From positions 21,354,186-21,418,185 of the forward strand of contig OX246738.1 in assembly GCA_945910005.1 (NCBI GenBank): a DNA stretch of 64,000 nucleotides, read 5' to 3'. A program made the position numbers and the translations under genes. Shown here in pieces: positions 1 to 64,000 of this stretch. The notes under the pieces are model-generated. The model was given only the letters and a program-made list of their open reading frames with translations. It made no database searches and was not told the origin of the DNA. Source of the DNA: Isoperla grammatica (taxonomy: Eukaryota > Arthropoda > Insecta > Plecoptera > Perlodidae). Positions within the stretch are counted from its first letter, which is position 1. Each line of letters opens with the position of its first letter.

Positions 1-104
1 ATGATGGTAAGCCATGATAGAAAAAAATAAAATAGGCCCAGTACAAAACACAAACACAACTTTAAAATAACGTCTTCAGTCACCGTGACCCACCTTTAAA
101 GTAA

Positions 105-516
105 GTAAGCTAGGTGTTGTTGGGGAGGTGGATGGGCAAGTATCGCTCCTGTCCCCCATGGCCCAAAGCCCCCGTAAGCTAGGTGTTGTTGGGGAGGTGG
201 ATGGGCAAGTATCGCTCCTGTCCCCCATGGCCCAAAGCCCCCGTAAGCTAGGTGTTGTTGGGGAGGTGGATGGGCAAGTATCGCTCCTGTCCCCCATGGC
301 CCAAAGCCCCCGTAAGCTAGGTGTTGTTGGGGAGGTGGATGGGCAAGTTCGCTCCTGTCCCCCATGGCCCAAAGCCCCCGTAAGCTAGGTGTTGTTGGGG
401 AGGTGGATGGGCAAGTATCGCTCCTGCCCCCATGGCCCAAAGCCCCCATAAGCTAGGTGTTGTTGGGGAGGTGGATGGGCAAGTATCGCTCCTGCCCCCC
501 ATGGCCCAAAGCCCCC
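105..516. repeat. Minisatellite, 69-bp unit, about 6 copies
   Basis: Six head-to-tail copies start at 105, 174, 243, 312, 380 and 448, giving a period of 69, 69, 69, 68 and 68 bp. Each copy begins GTAAGCTAGGTGTTGTTGGG (ATAAGC in the last) and ends in a CCCC run. Two copies have lost one base each (the A of AAGTATCGC in one, a T before the C run in the other). The near identity implies recent array turnover. The period is a multiple of three, so several frames stay open through the array; I do not read these as genes. Confidence 0.97.
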
Positions 517-1036
517 GTGTTTGATGGAGACTCAACCCCTTTCTTGGTATAATGTCTTAGCATTTTAGCCTTACATTGTCTCATTATTAGCACAGAGGTA
601 AAAACTCCATGGGCCTAATACACGATAAAGAAGGAGATTGAAATTTGACTATTCGCCATTAAACAGAAATGACACGCTCCAAGCAGACAAAGCGAGAAGC
701 GCTAGGGTTAGGTTGCTGTCAAGGTTTGCACGGCGCGTTCTACGGTGCACATCTTCGCTTAGGCCTACTATGATCTAACTCTTGTTGTAGGCTATTCATA
801 TTTTACGTTTAACATATGAAACCATATTTAGTTCACATACAATAGTCATTCATTATAAAGATTAGGTCTACTTCAAAATCATTGACACAGTAGTTAATTT
901 GTTATAATGATTCACACATCAAACATGATAAAATCAGCGACACATGTTAGTTCGTTTCACGTCAATTTGCAAAAAATTACTAACCGGATTTCAACGGGAG
1001 TTCTTTGAGAAGACGTAGCAACCCTACCACACCCAA
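517..1036. other. Non-coding stretch, nothing recognised
   Basis: AT-rich sequence with no open frame of note, no splice-flanked exon and no repeat that I can match elsewhere in the window. Confidence 0.6.
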
Positions 1037-1248
1037 AAGCGGGTTTTACACGGAGAAGTAAGAAAAGTAAAAAGCAGAAAGTGAAGAGTAGAGATAGCGT
1101 GTAGCTTACGGGACTTTTCACTTGTTCAACATTGTCCTACTTTGGAGAGAACTTCTCACTTTTGTTCTTTTCCCGTAAGCTACACGCTATCTCTACTCTT
1201 CACTTTCTGCTTTTTACTTTTCTTACTTCTCCGTGTAACATCCGCTTA
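1037..1248. repeat. Foldback element with perfect 68-bp inverted arms
   Basis: The arms at 1046-1113 and 1171-1238 are exact reverse complements over 68 bp, separated by 57 bp. Pairing continues outward to about 1037 and 1248 through AAGCGG/CCGCTT, with a few mismatches. The perfection of the arms points to a recent insertion or to ongoing arm homogenisation. No open frame lies inside, so this looks like a MITE/foldback type repeat. I see no clear target-site duplication. Confidence 0.93.
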
Positions 1249-4200
1249 ATGATCTAGGGAAAATTCGCCAAAAATCGACTAACCCCAAAACAAATTGTGA
1301 CAGTAGGTTTATTTACAACATGCTTTACAACATCCATGCCTTACAATACGCTTAGCAAAATAGATTGTTTGTCCATATCTAAGAAGCTGACGTCTGCTAG
1401 CAGCGGTAGTGGTCCAACGTACAGCGTTGCCAAACATTTCTCCGTTAATCCAACTTTTGTTAAAATAGGCCTAACTCTGGAATTAGTCCAGATACACCAC
1501 TATTTTATAGTAGGCCTATCACTATATTCTTAAGATATATCCATATATTCAGATTAATCCAACAATGGTGAAACTGACATGTTTGGAAGGAATGTAGCCT
1601 ACCAGTACAGTTATTTATAGATACGAAAAAGTATTTTCTTGTCGGTTTTTGCCATTTTCTCTAGTTAGAAGATATAGGGGGTTTGAAGATCTTAAATCGT
1701 CAATATCTAAGAAAAAGTAATTCGGATAGGTATATTTTTCGTAACATTATGATTCAGCGCTCTTTCCTGCATACCTGGTAAAAATATGAAGACAACATGA
1801 CAAAGGATTGATTGTTACAAGAGTAGCTACCTTACTTTAAAGTGTTTATTTATAATTCATTGTGAAATTAACATTAAATTTTTCATTAAAAATGTACTTC
1901 CTACAAAACTGGATTTCATTAGTGAATACGTTTTTATGGTATTTCTTTTCTTTCCAATAGATACCCTTGCCAGCTATATATTTAGGGCCCTCTTCTATTT
2001 CATTCTTCACTTTTCATCAATAAAAAAAAAAAAAAAAAAAAAATTTTTTTTTTACCCTAAACTTTAAATTTTTTCACAAGATCGATACATGTATTTATGT
2101 GTGTAACTTTTAGTCGAACTCCACCCGTTTTGAACATACTAAAACAAATACTTGACATTTCCAAGATGGAAGCAATGCTCATCTCCATTGTAAGAAGTAA
2201 TTTGTATTGTATTTAGTCCATTCCACCATAATGATCCCTTACTGGAAGGTGTGTGCTAAAATTAAGCTTCCCGGAATTATGGTTGTGAAATTCCCGTCGT
2301 TCTCTGGACTAGCCTAACTGTAGTGACTTGTCCTTGCAGTTCTAGAAGGAAATGCTTTTTAAGAAATTATGCCAGTTTTCACAAAGTTCCATATTTTTAC
2401 ACTGACAAATGGTTTTCAGTTTTCACTTGTGCTGTAGGCTTTCTTCATCACTTCTTGGGATCCCTGTGCGCTAGTGAAACATAGGCCTACGCCTGCCTAC
2501 ATAAATTAGTCATATCGGGTCTGAGGTATCCGTTATGCATTTCTTTTTAAACGCGTGAAATTTGTTTTACCTTAGGATGTACCTTTCACATTTCGTGGGA
2601 GGGGTGTCAGGTCAACCCCAATCCCCCCACCCCCCCTGCGTACGGCCTTGTCTCACGAGCTTACCCAAACCTATGTAATGCAGGTTAGAGTAACTATACC
2701 AGTCATTCCTGGATTAAAGCCGTAAAAGATAGAAACATTTTAAACTTGTTTCGGAATGTGATAAACTATTTGATAGGCACCTAACCAGTTTCATATCAGA
2801 GCAACTTTAAGACACTGCAAACCTTATAGCCTATATAATAAGCCACCCCAAACGAATAGTGCCGGTTCCCTTTCATTTACAAATTAAGGCCTGTTCACAA
2901 GTGTACAAATAGTTCGTTTTTACCCTAGCGGCATTCTTGTCGATCTGCATCTGCCTCTTTAGTCTACTTATGCCCCCTGTGATCTTTGGAGTTGGGTTCT
3001 TACTTCTTACCCCTGCCGCCTTGTGTCGCGAGCGTCGCTGGATACATTTCACCCCTAAGTCAAAATAATGTAACGGTCGTCTTGCTCTGATTTGACGATC
3101 ATTCACGTGGGGTAAACGTAAACTTTCCTTTGTGTCATGATTGCTAATAATTTACACAACCCGTAGGCTAGTTCGCTCGCAAGTTATCTATTTATCGCAA
3201 GAGCCTATTTGGACGTCGTAACGGAATAATGCCAGCCAATACGTATTTCGCAAGTTCGACCCCAATAAGGCCCTACAAAATAAATACAATGTTTAAAGTT
3301 AGTTTTGTCCCAAATCGTGCTCGTTATGTTGCATTCTAAGTGTCAGTAAATATCCGGAAATTTGGCCCTTTGTTCTTACACATGCCCTGGGTACTTTGTA
3401 CATTCGTCTGGACTTGTTGATCAAGAACACACCATTGTGCCGTATTATGTGTTTAAAGACAATATTATATTTTGTTGTTGCGAATAAAGAATTCGTGTCT
3501 GCCAATATAAAATGGTAAATAACTAATAAGAGCATTACTTAATTAGGGTGTCCTCCAATTGCGCTAACGACCTTATTCCGATTGAGTCAACTAGTAGTAG
3601 GCCCTATAGATTTTAAAAATATCGAGAAAAACTATGCCGGTATTCTCAACGCAGGTGTATAGGGCAATAAGAAAGAAAGTCCTACTTACACAATGGTGAA
3701 GAGCATAATTCCACGGCCCTTCGAAATGCCCCCCCCCCCCCCCTTCCCCCCGATTTATCAGATAAAATATATTGTAGTAGTCGCGAACTCGATCCCATAT
3801 TTCCACTAACGAATGCACTGCTCGCTGTCACTTGAGACGACTGACTTCATCCGCGTAAGGTATTTGCAGATGTCGACCATATGATTCTCGTGTCGCTGTC
3901 GCTGACGTCAAACTATCAAGCTACTTTCTTTCATCTTCACTGTTGGTCCGTTGGACATGCTTCATCTTCAATCTTGTGTTGACATTCAAGCGACCAAGGA
4001 GTTGTGTGAAATGTGGACGTGGAACGTAAAATTCAGTCTTATCATTGCTGGCGCGTATTTCATCCAAAAGATACAATTAAAATGTGATTGATAACATTGG
4101 AAAACGAAATATCGTACCCTATCGTTTTGAGTGGCTACACAACATTTCACCGTGGGGGTGGCGTTGCTCAGGAATGCCCATTCACCTGGCTTGCCCAGTC

Positions 4201-4310
4201 GAGAGAGGCGGGAAATTTTGCGAAATTTCCTTCACAAATGCGGGCCCAAAAGTGTGTTGTGGGTAATACTGCATTTGCATTCAAAAGAACTGTATGCTAG
4301 CTATTGTCTT
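1249..4310. other. Non-coding stretch with homopolymers
   Basis: No gene is recognisable. It holds an A-run followed at once by a T-run (about 2021-2053), a C-rich patch near 2620-2638 and a 15-nt-class poly-C run near 3728-3743. Short open frames exist on both strands but show no domain, no codon bias and no splice context. Confidence 0.55.
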
Positions 4311-4490
4311 AGCCGTGTTCAATTGCGCTAACTTTTATAAAATTGTAAAAGGTAATGTTATAATAAACGATGAAGTTTTGGCGCAATGGTTATATATTTT
4401 GTATTAATTATTCATCTACACTTTCGTTTAATAGCATTACCTTTTTGTACAGTACACGTAGGCCTATAAAAGTTATAGCGCACACGGCTC
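4311..4490. repeat. Short MITE-like inverted repeat
   Basis: The left end AGCCGTGTTCAATTGCGCTA is mirrored at the right end by GCGCACACGGCT. Pairing extends inward through AACTTTTATA/TATAAAAGTT and AAAGGTAATG/CATTACCTTT. The element is about 180 bp and has no coding capacity. The arms carry small indels, so it is older than the hairpin at 1046. Confidence 0.7.
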
Positions 4491-6045
4491 CTTGTTAGAG
4501 CCTATAATGGGCTATACATGACAGCCTTTACCCTAGGCCTACACATGTAAAATGTAGTTTGGATTTTAGAAAGAGGTTTTAGTAATTACACGAATTTTGT
4601 AGGGTTTCGTATTGATCTCTATTGAGACTATTGATCACTTTTTGTTTTAATTTTACACCTTGAGGTACCTTAATGTGCCGTTAATAGTAACTCTAGACAA
4701 CATTGAAGATGCCGTTTTTCCCGTTAACAGAAAACGTGTTCCCTCAAAGCCAGTAGCTAGATTCATTTGCATTTCGAATTCTGTAAAATGGTTCCGATAT
4801 CTTTATTTTAGGATAGTAAGGAATAAGGATAGTAACGCATTACGGTGTGGAATAAAGGATGATAACCGTGCAGTACCAGTAGGTCCCAAACGCTCGGTAC
4901 GGTCCTCATTTCTTGTAGACGACGGATGGATGCAGGCAAGACGCCCGTTATGAATGAATTATACAGAGTGTACCACTCACTCTCCTAGGGTCCCCTCCTC
5001 CGAACATCTCACTGCAAAAAGTGGTCTCGGCTAGGTAACACGTGCCACTGTTCTGTCCTCGCACATGCTGCCTGCCTGCCTGCCAGCCCTGCCCAACGCG
5101 TTGGTATAACCCCCTCCCCCTCCCCCTGTCTGTGCGCATCTAAGGAATTTAATTTAATATATGCACGGTTTGACGGTTTCATACCAATCGTTGAAATAAT
5201 GAACCCCCTGAATGTGTCGTATACTTTAGTGTTTTGTTACACTTTCTAATGAAGCAAATGATGAGACCATATTCACGAGAGCTGACTATTTTCCGATCAG
5301 TAGGAAGCTAATTGAGAAAAAGCAATGCTAGCTAAAAATATGTTTTTCTATTTCCGTCCTACTTTCCACTGATAAGAGAGCGTATCTCGTTACGAGAGTG
5401 TTTTTATAGTTCTATACTGGACTGAATCGCGGGAATACTGTTCTTATCACCTTCAATGCTTGGAGCCCATGCCCTACATTGCTAATATTAGTAAATAAGA
5501 TTGCAAGTACTCGAGATTGCGGTTAATGTTCCAAAGTTCATTCTTCTAGTTGCAGACTTCACAAGATAAAACAAAGAGTTAGGTATGCCATGATGTAATA
5601 GCGGTTAGCGACCTCATTCAGCCGGTTCAGCGAAAATGCATTGCGCGGGAAAACTTGACTAGCTGGCTGATAACACGAGCTAAATTAAATTTATATGATT
5701 TTCTCCGTTATTGGTCCCGTGTTCGCTAGTTAGTGATTCGTGGTTGGTATTTCCAAGGGAATGGGTCGAGAAGCGTTGACTTTTGTAGGAGTAAGTAAAT
5801 ATACTTACACGAGTCTTAACGAAATTGTCTTGCTTACATTAATTAGTAAGGTTTATATTTATAGGCAGTAGGTACTACACCTCCCAATATAGCGCAAATC
5901 CCAAAAGTTACCATTACAGTAGGGAACAATATCGACTATAAAAATAACCAGCTGAAAGGCAACATAAGCAGCCTCCTTGCCTGTCAGTCCGTATTGAATA
6001 CGTCACGTGCTGACATATTTGTTTTTAGTGAAGCATGGAGAACCA
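4491..6045. other. Non-coding stretch, nothing recognised
   Basis: No supported gene. The 4660-4953 frame on the + strand is open for 97 codons, but I see no domain or splice evidence. CT-rich and G-rich patches occur near 5060-5130. Confidence 0.5.
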
Positions 6046-6079
6046 TATTTATTTATTTATTATTTATTGATTAATGTAT

Positions 6080-6178
<99 letters not shown>

Positions 6179-6182
6179 TTCA
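6046..6182. repeat. (ATTT)n microsatellite
   Basis: Nearly pure tetranucleotide array of more than 130 bp. It creates a spurious open frame of alternating LFIY residues. Unlike the arrays at 13501 and 38985, I see no SINE body directly upstream. Confidence 0.97.
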
Positions 6183-8661
6183 TCTATATTTTTGTTTATT
6201 TAATGTCTATCCTATTCAGTTATGAAAACTGAACATTCCACTCCCCCCTAACTCTCGCTTTGATATTTGAATGCGGTCGAAATGTAAGATGAAAAGCCAA
6301 TACAATGTATTGAAAATAAGATTTAATCTATTTAAAATAGTATTATTATTCATCATTTGAAAAACAATATTTGAAATTGATAACAATGCTCAATTTACTA
6401 ATGGTAATGGTTGAATTCTAGTAAATTGTCTTTAATTTTATACTTCAATTTTTTGTTTTAAAGATTTTATAAATTAGGTCTGTGTACAAATTGTGTCTGC
6501 GTACTTGCTTCGATAATGCTGCCGCTCACATTTCAGCCGTTAGGAAAAGAATATACTAGTGGAGAGAAAATTGGTAAAAAAAAAAAATTAAAAATGGGTT
6601 GGATTTCAATATATAATATCCCTACGTATAATATTTTTATTTTGGGTTCCTGTCTATTATCTCTGCGTCGCTTGTGTTACGAGTACCGAGTACGTCACGT
6701 AACGCATTACATTACGTTAGCACAGATGATGCTCCTTGAACATAAACCCCGTATCTCACTGTATTATCTTTTATCTTTATCTCCAAGTTCACTAAAATTA
6801 AAATTAAGCAAATTATATGTAACGGGTAACGTTTTTTAATAATAACTAAAACATAGATCAACCTCAGCAATATATTATAGCATAGTACAAGATATTTTTC
6901 GTAAGTCTGTTAATGGCGCTGTTTTGATTTTAACGGGGTTAAAACGTATATTCGTGTCTGGAATTCGATGTACGCTAATTCTCAATACCTCATGTTGATT
7001 TAGCCGAGTCGCTCATGGGAAAATATTCGAACCTTGACCAAACCGCCGTGGCCCCGCGGACTGTCCGTAGACACCGCAAGGTCACACCTTGTCCACACCC
7101 GGCACATAATACATTAGTAGATATACCTGCACCAATTTTCGTACTGGGTCGCAAGAAAGCTTACCTTTTGGAACCCCCCTTTTCAAACCCTAGTATAGTA
7201 GGTAGGCCTAATAGTTTTTTCTTCTTATTTTTTAGTTGAAAATGTATCTAAAAAAAACTGTCTGTATAACATTACTTTTGCTGTAGGACCGATTATTGTT
7301 ACGAATTGTCACTGTGGGCAAGTTACAATACTATGTATCGATCGATAAAAAGGAATGTTCAGTTCGAAATAGTCTTGGGAATGTGATATTTCTCCACCCT
7401 GCCACTGTGCTGTCCGTTAGTCAAGTAGGCTACGTCAGTGATGTTACACATGAGGGAATTCAGGATAGTGTATTAATCGCTCACTGATCCCTCGATTTGA
7501 GGTGTCGCTTTGGCGCCTGTTTGTGTAAATACGCCCCGTTTCCCTTTCTTGTTTGCTCAGTTCGCTTTATCTAACTCTCTTCACTCTGATGTGGGATGTC
7601 GTTGCCTTGATTGTATAGAGACCATAGACGAAAGAGGACTGAAAAACGTGGCAACAGGTTGATCGTGTACAAAAAATATCGTTTTTTTTTGCACTTCATT
7701 ACGGTGACGTCGGTGAGGTTCCATTCGGCGTCACAGGGAGACTGGCACTGTACATACATTCCGGTAGTACAATAAAATGAACTATTTCACAGGTAGTGTT
7801 TAACTGTTTATTGAATGTTTGAATTATTGAGCCGTTGTTGAACCTAGAATGGCGCAAATAATGGTACGTGTGGTATGTAGACTTGCGTCTACACGTTGCT
7901 AAGTTTGGCCGAACTTAGTAAAGTAGTGCTACATGGTTGGTGTATCGTCTTTGGCGGGGAAGTCCTCTTTTGAGAAAGGTATTCCATCCCGCTGGAGTAT
8001 TCTATAGCGTGTAGGCCCCATTGCAGATTATTACCAGTACAATATTATCATTTGAGTACTGATACTGTTTGCTTTCATTGAAGTATCTTATTCTTATTAC
8101 TATTAGGTATAATAAATACAAGTGTTTTCGGCTTAATTTCCGTTATATCCTGATGGGGAAGTTTATTTACAACGGTTCCTTCAGTGTAATTGTATTGGTC
8201 AGTAATGCATGCATGAGTCATTTGGCTGATCACAATAATATTGATTAGCAGTGTTATTATTATTTATTGTTTTAACGACCTACTCTCCATACAACGACAG
8301 TCCTATTGGTCGCCTTATCCTGGACCAATTCTACCCCGTACGGTGGATTTTTGTCGAGTAGGCTGAAAACGAAAACCTTTACAGGTTACATTTCGAAACT
8401 CTTATTTCGCCAAAGAAAATCCGTTTTCGGCACCACTTCACACACTGATAATTGGTCCTCATTTTGTGGAATCCTGCAATTTCGTTACCTACCGTGTTTT
8501 GTGTTTGTAGAACATGTGTCTAGCTACAGCAATTTTTCCACGCTCATAAGGCGATTGGGTTGCCGACCTTACTGATTTCTTCAGTATAGTGTTGATTTTG
8601 ACAACTTTGTATACTTATGCCAAAACATTATGTACTGAATTATTGAAATGATCTACTTAAG
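6183..8661. other. Non-coding stretch, nothing recognised
   Basis: AT-rich, with scattered short open frames (the longest is 107 codons at 6516) lacking domains. No repeat is shared with the rest of the window apart from TAGGCCTA near 7203. Confidence 0.5.
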
Positions 8662-9033
8662 GAGCGAAGGATACCTCTACGTCAAAAACCGCAGAAAATT
8701 TTCAAGTTTTAATTATATCTCAAGATAGGAACACAACATCAAAAATCTGAGACTACACAGCGCTGTGGTTTGGTAAGCCCTACACACTGAATGATAAATG
8801 TATTGAACGTTATCATCAGTATGACTGTGATAAGTAATTCCTTAGTAATTTAAATAAATCGTTATCACAGTCATACTGATGATAACGTTAAATACATTTA
8901 TCATTCAGTGTGTAGGGAGTACCAAACCACAGTGCTATGTAGTCTCAGATTTTTGATGTTGTGTTTCAATCTTGAGATAAAGTTAAAAAATGAAAATTTT
9001 CTGCGGTTTTTGACGTAGAGGTATCCTTCGCTC
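8662..9033. repeat. Foldback element, family FB1, copy 1
   Basis: Both ends carry the same sequence in inverted orientation, beginning GAGCGAAGGATACCTCTACG. The arms pair over about 170 bp each, for example AACGTTATCATCAGTATGAC near 8807 against its complement near 8867. The element is about 372 bp and non-coding. Related copies lie at 52353-52732 and 58408-58788, which defines a dispersed family. Confidence 0.92.
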
Positions 9034-10577
9034 TTACACTATACAACTTAAATATTCACTCATAAGAAACATTATTACCCCCCCCCCCCCCCCCCCAACA
9101 CCAATCCAAATTCAATTTTTCTCAATTCTATGTTTATGATATTAGGCTAGGCCCTAGTATTAGCCTGTTGTTATTATTCCATTCCAATCATGTTTGCTGT
9201 TATTAGTAATTTAGTACCTTCCTTACTCAGTTTGCTCTAAAGACTATTTGAGAGTAAAAGAAAAACAAATATTCGTCTCACAGCGGATGGGGCTCCGCCC
9301 CAGACCCCTTGTTTATAACCCACCCAAATCCAAGATAATTTCAAATATTCAGGTGTCGCGGCGCGGTTTTTCATTATTGTTCTGAATTCCATTTCTGTTA
9401 AGTTGGCTATCCTCAACATGGTGATATTTGATCGGTGGTATGGGATGGGGGGGGGGGGGGGGGGGGGGATTCCCGGAATGACGTGGCAGTTGTCTCTGTA
9501 CTCTGCAGTCTGCACCGCGAGTCAACCCCGCACTTATCGCACACCCCGCAGTGCACTCGCATTGAACAGATTGCATATTGTGTGTGGATAGCCTACGCCC
9601 TTCACAAGCAATATCTATCTGACTTGCACACATCTGTTTAATGTTATTTATTTTTTGCCGTGCGAGAGATTGTCTTCAGTCGCGAATCGCAATTCCGTCA
9701 ATGAACCCTCATGTGTTGTCAAAACTAACGATCGCTCGCTACGTTCTAAGCGCAACCAGCCTACCGTGAATGATATTAATTTAGTGGCTTGCATGAGGGG
9801 GGAGGGGAGGGGGCCAGGTGGTACCCCCCCCCCCCCCCTCGTCGTGTACAGCGGCATATGGCTCGTGCGAGGGGGTAACGAGCACCCGGTCGTGCACTAT
9901 CATCAGATATGACGGCCGAGCAGACCATACACGTTGAAATGTGTTATCAATTCGTATTCTGTTAGTGCTAATTTATTTCCTGTTTAGTTGTGTCTGGAGC
10001 TAAGAAATCTTCGTGACCAAATATACAGTCTATCTATAACATTTCTTATGTTAAAACTTACACATGGTTGGTTATTTTCGCCGCTCAACCAAAAACTTAT
10101 ACTGCTATTAGCAAGCTTGTATCAAATTATCCCTTCATGTAATCTTCGGTTATATTTTGTAACTCGCCCCCATATTATGTACATCAAACTATAACGAGCA
10201 GTCAAGCACGATGAAGAACATTCAGAAGGAAAAAAGTTTGTCCAAGATAGCTGGATATAATCTTTGAACATTATGCGGTTATGCCCACATGCTCAGTGCC
10301 TTGCATTGCAGATGGCGCAAACATGCGCGAAGTGGAATGAATCCACGTGGGATACGGTTTTATTTTACCCATACCTGTATACTTGACTTCAAGAGGGTGG
10401 TTCTCTATTGGTCCGGGCGATGCCCGTACAGATAGACAATCATATATGGCCATCTATCTTTTTGTTTCTCCTTACACACATACAGAGGTTCAGGAATACA
10501 CACCGGTCATAATTGCTCATTAACCCCCATTAACTTCACCAATACACAATATTATACTGAGCACTTTTTTTCTTTTA
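9034..10577. other. Non-coding stretch rich in G/C homopolymers
   Basis: Contains poly-C at 9078-9096 (19 nt), poly-G at 9447-9468 (22 nt) and another C-run near 9825. Open frames on both strands between 9237 and 9912 cross these runs, giving poly-Gly or poly-Pro, and look spurious. Confidence 0.6.
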
Positions 10578-10808
10578 ACTTTGGAGCCTTCATAGCAACA
10601 TAATTGATGCTGTGAAGTCCCATCTGGGAATACTTTTTGGAGTACACAATAAATACAAATTTGTAGATATTTATTGATTTATTTATATTTATTTGTATTT
10701 ATTTATTTATTTATTATTTCTGTCTTTCTTTCTTTCTTTCTTTCTTTCATTCTTTATTTGTTTATCTGTTGATTTGTTTGTTTGTTTGTTTGTTTGTTTG
10801 TTTGTTTG
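10578..10808 (+). repeat. SINE-like repeat with ATTT tail, copy 1
   Basis: Shares ACTTTGGAGCC followed by TAGCAAC and then a GAAGTC(C/T)C block with the copy at 13374. It ends in an ATTT array that grades into TTTC and TTTG arrays. Other members are at 13374, 26303 (-), 35545, 38915 and 42001 (-). The family appears to generate the ATTT microsatellites from its 3' tail. Confidence 0.65.
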
Positions 10809-12015
10809 TGAACTGTTAAAAATGCATGCATGAGAAGAGTGATCGCCTTTCAAACTTTAGACCTGGCTGGTCTGGCTAGATGTGTTGTTTTGTTAGTGTG
10901 AATGCTTAGTTGCAAACGTATGCTGAGTGAAGCATAGTGAGAGTGTTTACTTGCACTTCTGGTGGTGAGATATCTTATCGCAGCTACATGATGTCAACAC
11001 ATTCCTATAGTGCACTCGAGTCGACATGGTTCTACATAACAGGATAACGTGTATGCATTTTGAGTCGGAGTTAAGCGCGAAGTCGGGAGTTACAATATGG
11101 TTGTGGTATGATTATAGAACTCCAGTAACTCAAAATTAAAGTGTTGCAAATTAATGTCTACGAATCATATGCTAAATATTGTATATATAACGATTGTCCA
11201 TGACGATTCTAGAGGTAAGCCACCTCTCGCCACACTCCTCAGTATAAACCCTTGCATACAAACAATTTATTGCATACTTCTTTGTTGAAAATATCGTTGA
11301 CTTTTGAAAAATATACTGGTTTTTGGTGTAATTTGACTAATCTAGAAGTTTGTTGCTGACTTGTGACAAAAAACTCGTTGGTAAGGGAGGGTAAACATTT
11401 GAAGTGGCCGTTTAAACTCTCCCTCACACCCTTGTTTTTAGAACAGGCTGCTAAGTTGGACCTATGAATATTATAAAGCTTCAAAACTCATCATGTGACA
11501 CAGACTCTTTCTTAAATGGCAATTTGGATTAGCACTGCATGTATGCGAGTTATACCACAGGACACACAGATAGCTGACTACTTCGTATACGTGCGTCTGC
11601 GGCAGCTCAAAAAGCGTTAGAATTTAAGGTTTTCCGTTCCTATCTGTAAAACAAATGTTAAAATCGAAATTGTGGCCGTAGATACTGTAGCAGCTGGGCT
11701 AGATATTATCAGGGTTCACAGATAGCTAGATTCTCACACTTCTTGGTCTCTGACTGCCGCAGAATCAATTGCTATGTGTGGTTATACCTCATTGTTATAC
11801 CCCATGGTTTATGCTGGGTCTTATGGGTCCGGGACGGACTAGGGCCAGAATAGCTTTGCCTGTCGTACGAGGCGAGACCTCGAGAGCCCCCCCCCCCCCC
11901 CCCCCCCACCCATCTTTCTTCGTTTGTTTTTGTACACGTTGTATTTATTGTATTCACCGTTCACAGCTGTTATCTGAGATCGGTATGAGACTTAAGCTAC
12001 ATTGGGAATAGTATA
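10809..12015. other. Non-coding stretch; SINE-like fragment and poly-C
   Basis: A fragment near 11850-11880 carries CTGTCGTACGAGGCGA, related to sequences near 31285 and 35795. It is followed directly by a 21-nt poly-C run at 11887-11907. No gene recognised. Confidence 0.5.
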
Positions 12016-12561
12016 CTGAGGGGAACCCAAAATTAACCGGAATCGCGTTGCGGTGGGCGGAGCGTCCATAGTACGCGGTTCTCCCGCTAGGAGAGCGTAA
12101 AGCGACCCCTCCCGAATGAGCCTGCCAAGCGGCGTTGCCTGTGACGGTTGTGTTTGATCTTTGTGAATTTTTTAATGAAAGCTGTTACGCCTGCTCTTCA
12201 TTCTATTAAAAAATTCGCGCAATTGTAAATTAAATTTAAAAAATTACGCTGTTGTTCTTGAAGATCGACGACGTACCATTGAAGGTTCAGCGAATTGTAT
12301 CGGAAGAGTTGGCGATGAGAAGGGTCGCTTGGAAGTATGCCATGGTTTTAAAGAACAGTAAACAAACGAAATGCCTTTTTTTTTTATGAGGTTCAGGCGA
12401 AACAGCTTTTCACTAAAAAAATTCACAAGCCCAAACGCACCCTTCCCAAGCAACGTCGCTTGGTAGACTCACTCGGGAGGAGTCGCTTCTGGCGGGAGAA
12501 CCGCGTACTACGAAAGCTCCACCCACCGCAACGCGATTCCGGTTACCTTTGGGTACCTCAG
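12016..12561. repeat. GC-rich foldback element
   Basis: Inverted ends of about 110-120 bp start CTGAGG and include CCGGAATCGCGTTGCGGTGG on the left (12040 region), with the complement near 12530. The arms also share GTACGCGGTTCTCCCGC. The centre is AT-rich and lacks coding potential. Arm divergence is moderate. The repeat is much more GC-rich than its surroundings. I did not recognise a known small RNA in the arms. Confidence 0.85.
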
Positions 12562-13373
12562 ATACTTCGCAGTGGGGGCGTTGGTTCCAATCCCCCTTAA
12601 TGTATGGGTTTTTATTTATCACCCCTCATCGTCTCGAGTAGCATGCTTACAATAATACCGTAAAACAACAAGAATAACTTAGACTTCAGAAAATATGATT
12701 TGTATATCATGAAAAGTAAGAGTATTATATTTATAAATGGTGGGCATCTCGGTCGCCATCTCGTGTCGTCATAGACCGCACGGTGGGGTGAACTACTGCG
12801 GAAACGCCAGTTCTGGCCCGTAACTAATTGCCAGGACTGTGTACGCACGTGCTGGACGCCTGTGGTAGCACTCAACGCACGCGCGTAACGTCCAACCGTT
12901 TCCGGAAAAACGTCAGCAGGCTCGGTCGTTTGCACAGCTGGAATTTTGGAATCGTATCAACACGAACACTCAAAACCCAACGATGCAGCGTTAAACATTC
13001 GGTAACTTGATCTTAATATCCTCCCAGTGGTCAATATCCGTGTCATCATTAAATCTTATCCGCTGATGCCGATCATCCGTGCCTGAGTCACTAAGTACGT
13101 AGCATAATATAGTTGCCACTTCGTAAGTATTCTCATACTTATGAAATAACCGAGTCGAATGGCAAACATCTACTTGAGACCGGTCTATTAGGGATAATTT
13201 ACGAACTTGAGTTGGTTACCTGAAAATTCTTAACACTGCTTGAGCTGGAATGACTAATGATTAATGAACAATCATACTTGTGACCTTGTGTACTCTACTA
13301 AGCGGAATACCCTTTACTAGTGTGTGAAAACATCATGAACCGGTTGATTTTCGTTGACTCCGCGTGCATGAAT
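12562..13373. other. Non-coding stretch, nothing recognised
   Basis: No gene or repeat that I can support. Short open frames at 12612-12935 (-) and 12828-13010 (+) overlap each other and show no domain. Confidence 0.5.
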
Positions 13374-13657
<284 letters not shown>

Positions 13658-14027
13658 CTTGTGTGGGCATCCAGCACTTCTCTTTTAAAAAATTGCATTC
13701 TAAACCTCATTGTTCTCATTTTTTTAACATAACATATTGAGGTTACTTCTCCCATTAATTTAAGTTAAAAGATACGAGATCGCAACAAATAAATAAATCT
13801 GTGGTCAGTTAAAAATCACAATACGTATAGTTATTTACTGACGAGTGGGGGGCTATTACTTCAATTAATGTGTGCCGAGCTTGTTTATAACAATGAGTTG
13901 CCAATCTTCTATTAGCCTTTTTCTAAATTCGTAGTCGGAGAATTATTAAATTCGCGTTGATAACATCCTCGATAACATCTATAGTTCAGTACAATATTTC
14001 ACTGTTGACAAGTTCTACTTGTATGAC
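13658..14027. other. Non-coding stretch, nothing recognised
   Basis: AT-rich, no supported feature. Confidence 0.5.
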
Positions 14028-14225
14028 AGATGCCACTGCGCCTGCACCTGTTGTACGGAGGTCTGCAGAGACCGTGACCGCGCGTGCTACAGTTGGGCTC
14101 TTATCATTATCAGGGCGGACCTGCACTAGGAGCATAGCAAACGAACACTCGGACCGGAGTTCCGTCATTGGGCGAGATTTCCGGCGGAAGAGGCGCGCGT
14201 AAACAAAGCAAGGAAGCACCCATAC
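14028..14225. promoter_or_regulatory. CpG-rich island, possible promoter
   Basis: A local GC- and CpG-rich block in AT-rich DNA, including GATTTCCGGCGGAAGAGG (an ETS-like GGAA/TTCC palindrome), ATTGGGCG (CCAAT on the other strand) and GGCGCGCG. It lies about 2 kb upstream of the candidate Cdc25 exon at 16200, where a first exon and promoter are still missing. This is inference from composition only. The reverse-strand 119-codon frame across it has no recognisable domain. Confidence 0.25.
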
Positions 14226-14670
14226 CACCTCCCCTTGGCATTTCGTCTTGGCCCATTCAAGGTTGTCTTGGTCAATGAAACTATATAAAGTCTTGTTATT
14301 TAACAAAAGAGGGATGTTATCAGTGTACACCTCCCCGATAGGCATTCTGCTGTGCTTGAAATAGTCGATGCGTGCAATTCATGAGTCTTTCTTTCTACTG
14401 TATTTTGGTCATTGCACATTCAAATCTATAATTGACGGTGTCCTAATTTGCATTGTGTCTCCGCTATGCTTCAAACATCGGCATTAATGTAATCATTCAT
14501 TAGTTATTTTTAATTAATTATTGTCTGTATTCAGATACATAACCGATTTACAAAGAAGGGTGATAAATACAATTTTACAATATATGCTGTAATGAAAACA
14601 ATAATAGAACTACTGAACACTAACAACAACGCTATTAGCGTAGCCTACAGAAAGGAAGAACATTGAAAAA

Positions 14671-14710
<40 letters not shown>

Positions 14711-16199
14711 ATAAATAGATTTAAAATAAGGACACCATGAATTGGCATAGGCCTAACAAGGCAAAAAATACACTCACGTCTAAAAATGTTGAAAGTAAAA
14801 TCACATCACTATATTCATTTAACCGCAGAAAAAATAGCAAGAAAAAATAGAAAGAAACAAATGCTAATCGAAACAAGAAAAGGAAGGCGACGGACTCAAA
14901 AAGGAAAGGAGATAGGGAAGAAAAAATAAAACTGGTTATTAAACGCAACCCCTGATGTCATATGACCTATCGGTTGAGCACGTCGTTAAATATCAAATAA
15001 TCAAATTAAACGTAACCCAAATGAAACATTTAACGTAACTACTGAAACAAACATGAGGATTCCAAAATAAGCTGCGATAGGAACAATCATGTTAAGAAAT
15101 AAGGAACACGGAGTCATACACGTATTCCATCTTCTCTCTTGTAATCTCCGACGATCATCACATTCTTGGTCGAAACCGAAGAATGCCGCCAAACTGATAA
15201 AAAGATTCAGGACATAACTAAAAGTGTAGCACCACTATCAATATCATTATAATGTCATTGTTTATCCATTCATACACACCTTGGAATATCTTTACGTAGG
15301 CACGACGCGCACGCGCGTATAGGCCTACATTATTTGTATAACACGATGTTGAAATGTAAGCAAGGTGCTAATTGAAGTTGACTGGAAATTGTGTGCAGCC
15401 TACTATCTATGGTGCACGACACTGAAATTAGATAAATAGGCTATTTTCCTTCGTTGCGTTATAATGTTTTATCAGCTTGCTGGTGGTTGAAAAGCAACCG
15501 AACCGTTTGTCCCTCCTCGGGGAACATTTTTATTTTGCTATTTTTTCCATCTATCCTTTTCAATCTCAATTTGCATATGGTCATGAATACCAAGTTCCAG
15601 ATCTAACTTTTCGTGGCACTACTAACGTTTTTGTTAGATAAAGGAATTGAAAAAATGTTGGTTTTTTGTTATTTTTGAACGAAAATGGGCACCAAAATAA
15701 CCGTTTTTTTTTTTTTTTTAATTGCCCTTGGTTTCATTCATGCATTTGCGTCATCAAATTCGGTGTAGGCCAGCACGAAACCGAATTAATATCTGTGGGA
15801 TTATTTACACGTGAACAATGACTTTTGATTTGTTTACAGCAGGGCTGTGCCTGTGACGTTACACCGGATGAATAAAATATAATTACTGTAATGTTGTGTA
15901 GCAATACACTAAAAAGGTTACTATGATAAATGATATACAATATACATGTTTAGTGATTTGAAGAAATCGGACATGCTAAGAAGTTCTAAAGATCAACATA
16001 ACATACTTATGTTAATTATTAAAAATAACCCTGGCGCAGCAGTTGTGATAATTATGTAAATTGGTATAATCTGTATTTATCTGGACGTTTCAGTTGCGAA
16101 TTATTGTGAACTAGATGAATGGTGGTATTCAGTTGCATACACCATTTTGATACATTCATATTATGTCTGTATGTAGAACATATTTTCTTTTACTTTCAG
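14226..16199. other. Non-coding stretch with (AT)n and SINE tail
   Basis: Holds an (AT)n array at about 14674-14706, a SINE 3' tail at 14948-15005 and a poly-T run at 15704-15719. If the 16200 exon is real, some of this is Cdc25 5' flank or first intron, but I could not fix an initiator exon here. Confidence 0.5.
14948..15005 (+). repeat. SINE-like 3' tail, copy A
   Basis: The sequence ACCCCTGATGTCATATGACC, followed by GAGCACGTCGTTAAATATCA and AATAATCAAAT, is repeated with few changes at 22794-22857. A looser relative is at 35826-35868. The ACGTCGTTAAA block is typical of invertebrate tRNA-derived SINE tails. Confidence 0.6.
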
Positions 16200-16242
16200 A
16201 TGTGTTAGGGGGGTCCAAGACGGATTCTGGAGACGAGAATCG
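16200..16242 (+). CDS. CDC25: Candidate 5' internal exon of Cdc25
   Basis: The 43-nt segment lies between a strong acceptor (TTTTACTTTCAG) and a strong donor (CG|GTAAGT). It reads VLGGSKTDSGDEN plus a split Arg codon and ends in phase 2. The next exon at 40637 supplies the missing base, keeping the frame open across the join. It contains TDSG, a motif type that vertebrate Cdc25A uses as a phosphodegron core. It starts in phase 1, so at least one more upstream exon is required. The 24.4-kb following intron is long but not impossible. It could be a chance mini-exon. Confidence 0.45.
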
Positions 16243-19200
16243 GTAAGTCTAGTTCTCTAGTATATACGCGAGTGGTTGGTTTCCTTGGACCCTACAAAGG
16301 GTTGAGGCTCTTTGGGCTGTTCCTTAGCTCTGCATATATATATACACCGTGGTGTTATGGAATGTGTTGTGAGTAACTAATAACCGATATGATGGATCGC
16401 ACTCACCCACCAAGTCAGTCAGTGAGCATGGTAGGAAACCAGTTCGTGATCGTGTAGCCCCAGCCCAGCGTTTATCTATCTCCACTCCGAGCTACGAGTC
16501 CAAACACCCACAAAAACTGGCAGGCCGGTGTACTCTCCCGCATTTCACCGCCCTTTTACGCGGTACTTTCGGGTAGGAGAACTTTGGTTCAAGTTTGTGC
16601 TGTGGTGATTATATAATACAAGTAAACTATTAGATAGCTGTTAATTATTTGTTTGGCTCTTGTGTCAACTTTTTTCCCTCTGGTATCGGAGTCTTGTCTG
16701 ATAAAATAAAAGATTGCACAAACGTCGCGTGTAGAACAAATATATATATTATCATAAGCAAATATACGTTAGAACATACCGTCAATATTGTTGTAGGTAG
16801 TTGGAAAGACGCGAAGTCGAGAACGTTTGCACGACGTGGGTTCGAAACCTGGTTAAATCAAAAGAAAGTTTGGTCCCAAGGTGTACATCAACCACAGTGC
16901 CCTTTATATCCGACAACCTCGATCGCTGTTGGTATCAACGTCGTCATTCATGTGCATCAATAGTGAACTATGTGAGCGTGGCCCCTTGAGCTTTTTCATT
17001 TTAGGATATTAGCTGGGTTTGAGCTGTGATGGTGGGGGGAATTTCGGTCTCCCGCTCGCCCGGCAAGTACAAATTTTATGCTGGCAAACACATACTATTT
17101 TGAATTTTTTAGACTAGGTTTTTAGGATCTTCTAACAAAACTTTGTATACATTGTAAAGGATTTCCAGTGTTAATAATATCGATGAAATTTATCCTGAAG
17201 AATAATAATATACATAAATCTAAAAAGAAAAGTGGGAAATATCGGAATAATCTTTTTTGACGCGAACTGCGCGTCCGCGTTGCATCCCCACCTCGGCTAC
17301 ACTACAGGTCGGGGGCTGGCACTATTATAACCACCTCGCGTTCCAGCTAACCGTCCTTGGTATGGCTGCGCATACTGCATTGCTTGACACTGTACTTGCT
17401 TCATATACATTTATGTTTAATTTGTATGGTTAACGGGATGGATAAGCCATGCAAAATTAGCGTGATCTTGATCTCAAACTTAGCGGGATCTGACCTCAAA
17501 ATTAGCGTTTCTTGAGAAAAAGTGATTACTTGCCTCATTTAGTTTCGTGAGATCTAAAACACTGCGGATTAAAAAAGCTTCTAACATTTTACTCCGTACT
17601 TTTGTTATTTTGGAAATCGATTACCTAACGAAAGTCGTAATGATTGCAATATTTGAAATTGCCCATCCAGTTTTTAGTTCTTATAAAATTAAATAAACCT
17701 AGACCACTTTTTTAATATTGTAAGGTTACGAACGACCTTTGATTTGCGCGGCACGAGATGAGATAATCGAGTTATTCTTACTGTTGGTCGTGGGAAGTGG
17801 TCTCACCCACCAGTGGTCTCTCAAGTGCGGTGTTGTATTGGAATACCAAACTGCACTGAAACAATGGCGGTCTGCCTGATCGACATTGCAATACAAAGCG
17901 ACCTGGCTGGGGTTGAAGGATAACCTCTTCGATCAAGTCTGTCCACAACAGAAACTAGATAATCTCGCCTATCTGGTTTAGCCCTTATTTGTCGTGGAAG
18001 ACTGTTGACAAGGTACCGACCGAGTCGCCTCGTCCGGTCTGACTGAACTGTGAACACCGTTGACGGTTTCCTGTCAAATCAAGATTTAGACATGTTACCA
18101 GTTCGCCTCCTCCGATAACATTTTTCGTTTTGTCGATCAGTAATCTAGTAATTATAATTGTGTGTCAGATCAATAAAAAGAATTCGACCAAGATTGTATG
18201 TATTGATTACGTCGCTAAGACAGCTCCGGATCCACAGTACCTACTATGATTGTTGTATAAGCATTTGCAGCAGAGTTATAAACGAATTACACGTGAAAAA
18301 AATCTAAACAAAATTTGTTTCGCGACATTTGATGCTGTACATAATATAGTGTTTACAGGAACGTTGACATGATAACGATGTATATAACAAAAAAAATTGA
18401 TGGAAACTCTGGTACGGGCGTGCGTACCTACCGGTCTAAAGTTTACTAACTTCTTTACTGTGAACCATCCTATCAAGTCGACTTCCGATAAGTTGATGTA
18501 TCCTTATATTTTGTTCCTTCCTGTCTCATAATTAGCTTCTCAACCCACCATTACGGTATTGAGCGAAGTACTAAAATGTTATGATCACCTTGGCCGCCTG
18601 CAGATTGCTTCCTGCTCGATGGTGTCTCTTGTTGTCTAATCATGAGGCTACATGTGAATACATGGCGGCACATCTTACTCAAACCCAACATGCAGCTAAG
18701 CGAACCCACGACCCACCGCCGTTGTTTTAGCACTCCATACCTGGAAGTCGGGAGCGGTTGCAAGGGGATCGTACGAAAGGGGAAGGAAGGGGGTTTTCCT
18801 CGGAATGGAAATAGATTTATGTTTTTTAAAAATGAATTGGGTTATGAAATGTTCCTGGACAACATGACGAAATGGCGTATTTTTTGTGCCGATACTCTGA
18901 TTTCCGTAAAATGGAGGGGACTGTGTCTCAAACTTTTGTACCCATGCCTCTATAATTCGCGTCTATAATTCTACAAGTGCCAACGCCTGACCAAAGATTA
19001 CTGGCCTGACCAATATTACTAAATTATTTTCGATTTATTCATTCAAATCGCAATTAATTCATATGCAGTATAACATTTATCTATAAGTACTTGCAGATTC
19101 CACCAAGAACAAGTATAAGTTGCATGTTCGCTAGTTCGTCCTGTGGTCTGGCTGGCTGACTACTCATCGTGGAATATAATACGTAGGACAAAAATTCTTA

Positions 19201-22200
19201 GCTGCAAATAAACCCATCTGTGATAAAACGGAATTAAATAATGAGAAAAATAAATTAGTCAAGCTTCGCGCCTCTCAATTTGAGAAATAGTTGTTAAAAG
19301 GTCCAAATCTTAATAGCATGTTGTTGGCCCAGCTTTATCATCACGTTCATGTGATATGTTTGTAGTCGTAATACAAAATTGCCCAAAGTAGGACGTGAAT
19401 TCTGAACTGTTCGTGGCCTCTGTGGCTATAGACACCGGTACGTAGCGTCGGAGATTCTTGGTTCGAGTCCAGGTTGTCGTAGCTAAGAGATTCATACACG
19501 ATTACACTCCCACCAAACAGGACTGGTCAAGACATACTTCCAGTTGTCTAATTGCAAGTAAGAACTAGTCTGGTCACCCCCCTTCGTACCTCATAATAAG
19601 ATGTCGTGGTCGGTGATGCCAACCCACCGACCAACGAAAACATTGAGTCACAGTCACAGGGTTTGTAGTTGTTTTCGTTACTTATCCTGAGTCATCGAGA
19701 TACCGAACCGAAAATGTGCAGGTCCTAACACATGTACCGCATTCATGACGTATTGTATATAAAAGTGTCATGTTGACCAAATACATCCCTACGATTCACT
19801 TCAAGTTCAAGTGCAATGGTAGAGAAGAAAGAATTAGTTTTTTTGTCGTCAAACTAACTATGAGGAACTACGAAATTTTAAACATGTTGTGACTAAATAT
19901 TGTTTTAGTTGTGTAATTTATCCTCCGTTTTCAAACAGCCATATAAAGTAAATCGGAACGGTTGCTTTAGAAAATATGAAAATACGTCGTTCTCGCCTTG
20001 AATGCTTTTGTCCGCATCAGGATACTAAGCAAGTAAACCTTGTTCACACTTTGCCCACTAACAGAAGTTAGGGTACTAACAGAAGGTAATGTGAACGGAC
20101 GGAACGCAGTTAGCCTAACCTACGTTAAGCACTAACTTCGTTTGGCGAACGTAGTTACGGCGCTAATACTATGTTCACACTAGGCTCGCTAACAGCAGTT
20201 AAGCCACTAACGAATGTAATGTGAACGAACGCAGTTAGCCCTTACCGCCGTTAAGCACTATAACTTCGTTTGGGGAACGTAGTTACGGCGCTAGCTTAAC
20301 CTCTGTTAGTGGACAAAGTGTGAACAATGTATATAAACTGTTAGCTTAACTTCTGTTAGTGGACAAAGTGTGAACAAGGTATAAGGATACACATATTTTG
20401 TCTTTGGGTTTGCAAGAGACATGTTTTGCTGAGTGTAGGAGATTGGAGTGGGGATGTAGATAAATTATAACACGTGAATGATTTAAATTCCTATTTCTCG
20501 GGATAGTTTAGTTGTATATAAGTGTGCCTATTAGTGCTGATGCGGATATGCAATGCAATATTGACTCTCCCGACAGTTTAATGGCATTGCACCAGAGTTT
20601 ATGATTGTTTTATTGATTTGTCTTCAGATATTCATAAATCAAGAACCAACAATAAACTGTTGACAAATTGACGCGCATTTCAATAGACGCGGGTTCGAAG
20701 CTAAATTTTCTCATATGATTCAATTGTTCCATTTCAATTGGTTTCAATCAAAATCACTGATTGGGGCACTTGGCCCATCATACACATGGTTTAACGATAT
20801 TCTTCCTCTTCCTTACACAAGAATATTACTGTACCATTCCCAATGCATTGCGATTCCCATACCAAGCTTTTTTTGGGGGGGGGGGGATCCAGATGCATGA
20901 GGTAGTCTGGCAGGGGTTTCGGGAGATACAAATAAACTACATTGAGTAACGCATTTATAATCTCTGAAGCCGTTGTTTCAAATCCATGGTTGTGCATGGG
21001 CCATCTGCGTTTAATGTGTCTTATAAAAGAGCGATTCTATTTTTCTTAGATTATGCTAATATACTGTACTACAAATTACCAATGTGCCATAAATCCCATA
21101 ATGCCAAGTGGTAATTTGTTTCTTGTCAGTATAGCTATAGTAAGTAGTGCGCTTGTTGCGTGTGCAATGTGAAACCGCCAGTGTTCCCAGCCAGAGCCAG
21201 GTGTATCCATCCACTTGTGAGGGAGGTTTTCATCTTCACAGCCACTCCCCCTCACGGCATTCCTCGCCTACCTGCAGAGCGGTCTTTACCTGTTGCGCTC
21301 TTTTTTCCCTCGGGGGATCAAGTGAGCTGCTATTGAACAGCTGATGTTTTGTTGACTCACAGGTGGTATTCTTTGTGCGGTACCATTGGACGTTTCCAGA
21401 CATTGTTGTTGCTTTTTCAAATCGCTGGAAAGCGTACTTTACAAGGTTCACATTTTTGGGGAAAATCGTTATTTGTCAATGGAGGTGAATGGGGGTGGAA
21501 CGCTGAAGGTTCGATATTATGTATTGGTTCGAGAGCTTTGTTGCCCGGCTAATGGTTCGCTTTTTATTTGTTGGGACCGAAAGCAAAGCATGCATGTGCG
21601 TGATTTTATCAAACTGCCCGAGAAGCCCGTGTGAACGATCAGCTGACGCACCTCGGCATTGCATTACGGAGTTTTTGCTATTGCTTTCATGAGCCACCTG
21701 GCCCCACTAGTTGCGATTTTTTTTAACATTCATTAGATTGGCTCTTGTATCGAAATTAATTTTAGGTTTGAGTTGGAATTTGACAGATGGCGAAAATTCT
21801 AGAATAAATAATTGATTTCTTCGACAGATGTTTTAAAAAAGGTATACAAAATAATTTGCAAATAACCGAAGTCCAACCTCTGTGCTGGGGTGTTGGCCTA
21901 GAACCGAGATTTGAGGTGCGCCCGTCTTCAGAACGCGCCATCTGCCTGACGCAAAGACTGCCCTCGCCACCTTGAACCTTCTCGCGCCCGCGCACCATGC
22001 AAGCAACGCCAAGCAATTAGTGGCAGGACTATTTGCTCTAGTTGACGGGGGAGGAGGTCTGAGAGAAGAGAATCAGTGGTGGAATACAATTATCCCATTG
22101 CAGAGTCCTCAAATGGATGAAACAAAAGAACCGTAGGGGGGGATATCAGTAGCTCTTTCACGAACTCTTGATTACTAGAAGCAAAAGTATAAAAACTAGT

Positions 22201-25200
22201 TATTAGCATATAAGTAAACGTATGAAAAAAGGGTTGAGAATATTGACGGGTATACGTAATAGGTAAAGAAACGCCGTAGAGAGAACAAACAACACATAAT
22301 GATTAGTGACTAATGCGTTTGGGTGGGATGGGGTGGGGGCGGCAGTGCAGTGCAGTGATAGCGGCGGGAATGCCTCCGTGTGGAGTTGGCGCGAAAACGT
22401 CTTCGTCGCCAACCTGGCCCGCATCCTCGCTGAGGGTGGTGGGCACATAAAGGACCCGGGAAACTGCTACTCGCCTTACATGCCAAGCTTGTAGTACTTC
22501 ACAGGATGTCTAGTTCACCGACTTGGTCCCGGGTTGATGACACCCACTCATTAGCATGCAAATAATACTTCCCTGAGCCCGCATCAGCCCACACGACGTC
22601 TTGTCCCTTTCGCAGTGAGGCTAATCGCCCGGTGCGTGCGGGCATAGGAGTTACTCGCTTTATATTACATCATATCGTAGGTTGGATTATATGGGGCATC
22701 TTTACGGGCGTGTTTTGCCACTTATTTCCCTCCACTAAACTCCTTTGAATATTAGTCCTCATACTCGTCTTCCTACTTGTCCCGTTTCCCAATCACCCCT
22801 GACGTCATATTATCACCTAGTTGTCGAGTACGTCGTTGAATATAAAATAATCAAATCCTCCACGCGTACGGGATATTCCACGTAAACATGAACACTCATC
22901 CCTGCCACCGCCAGACACAGGAACACGTTTTCAAGGGTATGTGTGGCGTGCTTAGGGGTCGGTCCATCCGACAACCATCCACTTACTAAATTGTCAAATT
23001 CGTTACAAGTTTGGTATTTATAACCTTGAAATAACCAATGTGAATGAGTATGAGAGCTCTGTGAGACTATGGGGAGGCAAGAAAAATGGGTGATTGTGCC
23101 ACTAAGACCAACCAGAAAGTCAATCATTCCAGTTTTTTATTTCTTTTTTTGTCTTCACCGATAATCATTATTCTCCTTCTTGTTCTCCCGTACCTTCCCA
23201 CCCCTCTCGCACAATTTTAAAATACTGGTAGTGGCAAACTGTTCGGCTGGAGATGATTTTGTTTTATCCCTACGTTGCACGCGATCCGATGAGATTTGCT
23301 TCTGCTTTGTCGGTAGCAAAGGGTCCAGGCAGCGGTCGACAGAGCTACAGAGTTGCGTTGCGTGGATTACAACGTCTTGTAAAGCAATTATGTGGCTCGC
23401 CATCGCCGGGGGGCGAATGTTGATGCGGTCACGTACGCTGGCATTGTCCGCTCGGCCATGACTCCTTCGCGCAGGGCATACCCGTCGGCACGTAGCCTAC
23501 TGCTGTCGAACTGGTCTCTCCTGCTCCAGTGTAGCCGTTCGCGCGGTGGCTCTGAGGGACTTCGAATCCCGCATAGGGCATGGGTTGTTTTTTCCATCAC
23601 CCCTCGTTGTGTAGAATAACAGAGACGGGAAGCAACAAGAATCGAATCCAATCTCTCCTGAACCGTCCGGCATCCGGGAACGTGGGGACTGGTACACGCT
23701 GGAGGGCGAAGGAGAAACGAGAAACATTCGATCAAGATGTATACAGTCTAATTACAGAACTCAACGACACTCAACGCAGTCCCAAGTAAGTGAATGTGAC
23801 GTGTGAATAGTCAATGAACTTCATGGGTGTTTTGGAGTCAGATAACATAGTCACCATTGACTTCTACATGTGCGTTGACCAAACGTTTGTTAAACTTAAA
23901 CTCGGCTTTTGCTTTCTTATCTCCCCAATGTCTACCACGTACCCTCCCACTACACACATATTACTCAGACTGGGTGTCTGAGTAATATGTGGGTATATTT
24001 CGTGTGTGACCGATTCCGATAGTTTGAGTCGCCTGTTGCTACTGGTGCCCTCGTCAGTTGCATATCGTTGTTTTTCGACCCGATATCGGATTAAATTGCG
24101 TCGAGTGATTATACGTACCACCAACCCCAGCGAAAACAATACTTACTTGAACCTTGATTGTAGATGATGTTAGTGATTGCTGGCCAGCGTGGATTACAGC
24201 ACATCGTTGCGGGCGCCCTGCGATGAGTCACAATGGGGGCCAACCAACCACGCAAGCAAGACAGCTGCGCTTGCTCCCCACACGGCGTCGCGACGCACAT
24301 GCGCGCGTCCATCCACCTTCCTCCTGACGAGGCATCGCGACCTAGCCGGAACCCCCGGTTTATGACGGTTAAAAACCCAAATATGTCATCCACTAGACTA
24401 GAGAATGTATTGGTCGGGTGGGTCGAGATACAGCCTTATTTTAATGACCACCGGATATTTTAATGAAATTCTACATTCATTTTGATTCGAGGTTTGTTTT
24501 TGCGCAACGGTCTCTTATCGCGACACCGCATGGGCATCGCTCGCCCACCTAAGCTTTGCGCGTGGGCCTCTTGTGTGTTTGCATATATTGCAGTATTAGA
24601 TTCTAGTGACGAACCTTGGCTCTACAGAGCTCAGCGACCACATGGACGGTAACGTCGCCCACAGACCAAATATACGTTATACGCTTCGACCCTTCGCATG
24701 AAGAAGCCGCCCCGCCGTTGGTTTGTCGCGTTTACTATTCTCAACGATGAGACCGTGTCTTGCTGGCGAATTGGGTAATTGTTTGACAATTATTGGAGAA
24801 AAGACAATGAATTCATATTTTTAGTATGCTTGTTGATAATAATAACACTAATTAGCAAGCTCTGTTGTTTACGGCCAGCGTAGTTGGCCGCGTTCAATTA
24901 CGCGTTGGCTAAGTTTAGTACACGGTTTTATAGTAAGCCACGGTCACGGCGTTCCAGCGGTTCCAGGTTCGAATCCTGGCTCAGGGCTTGGATATCATGT
25001 AGCGTTTTCTCACCCTCATAATTACCCACGCTCCGCCTTGATTAGCATTGCTGGAAAAAATGTGAGACGTAAAGCCCAAAAATCATCAGACAGCACTAGT
25101 TTTACATACTTACAATCGTAGCCTAACAGTTTTTTGTTCGTCAAGCTATTGCCCCCCATCCCTGGAATTTCATGCGCGCATCTTATTATTATTATTTATT

Positions 25201-28200
25201 TAACCAACAACAGAATTTAGATCATTCCAGATACAATTGGATATAATAAAGTACACGAAGATACAGCTTACATTCGTTGCAGTATAGTAAAATAAACAAA
25301 AACACTCACGATTCAAAACAACAACTCAAGTAAGCGGTATCCCACTTTTGTCAGGAACATAAAACGTTAAAACATTTCGACTTTGTCATTAAAAACATCA
25401 ATATGGGTAAATAAACTATTTAACTTATATATGGTGCGTGGCAAAGTTAATATTTAAAAAGGTCCAATCTAGATTTAGGTGGATGAAATAAAACTGTGTT
25501 GCGAGACCGTCTTACAGGAGCATTTAAAGAAATTGATTCCAACAAATCAGGGCAATCAAGCTCACCCGATAAAATCTTTTTAAAAGTTACATTGTCAAAC
25601 ATCCACAAGTCCATATAGACGACTAATTAATAATTATGAATTAAAAGAAAGTCTCAGTTAAATCTAATAGGCCTACATAGCTGAGAGACGCTTCTGTACG
25701 CACAGTGCGTGAAGCATGCGTCGTTCACACTTGGGGAGGAGGAACGTCGAACGCACTTGAAAAGTAACGGCTACGATGCGATGCCAGTGCCACTACAGCG
25801 CGTGGCCGGGCGAGCGGGAGTGGGTGTGGCGCACGCGTGCTTCGCGTTACGTTGAGATTTTCAAACTGAGCGTTATTTTCAAACTGGCCAATCACTCTCG
25901 CGCCGTTCGTCTGAAACGCTCCGCGATTGGTCGCCTCGCATCGCCAGCTGATAGTGGGTGATCGACACTCGACAGTGCGGTTCACCTGCTGTTTGTTTGT
26001 CGTGTGTCTTGTTTGGGGGGGGGGGGGGGGGGCTGACTGGTGCATCTCACTATGCACGTCGCGGCGCACCTTGTCTTATTGTCGTGTGATAGACACGGGT
26101 AAAGGTGCATTTGTTTGTGAGGTACCCTACCCACAGACTGGTACACATCTGCTTACTACCTCGAGAGCACATCAATCACAGCATTCGTGCACGCTGCTTT
26201 AACGAGAATCGTCAGATTCCTGGCGTTCTTTCACGCATTCGTCAAGGCGGTCTTCCGTAAATAGTAGTGCTCAAATCGACCACGACCAATTATGATTTTA
26301 TCTCGGGTAAATAAATGAATTTGTATCCACTCGACACAAGAACTGATTTTCATTGAGGGACATTATATAATTTATGTGGTTTGTTGCGATGATGGCTCCA
26401 ATGCACCGTTTACATGCATACCAGTAACACAGAACTTTTAAAAGCCCAGCCCGAACCGTGAATCGAACCCTAGACTTAGTACATTGAAAGCAGAAATAAA
26501 TCTGGAAGACCAACGAACCACGCAGAAAGTAACAAGCTACTAAGTACAACTCGGATAATGTGATCAGCATTGTTCTACCACGGGTAACAGCTCTTACATA
26601 TCGAAATGGAAAAGGTCGTACGGGAGATATTATTTTGTATTCAGTTCTAGTAGCGTGAATTAATTAAACCTCGTGTGGTAATGAAAATGATACGTAAGCT
26701 GTGTGTTCCAAGTTCCAACCCTCTGGGTCTTGCCAGCCAGACAAGAAATCCAGGTCAGATTCTACTACCCCAAATTCAATATTCTCTCACGGTCGTTTTC
26801 CCTGGGCCAGACACAGAACCGAAGGTGCTCGTGTTACTTTTTGCCATTCGGAAACCAGTCATCTTTCAGCCATCCCATTATCTCGCCAGTCGCATATGCT
26901 TTCGGCCAAGTCACAACAATCACGCGTACAGACAATCTGTAATTTCTATTGCCGCCCTCGCCCCCCCCCCCCCCCCCCCCTCCGAACTTATACCTCGTAA
27001 TCGCACACTCAAAATAGTTTATATCAACATTACGGAAGAAGCTATATTTGAGCAAACTAGCTAATTATACAGTCATTTGATTGTTATACCCAAGAGTAAC
27101 CAATGAACGACGATTGACAACGTGTTTTCATTTGTTTCAAGAATTGTGTCTATATTATATTTATTTCAAAGCATCCCTCTCAAAAAAACACAAAAGATGG
27201 AAAGAGTTGATGATGATTATATTGTGGCTTAACGTCTCATGTTTTGGCGACGATGCTAATCAAAACAGTGAGTGGGGGATTATGAAGATGTAAAAACGCC
27301 ACATGAAGTCTATTTCCAAGCCAGGATTCGAACCTAGAACGCATGGACCGTGGTTTACTGCCTATAAACGACCGCGGCCAACTACGCTGGCAAGGAAAGC
27401 GTTAGATACGAGTGGTATTCATTTCGATCACCTGTTGTGATTGCAGCTAGCAAATAGTAGGCCCTACTATCGAAATTGTTATTTTGTTCACTTTGTGCGT
27501 GTTTCCTACTCCGTATGCTCCTGCGTTTTATTGACTTCTATTACGTGCAGCCTGTTCCCTCCCTCGTTTGCATCTAAGCAGTCAGCTGCCGTAAACTGTG
27601 TTATCAGCTTGTATGGCAGCAGGGGAAAAAATCGTCAAAATGCAGTCGCCGCTTTTATTACAATCAAGCTTGCATAACGTAATTGCAATGCAACGCACTG
27701 CAGTTTGCATTCGAAATGTGTGTATGTATACCCATTGTTGGAACCAGTTTTACTTGTCCATCACGGCTTCAGACCAGTCCTTCGCGCCGCGCTCTGCTCT
27801 TTCATACAACGTGGTGAACGGGCGCGGTGCTCTTGCTCTTTTTGGAAGCGACTGTACACCGGCAACGGCTCTACGCATAATATTAATTCAACACAATTCA
27901 AGTAATGCTGTTAATTGAGTGTGTTTCAGACAATCGGAACAATAGATCATTTTTATTCCACGACATTGTTTGAAGGTTATCAGGTCTATGACATTTCGTT
28001 GGGCGAATTTCGCTTTTTATTTTGTTGATCCACCAGAAAGTAACCGACGCTTTCTTTATATTTGTGTCATCGATCTAGATGGGCGATAGTACCTCGCATT
28101 TTACTGATCGTTTAAATAGTTTGGCGTTAATTGGTAAAGCTAAGTTTGATCTTGTGCAAAAAGGTAACATCATCATATGGGCCTCAATCGCCACCATTAC

Positions 28201-31200
28201 CATTAGTATTACTTTTTTAACTTCCACACCTCCTTTCAAGGGGAAATATCGCCTCTTTTATATATCAACGTTTTTAAAACTTATCAATGAAGAATTTGCT
28301 GAAATATATAAGTCCCTTGAAAATAAATATGTATTGTTTATATTATATAATACAAATACAACGAGGATGTTACTTTGAGTTATTTAGCTATGTTCGAGGC
28401 GACTGCTCCCCCCCCCCCCCCCCCCCCTCCGTACTTCTCTACAAGAATTATCGGAGGGAGGAATGAATCGGGTGCAGAAAGATAAAGTAGGCCTACCATA
28501 TTTATATTATTGCCATTATAACTTGCAGTAATGATTTTTTTAAATATTCTATTTATATGGCGTGTATTTCATTTCAAACGAGATGGCATCGCAATACGTG
28601 AATACGGAAAATGCGGTGGCATAACCACAACTAATTTCCGCTGTTTCCCCCCCCCCCCCTCTCCCCCGCCTATAGGTGAGATTGAACTTACTGTTTTCAA
28701 GCGAGGAGTGTCATACGAATGAGAAACTTGAGTCTAGGATGATGGAATCCGGCCATATCTATTCATACGTGAAACTTGGAATTTTTGTAGGTTTGATGGC
28801 TACAAGCAACCCTATACAAGTTCTTGCTGGAATGCTAAAGTTTACCGTTTCTACTTTCTAGCGTTTCATGGCAATATAAGGACGGTAGAGAAAAATTACT
28901 TTTCTTGCTTTACAATGTTGATAGGTGAGCATGACGTTCGTATTGTGTTTGTTGAAGGAATTCCCCGTAAGCTGTCAGTTCCAGCTTAGGTTCCCAAACT
29001 GTTGTAAACTGTTAGTAGACCCCTGCACGATTAGAACATGTACTACCCTCGTTACCATTAATACAACGTGTATATGCTTCAACCATGCATACACAACCTT
29101 TCATTACAAATTGTTATATCGCCATATATATATACATTTATTTATTAAAATAACACATTTTTTGGGTAAACCAATTTTTAGGCTTTATTTTATTTTTTAA
29201 ATCAACGTTTTGATTAGGTATAGACCTGTTTGTTTCTAGATAAAAAAAAAAAAAAAAAAAAAAAAAAACTATAAACAATTTCCAAACCCCAAACGTCGAA
29301 ACGTTGATTTAAAAAAAAATGAAGCGTAAAGATTGGTTTAACCGAAAAGTGCTTATACTTTTACAACATTTTGCAACCAACAAAATTTAAAAAATATTAT
29401 GTATGTATATATCGACTGACGTTTAGATTCAGACATGTCTAAAGGTGTCGTTGTAGTAGCAATTGCTTTTTATAGTCCTAAATGGTATACTAATTTTTCC
29501 TTCGCTTACTTAGGCCATTCCATGTAATCTTTCATTTGAGAAGTAGTGGGTCTCGTGTTATTTGGGCTCCATTGATAATTGGTAGTTTTTTTAATTTTGA
29601 TTTTTTAACTGGAAGCCGTCAGCCCCAAACCCAAACCCCAAAAACCAAGGTTACAGTTGAAACGGTTGCAGATCAGAGAACCGCAGAACGCCACCAGTCA
29701 CGCAAACTACTCTCGCGCCGCATCCGAGTAGTAGCTATTTTTTAACACTAAGTGTTCAACTTGATTTTTCTTTAGCGTAGGTACGGTACTTAGTTTTTAA
29801 AAAAATATACTCTTTTACTAGAAAATATTCAACATTATCTTTGACATCCAGAATTGTTACATTCTGTAAATTTATATTCGAATGTATCAATGCTTGTTAG
29901 TGTTCTGAGGCAAATATTCAAACTTCGCGCTCTCTGGCCTTGTAGCCAATCAGCGATTACTTGATAGTCCAACCCCCTCGGTACGCTGAATAAAAGAGGG
30001 GGTTTAGGTGGTTTCATATGAGGATCACTTGTCACTTACAAAGGAATTGCTCTCCCCTCATTCATTGTATACTGTTGGAAAAGTGCTCGGCGAAAAGCGC
30101 CCTTAGAGTGTGTACAGATGGGGCTATGTACGGTCGACGAAGCCCGCACGTGCCAGACTTTCCCACCCCACCACCTTTATGTGTGCACCTTTCTGTCTGG
30201 ACTGGAGGGGGTCACTAAACTGTCTGGGAGCTAAGCAGGGGTTTCCCGTATTGATTTTATTTAGGGTGAATTTTTGGGTTGACGTTCCCGCCATAGGGCG
30301 ATGTCAGATGTCGACAAGGGTGTTCAAATGTTTCTGTGTGTGTGTGTGCATGTACTATTACCCTTATCGGAGGAATCATCTCTACGGTTGTCCATCGACA
30401 TCGATTTATCGGCTATTTCTCGAAGCCGATACAAATTTCTGATGTCGATTTTTATTTTTGATGTTCAAATAATATTTGTAAGTGAGCAGCCAACGAGGGC
30501 GCTCGCGGTGTTGCTCAGCTGCCCCTCTGTACGTCGTACGCAACAATGATGTGTGCATTGGTTTCGGTTTTCTGTTTCCTGCACTTTTATTTTCAAACGG
30601 ATTATGACATCAATATCCGTGTAAAATCACTGTTCGTGAATGACTGCGACTCCCTCCTTGGCTTCCTGTTGGGAGCTGTTGTCACTTATTTATAGAACAA
30701 TGGCTATAGTTGTAAAATCTTCAGAAAATGAATAACATACTCCAGGTTCACTGATATACTATGACATTGTGGAACGTATTTAACTTTGTATTATTATTTA
30801 ATATTTATTATCCTAAATTATAAATTAGGCATAGCAGACTAGACGAAATTTAATTTCATATATTAAATGCAAATTGTCATGGGTAAAATCTGAAAAAAAA
30901 GGGTTATTTCGTTCATCAATATAATTATTATTGGTTACTTATGGCTCATACATGGCTGTTGAGTGTTGACACCGTGCACCGTGTTTCCCGCCATAAACAA
31001 ACGCGTAACTCATTTAAAAACATGAAAATCCCTGCTACGCCATCGAAATTATAAATTTTTCGGTTCAAAGAGTTGATTGCGCTAATCTTGTGAAATAATA
31101 ACAGAAACACTTGCTAGTTCCTATTGTCGTTACTATAATGTAGCCATATACAACGGTCCATGGGCCATAGCCCGGCATAGGCGTGACCGCACCCACTAAA

Positions 31201-34200
31201 ATTAATATCGACCAGATGTAAAAGGACTAGTTTCTTTTGCTCAATCCAAATTTGTCCTGGTAATAGAAAGTGTTGAGAGTAGCTCTGTCTGTCGTAAGGC
31301 GCGACAAAGTGCTGGGACGTCATTTCATATTATGATCCTTTTCATATTGCCCACGGCCAACTGTTGTAGAAGTAAAGCTGTGCCCGATACATTTCCAATT
31401 TTGAGATCTATAAACCAGTTCTGCGTATTAGCCAGAACACAGCCTATGGCAGCCTAGATGTCAATATGTTTCTTAAAACTTGACACTTCTCAAAAGCCTA
31501 AACGAAAAATGTTTCCGTTTTTCCTTCACCATTCCTACAGCCAGCAGATGGTCATGTTGACTACCCCTGTGTGACCTTAATATCTTATTGTTATCAATTG
31601 TTATCAAATTCATCCGATACAGCTGCTCCCCTCCAGCCAGCACCGATTCCTTCTTCCGAGGTACGGCTGAGCAGCTGGTATTCACAATAACGTCTTGGAG
31701 TTCCCCAAGGTGCTGCGATGGGACCACGCATTGTCTCCCTGCCGCGGGACGCGTGCGCCCGTTATTACACGAAGGTACCTAGGCTACTTCCGATTTCCAG
31801 GGGTCTTTCCGTTCCCCTCCGATGTTTTCCCATTCTTCTCTCGCATCGCCGTCTTATGTTCTTGCAACCAGCCCCTGCCCCGACCCCGACGACATTTCAG
31901 TCGGCAGCCACAGTTGTACATAGTTCGACGTCCCGGAAGTAGTTTGTTAATTAAATTTGTAAATTTTCTTATTTTTCTGGTATGCTTTATTGTTGTATTT
32001 TTTTTTTAAATCAACAAAATTGGCGTGCTACTAATTTGCAATATGTTTTATTACTAGTTTCCCATTGCTTAAAATTATGGACATGAACATTGCACAAGAG
32101 TACGGCTACTCTACTCCATCACTAGAATCCACAAAAAAGAAATAATAATTTTTTTATTTGTGTCTCGTTTCCAATCCTTCCATTCGATATGGTGAAGACG
32201 CATGGTGAAGACTAGTGAGTTGATGGGAGACCAGGATTACAAAACCCATCCATTATCCCGTACAGGATTCGACCCCTAACTGGTACGTCTAGGAAGGTTT
32301 AACCAGGGCTATACGGCCGTTCGTTATAAAACATATATGGTTGGTTGTTGAAAAAAAAATTAAGCTTTAAAATAAAATTATCTTTTTACCTACTCTTGTG
32401 TTGCTCTTTATCTTAGCATAATATGTACCTCGCTGGTACGGGGTTACCTTAACTATGTATTATATTTTTCTCTTTTGAGGGGGGGGGGGGGGCATATAGT
32501 AATAATAACGTTATGTTCTAGAGTAGAGAGTAAATTTAAAGAAATCGAAACTGCGATCAATACCGCGAGGGGGGGGGGATATTTATTATATATACCTGCA
32601 AATATAACCCTGTTTGCTTTTTTTTTTTTTTTACTCATAGTGACTTCAAATTTATAGAGATCGAGGAAACAAAGAATACCACTGTTTTTGTGATTTGGGG
32701 GGGGGGGGGGGGGGGTTGGAGGAGCAGAAAGTTATTTTTTTGTGGGGATGGTTGAACCATCGGCCATCGTAATACGGCATTCCTCTGCAATCACACCACT
32801 GCGCAAAACCTACATACATCAATATTCAACCATATATCAAATCAAATCTTTGTTTGCTTGGTCAAGGCTCACATGGCAATTGCCGTCTCTTAGGAGGTAG
32901 AGTTCTTGTGGTCAAAGTATATCATCGAGTAGTACAATTCGGACCGGCGTGGGATGTAGATTATCGTGACTCGTTATGAATGATATTCGGCATCTAATCT
33001 TGTCTGATGAGCATTCTCTGCATCTTCACTGTGGTCGAGGATCGGTGCTCGCAAAGAGGGCTCTCGTATAACTTTTGTCATCAATGTTATCCCAATCATA
33101 TCATATTTCCATCATATTTCCTATTCCAGCTTTCACATTCTTTCACATGCCGATCCTTTTTACATTATATGTCTCTTACTGCGACCCTCTTTGCGATTCA
33201 CAAGCATACCAACCCCACGCTCCCTAAAACCCCTAACTCCCCCCCCCCCCCCTCCCCCCTTATTCTGGATTCCCTTATCACGACCCCCGCGATGTGCAAT
33301 GGATGGGATTCAGTCGACGTATTATGACAGCTACTAGCCCAACGTAAAAGTCTCTCATACCGATCTACCATGCGCGCTTTTTCATCGGACATCAACAAGT
33401 TCCTGGCGTTCTTTCACACATTCGTTAACGCTGTCTTCCGCTTAGGAGAGTGCACAAGCCTGATTAGTCACGCCCGCTGCTTGTTAGGAATTTTCAGGTA
33501 TCCAACCCGGTTACGTAAATTAATTATCCCTAATGGACCTGTTTGAAGGAAATGTTAGGAAGTAGAAGAGTAGAAGTTGTAGTGGTAGAAGTAGTTGGTA
33601 CCATGAACTCGGCTGTTTTGTAAGTATGAGGCTAATTAAACTAACAAATGAGTTTCACGTCGAATGGCGCCAAATGCCATAGCGCACGTCACGGCACCTT
33701 ATACCGCCTGGCGGATATTCACACGGTGCTGAATGAAAGCCTGGCTTCCCCCGATGCGCTGGATGGCATGGGGATGTTGGCGTGGAAGCGAGACGAGCTC
33801 CCCGTCACACCCGGCGATATTCCCATGCATGGGGTCGCACCACCCGATTACAATATTTCGATCATTCCCGTCAGCTGCGTGCGATGAAGTTTTCGATGCG
33901 AATCTACAACGATTTGGTGCTTCAGACATTACTTTCATACTCGTCAATGGTCAAGGGAGCCGGAAACATGAATTGCTGTGCTGAATATAACATGGAATGG
34001 TATAAATTAGTGGTGGTCGATTTGTTTTCATAATTCAAAAATAATATTTATTATAACAATACAGTACAATGTATATTTCTGATTTATACAAAGCCTGTTC
34101 ATGCTACTTTTGATGATTCACTTAAATTTTATTTATTCATTCATTCCAAGGACTTGTTTGAAACCCTAAGCCGGTTCCCATATACGAGCATCGAAGTTAA

Positions 34201-37200
34201 GCAACATCGGTCTAGGTCAGGAGGAGGGTGGTGACCGCTCGACTCTGAAACACTAATAGTTACCGTTGGTTAGAGCAGATTGGAGGGATCAAAAGCTTGT
34301 GTTCGTTCTTCTCGTCAACTGCTCGCAAGCCATGTTGGTGGAGGAACCCATGACTGGTCAAAATTACATCGTCCTTTCGGATATTTGATGTAATGTACTC
34401 ACAAGAGACAAAACCATACTCTAATACAGTGTCCAAACTTTGCAATTAACTGCTGCTAGTTAATTAGTCTACCTGTGTGGAAGTTTTTCAAACCGATTAA
34501 CCAGAGTCGAATTAACTTCGGGATACTACAACCAGTTAATTTCCTAATTAAAAACTAAACTAAATTAGTAATTTCTATAAAATCACAAAATCTAGTTCTG
34601 GATCACCATGGAAATAGTTGATGTTGCACTGATCGAAATGAACATCTTCAGTGTATACCGCAAAGTGTATACGACCACGACGATAATGACCGCGCAATTG
34701 TCTGTCCCCCCCCCCCCCCCCCCCCCCCCCCCCGCCCCGCCCCGCCCGTCTGCTGTACGTCAGTCATTCACTCACTCGCACAGTGCAGTGAGTGTGCGTG
34801 AGTGCGTGCGTGCAGAGAACCAACTCCCGCGTAGCCTTGAAGCAGTGTAGACGATGAAATAAGCAAATGAAAGTGCATTGCACTCGTCTCACTCGAGCAG
34901 AGTCGTTCTGCCGTCATCCTGTTCCGACAAACCGCCACCCGTTCGTTACTACATTCAACAAGATACGTGTCGGTAACCCGTGGAACTAAGTTCTCAAATT
35001 ATTAATAAAATACAACGTGTGCCACACATCATAAACAACAAATTGATACCAGTGCTAAAGTCTAGAACCGCGCGAAATTACCGTTGTTAGTAACATCTCG
35101 AGAATGGTACTATCATCACAGTATAAAGAGGATACTGTGCTATCATTGAGTGAGAGTAACTCAATGGTACTATGCGAAAAACTTAGAGCTCCTTAGAGTG
35201 TGCTGAATATTTTTTTTTAGAGATGAGATGAGATTAGGTCCCCCAATTCCTTTTTAAATGTAGTGCCTCCTATACTTGGTTTGAGCATTTGGTGTTTTAC
35301 CTCAACAGCTAATATCATAGGTCATATGATGTCGGCCGAATCATATCCATTCCACAACGGGGTCGTCTTATAAGAGAATCCAAATAAAGGGGGAGGGGGG
35401 AGGATTACGGGCGTTGGGAGCTCTAACTTCAAATACCAATCTTTGATAGGTCACGACTCACGCACGAACGCATCGGTAAGGTTCGCACTGTCCAATCACT
35501 GATTCATATGTTTCGTATTTGAAATATCGATCTTTGATTGGTTATCGCTCACTCGTCGATGGTGTTCGAAGCCTACAGGGTTGGTTTAGTCACTTTAAAT
35601 TAAAGTCCCCCACTGCAAATCAGTTTAGTTACTGAGTGGGTAGACTCTAAATGTGAATTTATTTATTTATTTTTTATTTAAGGTTGTTTTGTTTGTGCTA
35701 GTTCCGTTTCCTCCAATCTCCTCCCGGCCGTTTGGCCCTGCAATATAATATATGTCCAGCGTACTGCGTAGCCACAGATAAGGGATTGTAGCGTAGCTCT
35801 GCCTGTCTTGAAAAGCGACACAGAGGTTTACATAACGGTCGGCTACGTCGTTAAAACCAAATAATAGTATCATGTACAGGGGTGACGCTAAGGGGAGGCG
35901 AGGGGGGGCAGTCGCCCCCCCGAGCATCGCCTTCGCCCCCCCAGTCGCCCCCCCAACCAGTATTTACTACTTGACAATCGTTATGCATTCAAAACCGCGT
36001 TCAATTGTCAGATACATATTTTATTTATTTACATTTTAAGTGTGTACTGTATACAGTAAAGGTATACTCTAATAGGGACTAATTATTTAATTAAAATCCC
36101 AACTCAGTAATCTAACCGACCACGTTCTGATGACATAACGAAGAACGCAACGAACATTTCATTACACGAATTGTTTCCTTACACGGTTGAATTATTCGGT
36201 GACTATTAACAGTTTCTATTAATTTTACGTGACTTCATTAATTGTTATCCTGCATCAAGCGCAGGTTGCGAGCGCACCTTCCCTTGTCTTAGGTTTGCAA
36301 CAATCGCCTTCGAGATTTGATAATATTATCCATTGAAAAATCAATCGTTAATGTCATCAATTTGCATCAAGTTGTCCTGCGGTTTGATGCTGAGCACCAG
36401 AACGAGCATAATCACATTTTCTTCCAGTTTAGTACAATAATCCGAAAACCCCAAGGGTTCACGATGCCGGGGGGGGGGGGGGGGGGGCGGTATTTTACAC
36501 GTCCAGATTGCGACAGCGTTTGCGCCCCCAACTGGCATACTCGCCCCTGAATCGCCACCCCTAATGTAACATCCTAGCGTCGCCACTGATCATGTATGAT
36601 TGATTGATTGATTAATGAGGCTTAACGTCTCATATTTTGTGCAATAATGGCTAATCGAGACGATGAGCGGGTGATAATGAAGATGAGGAGATGATCCGAA
36701 TCACATTCATTGTAAGTCGCGTGGGTCGTCATGCGGGAGTCCAGCAAGGGTGGGCAGGGCGAAGTGGGAGGAGACATATTCAGTGGGACAGTGGGGGGGG
36801 GGGGGGGGGGCAAAGGAAGAGAGTCACTCAGGGCCTATTCTTCCCCGGGCCCAGACGGGCAGTATCATGTATGAGACCTTAGACCTTATTTTGTTCCTAT
36901 ACCTTTCTGATCATCGCTTCCCCTAATTTTCTCAAATTGTGAAATAGAATGATTTCTGCCGGATTTTGTATTTTATTTGTGAGTACATGGTAGGCATCGG
37001 ATGATGCTAATATCCTCTTCGCCTGGGCGACATTTTCTCCTGATTATAGTGGGGGAAGGGGGTTGTAGGCCTACTCGTTTTGTTCCTAATTGCAGCTAAC
37101 CTATTGAGACGACGCCATTTCTTCGCCACGCTCCCGTTGCCGATGTGATACACTTGTATCAGTACAGATAGGTATCACCCCCCCCCCCCCCCCCGGCTCC

Positions 37201-38985
37201 CGTTGCCGATGTGTAGAGGTAGTGAAAAATGGTGTAAACGAAATTCGCGAAATTTTTTTAATTTACGTTATTTCCCTAAAATATAATGTTGTCGACGATT
37301 TACCACATTTTGAAATCGTGAATTTCGCGTAATCTCACCTATAGCGCGAAATCGCGAACGAAATTGTATAAAACTGGTCAAAACGCGAATTAACGCACGA
37401 AATTGATCTTTTGGGGCGTGTTTTATTCTTTTTATCGCAAACTGCGAAAATCAGTTAGTCATTTCTACAGTAAAGCTGTTAAAAATGTAAAGCATTGTAA
37501 TTACATAATTAAAGTTGACTGTACAGAACATATAAACCTTATTTTAATAATATTACTTTATAACTCCCCCAAACCTTTTTTTTTTTTTTTAGAAGCGTTT
37601 TTGGCCATTTCTGTCACATCGCGAAAAACGCGAAATTTGGATTTTTCAAAACAAAATTTAGGTTTTTGTATTAGGTACCATTTCTCATTATCTCTACCGA
37701 TGTGATACACTTGTATCGGTACAGACAGGTATCACCCTCCCCCCCCCCACCCCCCACCCGCCTCCCGTTGCCGATGTGATACACTTGGATCGGTACAGGT
37801 ATCACTTATTGCTGTCCTGGCTAGTGATGTAAAAAAAACGCGGGAAACCGTTTGACCGCATATGACCCGAGTACGTCAGGACCACCGTAGCCAATATCTT
37901 TGGTCTTGACTATTATAATAATAATTTTTCGATTATCCTGGCTTTCAAACGAATAATACGTGGCAATTTTTGTAATTAAATGCAAATATAATCCACCACT
38001 TGGAATATTTATCACTATCAGTATGTAGGGACGAATTCAGGCTACTTAATTTTGTTAGCTGCAAATCATTATAATTGTACCTAACCGCGGGGCAGGTGTT
38101 CTTTGCCCTCAACCTTCATGCATTACCTCACGCGCCCATCTCGATTACCCTCGTCCATAAAGAGGTGATTGACAATATCACTATCAAGTACAATGAATGC
38201 ACATCACCTCCACCTTGAGACATGGACGTTGAGGTACCTTTTATAGTTACCTAATTAATTCACCTATAACACGAATGTTAGGTTTGCGTTGGTACATTGA
38301 CTCCTATCCTGTTCCCGCCCCGGTCGCCAGCAGCGTGTGTCGATCTTATTACGAGGGGGGGGGGGGGGGGGGGTATTTTGGCGCCCGAGCTCGAAGCCGC
38401 GGCTGTGGAAGTGTTGAGCGGCAGTCGGTGACGGGACTGCGTGTCGAGTAGACCTATGCGTGTGTGCATCTCCTTGCTTCTGTCATTCCTTCAGAGACAA
38501 TGTCGTGGGATACTGTCATCACGGATTGCTGTGAGGTGTGCGATAGTTGTTCAAGGTAGGGTGTGCACTTTTATACGCGAGTATTGCGAAGAAGCGTTGG
38601 TGAGACCTTTGTTGTCTCTCTGCTCGGACGTTTGTTTTGGTTTAGACTCGACCCGCCCGATCGTGTTGTGGTGGTGGTAGATAGCACGGTGTGATAACGC
38701 ACTGTGTTTACATTAACCCAGTAGCAAGTGGTTAGTGATTAGTTGTTATTGAAACGTCGCGACCAATTTTCTGAGAGTGAACCCCCTGCGCAGGATTCAG
38801 GCGGCAACTGACAGAAACATATTATTGATAACGATTTCGCGAACAACAGTTTGGATCATGGATCGGATCGGATCATGGAAGATTGTATTAGTTTTTTATT
38901 ATTATTATTTTTAATGTCCTCCACTGAAAATCAGTTCTTGTAACTGAGTGGGTTGGAGACAATAAAAACAAATTTTTGTACGTAC

Positions 38986-39048
<63 letters not shown>

Positions 39049-39094
39049 GGTCCAGTCTAACAATGTCCCAATAACTACTTATTCGTCGAATAGC

Positions 39095-39157
<63 letters not shown>

Positions 39158-42100
39158 TTTGTCGAGTTTGCTCCTTGTCGTGATTACTTGGTCCAAACGG
39201 TGTTGAAACGTGAAATGACCTTTTACTCTTATTTTTCTGCTTAATTGCTCTTTTCCACAGTCATCTTAGGCGACATTTTTTTCATTTTTTCCGTTCGTTT
39301 AGTTCCGTCAACATCACCCCAACAATGATGACGTAGATAATAGACGACGACGCTGACATTTCGGCCTTACGTCGTATTTTGGCTACAATGCAGGCTAATC
39401 GAGACGAGCTAATTTCCACAAACTAGCGGCTTCTTATTCTCAGCAGCTGCTATATACTTGATACATTTACCACAAATCAAACATTCCATCGCCCTCACTG
39501 AAATTTCACACTTGCCAACAATTAGGTGTTGTAAGCTACATAATATTTTCTACGTGAACTTCCTAGCTGCTTTTATCTTAACCATCATGCACGTTTGCTG
39601 ATAAACATAGTTAGGGCCTACCTAATCCCTGCAGTGACCAATATTTACAATCTTCAATTTCCCGCGAAAATGCAGTTCCTTCCTTTTTGGGTGGCGGGAG
39701 AGGGGGGGGGGGGTACATTCAAAATGGCCGGCTGCTAAGTTTAAAATTTATTTTAGTTTTAGATACGGTACCAAAGTTAATAGTTATTTATCTTATTTGT
39801 GTATTCACACGGTTTCTTAGCTATAGCTATAGAACCATTACACACATTACACTGTATACATATGTAATGTTTTCAAATTTTATACAGTGATATACTTGAC
39901 TGCAGGCCTACTGTAACCCTTTTCATTAAATTTTACAAAAAATAACAAAAAACTGCTAAACAGAGCACCAGAAAGTGCTTAATAAAACACAAATCTAGTA
40001 TCCTATAGATTATAGAATGTATGTATGCATAGATTACTAATTAGTAATTACTCTATAGGAGACCAATACCAAAAACCCTAACGCTATCTAGAAAACAATC
40101 TTCTCCGGGACCGATTTTGGGCATCTTGTGCTGTGTTTTCAAAAAACATAAGAAATCCGGAGTCCCTGTAAAATTCATTTTTTATAATGAACATTTGTAA
40201 TTTTTTTCTTAGCTAACAAAAACCTGTCAAATGTCTCATACACATGCATTCTTTTATATTTCTTAACATTTCATTTTGTTGAAATTCAGTTTTAAATTGA
40301 ATGTTTCCCCAAATATAATCAAATAATGTAATTTTAAATTGTTAATGTCACTTAATTTACTTCTTCATGAATGAATCCGTCACCTGCAAATGAATTCTCC
40401 TCGCCTCTCTTCTCTTAATTCTCTATTCCACCTTCATTTCTGTATTCTCTAGGCTAAATCTCAAGGTCAACAACTTGGGGTTGCAGAATGATGTGCATTT
40501 ATTTTTATTTGGAAAAACGAGATCGTGTTTAATAGTGGATTCACCGAAATTAGGCAGCTGTAATATTTTTAATTCCTACCATGAAAGTAATGTTTTAATT
40601 TAATTAATAAGCTCACGTTCTGTCTCTTTTTTTCAGACTGTTGAAAGGTAGCGTCAAACTGACCAACGCAAATCGAGAACCAGGCAGTTTAAGTCGCAGT
40701 CGAGGATTCTTACGCCGAGTCAACGTCAACTCGCCCTACAACGATGAGAACAAACCTCTGGGGAACAAAGGGAACTGCATCTCGACTAACATGCAGGTCT
40801 TCAGTCCTGTCAAGGTACCGTCCACTACCATGCACGCACAATACAGTGTTTTTCACTTTGTAAAGCAGAGCTCCGAATAGCAGAATCAAAGATCGTTGCT
40901 ATAGTGTTGTTGTTTTTTGCATGGAAAATAGCACACATGAACAATTGAGTATCATGTTGCATTTCCAATAGGCTATCTAGAGACTATATAAATATCCGGG
41001 TCTTAAAACTTGTTAATCTGGACACAGTGTATTCAGAAACAAATTAAGTTGTATAGATTAATGTTCATATGGCAATTTATCAACATTTTATGAAATTATA
41101 TTTGAAGCCCTGCTCCATAGCAATTGGGGTTAAGGGTATTTCACTGCTACAATAGGTTTGTTTGTTTTACATACATAGTGTAGTGTTAACGTGAAAGTGA
41201 GTGTAGGCCAATTGTAGGCTTTTACACTTGATTTTGCTTCACGTCACCCAGAATAAGAAAACGCTTTTTGTCTACACTTTACACTAAGCTTTACACTGAC
41301 CCACTTACGTTTTGAGGTTATGGCGTGCATGCTCACATTATTTCCGTATATAGTCAAAAAAAAACTAATTAACATTTACTATCATTCAATTTTAAATGCA
41401 TTATTTTATTATGAAAGTGCTGCGGTTTTACCATCGGTGGAAAAAAAGCGTTTTTCATGATTAGTGATCTCCTTATTTTGAACTGACACATTTGTTTGGC
41501 GCCTTTTAATTACACTACACTTCCTGCATGAGCCGAAAAGCAGTTGTAGAAAGTGCTACACAAAGTATAGCACTGAGGTAAAACAAACGCCTTACACTTG
41601 GCTACACTTAATACCCAAATGCCTTTTAGAGAGATTGAGCATACACTAGTGTAAAGTGTAGGTTAGTGTAGGTAAAACAAACGAACCTATTGGTGATGTA
41701 ATTATTCACATTGGTCACATTGAAACATTCGGTAATTTTACAAAAAAAAAAAACGTAATGAGCCTAGTAAGTCGAGTGGGATACTATCTAATATAGTTAT
41801 CTGTCTTGGAAGACATATTTTAAATTAATTACGAGCTATGTTGTTTAATGGAAAAGTAAGTTTTTAATGGGCTAAGGAACTTTGGGAAAAGAAAACTACC
41901 GTACATTCTACATGTGGTTAGTCATTACAAAAGATGTTTTCGTTGTCTTTAGTTGGTATTGATACGTTTTCATATTTAACGCTAAATCCCGTTGCCAAAT
42001 AAAAATAAATAAATAAATTCACATTTAGAGTCCACCCACTTAGTAACTAAACTGATTTGCAGTGGGGGACTTTAATTTAAAGAGACTTAACCAACCCTGT

Positions 42101-45100
42101 AGGCTTCGAACACCATCGACGACTGAGCGATAAGTAACCAACTTACTAGTGTTTTTTCTTTTCCTTGCCAAAAGTATTCTTATATTCTAAACTTGCAAAG
42201 ATTAGGCCTCCGTTAGATTTTATTTCAATGCCCACATCCATAAAAATCCTGCTTTTATACATTATAATAGCAAATAAGAGAAAAAATCGTAAATTACCAT
42301 GCTCAGTAATATTACCAATTCCAATGTGACCGGTAATTTTGCATCTCTACAAAAACATAATATTACATGCATTCCAGTCTACGAAAACCAGCACAAAGCT
42401 ATTATGTATATACTAAAATAATAATAATTACAATAGTCAATGCATAGTGAATGACGATACAATCATAATGCTCCGTTACACAATAAGCTGATAACAATGT
42501 GTTATTATGTTATGTTACAGTCACCCGGCTCAATGCGGCAGCGCCACCCGTTGGAAGATTACGACCCCAACTCACAAGATAGTGGCTACAGCACTAGCTT
42601 TCCGGACAAGGACAGTGGTTTTCGGTAAGTGTACTTTCATTTGTTTTCTCAGTATGTAGTCTTCACCCAGAAGTAGAGTACTTTTTCTTAGCCATTGTAG
42701 TCGAGTATTGAGTATTGTAGATGTGATAGGTAGCCCTATGAATATCAAAATTTACAACGTGATGAAATCATATTATTATGTTGTGCCCAGGGCTAGAATT
42801 TGATATTTTTATAAAATTGAAAATTTTACAATAAGCCTATGTTTTTACAAACTTATAAAATGATATTTAACAGGAAAATATGACCAAATAATGAATGTAT
42901 TTATTTATTTATTTTTCAAATTAAATTGAGCATGAGGTCTACTTAGCCTATATATATCCTATGTGTGTCACACGCAAAAACTTACTGACCCGAAATAAAT
43001 GTTAAAATATACACGCACAATTTTAAAATGGTAAGTTACCAAGGCCACTTACTTTCAAGACCAATGAATTTTCGGAGTATAATTTATACTCCTTCCTCAG
43101 ACCCTCAGACCGAGGACAACCACAAACAACAGTTATCCTCCATCTGAGGAAGGAGTAGAAACTAGTATAGGCCTACTCCGAAAATTTGCCGGTTTTAAAG
43201 TAAGTGACCTTGGTGCCCTTCAAAAATTGTGTGTACCGGTATATATATATATAGTGTATACTTGGAGAGGCCAAAAGGCTGAGTTAATTGGAACTCAGAA
43301 CAAGATAAAACATGTTCTAGTGAGGGGAAAGGTACAGAAGGACGACAGCTTACCTGAGAATGTAGATAGGCCGCTTAGAGAAACGTATAGATGAGATTAA
43401 AATATTTACGGGTTATTCCGCCACATCCTACGTCCATATTGTGCCGACGTTTCAGGAACCTCATTGTCCCTATCTTCAGGGCGTCGAACTCCAACTCCCA
43501 AAGACGCCCTGAAGATAGTGACCATAAGGTTCCTGAAACGTCGGCACAATATGGAGTTAGGACGTGGCGGAATAACCCGCAAATATTTTAATTTTATTGT
43601 TATAAATCCTGGCCACGAAAGTTTTAGTGTTTTAATAATATATATTTATATGTTCTTCTACTCACGCTGAGTGATCAAGACCACTAGTTGGCCGAAACGT
43701 CTCAGTTTATTTGTCTTCTCATCTATATGTTTCTCTAAGCGACCTATCTACTTTCTCAGGTAAGCTGTTGTCCTTCGATACCTTTCCCCTCACTAGAACA
43801 TGTTTTATCTTGTTCTGAGTTCCAATTATATATATATGCCTAGTTATGATTCCTCCGGTGTAAAGTGGAGAGTAAATTTTGCTTGACAAAGGGTGGAATG
43901 GCAGAGTCGAGTTAAGTATATGATTTGTTTATGGTTGCTTTTGAGTTTGTTCTTCTTATGGAAAATAATAGCATGTAATAAAACAATAACATATAGCAAC
44001 AAATCATGTAGAGCCTACTTAACTTGACAGTTGTCTGTGCATATCGCCCTTAGTGCGTCAGAGTTTGATCACCACTGAGATATATTAAAAACGTAGGCCT
44101 ATATGCTTTATAAAGTTAAAATTGTAAATGTTATGTTTACTATAATAATTTTATAATAAATCATGTCAATAACTTAATACCACTTGAAATGTAGAAACTA
44201 AAACTTTTAAAAACGTCCATAAGGTTAATGAACGAATGAAACATCATGCATTTTTTAGTGTAACATGGAAATCATAGATTTGAATATTTAAAATCTATTT
44301 TGTTTGTAGGCCATGGGAGGGACAACTTCTTCAAATTTTAAAAATTGTGAAATTCAGTTGTTTAAGTTTATAACAAAATTACTTTCTATTGTGTTTAGAT
44401 TTGCAGAGCCTTTTGGTGTACCTCCTCGCAGGCAGTTTGTTGAGAAGTCACCGAGGAAAGAGAATTCGACCTCTCCAAGGAGACTGAACATGCAAATAAC
44501 GAACTCCCCTAATTTCTACAACAGCAACAGCAACAGTATGTCCTGTGGATCGGTCGGAAGTGATTCCATGGATGACCCTTTTCTGGAGCTATATGACAGT
44601 GACAAATATTCCGAAGATGCAAACTTACCATTTGGACTGAACAGTCTTCTAAATAAACCAATAGTCAAGGCTGAAAATGTGATTAACAATCCAATTTTTA
44701 ACGACGAAAATGCTGTTAGTAATGAATCCACCTTTTGCCGTGAAGAAAGACCTAGGATTAACTTCCATCGTAGTTTTTCTGTTGGAGATAACACCACACC
44801 TAACTCAAGTCGGGTAAGTCAGTTAAGATTTTCTTGTAATTTGTAATACAGACATGTAGCATTCACCATTATTTTCTCATTCATAGGTTTTTTGTGCTAA
44901 GTATTTCCCACTACTGGTTCAACCATTTAGTAGTCAAGCAGCAATAGTAGTAAGGGCAGTAACTGAAAACATTGACACAAAATATGGTGAAACTAAAACT
45001 GAATTATTTTTATTATTATTTTTATTGTCTTTGGGTAGCAATCGTTGTAAAAATGGATCCTGGCTGGGAATTGAACCTAGAACTCTGGGTTAACATGGAC

Positions 45101-48100
45101 AGCAACATGGCAGTCTTCTGTTTGATGTTCATCATTGTGGCAACAACCAATACGTAGCAATTTTGAGTAAAGGTTAGGTGGACAGGTAGAGCCAGTGGTA
45201 CTGGGTTCGAGCCCCAGGCTTGGAACACATTTTCCGACAATTAAGTTAAGTATGCAACTTATGCCAACTGCAACTTTGTCCCTTAAAGCAGCCTATTTAG
45301 CAATGATATTCTCAATATTTAACGTACCATACTTACTGTACAGCTTGCAGTCTAGAGTGCAACAAGAGGTTATGTTAGGCTAACATTGATTAGGAAATAA
45401 CTGCTGTAGGGCAGGGCCTTTCACTTGTACATTATAATATGTAACTGTAGTCTTTTTTTTTTCCTCTTATGCAATGATGACCTTTCAGCCATTCATTTAT
45501 ATACTAATGTGTTTTATTTAGATGATAGACCACAAGTTACAATAGTTATAAGTTACTGTTTGCCATTTTTCCCATTACACAATATGATCAATTTCATCAT
45601 TCAGAACTCAGATTAAAAAGCACAAAAACAACTAGTATTGCACACTCCTTAGAAACTTTCATAGCTACCAAGTACCAACTAATACAATGTGCCTGTACTA
45701 TACCATATGGCTGTTTTTTCTTTTATGCTCAAGTGCATTGTGCTGTTTGTTCCTAGGCTCGAAGCTGTCTGTTCAAGTCTTCTAATGTCTCTCCTAAAAG
45801 TAAACCCAGCTACAAGCAAACACCAGACAATGCGTCACATCCCTTTGAGACGGTGCGGTGCGTCAAGCGTCCAGAACCTTCCTGTGATAATAGTCCTTCG
45901 AAAGCCAAACGGCGCAAATACAGCACACTACACAGCATATCGGAGAATGAAAACATCGTAGACTCGATCGTCACGGGATTTAACTTCAAGAGACAAGTAA
46001 AACTTCAGCGCAGTTATTCAGAAACTGAGGCTACAATTATGCATGCTGTACACAGATGTAAGTAAAAAGAAGGCAATAAAATACTGTGTGTAAAATGCTG
46101 CAAATTACTTTGTCACAAATTTTTCCAGAATGTGATAAAACATTATTTCCATATCATGCAAAAACATTCGTGAAATAAATCTAAATACTAGGTTGTCAGT
46201 TTATGTGAAAATAGTGATCAATAATCACAAATGTCTAGTCGATAATCATATCAAATTCATTTACAAATTCATAACATAGGCCTAGGTACTAAATGTGTTC
46301 AACACAAATAGGCCTACTGTAGCAGGTAGCTGAAAAAACATGAGAATTAACTTTTCTACTAGGAAAACGCTCTGTTTGACGCGTTGATAAGCGAGCGCGT
46401 CATTATCTACGAACTTTCTGGCGAAAAGATTTCAATGCTAATACAAACAACAATTAACAACAATTCAAGAATGCGCATTGCAAAAATGTTTCTAATTTCC
46501 ATAGCTATTATACTTCCCGACATTGTTGGATGCAGTGCAATATGCGTTGCTAAGAATTTTCGCTGTCATGTTTTCGCCGCGGTCCGCCACCGTTACTAAC
46601 AGTTATTGACAGCAATAGAAATGTAATTTCTGCCTCTAATATGTATCAAATCGCGTTTACATTAGTATATTCGTGACCGGACAAAAATTTACTATAAGAT
46701 AGCCACCTCACATTTTGCTGTTACTGTGTTTCAGAAATATATTTTCGAGTAACTTTTGTGTAACTTTGCCAATACTTATCAGATCGCCATTACATTAACA
46801 TATTCATAACCGGAAAAATCAATAGAAAAATCTGGCTATCTCACATTTTGCCGCCATTTTGTTTCAGAAAAATATTTCGCAGTAACTATGGTGTAACTTT
46901 GTAACTTTTCGAACGATTTTGCCTCAAAACTATACACCTTCAATCCACATCGAGGCTTGTGGATGGTCCAAATTTCAAGTTGATCGGACTTTCCGTTCGA
47001 CCGCTATCGACGGACATAAAAACAAAAAAAAAAAAAAAAAAAAAAAAAACACACAAAAAAAAACAGAACGAAGTGCCATAAGAGTCAAGTGGAGACGCTC
47101 GCTTCGCTTGCTTAAAAATTATTTTTTCTTTTTTTCTTATCTTTAAAATAGCATTTATATGAACATTTTTTATTATTGTGGGATTAGATATTATCCTGGG
47201 GCAATTGGTTACTGTCTAACTGGAAAAGTAGATGCAGTGGCCTACTGCATTTTACTACATGCACTGAATTTAATATTGTTGAGAAATCTGCAAACTGTCT
47301 CTGACAGTATCCCTAGTATAAAATTAGCTGGAGTATGTGACACAATGCCTCATGGCATGAAAAGAGTGACTTCACTGGTTAACACTGATCTGTCCTAATA
47401 GTACTGGTAATGTAGACCTACCTAGTAGGCCAAATATGGGTATTAAACTATTAATTTAATGGGTACATAGACAATTATCCTTGAAGATGATCCAAAAATA
47501 TTTAGTTTCAATTTACGTAATTTTGATCTTTTTTTAGTATGTTTCCGTTGATTCGCATGGCAATTGGCATTCAATCCATATGGAATTTTGAGACCCATCT
47601 AAGCTACATAATACTCCATGTGACAGTAGGCCTATCACGTACCAGCGTTTCAATATGATGCTAAATTGTAAATTTTAAATTCACCTAGCATGCTCTGTTA
47701 CCATGCAAGTTGGTTTTAATTTTGTTTAATTAAACATGGTTTGATATTATGCCTACATGAAAGCATTTATACTTACGTTTCCTGGGTTAGGTTATATTTT
47801 GTTGTTTTGTTTTCATTGCTTATCTTGTCCTGTTGCAGCATTTACTGAACCAGATCTCATTGGAGACTTCACAAAGCCATACCTATTACCGCTAGTGACC
47901 GGCCGTCATCAAGATCTCAAGACTATCTCACCTGACACGTTGTCTGAACTGATAAGTGGGAAGTTCGACGAAACAATCGTCACATACTCCATTGTTGATT
48001 GTCGCTATCCGTACGAGTTTGATGGAGGCCATATAAAAGGCGCTATAAATATTTATACCAGAGATCAGATGTTAAAACATTTTGTGGATGTTTGGAAGGA

Positions 48101-49616
48101 TGCAGGAAAATGTGAAACGTCATTGACTTCTGTAAAACGTAAACATATTGTGGTTTTCCACTGTGAATTCTCATCAGAACGAGGACCTAACTTGTAAGTA
48201 CTACATTTTTTACTGAAGTACTACTACACCCAGCCCACTATTAAAGAATTATTTTTACAAAATTATTCGGGATTTAGCATAGTAATTTTGAATTTTGATT
48301 CTCTTTCAAAAAGTATCTCAAATGCACAAATGGTATTAATAATGTTTTAACAAAGTTATTCACTCAGTGCCTAGTTTAAGTAGGTCTTGATCTTGACTAT
48401 AATAGCCTACATAGAACCATTGAAACATGAAAATACTTAAATTTTTAAAGGTTTTTGGCCAGTGACACTGAACATTGATTGTTCCTAAATATTCAGCCTA
48501 CCTGTGTTCCCCAATTACAGTAATAACTAATAAGACTTCGTTTTGCCATGTAATGCACGTTTCAAAACAAGTCTCCCACGAGATTGTTTCTGGAGTAAAT
48601 ATATACAGTACGTACTTGCATAAGATTTTTGTGTTCCTTTCTCCCCATTCCCAGCTATTGTCCGTAATGTGCATGCAGCCATTCTATTCTCAGTTTACCT
48701 CCGGTAGAGAATTGTTTTTATAAAATTATACTGGATTTAGCATAGTAATTTTAATTCTCCTTCAAAAATCATCTAAAATGGTACTAATGTTTTAACTTTT
48801 AACAAAGTTCATTCAGTACCCTTAGTAGGTCTTGATCTTGACTACTTTTTCTAAGGGTGCTAGTAATTATATAGAAATCAATTACTGTAGTATTGTCAAA
48901 CTTTTTAGCAACTAAGTTAGGCTAGAGTAAGATCGGTTTACACACTTTACTTTCCTAACATTTAATATTTTGTTCCACGCATATAGTTTTCCTAACTGTT
49001 TTACTCGGGATCGCTGCCATTGGCCAGATTTATAAAATGTTGCCTCTCATTGGCTGGGCTAAGAATTTTAGGTATATGAGCTAAGATTGCTGTGGTTTTC
49101 TTAAATTTTAGGAAGTTGTGTGAATGCCATAATGCTTTTGGCTTGATTGAGCTTTGTTAACCCTTAAATCTTGCATCTTAAATAAGTGAGTAAACCAACC
49201 TGTATGCAAGTATCTTGTTGTAGGTATTTTTTATATTGAAGGCTTACGTTCAGTTCAGTTCAAATTGGTCAGTTTTAATTATATCCCTTTGTCAATTGTT
49301 AATGGTATGTTACAATGGTAACAATGGTATGTACTGTATATGTTACAGATACCGCTTCTTGCGCAACTGTGACCGTGACCACAATAAGGAGTGTTACCCA
49401 GCTCTGTTCTACCCAGAGCTCTATCTGCTAGAAGGTGGCTATAAGAACTTCTTCCAAAAACACAGTCAGATGTGCGATCCTCAAGCATACCGACCTATGC
49501 ATCACCCAGAAAACGAAGGTGACCTGCGCCACTTCAGGGCAAAATCCAAATCTTGGAACGGTGACACCAAAAGTAGACTTGCTCTGCGGCATAATCTCAA
49601 GCGCTTAGGTCTTTAA
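16200..49616 (+). CDS. CDC25: Cdc25/String-type M-phase inducer phosphatase, spliced gene span
   Basis: Cdc25 removes the inhibitory phosphates from Thr14/Tyr15 of cyclin-dependent kinases and so triggers cell-cycle transitions. The gene is assembled here from exons at 16200-16242 (tentative), 40637-40814, 42521-42624, 44399-44813, 45757-46057, 47839-48193 and 49349-49616. All introns are GT-AG with agreeing phases, giving about 550 residues without the missing start. That is at or slightly above the usual 450-560 for the family. The order is a divergent Ser-rich regulatory N-terminus, a VKRPEP block, then the rhodanese-like catalytic domain with VDCRYPYEFDGGHIKGA and HCEFSSERGP. The sequence ends with TAA at 49614-49616. 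Identity of the catalytic half is secure. The 5' end is not: no initiator exon joined to 16200 was found, and an alternative initiator at 38500 fits as well. Confidence 0.9.
19400..19500 (+). repeat. tRNA-derived SINE-like head
   Basis: Contains an A-box-like TGGCCTCTGTGG and, about 45 nt downstream, a B-box-like GGTTCGAGTCC. The spacing suits an RNA polymerase III promoter, but no cloverleaf can be drawn, so I read it as a tRNA-derived SINE fragment and not a tRNA gene. Confidence 0.4.
20037..20380. repeat. MITE with internal duplication, TIR ACCTTGTTCACACTTTG
   Basis: The ends are inverted copies of ACCTTGTTCACACTTTG, followed by CCACTAACAGAAGTTA. Inside, the CGAACGTAGTTACGGCGCTA segment and the TGTTCACACT/GTGTGAACA ends occur twice (near 20150 and 20275; right-end units near 20322 and 20375). 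This indicates a partial tandem duplication or a nested insertion of the same family. It is non-coding. No clear target-site duplication is seen. Confidence 0.85.
21058..21131. repeat. Short imperfect hairpin
   Basis: ACAAATTACCA near 21070 pairs with TGGTAATTTGT near 21109, and ATACTG pairs with CAGTAT further out. About 70 bp in total. Possibly a tiny MITE. Confidence 0.5.
22794..22857 (+). repeat. SINE-like 3' tail, copy B
   Basis: Matches the tail at 14948-15005: CACCCCTGACGTCATAT, then GTCGAGTACGTCGTTGAATA and AATAATCAAAT. Same strand as the other copy. Confidence 0.6.
23955..23991. repeat. Perfect 16-bp hairpin
   Basis: CACATATTACTCAGAC at 23955-23970 is the exact complement of 23976-23991, with a 5-nt loop (TGGGT). 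No flanking terminator-like T-run is present. It may be a palindromic remnant or a structured element. Confidence 0.8.
24873..25090 (+). repeat. tRNA-derived SINE, family S1, copy 1
   Basis: Head GCCAGCGTAGTTGGCCGCG (A-box region), B-box GGTTCGAATCC at about 24966-24976, then TCATGTAGCG, CCTCATAATTACCCAC and the tail GTGAGACGTAAAGCCCA with ATCATCA. The complement at 27208-27393 aligns along its whole length, which defines the family and its ends. Internal RNA polymerase III boxes and a TCA-rich tail fit a tRNA-derived SINE. Confidence 0.82.
25091..26302. other. Intronic stretch with GC-rich patch and poly-G
   Basis: Contains a CpG-rich patch near 25700-25960 and an 18-nt poly-G run at 26015-26032. 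Open frames overlap on both strands here (61-114 codons) without a recognisable domain. Confidence 0.45.
26218..26270. repeat. Dispersed 50-bp repeat, copy 1
   Basis: TTCCTGGCGTTCTTTCACGC, followed by ATTCGTCAAGGCGGTCTTCC, is repeated with small changes at 33399-33450 in the same orientation. Probably a fragment of an unidentified interspersed repeat. Confidence 0.6.
26303..26490 (-). repeat. SINE-like repeat with ATTT tail, copy 3
   Basis: On the minus strand this reads a B-box-like GGTTCGATTC, then TGGAGCCATCATCGCAACA, AATGAAAATCAGTTCTTG and GAGTGGATACAAATTC ahead of a short ATTT tail. The GAAAATCAGTTCTTG segment also occurs at 38925-38945. It links the ATTT-tailed repeats to a tRNA-like head. 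Confidence 0.65.
27208..27393 (-). repeat. tRNA-derived SINE, family S1, copy 2
   Basis: Minus-strand copy of the 24873 element. Reading the complement gives GCCAGCGTAGTTGGCCGCGG, a B-box GGTTCGAATCC (27324-27334 on the + strand as GGATTCGAACC), then CATGAGACGTTAAGCC and an ATCATCATC tail. Full-length correspondence with the other copy. Confidence 0.85.
29166..29342. repeat. Inverted repeat around a poly-A run
   Basis: AACCAATTTTTAGGCTTTAT at the left (29168) is matched by the complement AAGCGTAAAGATTGGTTT at the right. Inner arms AAATCAACGTTT/AAACGTTGATTT flank a poly-A run of about 28 nt. Non-coding foldback. Confidence 0.65.
32200..32335 (-). repeat. tRNA-like SINE fragment
   Basis: The minus strand carries a B-box-like GGGGTCGAATCC with a CCTGGTTAAAC head region. 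No cloverleaf or full family alignment is possible within the window. Confidence 0.35.
33399..33450. repeat. Dispersed 50-bp repeat, copy 2
   Basis: Second copy of the repeat at 26218: GTTCCTGGCGTTCTTTCACA then CATTCGTTAACGCTGTCTTC. Roughly 85-90% identical by eye. Confidence 0.6.
33648..33990 (+). other. GC-rich open island of unknown nature
   Basis: A block markedly more GC-rich than its surroundings stays open in three overlapping + frames (33648-33887, 33733-33984, 33782-34033) and one - frame (33699-33947). I recognise no domain in any of them. It could be a decayed mobile-element coding fragment or an exon of an unrecognised gene. No convincing splice pair was found. Confidence 0.25.
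34166..34252 (+). repeat. 5S-rRNA-derived repeat (SINE-like or pseudogene)
   Basis: The string AGCATCGAAGTTAAGCAACA, then TCGGTCTAGGTCAG and GGTGGTGACCGC, follows the 5S rRNA core: the CGAAGTTAAGCAACNTCGG internal promoter region, GGTCAG and GGGTGACCGC. The preceding AAGCCGGTTCCC matches the CACCGGTTCTC part. The first quarter and the terminal stem are missing, and there is a short indel, so it is not a functional 5S gene. A 5S-derived SINE head or a retroposed 5S pseudogene both fit. Confidence 0.8.
35545..35672 (+). repeat. SINE-like repeat with ATTT tail, copy 4
   Basis: Contains GATGGTGTTCGAAGCCTACA, AGTCCCCCACTGCAAATCAG and ACTGAGTGGGTAGACTCTAA, ending in ATTTATTT. The complement at 42001-42135 is nearly identical over about 125 bp. 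Confidence 0.85.
35700..35868 (+). repeat. SINE-like fragment with ACGTCGTTAAA tail
   Basis: TAGCTCTGCCTGTCTTGAAA (compare CTGTCTGTCGTAAGGCG at 31285) is followed by GGCTACGTCGTTAAAACCAA. It ends where the hAT-like element at 35877 has inserted. Confidence 0.5.
35877..36588. mobile_element. Non-autonomous hAT-like element with perfect 8-bp TSD
   Basis: The ends are inverted: CAGGGGTGACGCTA at the left and TAGCGTCGCCACTG at the right. The exact 8-bp direct repeat ATCATGTA flanks both sides (35869-35876 and 36589-36596). Eight-bp duplications and CAG-starting ends are hallmarks of hAT transposons. The 712-bp interior has no transposase frame and carries subterminal C-rich and G-rich tracts, including a 19-nt poly-G at 36469-36487. 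The perfect duplication suggests a young insertion. Confidence 0.9.
36597..36720 (-). repeat. tRNA-derived SINE, family S1, 3' fragment
   Basis: The minus strand reads GATTAGCCATTATTGCACAA, ATATGAGACGTTAAGCC and a tail of ATCAATCAATCA. This matches the 3' half of the copies at 24873 and 27208. It begins directly after the right target duplication of the hAT-like element. Confidence 0.7.
37131..37806. repeat. Repeated GTGATAC/GTATCAC unit with poly-C spacers
   Basis: The segment CCCGTTGCCGATGTGATACA, then CTTGTATC and GTACAGA-AGGTATCACC, occurs at about 37134-37180, 37694-37736 and 37765-37806; a partial one is at 37196-37212. Each unit is internally palindromic (GTGATAC against GTATCAC) and is followed by a C-rich run. 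Between the first and last units lies sequence rich in CGCGAAA and GAAATTCGCG motifs. It looks like a diverged composite element. Confidence 0.7.
38355..38700 (+). promoter_or_regulatory. GC-rich island, possible alternative Cdc25 promoter
   Basis: After a 19-nt poly-G run at 38355-38373 the sequence becomes GC- and CpG-rich (GCCCGAGCTCGAAGCCGCGG) for about 300 bp, 2 kb upstream of the first secure Cdc25 exon. It includes initiator-like CAGTC sites and the candidate initiator exon at 38500. Composition and position only. Confidence 0.25.
38500..38555 (+). CDS. CDC25: Candidate alternative initiator exon of Cdc25
   Basis: ATG at 38500 opens a frame reading MSWDTVITDCCEVCDSCS with two bases left over before a GT donor at 38556 (AAG|GTAGGG). 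Joining to 40637 completes an Arg codon and keeps the Cdc25 frame. The donor is acceptable but not strong. The peptide has no similarity that I recognise. The alternative is the exon at 16200, with which it would be mutually exclusive. Confidence 0.2.
38915..39160 (+). repeat. SINE-like repeat and two (ATTT)n arrays
   Basis: The body CCACTGAAAATCAGTTCTTG, then ACTGAGTGGGTTGGAGACAA, precedes a pure ATTT array (about 38984-39047). After 45 bp of unique sequence a second ATTT array follows (about 39091-39160). Same SINE-like family as 35545. Confidence 0.75.
39363..39410 (-). repeat. tRNA-derived SINE, family S1, small fragment
   Basis: TTACGTCGTATTTTGGCTAC and GGCTAATCGAGACGAG match the 36610-36665 portion of the S1 family. 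Confidence 0.5.
40637..40814 (+). CDS. CDC25: Cdc25 exon, N-terminal regulatory region
   Basis: Acceptor TTTTTTTCAG|A and donor CAAG|GTACCG. The exon enters in phase 2 (one base completes an Arg codon), then reads 59 codons starting LLKGSVKLTNANREPGSLSR and ending STNMQVFSPVK. It is basic and Ser/Asn-rich, with no fold recognisable, as expected for the poorly conserved Cdc25 N-terminus. FSPVK provides an SP site typical of CDK or Polo-box regulation. Membership of the gene rests on phase agreement and frame continuity into the next exon. Confidence 0.8.
41151..41691. repeat. MITE-like element in Cdc25 intron
   Basis: The ends are inverted copies of AATAGGTTTGTTTGTTTTAC (right end AATAGGTTCGTTTGTTTTAC on the other strand). 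The subterminal regions carry repeated GTGTAGTGTTA/TACACTTTACACT motifs on both arms. 541 bp, non-coding. No clear target duplication. Confidence 0.82.
42001..42135 (-). repeat. SINE-like repeat with ATTT tail, copy 6
   Basis: Reverse complement of 35545-35672: on the + strand AAATAAATAAATTCACATTT, then AGTCCACCCACTTAGTAACT and TGTAGGCTTCGAACACCATC. High identity to the copy at 35545. Confidence 0.85.
42521..42624 (+). CDS. CDC25: Cdc25 exon with DSG motifs
   Basis: Acceptor TATGTTACAG and donor TTCG|GTAAGT. The exon enters in phase 0 and leaves in phase 2. It reads SPGSMRQRHPLEDYDPNSQD, then SGYSTSFPDKDSGF and a split Arg codon. QDSGYSTS and KDSGF resemble the DSG-type sequences used for ubiquitin-mediated turnover of vertebrate Cdc25A, although that role here is inference. 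The next exon continues directly with FAEPFGVPPRR. Confidence 0.88.
43037..43215. repeat. Foldback with paired CTGAGGA...GAAA motifs
   Basis: The left and right arms of about 65 bp are complementary: AAGGCCACTTACTTTCAAGA at the left against AAAGTAAGTGACCTTGGTG at the right. Each arm, read in the proper direction, carries CTGAGGAAGGAGTA followed by TACTCCGAAAATT. That is a stem-forming unit bounded by CTGAGGA and GAAA, similar in plan to the motif in the Penelope-like remnant at 56540. Confidence 0.8.
43288..43829. repeat. Composite nested inverted repeat (Penelope-like ends)
   Basis: The outer arms at 43288-43395 and 43720-43829 are complementary (GGAACTCAGAACAAGATAAA against its complement). 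Inside lies a second pair at about 43396-43489 and 43501-43590, complementary over roughly 90 bp. It contains GTTCCTGAAACGTCGGCACA, GACGCCCTGAAGATAGTGAC and a GCGGAATAACCCG block. The order CTGAAGA, short stem, GAAACGTC, GGCGGAATAACCCG, ATTTTAATTTTATT matches the tail at 56538-56660. This suggests inverted terminal fragments of Penelope-like elements, a group known for inverted end repeats. Confidence 0.75.
44399..44813 (+). CDS. CDC25: Cdc25 exon, central regulatory region
   Basis: Acceptor TTGTGTTTAG|A completes the split Arg codon; donor CGG|GTAAGT, phase 0. The 138 codons read FAEPFGVPPRRQFVEKSPRK and so on. They contain the Cdc25 landmark SMDDPFLELY followed by LPFGLNSLLNKPI, equivalent to the conserved acidic and LP-x-L-x-x-L-L blocks of family members. 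Near the end, FHRSFSVGD resembles a basophilic kinase/14-3-3 type site. The part upstream of 44399 that also stays open (from 44313) is intron, because the acceptor and the phase fix the start. Confidence 0.92.
45050..45240. repeat. Two tRNA-like B-box fragments in Cdc25 intron
   Basis: GGAATTGAACC near 45067 (minus-strand B-box GGTTCAATTCC) and GGTTCGAGCCCC near 45203 (+ strand) lie about 135 bp apart in opposite orientations. Likely remnants of two tRNA-derived SINEs. Confidence 0.45.
45757..46057 (+). CDS. CDC25: Cdc25 exon, pre-catalytic region
   Basis: Acceptor TTTGTTCCTAG and donor AGAT|GTAAGT; enters in phase 0 and leaves in phase 1. It reads ARSCLFKSSNVSPKSKPSYK, then VRCVKRPEPSCDNSP, KAKRRKYS and LQRSYSETEATIMHAVHR. 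The VKRPEP block and the RSYSETEATIM block are characteristic of Cdc25 proteins just ahead of the catalytic domain. KAKRRK is a plausible nuclear localisation signal. Confidence 0.93.
46642..46905. repeat. Tandem dimer of a ~130-bp unit in Cdc25 intron
   Basis: Two adjacent, diverged copies (about 46642-46770 and 46771-46905) share ATCGC-TTACATTA, ATATTC-T-ACCGGA, CTCACATTTTGC and TTTCAGAAA-ATAT followed by GTGTAACTTTG. It is followed by AAATTTCAAGTTGATCGGAC and a poly-A run near 47022-47048. Confidence 0.7.
47839..48193 (+). CDS. CDC25: Cdc25 exon, catalytic domain with active site
   Basis: Acceptor TCCTGTTGCAG, donor AACTT|GTAAGT; enters in phase 1, leaves in phase 2. It reads FTEPDLIGDFTKPYLLPLV, then the substrate-domain hallmark VDCRYPYEFDGGHIKGAINI and the active-site loop HCEFSSERGP. 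The catalytic Cys is encoded at 48162-48164 and the phosphate-binding Arg at 48180-48182, as in the Cys-x5-Arg signature. All landmark residues are intact, so the enzyme should be active. The frame open from 47757 upstream of the acceptor is intronic. Confidence 0.97.
48242..48847. repeat. Intronic direct duplication
   Basis: About 48242-48405 and 48710-48847 are diverged direct copies. Both contain GGATTTAGCATAGTAATTTT (GGGATTTAGC in the first), TTCAAAAA, ATGTTTTAAC, AACAAAGTT and GTAGGTCTTGATCTTGACTA in order. The unit is about 140-165 bp and the copies lie 468 bp apart, between the two catalytic exons. Confidence 0.85.
49349..49616 (+). CDS. CDC25: Cdc25 terminal exon
   Basis: Acceptor TATATGTTACAG; the first base completes a Leu codon after ERGPN. 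It reads YRFLRNCDRDHNKECYPALF, YPELYLLEGGYKNFF, CDPQAYRPMHHPENEGDLRH and FRAKSKSWNGD, ending RLGL and TAA at 49614-49616. YPELYLLEGGYK-FF and the C-terminal FRAKSKSW helix region are standard Cdc25 features, the latter being part of the CDK-docking tail. An antisense frame at 49279-49488 is a shadow. Confidence 0.97.
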
Positions 49617-49753
49617 TTCTTCGGTTATTTAGGTTTTATTAATGCAGACTGTATATTCGTATTATATCAGATTAATTGATCTGCTTCTCTTCAGTTAAAT
49701 AATTTTGATTGGCCAGTAGAAACATTATCTTTATATGTGATGGAATTATTACA
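49617..49753 (+). other. Cdc25 3' flank, presumably 3' UTR
   Basis: AT-rich sequence after the stop. No polyadenylation signal can be assigned with confidence; ATTAAA and AATAAA occurrences downstream lie partly inside the transposable element at 49754. Confidence 0.4.
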
Positions 49754-49852
49754 AAGGGATGGGCAAAACTATCGATTTTATCGATGGATAATCGATATCA
49801 CAGATTGAGAAAATGTTATTTTTATATTGGTATTAAATTAACTACTATAAAG

Positions 49853-49931
49853 AGAAGTAGGCCTATTGTGTTATTGAAATAAAAGGTATAGGGCATACCT
49901 TTTATTTCGATAACACTATAGGCCTACTTCT
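49853..49931. repeat. Near-perfect 38-bp palindrome
   Basis: AGAAGTAGGCCTATTGTGTT onward (49853-49890) pairs with 49894-49931 over 38 bp with two or three mismatches and a 3-nt loop. Each arm contains TAGGCCTA. It lies within the outer hAT-like element. Confidence 0.9.
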
Positions 49932-50142
49932 GTTTTGCACGCTAATGGGGGATTTACCCACTAACAGTATATTTGTATTTATGATGTAATTCCGCTTTTG
50001 AGTCAGTTTCCGCACGTAATTGAAAATGGGTTTACGCGGCATATTACCGCAGTCTGTTAAGGTGGAGCCAGCAGCAGTCTGCCTCTCGTCAACCGTTGCT
50101 CACATTCCATGGCTTTGACGTGTTATTTTCCTATCTAATTAA

Positions 50143-50557
50143 CAGTGGCGGCACTACGGGGGGGGACCTTCGCACACCCGAAAATTATCTTGTCCACGTC
50201 CTAGCCCACCCAATTGATTCCGATATATGTTTTCTACCAAGAAAAACAATCCCACGATGATAGTAATACCTAATCCCGAATCAATTGACATTAGTTTGTG
50301 TTTAAAGTTCTCTAATTTTCCAGGATATTTCTTTTTTGTGATCTCACCCGGGTTACTAACTTGCTCTCAGCAAATACTGTAAGTGTAAGGCATACAATTC
50401 ATTTTTTAAAAAAGTTAAAATGCAAACATTCCATTCCCTTTCATAAATATAATGGAGTTCTAATACTATGTAATGAAAAATAGGTTCCCCATTTGAAAAT
50501 TATATTTCCCACACGATGCCCACCCCACCCATGTACTTTCCTCTAGTGCCGCCACTG
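50143..50557. mobile_element. Nested hAT-like element (TIR CAGTGGCGGCACTA)
   Basis: The ends CAGTGGCGGCACTA and TAGTGCCGCCACTG are exact inverted copies. Flanking 8-bp repeats are CTAATTAA (50135-50142) and CTGATTAA (50558-50565), one mismatch. It is 415 bp and non-coding, with a G-run just inside the left end. It inserted into the older element at 49754. Confidence 0.9.
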
Positions 50558-50737
50558 CTGATTAATGTAATCTGAAAGCTGTGTAATAATATGAGTAACA
50601 CAAATCCCAGGAGACCTGAAATCCTCCCAATTTATATTCTAGCAATGTTATCCCTAAAGTGTACTTTTAAGAAATATATTCTAATGTGATCGATCGATAA
50701 CGTTCATTTGACGTTCGATTATCGATGCCCATCCCTA

Positions 50738-52352
50738 CTATTACATTTCAGTCAATTGGGAATTCATTGGCGTGTTAGTACACTGGATATCATTTTCATT
50801 TTGTAGTGCATTTAACTATTCTTGGATTAAACAGATATCAATGACTGGTTATATATTACAAATTTAGTTCAAACATGATTGGGATCAGGGTTTATTTGTT
50901 ACATACACATGCAATGTGAATAATACACCTACTAGACACAATTTTTGTGTAATGTCGTAATGGCTGTTCTTCATAGATTGAGAACTTAATGAATTTGTGG
51001 TTACAATGTTGAAATACTAAAATACTACCTAATCATACTATGTACGTACTTAAGCATTCCCAACACTAATAACTAAAAAAGTTAAAAAAAAAAAAAAAAA
51101 CATTTTTAAACAAGGCAGTCTCACATTTTTGTGTTTCAAAATTTGTCATATGTTTGTATCCCAAATTGTGTCCTGTTGTTACTTGTTGTAGAGTCATTAA
51201 AACAGCCTAAAAGTAACATTTCATGGCAATGCTCAGGATAATTGAGCCATTAACTCTTACTTAACTTAACCCTTTTTGTCATCTGTACTATAATATGTTA
51301 CTTAGGCTTATATAATTAGTGAATAATGACCAGTGGTATAGTCATTAAATGGCACTTTAATTTTAAAATTAACTGATTTCTTAAAATGTACTGGTGCAAT
51401 TGGTCATCTCAAGAAATGTTTGTTTTGTACGTAGTGTATACCCAATCTTAAGCAATATATGCGTGAGTCCTTAATTATAGCCAATCAAAATTATCTTTCT
51501 ATTGTAATAGGCAAAGCTATATAATGAAAAATGTGCACCTACTATATTGTACATTTTGTCTCCAAATGTGCTACAATCAATTAACATATTTTATGTGACA
51601 GTTAAAGTGTAATATTATGTAAATTCGAATGCTATACAATTCTAAAGAAGCATACGTGATACAGACTGTTTTCCTCAACTAAACTGTCTGGGTGAATAGG
51701 ATAAATTCTTGTTATAATATAATATATTTTAACCAAAAAGTTGAAAGCTAAATAGAACTGGTAGACTGGTAATAGGTTAATAATATATGTATGTAGTATG
51801 TAATGTACCTAATAGAAGTGGTAAAGAAATTCTGTACCATTGTTCTGATTTGTTCATTCTGTATTCGTATATTCATTGGAATGGGATGTTGTAATATTCT
51901 CGTGGTACGTATGTACTTAATAACGTAATTTTAGGTACACGCAAAATCGTGGTGCAAAGTCATGCACTTCTGGTAGTTGTTGGTACAACATTTGTATGTC
52001 AGTAATGAACTGATATTGTTTGTGATTATCTTAACACCATAAAGGTAAGCACATGGACTGCTCACGTAGAGCAACAGGGCTCCAACATACATGTTGAGAC
52101 GAGTAAATTATGTTTACGTAGAACCAACCATTGTGCATAAACTGAAGTTTTGGATTTACCCACATTATAGACCCCGTGTTTAATTGCTGGTACCGTACCT
52201 AGTATTAAAAATATCTGAATTTTACTTTTGGGCAAATTATGTTTTCCAAATTGTTCATGCCCTGAACGGGCTTATATGGCGTGATAGCGAGGATCTCGCT
52301 GGCTTACTTTGAGCTCTAGTAAGCCTGTGAAAGTTTGAAGATCCCATGCATT
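50738..52352. other. AT-rich 3' flank, nothing recognised
   Basis: Contains a poly-A run near 51082-51100 and no supported feature. Could include distal 3' UTR of Cdc25. Confidence 0.5.
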
Positions 52353-52732
52353 AACAGGGAAGGATACCTCTACGTCAAAAACCGCACAAAATTTTCATTT
52401 TTAAATTATATCACAAGAATGGGCTTCAAAATCGAAAATCTGAATCAATAGCGCACTGTGGTTTAGTAAGCCCTACACATGAAATGCTCTAAGTTGTTAC
52501 TTATTTATATTATAATCAGTATGTTTTTTCATAAATAATAAATTTTATTACTAATTATCGAATTGTAATGAAAATACTATGCTAATGGTTATAATATTTT
52601 ATTCAGTCTGTAGGGCTTACCAAAGTACAGTGCGCTGCTGATTTAGATTTTTGATTTCTTGTTGCAATCTCGAGATATAATTTAGTAATGAACATTTTCT
52701 GCAGTTTTTGACGTAGAGACTACCCTTCGCTC
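52353..52732. repeat. Foldback element, family FB1, copy 2
   Basis: Left end AACAGGGAAGGATACCTCTA; right end GACTACCCTTCGCTC. Arms contain ACGTCAAAAACCGCACAAAA and GCGCACTGTGGTTTAGTAAG. The two ends differ: AACAGGGA at one, GAGCGAA at the other. Copy 3 at 58408 has the same two end types in reverse order, so the two are the same subfamily in opposite orientation. Confidence 0.88.
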
Positions 52733-53080
52733 AAGGCACATCAGAGTGTTTCTTAAATAATTACATCCATGCATAAAAATATTTTTTTCAATTTGTCACA
52801 AGCATCTTTTAAAATTTGACTTGGGAGGTTCGTGTTCGTAAACTTTTTTCTAGCTACAGTCTACAATATAAATTATTGTAATTAAAATGAACTTCAGTTA
52901 AATTATTGATAGTCAGTCTACATGCATTGCTAGTCTGTCTTCAAAAATCTAATATACAGAAGTATATTTCCTGTCACAAAATATAGTAATAAAAATAATG
53001 ATCATTAATAACTTGTTTTTGTACTTCAATATTATAAATTTCTCTTTAAATCACATTGTTGCCATAGCAATTACAACAAT
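52733..53080. other. AT-rich stretch, nothing recognised
   Basis: No gene or repeat that I can support. Confidence 0.5.
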
Positions 53081-53495
53081 TAGGGTTGCTGCCGAATATC
53101 GATTATCGATATTAAATAATTGCAATCAGTTAGCAATTGATTGCCGATCTGTGTATTTTTCTGCCAAGAGATTCCAAAAGTATGGGCTAAAAAAAGAATC
53201 GGTAGCTCAAGTTGTACGTTACGACGTCTCTGTCTTATCAATCAAGACCTTAATCAATCAATCAATCAATCTTCACTCGCCAACACTGCAACAAACGGGC
53301 ACCGCACCGACCCTTTGCAGCGCCACAGCGGGCTCAGTTGCACGCATGTCTTACAAAAAACACAGGCAATGTGCCAGAGGGAATGAACCAAATACCACAG
53401 ATTTTACATATTTATTTAGAACCCATTTTTTTTTATTAGTCAATAGTGATCGACTCATTTTCAGTTATCAGACATTGCATCAAATGGCAACCCTA
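53081..53495. repeat. Possible MITE with TAGGGTTGC ends
   Basis: The ends TAGGGTTGCTGCC and GGCAACCCTA are inverted, with ATCGATTATCGATATT near the left end. Inside, 53218-53270 resembles a SINE tail (ACGTTACGACGTCTC, then repeated ATCAATCA). The flanking 8-mers match poorly, so the boundaries are tentative. The 169-codon open frame that spans it (52998-53507) is not a credible gene. Confidence 0.5.
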
Positions 53496-56150
53496 ATAAC
53501 TACATAATTACAATCACATATTTATCCAGAGTATTTACATACTCAAAAGTCATAATACAAAAAGTAGTTGGTTGATTTCCTTTGCCAGTGTTGGTAACTC
53601 ATGAAGTCAGCAACAAAAACTCTTCCTTGTCAACATGTTTCCTACAGCGGACCAACAACAGACGGTAGGCCTACTTCCCGACTTTCAACACTTTTAACTT
53701 GCAGCCCCCAATAATGTGGGTCACAAGGTAGTAAATTTACTTAAAAATTACATAAAAAGATGGTAAAAATTCTTTTCAATCGATCAAAATATAAAAAGCA
53801 TTGATTTTATCAATTTAAGTGCAAAACCGAAATGTACATACATGAAAAAGCATATGTGGATGTACTGTCAGTACAAGCAAACATCAATTTAAATTTTCAC
53901 CGGCATTAAGTACAAACCCTAAATTAACATATGCAAAACATCGATTTTCACCAGTACATGTACATTTTTGGGGGTAAATTCCTAATATATTGCCATGATT
54001 AAACAGCATAACTAGGCTGTTAGTGTATTGCATTAATTGTCAAAAAATCAGAACTTTTAAATGCCTCCCAAAGTCCAAATATCATTCACATAAGAACATA
54101 CCAGTAGTATACAGTAAAACTCTTCTAGGAATAACATTTCCTTGAGTAACATGTCCCCCCTTTACAAATGGTGCAACCCCATACTGTATATATGTACTAT
54201 CTTGAGCTAGTTCCAATTATGTATTGAAAAACACAGTGTCAATGCTAGTCTCTATTCTCTACTACTGAATTCAGTACTGTGTATCAAAATTTGATTCTTT
54301 GACTGATGTAAGCATTGTGTTAAGCCATGCTTGTCTTAAATGGACAGTTGCTTACAAAATTATGAATAAATTATACATTTTTATAACAGTAACAAATGTT
54401 ATTCAATATTATGTGTGTTTGCACTAAATTCCATATTGTCTTCCCTTATCAAATGACTAGTAATCAGTAATCCTAATCAGTAATCAATGATGCAATAAGC
54501 AATATTGAGAAGTAAATTAAGAAAATTTATTCGTGATTTTCGATCATCCATCATTGTAAATTCGAAAAATACCAATATAGAATACAAATTCAAATCTAGT
54601 ATCCCGATATTTAACTTTCCCTTTATGATAAGAATATTGTTATGCATAGTCAACTACTTTCAATGTGCTTGCTGCAACAGCTGGTGAAGAAAAATGTAGT
54701 GTTGGGAGGGAGCGCACTAGAACCATCGGAGAATAACTGGTCTAAATTGAATTAAATTGCATGCAATATCGGCTTTTTGTACGGAGAAGGTGCTGATTAA
54801 TGATGATCCGATTATCAATCGATTTGATAATGTGTTCAAAATTGATTTGTAATTTAAATTGTTGGTCACTTGTCATCCCTGTATTAGTGAGCACTGAGCA
54901 TAATAGGTAACAAACAACCCAAACTGGAAATTCACATTATTTGTAATGTCACACTAAGCATAAAGACATGACTGCATTGCATACATAGTTGTAATTAAAA
55001 GAGAAACATGATACAAACAAACAAAAGAGCACCCCCTATATCTAGATTTATTAAAATTGCTTAATGAAATCCAAATGTGAAATGATGATTCATAGCTTAA
55101 CTAGCTGGTCAACATTGTATCAGCTGAAACTTTAAAAAATCCAGCTTGGAAAAATTTGAATTTAGTATGTAGGGAATAATACTAACGTCGAGAAAATATG
55201 TTGGCATTGTTTGTCTTGAAATTTTTATTACAATACCAACACCCACTCTTGGAAGACAGTTAATATGATCTAGTTGTTATGCAATTTGGTCGATCTCAGT
55301 TCGGACTAATGTTGCATGCACTACTGTGATATACCAGTACGTACGTACATACTGTTAAGTAATGTAAGACGGTTGTAAATACATTTGTGCTGTAGTGGAA
55401 TATGAAATTTAAATAGTTGTGTGGTGTGCTTGGTACAGTTTACATGGATTATATTATTATTGCTTTTATGTATAGTCTTCAATAATATCTTCTTGAATTT
55501 TCTTTTATTTCCTGAGAAACTACTGCAATAGTTTCTCTAAATGTGTTTCATTTTTAGTGAGGTTAATGTCAAATTGAAATACACCAACTTATCGCAGTTT
55601 GTCCCCGACATCCAAATCTGTGTTTTGGGGGGGGGATAGATTTTCAATTGACATTTTGTAAATGACAAAACTGCAAATTTATGTATAGCAATAGATATCA
55701 AACATGGCTTCCATGGGATGGCAACCTGAATATTAGATGGTGTCTTTCTCTTAAAGCATAACTTGTAATTGTTTGAAAAATTGTGTAAAGTTGTCAATTA
55801 CATGATTCAACACGATGAGTAATTTTTGTCGAATAGTAATTATAATAAAAGTAAGCTGACAACAAATACTACTAGATATTTTATTCTTTTCATATGCCCA
55901 CAGCCACATTACTAAGTTATCATGTGTCTATGCTTCCCGCTCCTTTCTATCCATGTCCTCGGGCATTTCATTTGTCAATAACTTCCGTGAACCTAGCAAA
56001 TAAAAATACGTGTCCTCTGTCCTGCAATACACACTCATCTGTTATTTAAATGTACCATTTACCTCTAGTTACTCAGTACGTGCAGTCGTGATTTTAGTGT
56101 GAAAATCACACTTTTGCCAGGACATAAGGAAAAACAATGAAGGTTATATA
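53496..56150. other. AT-rich stretch, nothing recognised
   Basis: No supported gene, repeat or RNA. Short open frames only; a G-run at 55627-55634. Confidence 0.5.
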
Positions 56151-56189
56151 ACATTAGTAAAGCTTTTTATCCCTCTTCCCCATCATTCT

Positions 56190-56660
56190 GTATCAGGTGC
56201 AAGTGTGTGCTCGCAATTAGGTTAATGCTGAGTTTGCCAAACATAGCCAAACATCGCAACAACATGAATGGTGACGTGGGCGGCTATAGACTGAGTTCAA
56301 CCTGGTCTCCAGCTGTTAACATAGCAACCAAACAGCACTTGCAACAACTCCAACAACAACAACAGCTACAACAGCATCAGCAACAACAACAGCGACAACG
56401 AACGCAGCACACAACGAGCGAATGGGGCGCCACCACCAGTGCCACACCCACCTGTACCCAAGCTGACAGTTACCCCCTCAGTGTCCGGCGAGAACCTAGG
56501 CGGAGTGGTCGACTTAGGGAACGCGCTAGGCACTCCTGAAGATGTCCCTCACAGAAGGGACGAAACGTCGAGGTAAGCCACCTTATCACCCACGACGCGG
56601 CGAAACATCCCGTTCAAGTTACAATTTTATTTCATTATTATCGGGCCGCGAAATTTTAAA
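56190..56660 (+). mobile_element. Penelope-like retroelement 3' remnant
   Basis: The frame at 56207-56539 contains AKHRNNMNGDVGGYRLSSTW. This resembles the MN-x-D-x-GYxLS-x-W sequence that typically follows the GIY-YIG endonuclease at the C-terminus of Penelope-like element proteins. It continues into a Gln-rich stretch encoded by CAA/CAG repeats. Immediately after it, 56536-56580 has CCTGAAGATGTCCCTCACAG, then AAGGGACGAAACGTCGAGG, a stem flanked by CTGAAGA and GAAACGTC as seen at the ends of such elements. Reverse transcriptase and most of the endonuclease are absent, so the copy is 5'-truncated. The same tail order appears in the inverted repeat at 43396-43590. Confidence 0.55.
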
Positions 56661-58023
56661 ATGTGAATTAATTTTATTGTTGTTTTCCTGTCCCATGAAA
56701 GGACAGGATAGTGTGTCACCAGCAATCTAGGACAACAACAATAACACCAAAATACTGACACTTGCATAATAATGTAACAACTTCGCTGTTTCAGGGGTTT
56801 GCCCGGTGGCTGCTGCTCAAAATCAAGTAAGGGCTACCGAAATATAAATACTTTACCTAGTCGGCTCCGGAACAGGCACCTCAAATAATTTAACATCAAT
56901 AGATATGGAAGGTGACCGTTAAGGTGATGGTGCGTGTGACAAATTGGAACCTGTGCCGATTGTGCTCAAATCGTGCAAAGGATGTGCGTGGCTTTCTTGT
57001 TTTGCACGACAAAAAATACACTATGTCCGTTATTTTTTTCTGAAACACTCAGAATGCACTCGAAAAGCCAGGTTTTAAAACATTTCGCCTACGACGCTAT
57101 TATCGGGACCTTTGCCCAATCCCCCTTTGCTTTTTTTTTGCCTGGAAAGATGTGTCCCTCCAGCTTGAGTTAAAAATATGGCAACCGTACCCAAAACCAA
57201 AAAGAATTATTTATGCCTATGGCTTGTGAGAAAGACCTTATGAATAGACTAGACTTTGATAAAGTAATCAACGAGGTATCAATGATGAGTAAATTGTTAA
57301 AAAAGCAATTCATTTACCAAAATACCATGTGCGCCTCCAACTAAGCCATGTGCATTTCGATTAGTGTCAATGTCTGTAAACATAATATTTTGTAAATGTG
57401 TAATTGATACCCCCCCGGAATCAATTATTTTTTATTGGCCTGAATGGTGGTAGTTTTGCCCGGCCTGCTTTTTAGCGCCAGTCCGCCCTTGCGGACGATA
57501 CGGAAGTTCAGGTAAAGACGACTACAGGGAATGGAATGAAATAGTGTAATCCAAAGATAATACAATACCTACTTCGTAATCTATCTAAAAATAGCCAACG
57601 CAAGGTCCTCACCTCATTGTCATGGGTAGGCATAATATAAATGTGCTTTGTTCATTATGCGGTTCCTCATTGTTGTTTCAACTAAGACTTGTTATTCTAC
57701 ATACAGAAATCCTAACGAATTCGTGAGAAATAGAGTTGCGCTCCCATGCAAGCTTTATTGTTAGTTTTTTAGCTTTACGGGTGAACTCGGTACATAACAA
57801 AATGATTACACACACGCATGTGCCGTGACCCAACTGATTAGTCCACGTGTATGAGAATCAGTTGATCACAGACTTGCTGAAATTTATCCAATCGTATGTC
57901 CACGTATGAGTATCACAGACGGGACAAACTAATATTTATATTTTATGTGGAGCTTTGTGACTAGCCTATATTTCCGAATGAAAATGAAAAAATGCAATGT
58001 GCAACATTAATTTTGAAATCATG
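56661..58023. other. Non-coding stretch; small hairpin only
   Basis: CCTGTCC/GGACAGG hairpin at 56687-56707; otherwise no supported feature. Confidence 0.5.
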
Positions 58024-58060
58024 CGCCACATTTTGATCAATAATTGATCAAAATGTGGCG
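58024..58060. repeat. Perfect 17-bp palindrome
   Basis: CGCCACATTTTGATCAA at 58024-58040 is exactly complementary to 58044-58060 with a TAA spacer. About 25 bp further on, AATGATCAA/TTGATCATT forms another, so the region is dense in TGATCA. Confidence 0.9.
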
Positions 58061-58269
58061 AAATTAAAGTTTGATGATGATCAATTCAAATGATCAATTA
58101 TTGATCATTCCTTCAAAATCGATGTCGTCTGCACGAGTTCAGTTTCGGTGTTGTGCAGCTGCTGTCGTGTTTGCAATTTCGTTTATGGGTTCAAGCACCT
58201 ACAATCCGTTATCTGTGGTTCAAGCTTTGAGAGTTTGAACGAAACGATGTCTACATCTTGGTCTCCTAA

Positions 58270-58957
58270 CCAAACTTTAATCCGGCGATTTTCTGTTAAT
58301 CGGAGATCAAAAATGGCGCCTGGTAGAAGCCACCATGCATATTGTAATGTTTGTTGAAACCATGGTAACCATTACCAATCCGAGATTAGTAAATCGGCCG
58401 ATTAAAAGCGAAGGATAGTCTCCAGGTGAAAAAACCGCAGACAATTTTCATTATTTAATTATATCTCAAGATTGCAACAAGAAATCGAAAATCGAAATCA
58501 ACAGTGCACTGTGGTTTTGGTAAGCCCTACATACAGAATGAAATATAACAATTAGCGTAGTTATATTGATTATTAATAATTCGATAATTAGTAATAAAAT
58601 TAATTATATATAAAAAGCATACTGATTACAACGTAAGACAGAACTAAGAGCATTCAGTATGTAGAGCTTACTAAACCACAGTGCGCTGTTGATTAAGATT
58701 TTCGATTTTGAAGCCCATGCATTCTTGTGATATAATTAATAAATTAAAATTTTGTGCGGTTTTTGACGTAGAGGTATCATTCCCTGTTCAAGTCCGAGTT
58801 CACCAAACTTTTTAATCGGACGATTTATTAATCTTGGTTTGGTTATGGTTGCCATGGTTTCAACAAACTGCATACAAGATGCTTGGTAGTTGGTGCACTT
58901 CTACTTGGCGCCATTTTTTATCACCGATTAACAGAAAATCGCTGGATTAGAGTTTGG
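58270..58957. repeat. Foldback element split by FB1 copy 3
   Basis: The left arm CCAAACTTTAATCCGGCGAT, then TTTCTGTTAATCGG and ATGGCGCC, is matched by the complement at the right (GGCGCCATTTTTTATC, CCGATTAACAGAAAATCG, GATTAGAGTTTGG). The inner arms (CCATGGTAACCATTACCAAT against GGTTATGGTTGCCATGG) also pair. The centre is occupied by the FB1 element at 58408-58788, so this is the older, host element of a nested pair. Confidence 0.85.
58408..58788. repeat. Foldback element, family FB1, copy 3 (nested)
   Basis: Left end GCGAAGGATAGTCTCC; right end GTAGAGGTATCATTCCCTGTT. Arms share AACCGCAGACAATTTTCATT, CAGTGCACTGTGGTTTTGGT and related sequence with copies 1 and 2. Its orientation is opposite to copy 2. 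Confidence 0.88.
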
Positions 58958-60278
58958 TGAATAGGATGTGAATGCAATATTTAAAAGATTAGCTTTTCCT
59001 ATATTAACATCATAAACATATTTTCATTTTCAGAAGCACATATTCTGTAATATTTAAAAGATTAACTTTTATATATTAACATCATAAACATATTTTCATT
59101 TTTATATTTCCTTTCACAATACATTATTTTAAAACGTCATGTCACTCACTCCTGTGACGTCACTATTCAGGTGTATGAAGGAATGTGTTGCGATTGATGG
59201 TAAGTGACATCACATGCAGACAAACAATCTGTCTACTCCTGCTGTATCTTTCTTTGACTGGTGAACATTCAGGCGCGTAACAACTTTGTTTTAAGTTGGA
59301 CAGGGGCACAAATATAAAGACACAATTTTCACAACAATTTTGTTATATAGGAAAAGAATCTGGTATATGGTTGTAGAATCATTTGTCATGCTACTTACTG
59401 CAGTCGATTAGTTCGCACCTTTTTTAACAACGCAACTTTTCCCTCAGGGGGATGTCTAGCGTATCTACCAGGTTCGTCACCACGGCTCGACAAATAGTTG
59501 ATTGACATAAAATATATTCAGTATAAACCTACTATTAACACAAAATAAAATCAGGAAAGTATTAGTATTTTGGTTTTTGCAACAGTGGGAGCCCAAAATT
59601 TCATGCTACTAGTGTAAACGGGGTCTAGGTGGAGCTCCAGCAGCTGACGCAAAAAAAATCATACGATATTCTCTTCTCAAGTGCCCGGAAAATGAGTAGA
59701 TTAATTTATTTTTCATCCAGAAGGATTTTTGTGAGTTATTATTACTAAACTAAAACCATATCTAAAACTATTTTAGAGAGAAGCGATGCTGGGTTTTATA
59801 CCACTATATATTAGTACCGTGCAGTGCACGATTAAACGATTTTGGACCTTTTGGTTGGACAATTATGGGGGGCGATTCGCCCCCCCCCCCCCTTCCCTGT
59901 AACCGCTAACTGCTACTGTATATTCATTATAATTACCAATATATTTTGACTTGCAAATAAATTGTGTTATTCACTGTGATTGTTTATTAAAATTGAAAAT
60001 AAAAGACAATATTCAAACGTTTTTGTATATGTATAGATATAGTTCGAAACTTTGTTACTGTTGTAGACCTAGTGGTTTTGCCAGATTATCCAAGGGGTGC
60101 TTCAGCCCACCCTGACTGGGGGGGGGGGGTCAGTGAGTAGAGTGGGGGCGGGGGGTCAATTGCCCCCATTCCCCCCCCCCCCACCCCCACCCCACATGAA
60201 TATTTCTAGAATCGTAATCAACATTTTTAAGTTGTTTAAAACACAATCAGTTTTAAGGCGTATGGTTTAAGGTTTAAG
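58958..60278. other. Non-coding stretch with C/G runs
   Basis: A short direct duplication (ATATTTAAAAGATTA near 58978 and AATATTTAAAAGATTAAC near 59051) and several C- and G-runs (59880-59892, 60119-60130, 60171-60182). No gene recognised. Confidence 0.5.
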
Positions 60279-60600
60279 GCGTAGTGAATGGGGCTTTGCA
60301 CGCAAAGCTTGACGTAGAATGCGCCACCACCGTCCAAGCCCAAATCCATGACCTGCTGGATGGATGAGTAAATCAGCGCGGACAAGGTCTACTTGACCCA
60401 TCCAGCAGGCTGTGATAACAGCATTTTGCCAAAGAAGTAGCTCAAGTCCAGAGCCTCCTGGATGGGTAAATCAGCCCTTTTTTCATAGCTAAAAAGCTAT
60501 GCGGAAATCAAGTAGACCTTGTCTGAGGGCTGGCACTACGCTGGCGCTGCGAGTGGGAGAATGTGGCAGTGCAAAGCCCCATTGAGCAGGGCAGTGAGAT
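60279..60600. repeat. Composite palindromic repeat
   Basis: AATGGGGCTTTGCAC at about 60287-60301 is complementary to GTGCAAAGCCCCATT at 60569-60583. Inside, GACAAGGTCTACTTGA (60381-60396) is complementary to 60508-60523. CTGGATGGGTAAATCAGC-like sequence occurs directly repeated near 60357 and 60459. Confidence 0.75.
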
Positions 60601-60704
60601 TAGAAAAAGGGGAAGGGGAGATAACAAACTCAGGAAGACATGTAAAGCTGAACTCTTTTCTGGAAAGGACGACACTGGATTGGAATGGATTGATCGAAGA
60701 CTAA

Positions 60705-60851
60705 GGTTGGAATTCATAGTCGGCCCCTACACCTAGGGGCACCCATTGTTGCTATGGATTTGTTTTGTTTATGGGAAATAACATGGAAACAACTGTTACC
60801 TTGGTAACAATGGGCGCCCCTAGGTGTAGGGGCTGACTATGAATTCCAACC
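60705..60851. mobile_element. Harbinger-like MITE with TAA duplication
   Basis: 147 bp with arms of about 50 bp: left GGTTGGAATTCATAGTCGGC, right end complementary (GACTATGAATTCCAACC). TAA flanks both sides (60702-60704 and 60852-60854). A 3-bp TAA/TTA duplication is typical of PIF/Harbinger elements. No coding capacity. Confidence 0.75.
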
Positions 60852-61116
60852 TAAGTGGGACAGAGGAAAACATGGGGAAAGGAAGGCAGAGGAGGAGGAT
60901 AAAGTTGGAAGGTCAGAGAAAGAGTGGATGCGCCCGCCACTGGTCCGGAGGGGTCATCTTCGGGATGAAACAACTACCATACATACAACAACCATGTAGT
61001 TGCTAGTTATAGTTATATACTATTGATGTAGAAAATCATAAAATAGGGGCAATAATTATAAATTTTCATTGTAAAAAGCGGAACTCATTTTGGTCAATAA
61101 ATAAATTCATAATGAA

Positions 61117-61124
61117 CTACTACA

Positions 61125-61156
<32 letters not shown>
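61117..61156. repeat. (CTA)n microsatellite
   Basis: Short trinucleotide array ending 18 bp before the start codon of the 61174 gene. In the gene's frame it would read poly-Leu, but no ATG precedes it in frame and the frame is closed by TAA at 61102-61104. Confidence 0.9.
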
Positions 61157-61173
61157 CTGATGAACTACCTAAG

Positions 61174-64000
61174 ATGGCGGAGGAAGTGGAGAGCCTGCTG
61201 CGTCGCTCCCTGTATTTTTACAACAGCACCCCAATACAGGACAATTTTGAGTGTAAGTTAGATCAAACTTATTATAGTGAAACAATATTAAATAGCCAAA
61301 ACGGGGTCAGTCCGACTTCGAACGTTACGTCGCCGTATAACTCGTGCCGAAAAGTTGGCCTAGGCGTTGGCGCGTTTTCCGGAAGCACGATGTACAGGCC
61401 TTGGCCTAGTGGTCAAGTGAACTCAGATCTTTGCGATAACCAGCGATTATACAGTGAAGTGTTAATAAACAGTGAAATTAGCCAAAACGGGATCAGTCCG
61501 ACTTCCAATGTTACGTCGCCGTATAACTCGTGCCGAAAAGTAGGCCTAGGCGTAGGCCTAGGCGTCTCCGCATTTTCCGAGAGCACTAGTGCTCAAGTGA
61601 ACTCTGTATTATGCGGTAATCATCGACCCTACAGTGAAGTGTTGATAAACAGTGAAATTACGCCTAGGCCTAGTAATAGTTTATCATTTACTAATAAAAA
61701 TATTGATGGACAGAGCGATGAAGTAGGCCTACATAACCTCAAAGCGTCGGAGCACAGAAACGTGACTATAGCAACAGATCATCACATCCACCGCCATCTA
61801 AATCACAAGGAAATCTCAAGCAACGTGAAGGCAGCGTCCTCAGTGCACAGACAAGCTACAACCTGCTACCAACCGCAGGAAAACAAAACAACTAAAATCA
61901 AACCAGTTCCAATCACAAAGATCAATGACCAACACAAGACACCATCGACCCTACAAATAAACGGAAACCCAGACCCGCGCCCAAAAATCCATGAAATAAA
62001 TGGGAACATACTCAATACCCCTGAAACCATGTCAATTGCACACTGTGTAGCAGCAGACCTAAGAATGAGTGCAGGTGTGGCTCGAGAATTGAGAAGAGTT
62101 GCCAGCAATGACAGTGCACTAAAGCAACAAAATAGAGATGTGGGCAAGGTACCAGTTCTGTATAATGGAAAAAGATATATTTTTTACATGATCACCAAGG
62201 AGCACTCCGATGGAAAGCCCACTCTTGGCACCCTATTCACTGCTTTAATGGAATTAAGCAAAAAATGTATGACATATAAAATAAAAAATTTAGCTATGCC
62301 TAAAATTGGGTGCGGGCGTGACAAGCTAAAGTGGGAACAGGTTCGACTCCTTATTGAGACTGCATTTATGTTCACAGAAACCAATATTACCATATACAAT
62401 TGGCAAAACACAGTAAGCACGTATGAAACATGCCAATCAACAAATAGGCCAAATTCGTGCGCGGTAACGAATGGAGGAAAACAGGATGTTCCGCATTGGC
62501 CTATAGGTGTAGGTGCTAATTTTCTAGACCATAGCACAGACTATCACGATAACTATAACGATAACTACCAGTATCATCGGAAACAAGCAAAAGCTCGTCA
62601 TGCTGAACCAAAGCCACATCACTATCCAATAAATACTTCGGGTAGGAACAACAAGCCTGACGAAAATGGCCGTAAAGGCCCAACATCAAAAAGTACACAA
62701 CATTCCAACCCCTCTCAATGTAAGCTTACAGGTACGCAGCCTAGCCTATCAACTAGGAACCGGTTTGACATCCTGAGGGACCACTATTCAAGATCTGAAT
62801 GTAGTAGTTCGGAACAAGAGATCAACCCAATTAGGCCTAGATCACACTGGCCACAGACAACAGCTAGGCCTAATCAACAACAAAAACAACAGCAACAACA
62901 ACATGTCAGTAGGAAGATGACAAGCTGCAATAAGACTCCCCAGATAACCATAACAATAGATGCGGACAGCCACGGACGCAAACTCCGCCACAGATTGGAA
63001 GATCAACTAGGCCTAGGTCAAGAAAGCCGGTTCCGAGTTAAATCGTGTTTCAAACCAAACGCAAAAATTAAGCAAGTTGTCGAAGGTTTGGAAATTCCGC
63101 AGAGCAAGGATGAGATCAAAATTATCATAGGTGGGACTAATGATATTGAAACCATACCCCAAACGATCGACGCGAACGTGACCAATCTAACAACCAGTCA
63201 GAGACTCCACATCAAGGAAAACATAGTAGAGCCAATAGTTAACCTGATAGAGCAAACCGGCAGCCGCATACTTCTTACTTCAATACCTTGCAGATATGAC
63301 AAACCAGACTTAAACAACATTATTATGAAAGCAAATGACTTTATTCTACAGAAAATACTGTCATTAGGCTTAGCAGAAGGAGTCAACTATATAGACCTGA
63401 ATAGCATTCCACTAAGAAGATCTGACTATACACAGCACGGCCTGCATCTGAATCACAGTGGCAAAAGAAAACTCTGTGAGGCTATCTCCATAGCAATAAG
63501 AAGGCAAGAGGAGGGAGAGAGAGCGGCCGAGGGTCCAGCCAAGACGTCTCCAGTGCACGGCGAGATGACCGAGGGGCCAGCCGGGGAGATGCCAGCGCAC
63601 GGCGAGATGACTGAGGGGCCAGCCGGGGAGATGCCAGCGCACGGCGAGATGACTGAGGGGCCAGCCGGGGAGACGCCAGCGCACGGCGAGATGACCGAGG
63701 GGCCAGCCGGGGAGATGCCAGCGCACGGCGAGATGACTGAGGGGCCAGCCGGGGAGACGCCAGCGCACGGCGAGATGACTGAGGGGCCAGCCGGGGAGAT
63801 GCCAGCGCACGGCGAGATGACTGAGGGGCCAGCCGGGGAGACGCCAGCGCACGGCGAGATGACCGAGGGGCCAGCCGGGGAGACGCCAGCGCACGGCGAG
63901 ATGACGGAGGGGCCAGCCGGGGAGACGCCAGCGCACGGCGAGATGACTGAGGGGCCAGCCGGGGAGACGCCAGCGCACGGCGAGATGACTGAGGGGCCAG
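61174..64000 (+). CDS. Macrodomain (TARG1/OARD1-like) + SGNH-hydrolase-like fusion protein, C-terminus beyond window
   Basis: A single uninterrupted frame of 942 codons begins at ATG 61174 (AAGATGG), the first in-frame ATG after the stop at 61102, and is still open at the window end. Residues 1-190 include a duplicated block (SQNGVSPTSNVTSPYNSC, then RKVGLGVG). Residues about 270-410 form a TARG1-type macrodomain: SIAHCVAADLRMSAGVA, MITKEHSDGKPT and MPKIGCGRDKLKWE. The two residues TARG1 uses for deacylating ADP-ribosyl-glutamate correspond to Lys342 and Asp383. Residues 568-576 are Gln-rich. Residues about 590-770 are SGNH-like: ADSHGR (Ser599), GGTND (654-657) and HGLHLNHSGK (755-764), with the usual Asp of D-x-x-H replaced by His755. 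From residue 796 there are 14-residue repeats. I know of no gene by this architecture. A retroelement ORF1-like or domesticated protein is likely, because SGNH esterases occur in ORF1 of CR1/L2-type LINEs. A GTAAGT at 61251 could be a splice donor, but the frame does not need it. Confidence 0.85.
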   Translation, partial: MAEEVESLLRRSLYFYNSTPIQDNFECKLDQTYYSETILNSQNGVSPTSNVTSPYNSCRKVGLGVGAFSGSTMYRPWPSGQVNSDLCDNQRLYSEVLINSEISQNGISPTSNVTSPYNSCRKVGLGVGLGVSAFSESTSAQVNSVLCGNHRPYSEVLINSEITPRPSNSLSFTNKNIDGQSDEVGLHNLKASEHRNVTIATDHHIHRHLNHKEISSNVKAASSVHRQATTCYQPQENKTTKIKPVPITKINDQHKTPSTLQINGNPDPRPKIHEINGNILNTPETMSIAHCVAADLRMSAGVARELRRVASNDSALKQQNRDVGKVPVLYNGKRYIFYMITKEHSDGKPTLGTLFTALMELSKKCMTYKIKNLAMPKIGCGRDKLKWEQVRLLIETAFMFTETNITIYNWQNTVSTYETCQSTNRPNSCAVTNGGKQDVPHWPIGVGANFLDHSTDYHDNYNDNYQYHRKQAKARHAEPKPHHYPINTSGRNNKPDENGRKGPTSKSTQHSNPSQCKLTGTQPSLSTRNRFDILRDHYSRSECSSSEQEINPIRPRSHWPQTTARPNQQQKQQQQQHVSRKMTSCNKTPQITITIDADSHGRKLRHRLEDQLGLGQESRFRVKSCFKPNAKIKQVVEGLEIPQSKDEIKIIIGGTNDIETIPQTIDANVTNLTTSQRLHIKENIVEPIVNLIEQTGSRILLTSIPCRYDKPDLNNIIMKANDFILQKILSLGLAEGVNYIDLNSIPLRRSDYTQHGLHLNHSGKRKLCEAISIAIRRQEEGERAAEGPAKTSPVHGEMTEGPAGEMPAHGEMTEGPAGEMPAHGEMTEGPAGETPAHGEMTEGPAGEMPAHGEMTEGPAGETPAHGEMTEGPAGEMPAHGEMTEGPAGETPAHGEMTEGPAGETPAHGEMTEGPAGETPAHGEMTEGPAGETPAHGEMTEGP
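63559..64000 (+). repeat. In-frame 42-bp coding minisatellite
   Basis: More than ten near-identical units each encode GEMTEGPAGE(T/M)PAH, and the array runs past the window edge. Variation is mainly ATG/ACG at one codon (Met/Thr) and synonymous ACC/ACT/ACG. The repeat gives an acidic, Gly/Pro/Thr-rich tail. A preceding degenerate unit (AEGPAKTSPVH) at about 63526-63558 is probably the seed. The 188-codon reverse-strand frame (63412-63978) is a by-product of this array. Confidence 0.95.

Follow-up and report, generated by a model that had tools for sequence, protein, structure and literature searches.

RNA viruses are known to use ADP-ribose erasers as tools against host defence. Hydrolysis of Asp/Glu-, acetyl- or nucleic-acid-linked ADP-ribose is the activity that defines TARG1-class enzymes. 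Human TARG1/OARD1 (C6orf130; an ALC1-like macrodomain hydrolase) is a small stand-alone domain, with PDB chains of 146–160 residues, and a macrodomain is also part of DarG, the bacterial DNA-ADP-ribose antitoxin. Viral macrodomains, as in coronaviruses and alphaviruses, are parasite-borne ADP-ribose erasers and counter host ADP-ribosylation (PMC7232374, available text). SGNH domains, for their part, are used repeatedly by retroelements (PMC3905857, PMC4120745 and PMC5408684, in the text available for each). The ORF1 esterase of ZfL2-1 has a transposon-specific histidine, H191, four residues ahead of the oxyanion asparagine, and binds liposomes even when its active site is mutated (PMC3905857, accessible sections). 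As far as the available parts of the two sources go, esterase ORF1s belong to only two groups of L2 and CR1, both exclusively vertebrate, in one survey (PMC4120745), and occur in many animal phyla according to another paper (PMC3905857). Macrodomains go unmentioned for these ORF1 esterases, the term "macro" occurring zero times in the available text of PMC4120745 and PMC5408684. Texim proteins, which are likewise animal SGNH hydrolases, are tied to a mobile element in fish: they are Helitron-associated and have multiple introns, with no macrodomain described in the accessible part of PMC4021074. Helicases, exonucleases and methylases are already known as accessory enzymes in retroelements (PMC6338049), and the string "adp-ribos" occurs zero times in the available text of that paper.

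Here we describe an open reading frame that joins a TARG1-type macrodomain to an SGNH-like domain at the end of a 64-kb window (the whole stretch of DNA that was analysed). It runs on the forward strand for 942 aa, from an ATG at 61174 to 63999, with no stop up to the window end, and its start lies in AAGATGG, a good Kozak context. The stop-to-stop frame opens at 61105 and spans 965 codons to the window end; the non-repeat stretch ahead of a terminal tandem array comprises 815 codons without a stop. A chance open frame was rejected: among 2000 order-1 Markov resamples of this stretch the longest stop-free run was 241 codons, so that none attained 800, and over the same stretch each of the remaining five frames contains between 31 and 77 stops. 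The 2.8 kb can be read without any intron, in a window where a CDC25-type gene is split into coding pieces, and the sense strand is A-rich; together with the repeated use of SGNH domains by retroelements, this is indirect evidence for a mobile element. The first-pass annotation had described one intronless frame lacking a stop inside the window, and this holds as a genomic reading, "intronless" meaning solely that the DNA, as opposed to transcripts, requires no intron. It had also called the frame easily missed by closed-ORF annotation, to which we add that both domains score under their Pfam curated cut-offs, so that Pfam annotation would miss them. We put at about 0.5 the probability that an animal retroelement took up a TARG1 gene from its host and that the frame encodes the ORF1/gag-like first protein of this element.

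Evidence that the frame is read comes from its N-terminal part, where two repeat copies (aa 34–92, 61273..61449, and aa 93–152, 61450..61629, both on the + strand) align with each other and share one reading frame. In an alignment of 53 codons the copies show 28 base differences, of which 16 fall at third positions, a bias reached in 64 of 20000 permutations. As a rough estimate from this one protein-guided alignment, dN/dS is ~0.23 by NG86 (dN 0.12, dS 0.53), with corresponding dN and dS values of 0.12/0.48 by LWL85 and 0.13/0.40 by YN00. The low dN relative to dS suggests that the frame has probably been translated and kept under constraint since the N-terminal duplication. A frame that is intact and constrained would suit a host gene just as well, and the main and serious rival is a domesticated or chimeric gene of the host: a retroposed TARG1 would have become joined to a sequence of SGNH type, perhaps derived from an old element, and the host would have retained the product as an ADP-ribosyl hydrolase whose second domain binds lipid or acts as a scaffold. 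We regard this as possible, if tentative. Internal tandem repeats and long low-complexity stretches, which are probably commoner in element ORF1s, speak against it, as do the A-rich sense strand and a frame that needs no intron. The good start context, together with the occurrence of a single copy of the frame in the 64-kb window, supports it, as does the Texim precedent itself, in which SGNH genes related to CR1 esterases lie outside retrotransposons in fish, Oikopleura, amphioxus and sea urchin (PMC4021074, available text).

Between the macrodomain and the SGNH-like domain lies a linker rich in S/Q/T/N without a Pfam match (about aa 410–589, 62401..62940, +), and the frame runs off the window in a 42-bp in-frame tandem array (63550..64000, +) with the unit GEMTEGPAGE[T/M]PAH, present in 10.7 copies with 97% matches. 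An inter-domain linker of this kind and an array that reaches the window end might both be expected of a decayed or mis-assembled chimera, whose halves came from different genes or whose tail is an assembly artefact. We hold this to be very improbable in view of the long stop-free stretch ahead of the array and of the array itself, which is in frame throughout and varies at 2 of 42 positions among its 10 full units (one a synonymous third position, the other a second position, M/T), although so uniform an array says little.

The first of the two domains (aa 262–409, 61957..62400, +) is the TARG1-type macrodomain. Its Pfam Macro score is 17.6 bits against a curated cut-off of 22, direct comparison with TARG1 gives 3.1e-28, and fold and sequence both agree with the TARG1 macrodomain. 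By alignment, K342 (62197..62199, +) is the equivalent of TARG1 Lys84 and D383 (62320..62322, +) that of TARG1 residue 125, which lies 41 residues past the lysine in the query and TARG1 alike; residue 125 is printed as Glu125 in the available text of a review (PMC7050489) and is Asp in the PDB chain. The first-pass annotation had named this pair along with S599 and HGLHLN (755–760), and all were found at these positions. Unlike human TARG1, the domain does not stand alone; it sits inside a protein 942 aa or more in length, beside a second enzyme-like fold, and we therefore call it a TARG1-type domain and not an OARD1 gene. The query falls far under the DarG cut-off of 250 bits, human TARG1 being nearer. 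In PHROGs, phrog_335 ("phosphatase") matches over the macrodomain (7.1e-19), which fits phage-side TARG1/DarG relatives.

Searched alone against a set of 5.8 billion proteins, the macrodomain yielded 17 candidates, four of which passed (P0001–P0004), and a macro profile found 34 loci on viral contigs (L001–L034; 13 of them on contigs >100 kb). In a 30-row tree of the query, human OARD1, P0001–P0004 and 24 of the 34 viral-contig loci as outgroup (the remaining 10 omitted by hand, with no redundancy test), the query groups with three environmental proteins, P0001, P0002 and P0004 (support 99/96), the branching order inside this group being weak (95/75, 88/35). Human OARD1 is next (92/80), followed by a Mesorhabditis protein, giving a six-row clade (99/95) apart from the viral-contig rows, in a tree with few named animal rows. 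The end branches of the query and the three environmental proteins measure 0.82 to 1.47, whereas the human branch measures 0.30 and the median is 0.49. Judging from the grouping near human OARD1 and these long end branches, the macrodomain looks like a fast-changing animal-type TARG1 with a few environmental relatives. That the three environmental proteins belong, as additional members, to a TARG1 lineage carried by elements is a guess. A phage or bacterial origin of the macrodomain was rejected, because the tree places the query beside human OARD1 and away from the viral rows. For the viral-contig TARG1-type macrodomains themselves, a role as a phage counter to ADP-ribosylating defence is possible.

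The second domain (about aa 590–785, 62941..63528, +) was assigned to the SGNH fold from sequence and predicted structure. Lipase_GDSL_2 scores 18.7 bits in Pfam (22.9 with the domain scanned alone) against a cut-off of 32.9, and structure comparison supports an SGNH (flavodoxin-like) fold for a model of middling confidence (pLDDT 63.8, from 3 sequences). The ZfL2-1 esterase structure (4c1b) is absent from the 50 PDB entries listed for it, which we do not count as evidence. In the alignment, the block I serine, the block III oxyanion asparagine and the block V catalytic histidine are all kept, as S599 in DADSHGR (62968..62970, +), N656 in GGTND (63139..63141, +) and H758 in H755-G-L-H758 (63436..63447, +). 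Two further positions, absent from the first-pass annotation, are changed: the block II glycine is replaced by N629 in FKPNA, as placed by sequence alignment, for which reason we call the domain SGNH-like, and the aspartate often present three residues ahead of the catalytic histidine is replaced by H755. When this domain was searched alone against the same protein set, 2 of 69 candidates passed (P0005 and P0006); both have the block II glycine, and both share the histidine in the aspartate position. An SGNH profile gave no locus on viral contigs and four bacterial loci among GTDB contigs (24–27%), all four with the aspartate, which look like ordinary bacterial SGNH enzymes. With the whole frame minus its tail as query, none of 7996 scored candidates from the protein set passed, though low-complexity words may have crowded the list, and the region 61957–63510, which holds both domains, had no match among viral contigs.

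Like the ORF1 esterases of ZfL2-1, CR1, L2 and RTEX, the SGNH-like domain keeps the fold and the Ser, Asn and His, and it possibly occupies the same place in a retroelement. Unlike them, it has Asn at the Gly position and no equivalent of H191; for Ser228, a second transposon-specific residue of the ZfL2-1 type, the spacing relative to the Asn is different. The parallel with CR1/L2 ORF1 esterases that had been drawn in the first reading is weakened, because the transposon-specific histidine corresponds here to Ile652, by spacing from N656, and the catalytic aspartate to His755; of that interpretation, the TARG1-class macrodomain with its catalytic pair, the SGNH fold, the long frame with its signs of constraint and the tandem tail are supported, and a mobile-element origin is a proposal. 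Companions of ORF1 esterases in retrotransposons are a coiled coil or zf/lz, RRM, CCHC or PHD; no RRM, PHD or zinc knuckle was found in a Pfam scan of the frame, nor was a CCHC-like pattern. These absences speak against the retroelement reading, as do the changed His and Asp positions, the survey that places esterase ORF1s in two vertebrate groups, and the middling confidence of the SGNH model. The missing H191 signature of LINE esterases would suit a gene carried as cargo or accessory by an element of a different type (a Helitron, or a tyrosine-recombinase, LTR or Penelope-like element). SGNH genes are associated with fish Helitrons (PMC4021074), and in bdelloids they make up ORF3 of LTR and Penelope-like elements, which acquired them separately from the LINE esterases (PMC5408684), according to the accessible text of both sources. 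However, a partial look for element genes, in which Pfam was run on 7 window frames and the repeats of 60001–64000 were compared within the window, revealed no recombinase, integrase, helicase or long terminal repeat, and we consider such an origin unlikely.

Elsewhere in the window, a gene for a CDC25-type M-phase inducer phosphatase is represented by two or more coding pieces (44310–48194, +; PF06617 at 44310–44843 and Rhodanese at 47745–48194), which points to an animal genome. The palindrome TAGGCCTA occurs 27 times in the window, where 0.72 occurrences would be expected (none of 100 shuffles attains 27), 7 times within the frame and 20 times outside it; being present in both, it marks a sequence habit that the frame has in common with its genome. 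A 69-bp tandem repeat (6 copies, 98% matches) is located at 105–518. Closer to the frame, an inverted repeat at 60700–60856, with 58-nt arms that are 90% complementary and 41 nt apart, resembles a small MITE, and a second, weaker inverted-repeat pair is seen at 60384–60479. From the edge of the former, 47 codons of purine-rich DNA lead to a stop (60856–60996, +), and 3′ of them come an AATAAA-like stretch and an (ACT)n array at 61116–61156, which ends 17 bases ahead of the ATG. The segment 60856–61156 could represent the terminus of another element or a 5′ leader, or have no meaning at all; the reading of 60856–60996 as the ORF end of another element was dropped, and the other tblastn matches of this stretch in the window are at chance level (E 5.2 and 8.4). 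Neither a reverse transcriptase, endonuclease or integrase nor element ends or a target duplication were seen inside the window, which stops within the frame; this, and the single copy of the frame in the window, also speak against the retroelement reading.

Returning to the retroelement reading, we tentatively propose that an animal mobile element, not a virus, encodes in its ORF1 protein a TARG1 of its own that is active in ADP-ribosyl hydrolysis and is joined to an SGNH-fold domain serving as a membrane tether, and that the element so undoes PARP-type marking of its RNP, RNA or cDNA. By analogy with the ZfL2-1 ORF1 esterase, the SGNH-like domain would most likely bind lipid or membrane surfaces; it would tether the element ribonucleoprotein to membranes or lipids, with hydrolysis possibly weak or none. 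The macrodomain would most likely remove ADP-ribose from the element RNP or nucleic acids, stripping it from Asp/Glu or from the ends or bases of nucleic acids, as is known for TARG1 and DarG, and its targets could be proteins, RNA or cDNA of the element itself, or proteins at the target site. With the ADP-ribose removed, host PARP-type enzymes would be unable to mark or block the element, a counter-restriction role that we infer from the analogy with viral macrodomains.

A non-exhaustive search of the open-licence literature, in the text available there, found no paper that describes a macrodomain within a transposable element or in combination with an SGNH domain; retroelements that carry accessory enzymes are a known theme. 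If true, a retroelement-borne TARG1-type eraser would extend the conflict over ADP-ribosylation to mobile DNA and would allow one to test directly whether retrotransposition is restricted by ADP-ribosylation. Such an eraser would mean, too, that ORF1 proteins are able to acquire host enzymes beyond the known esterases.
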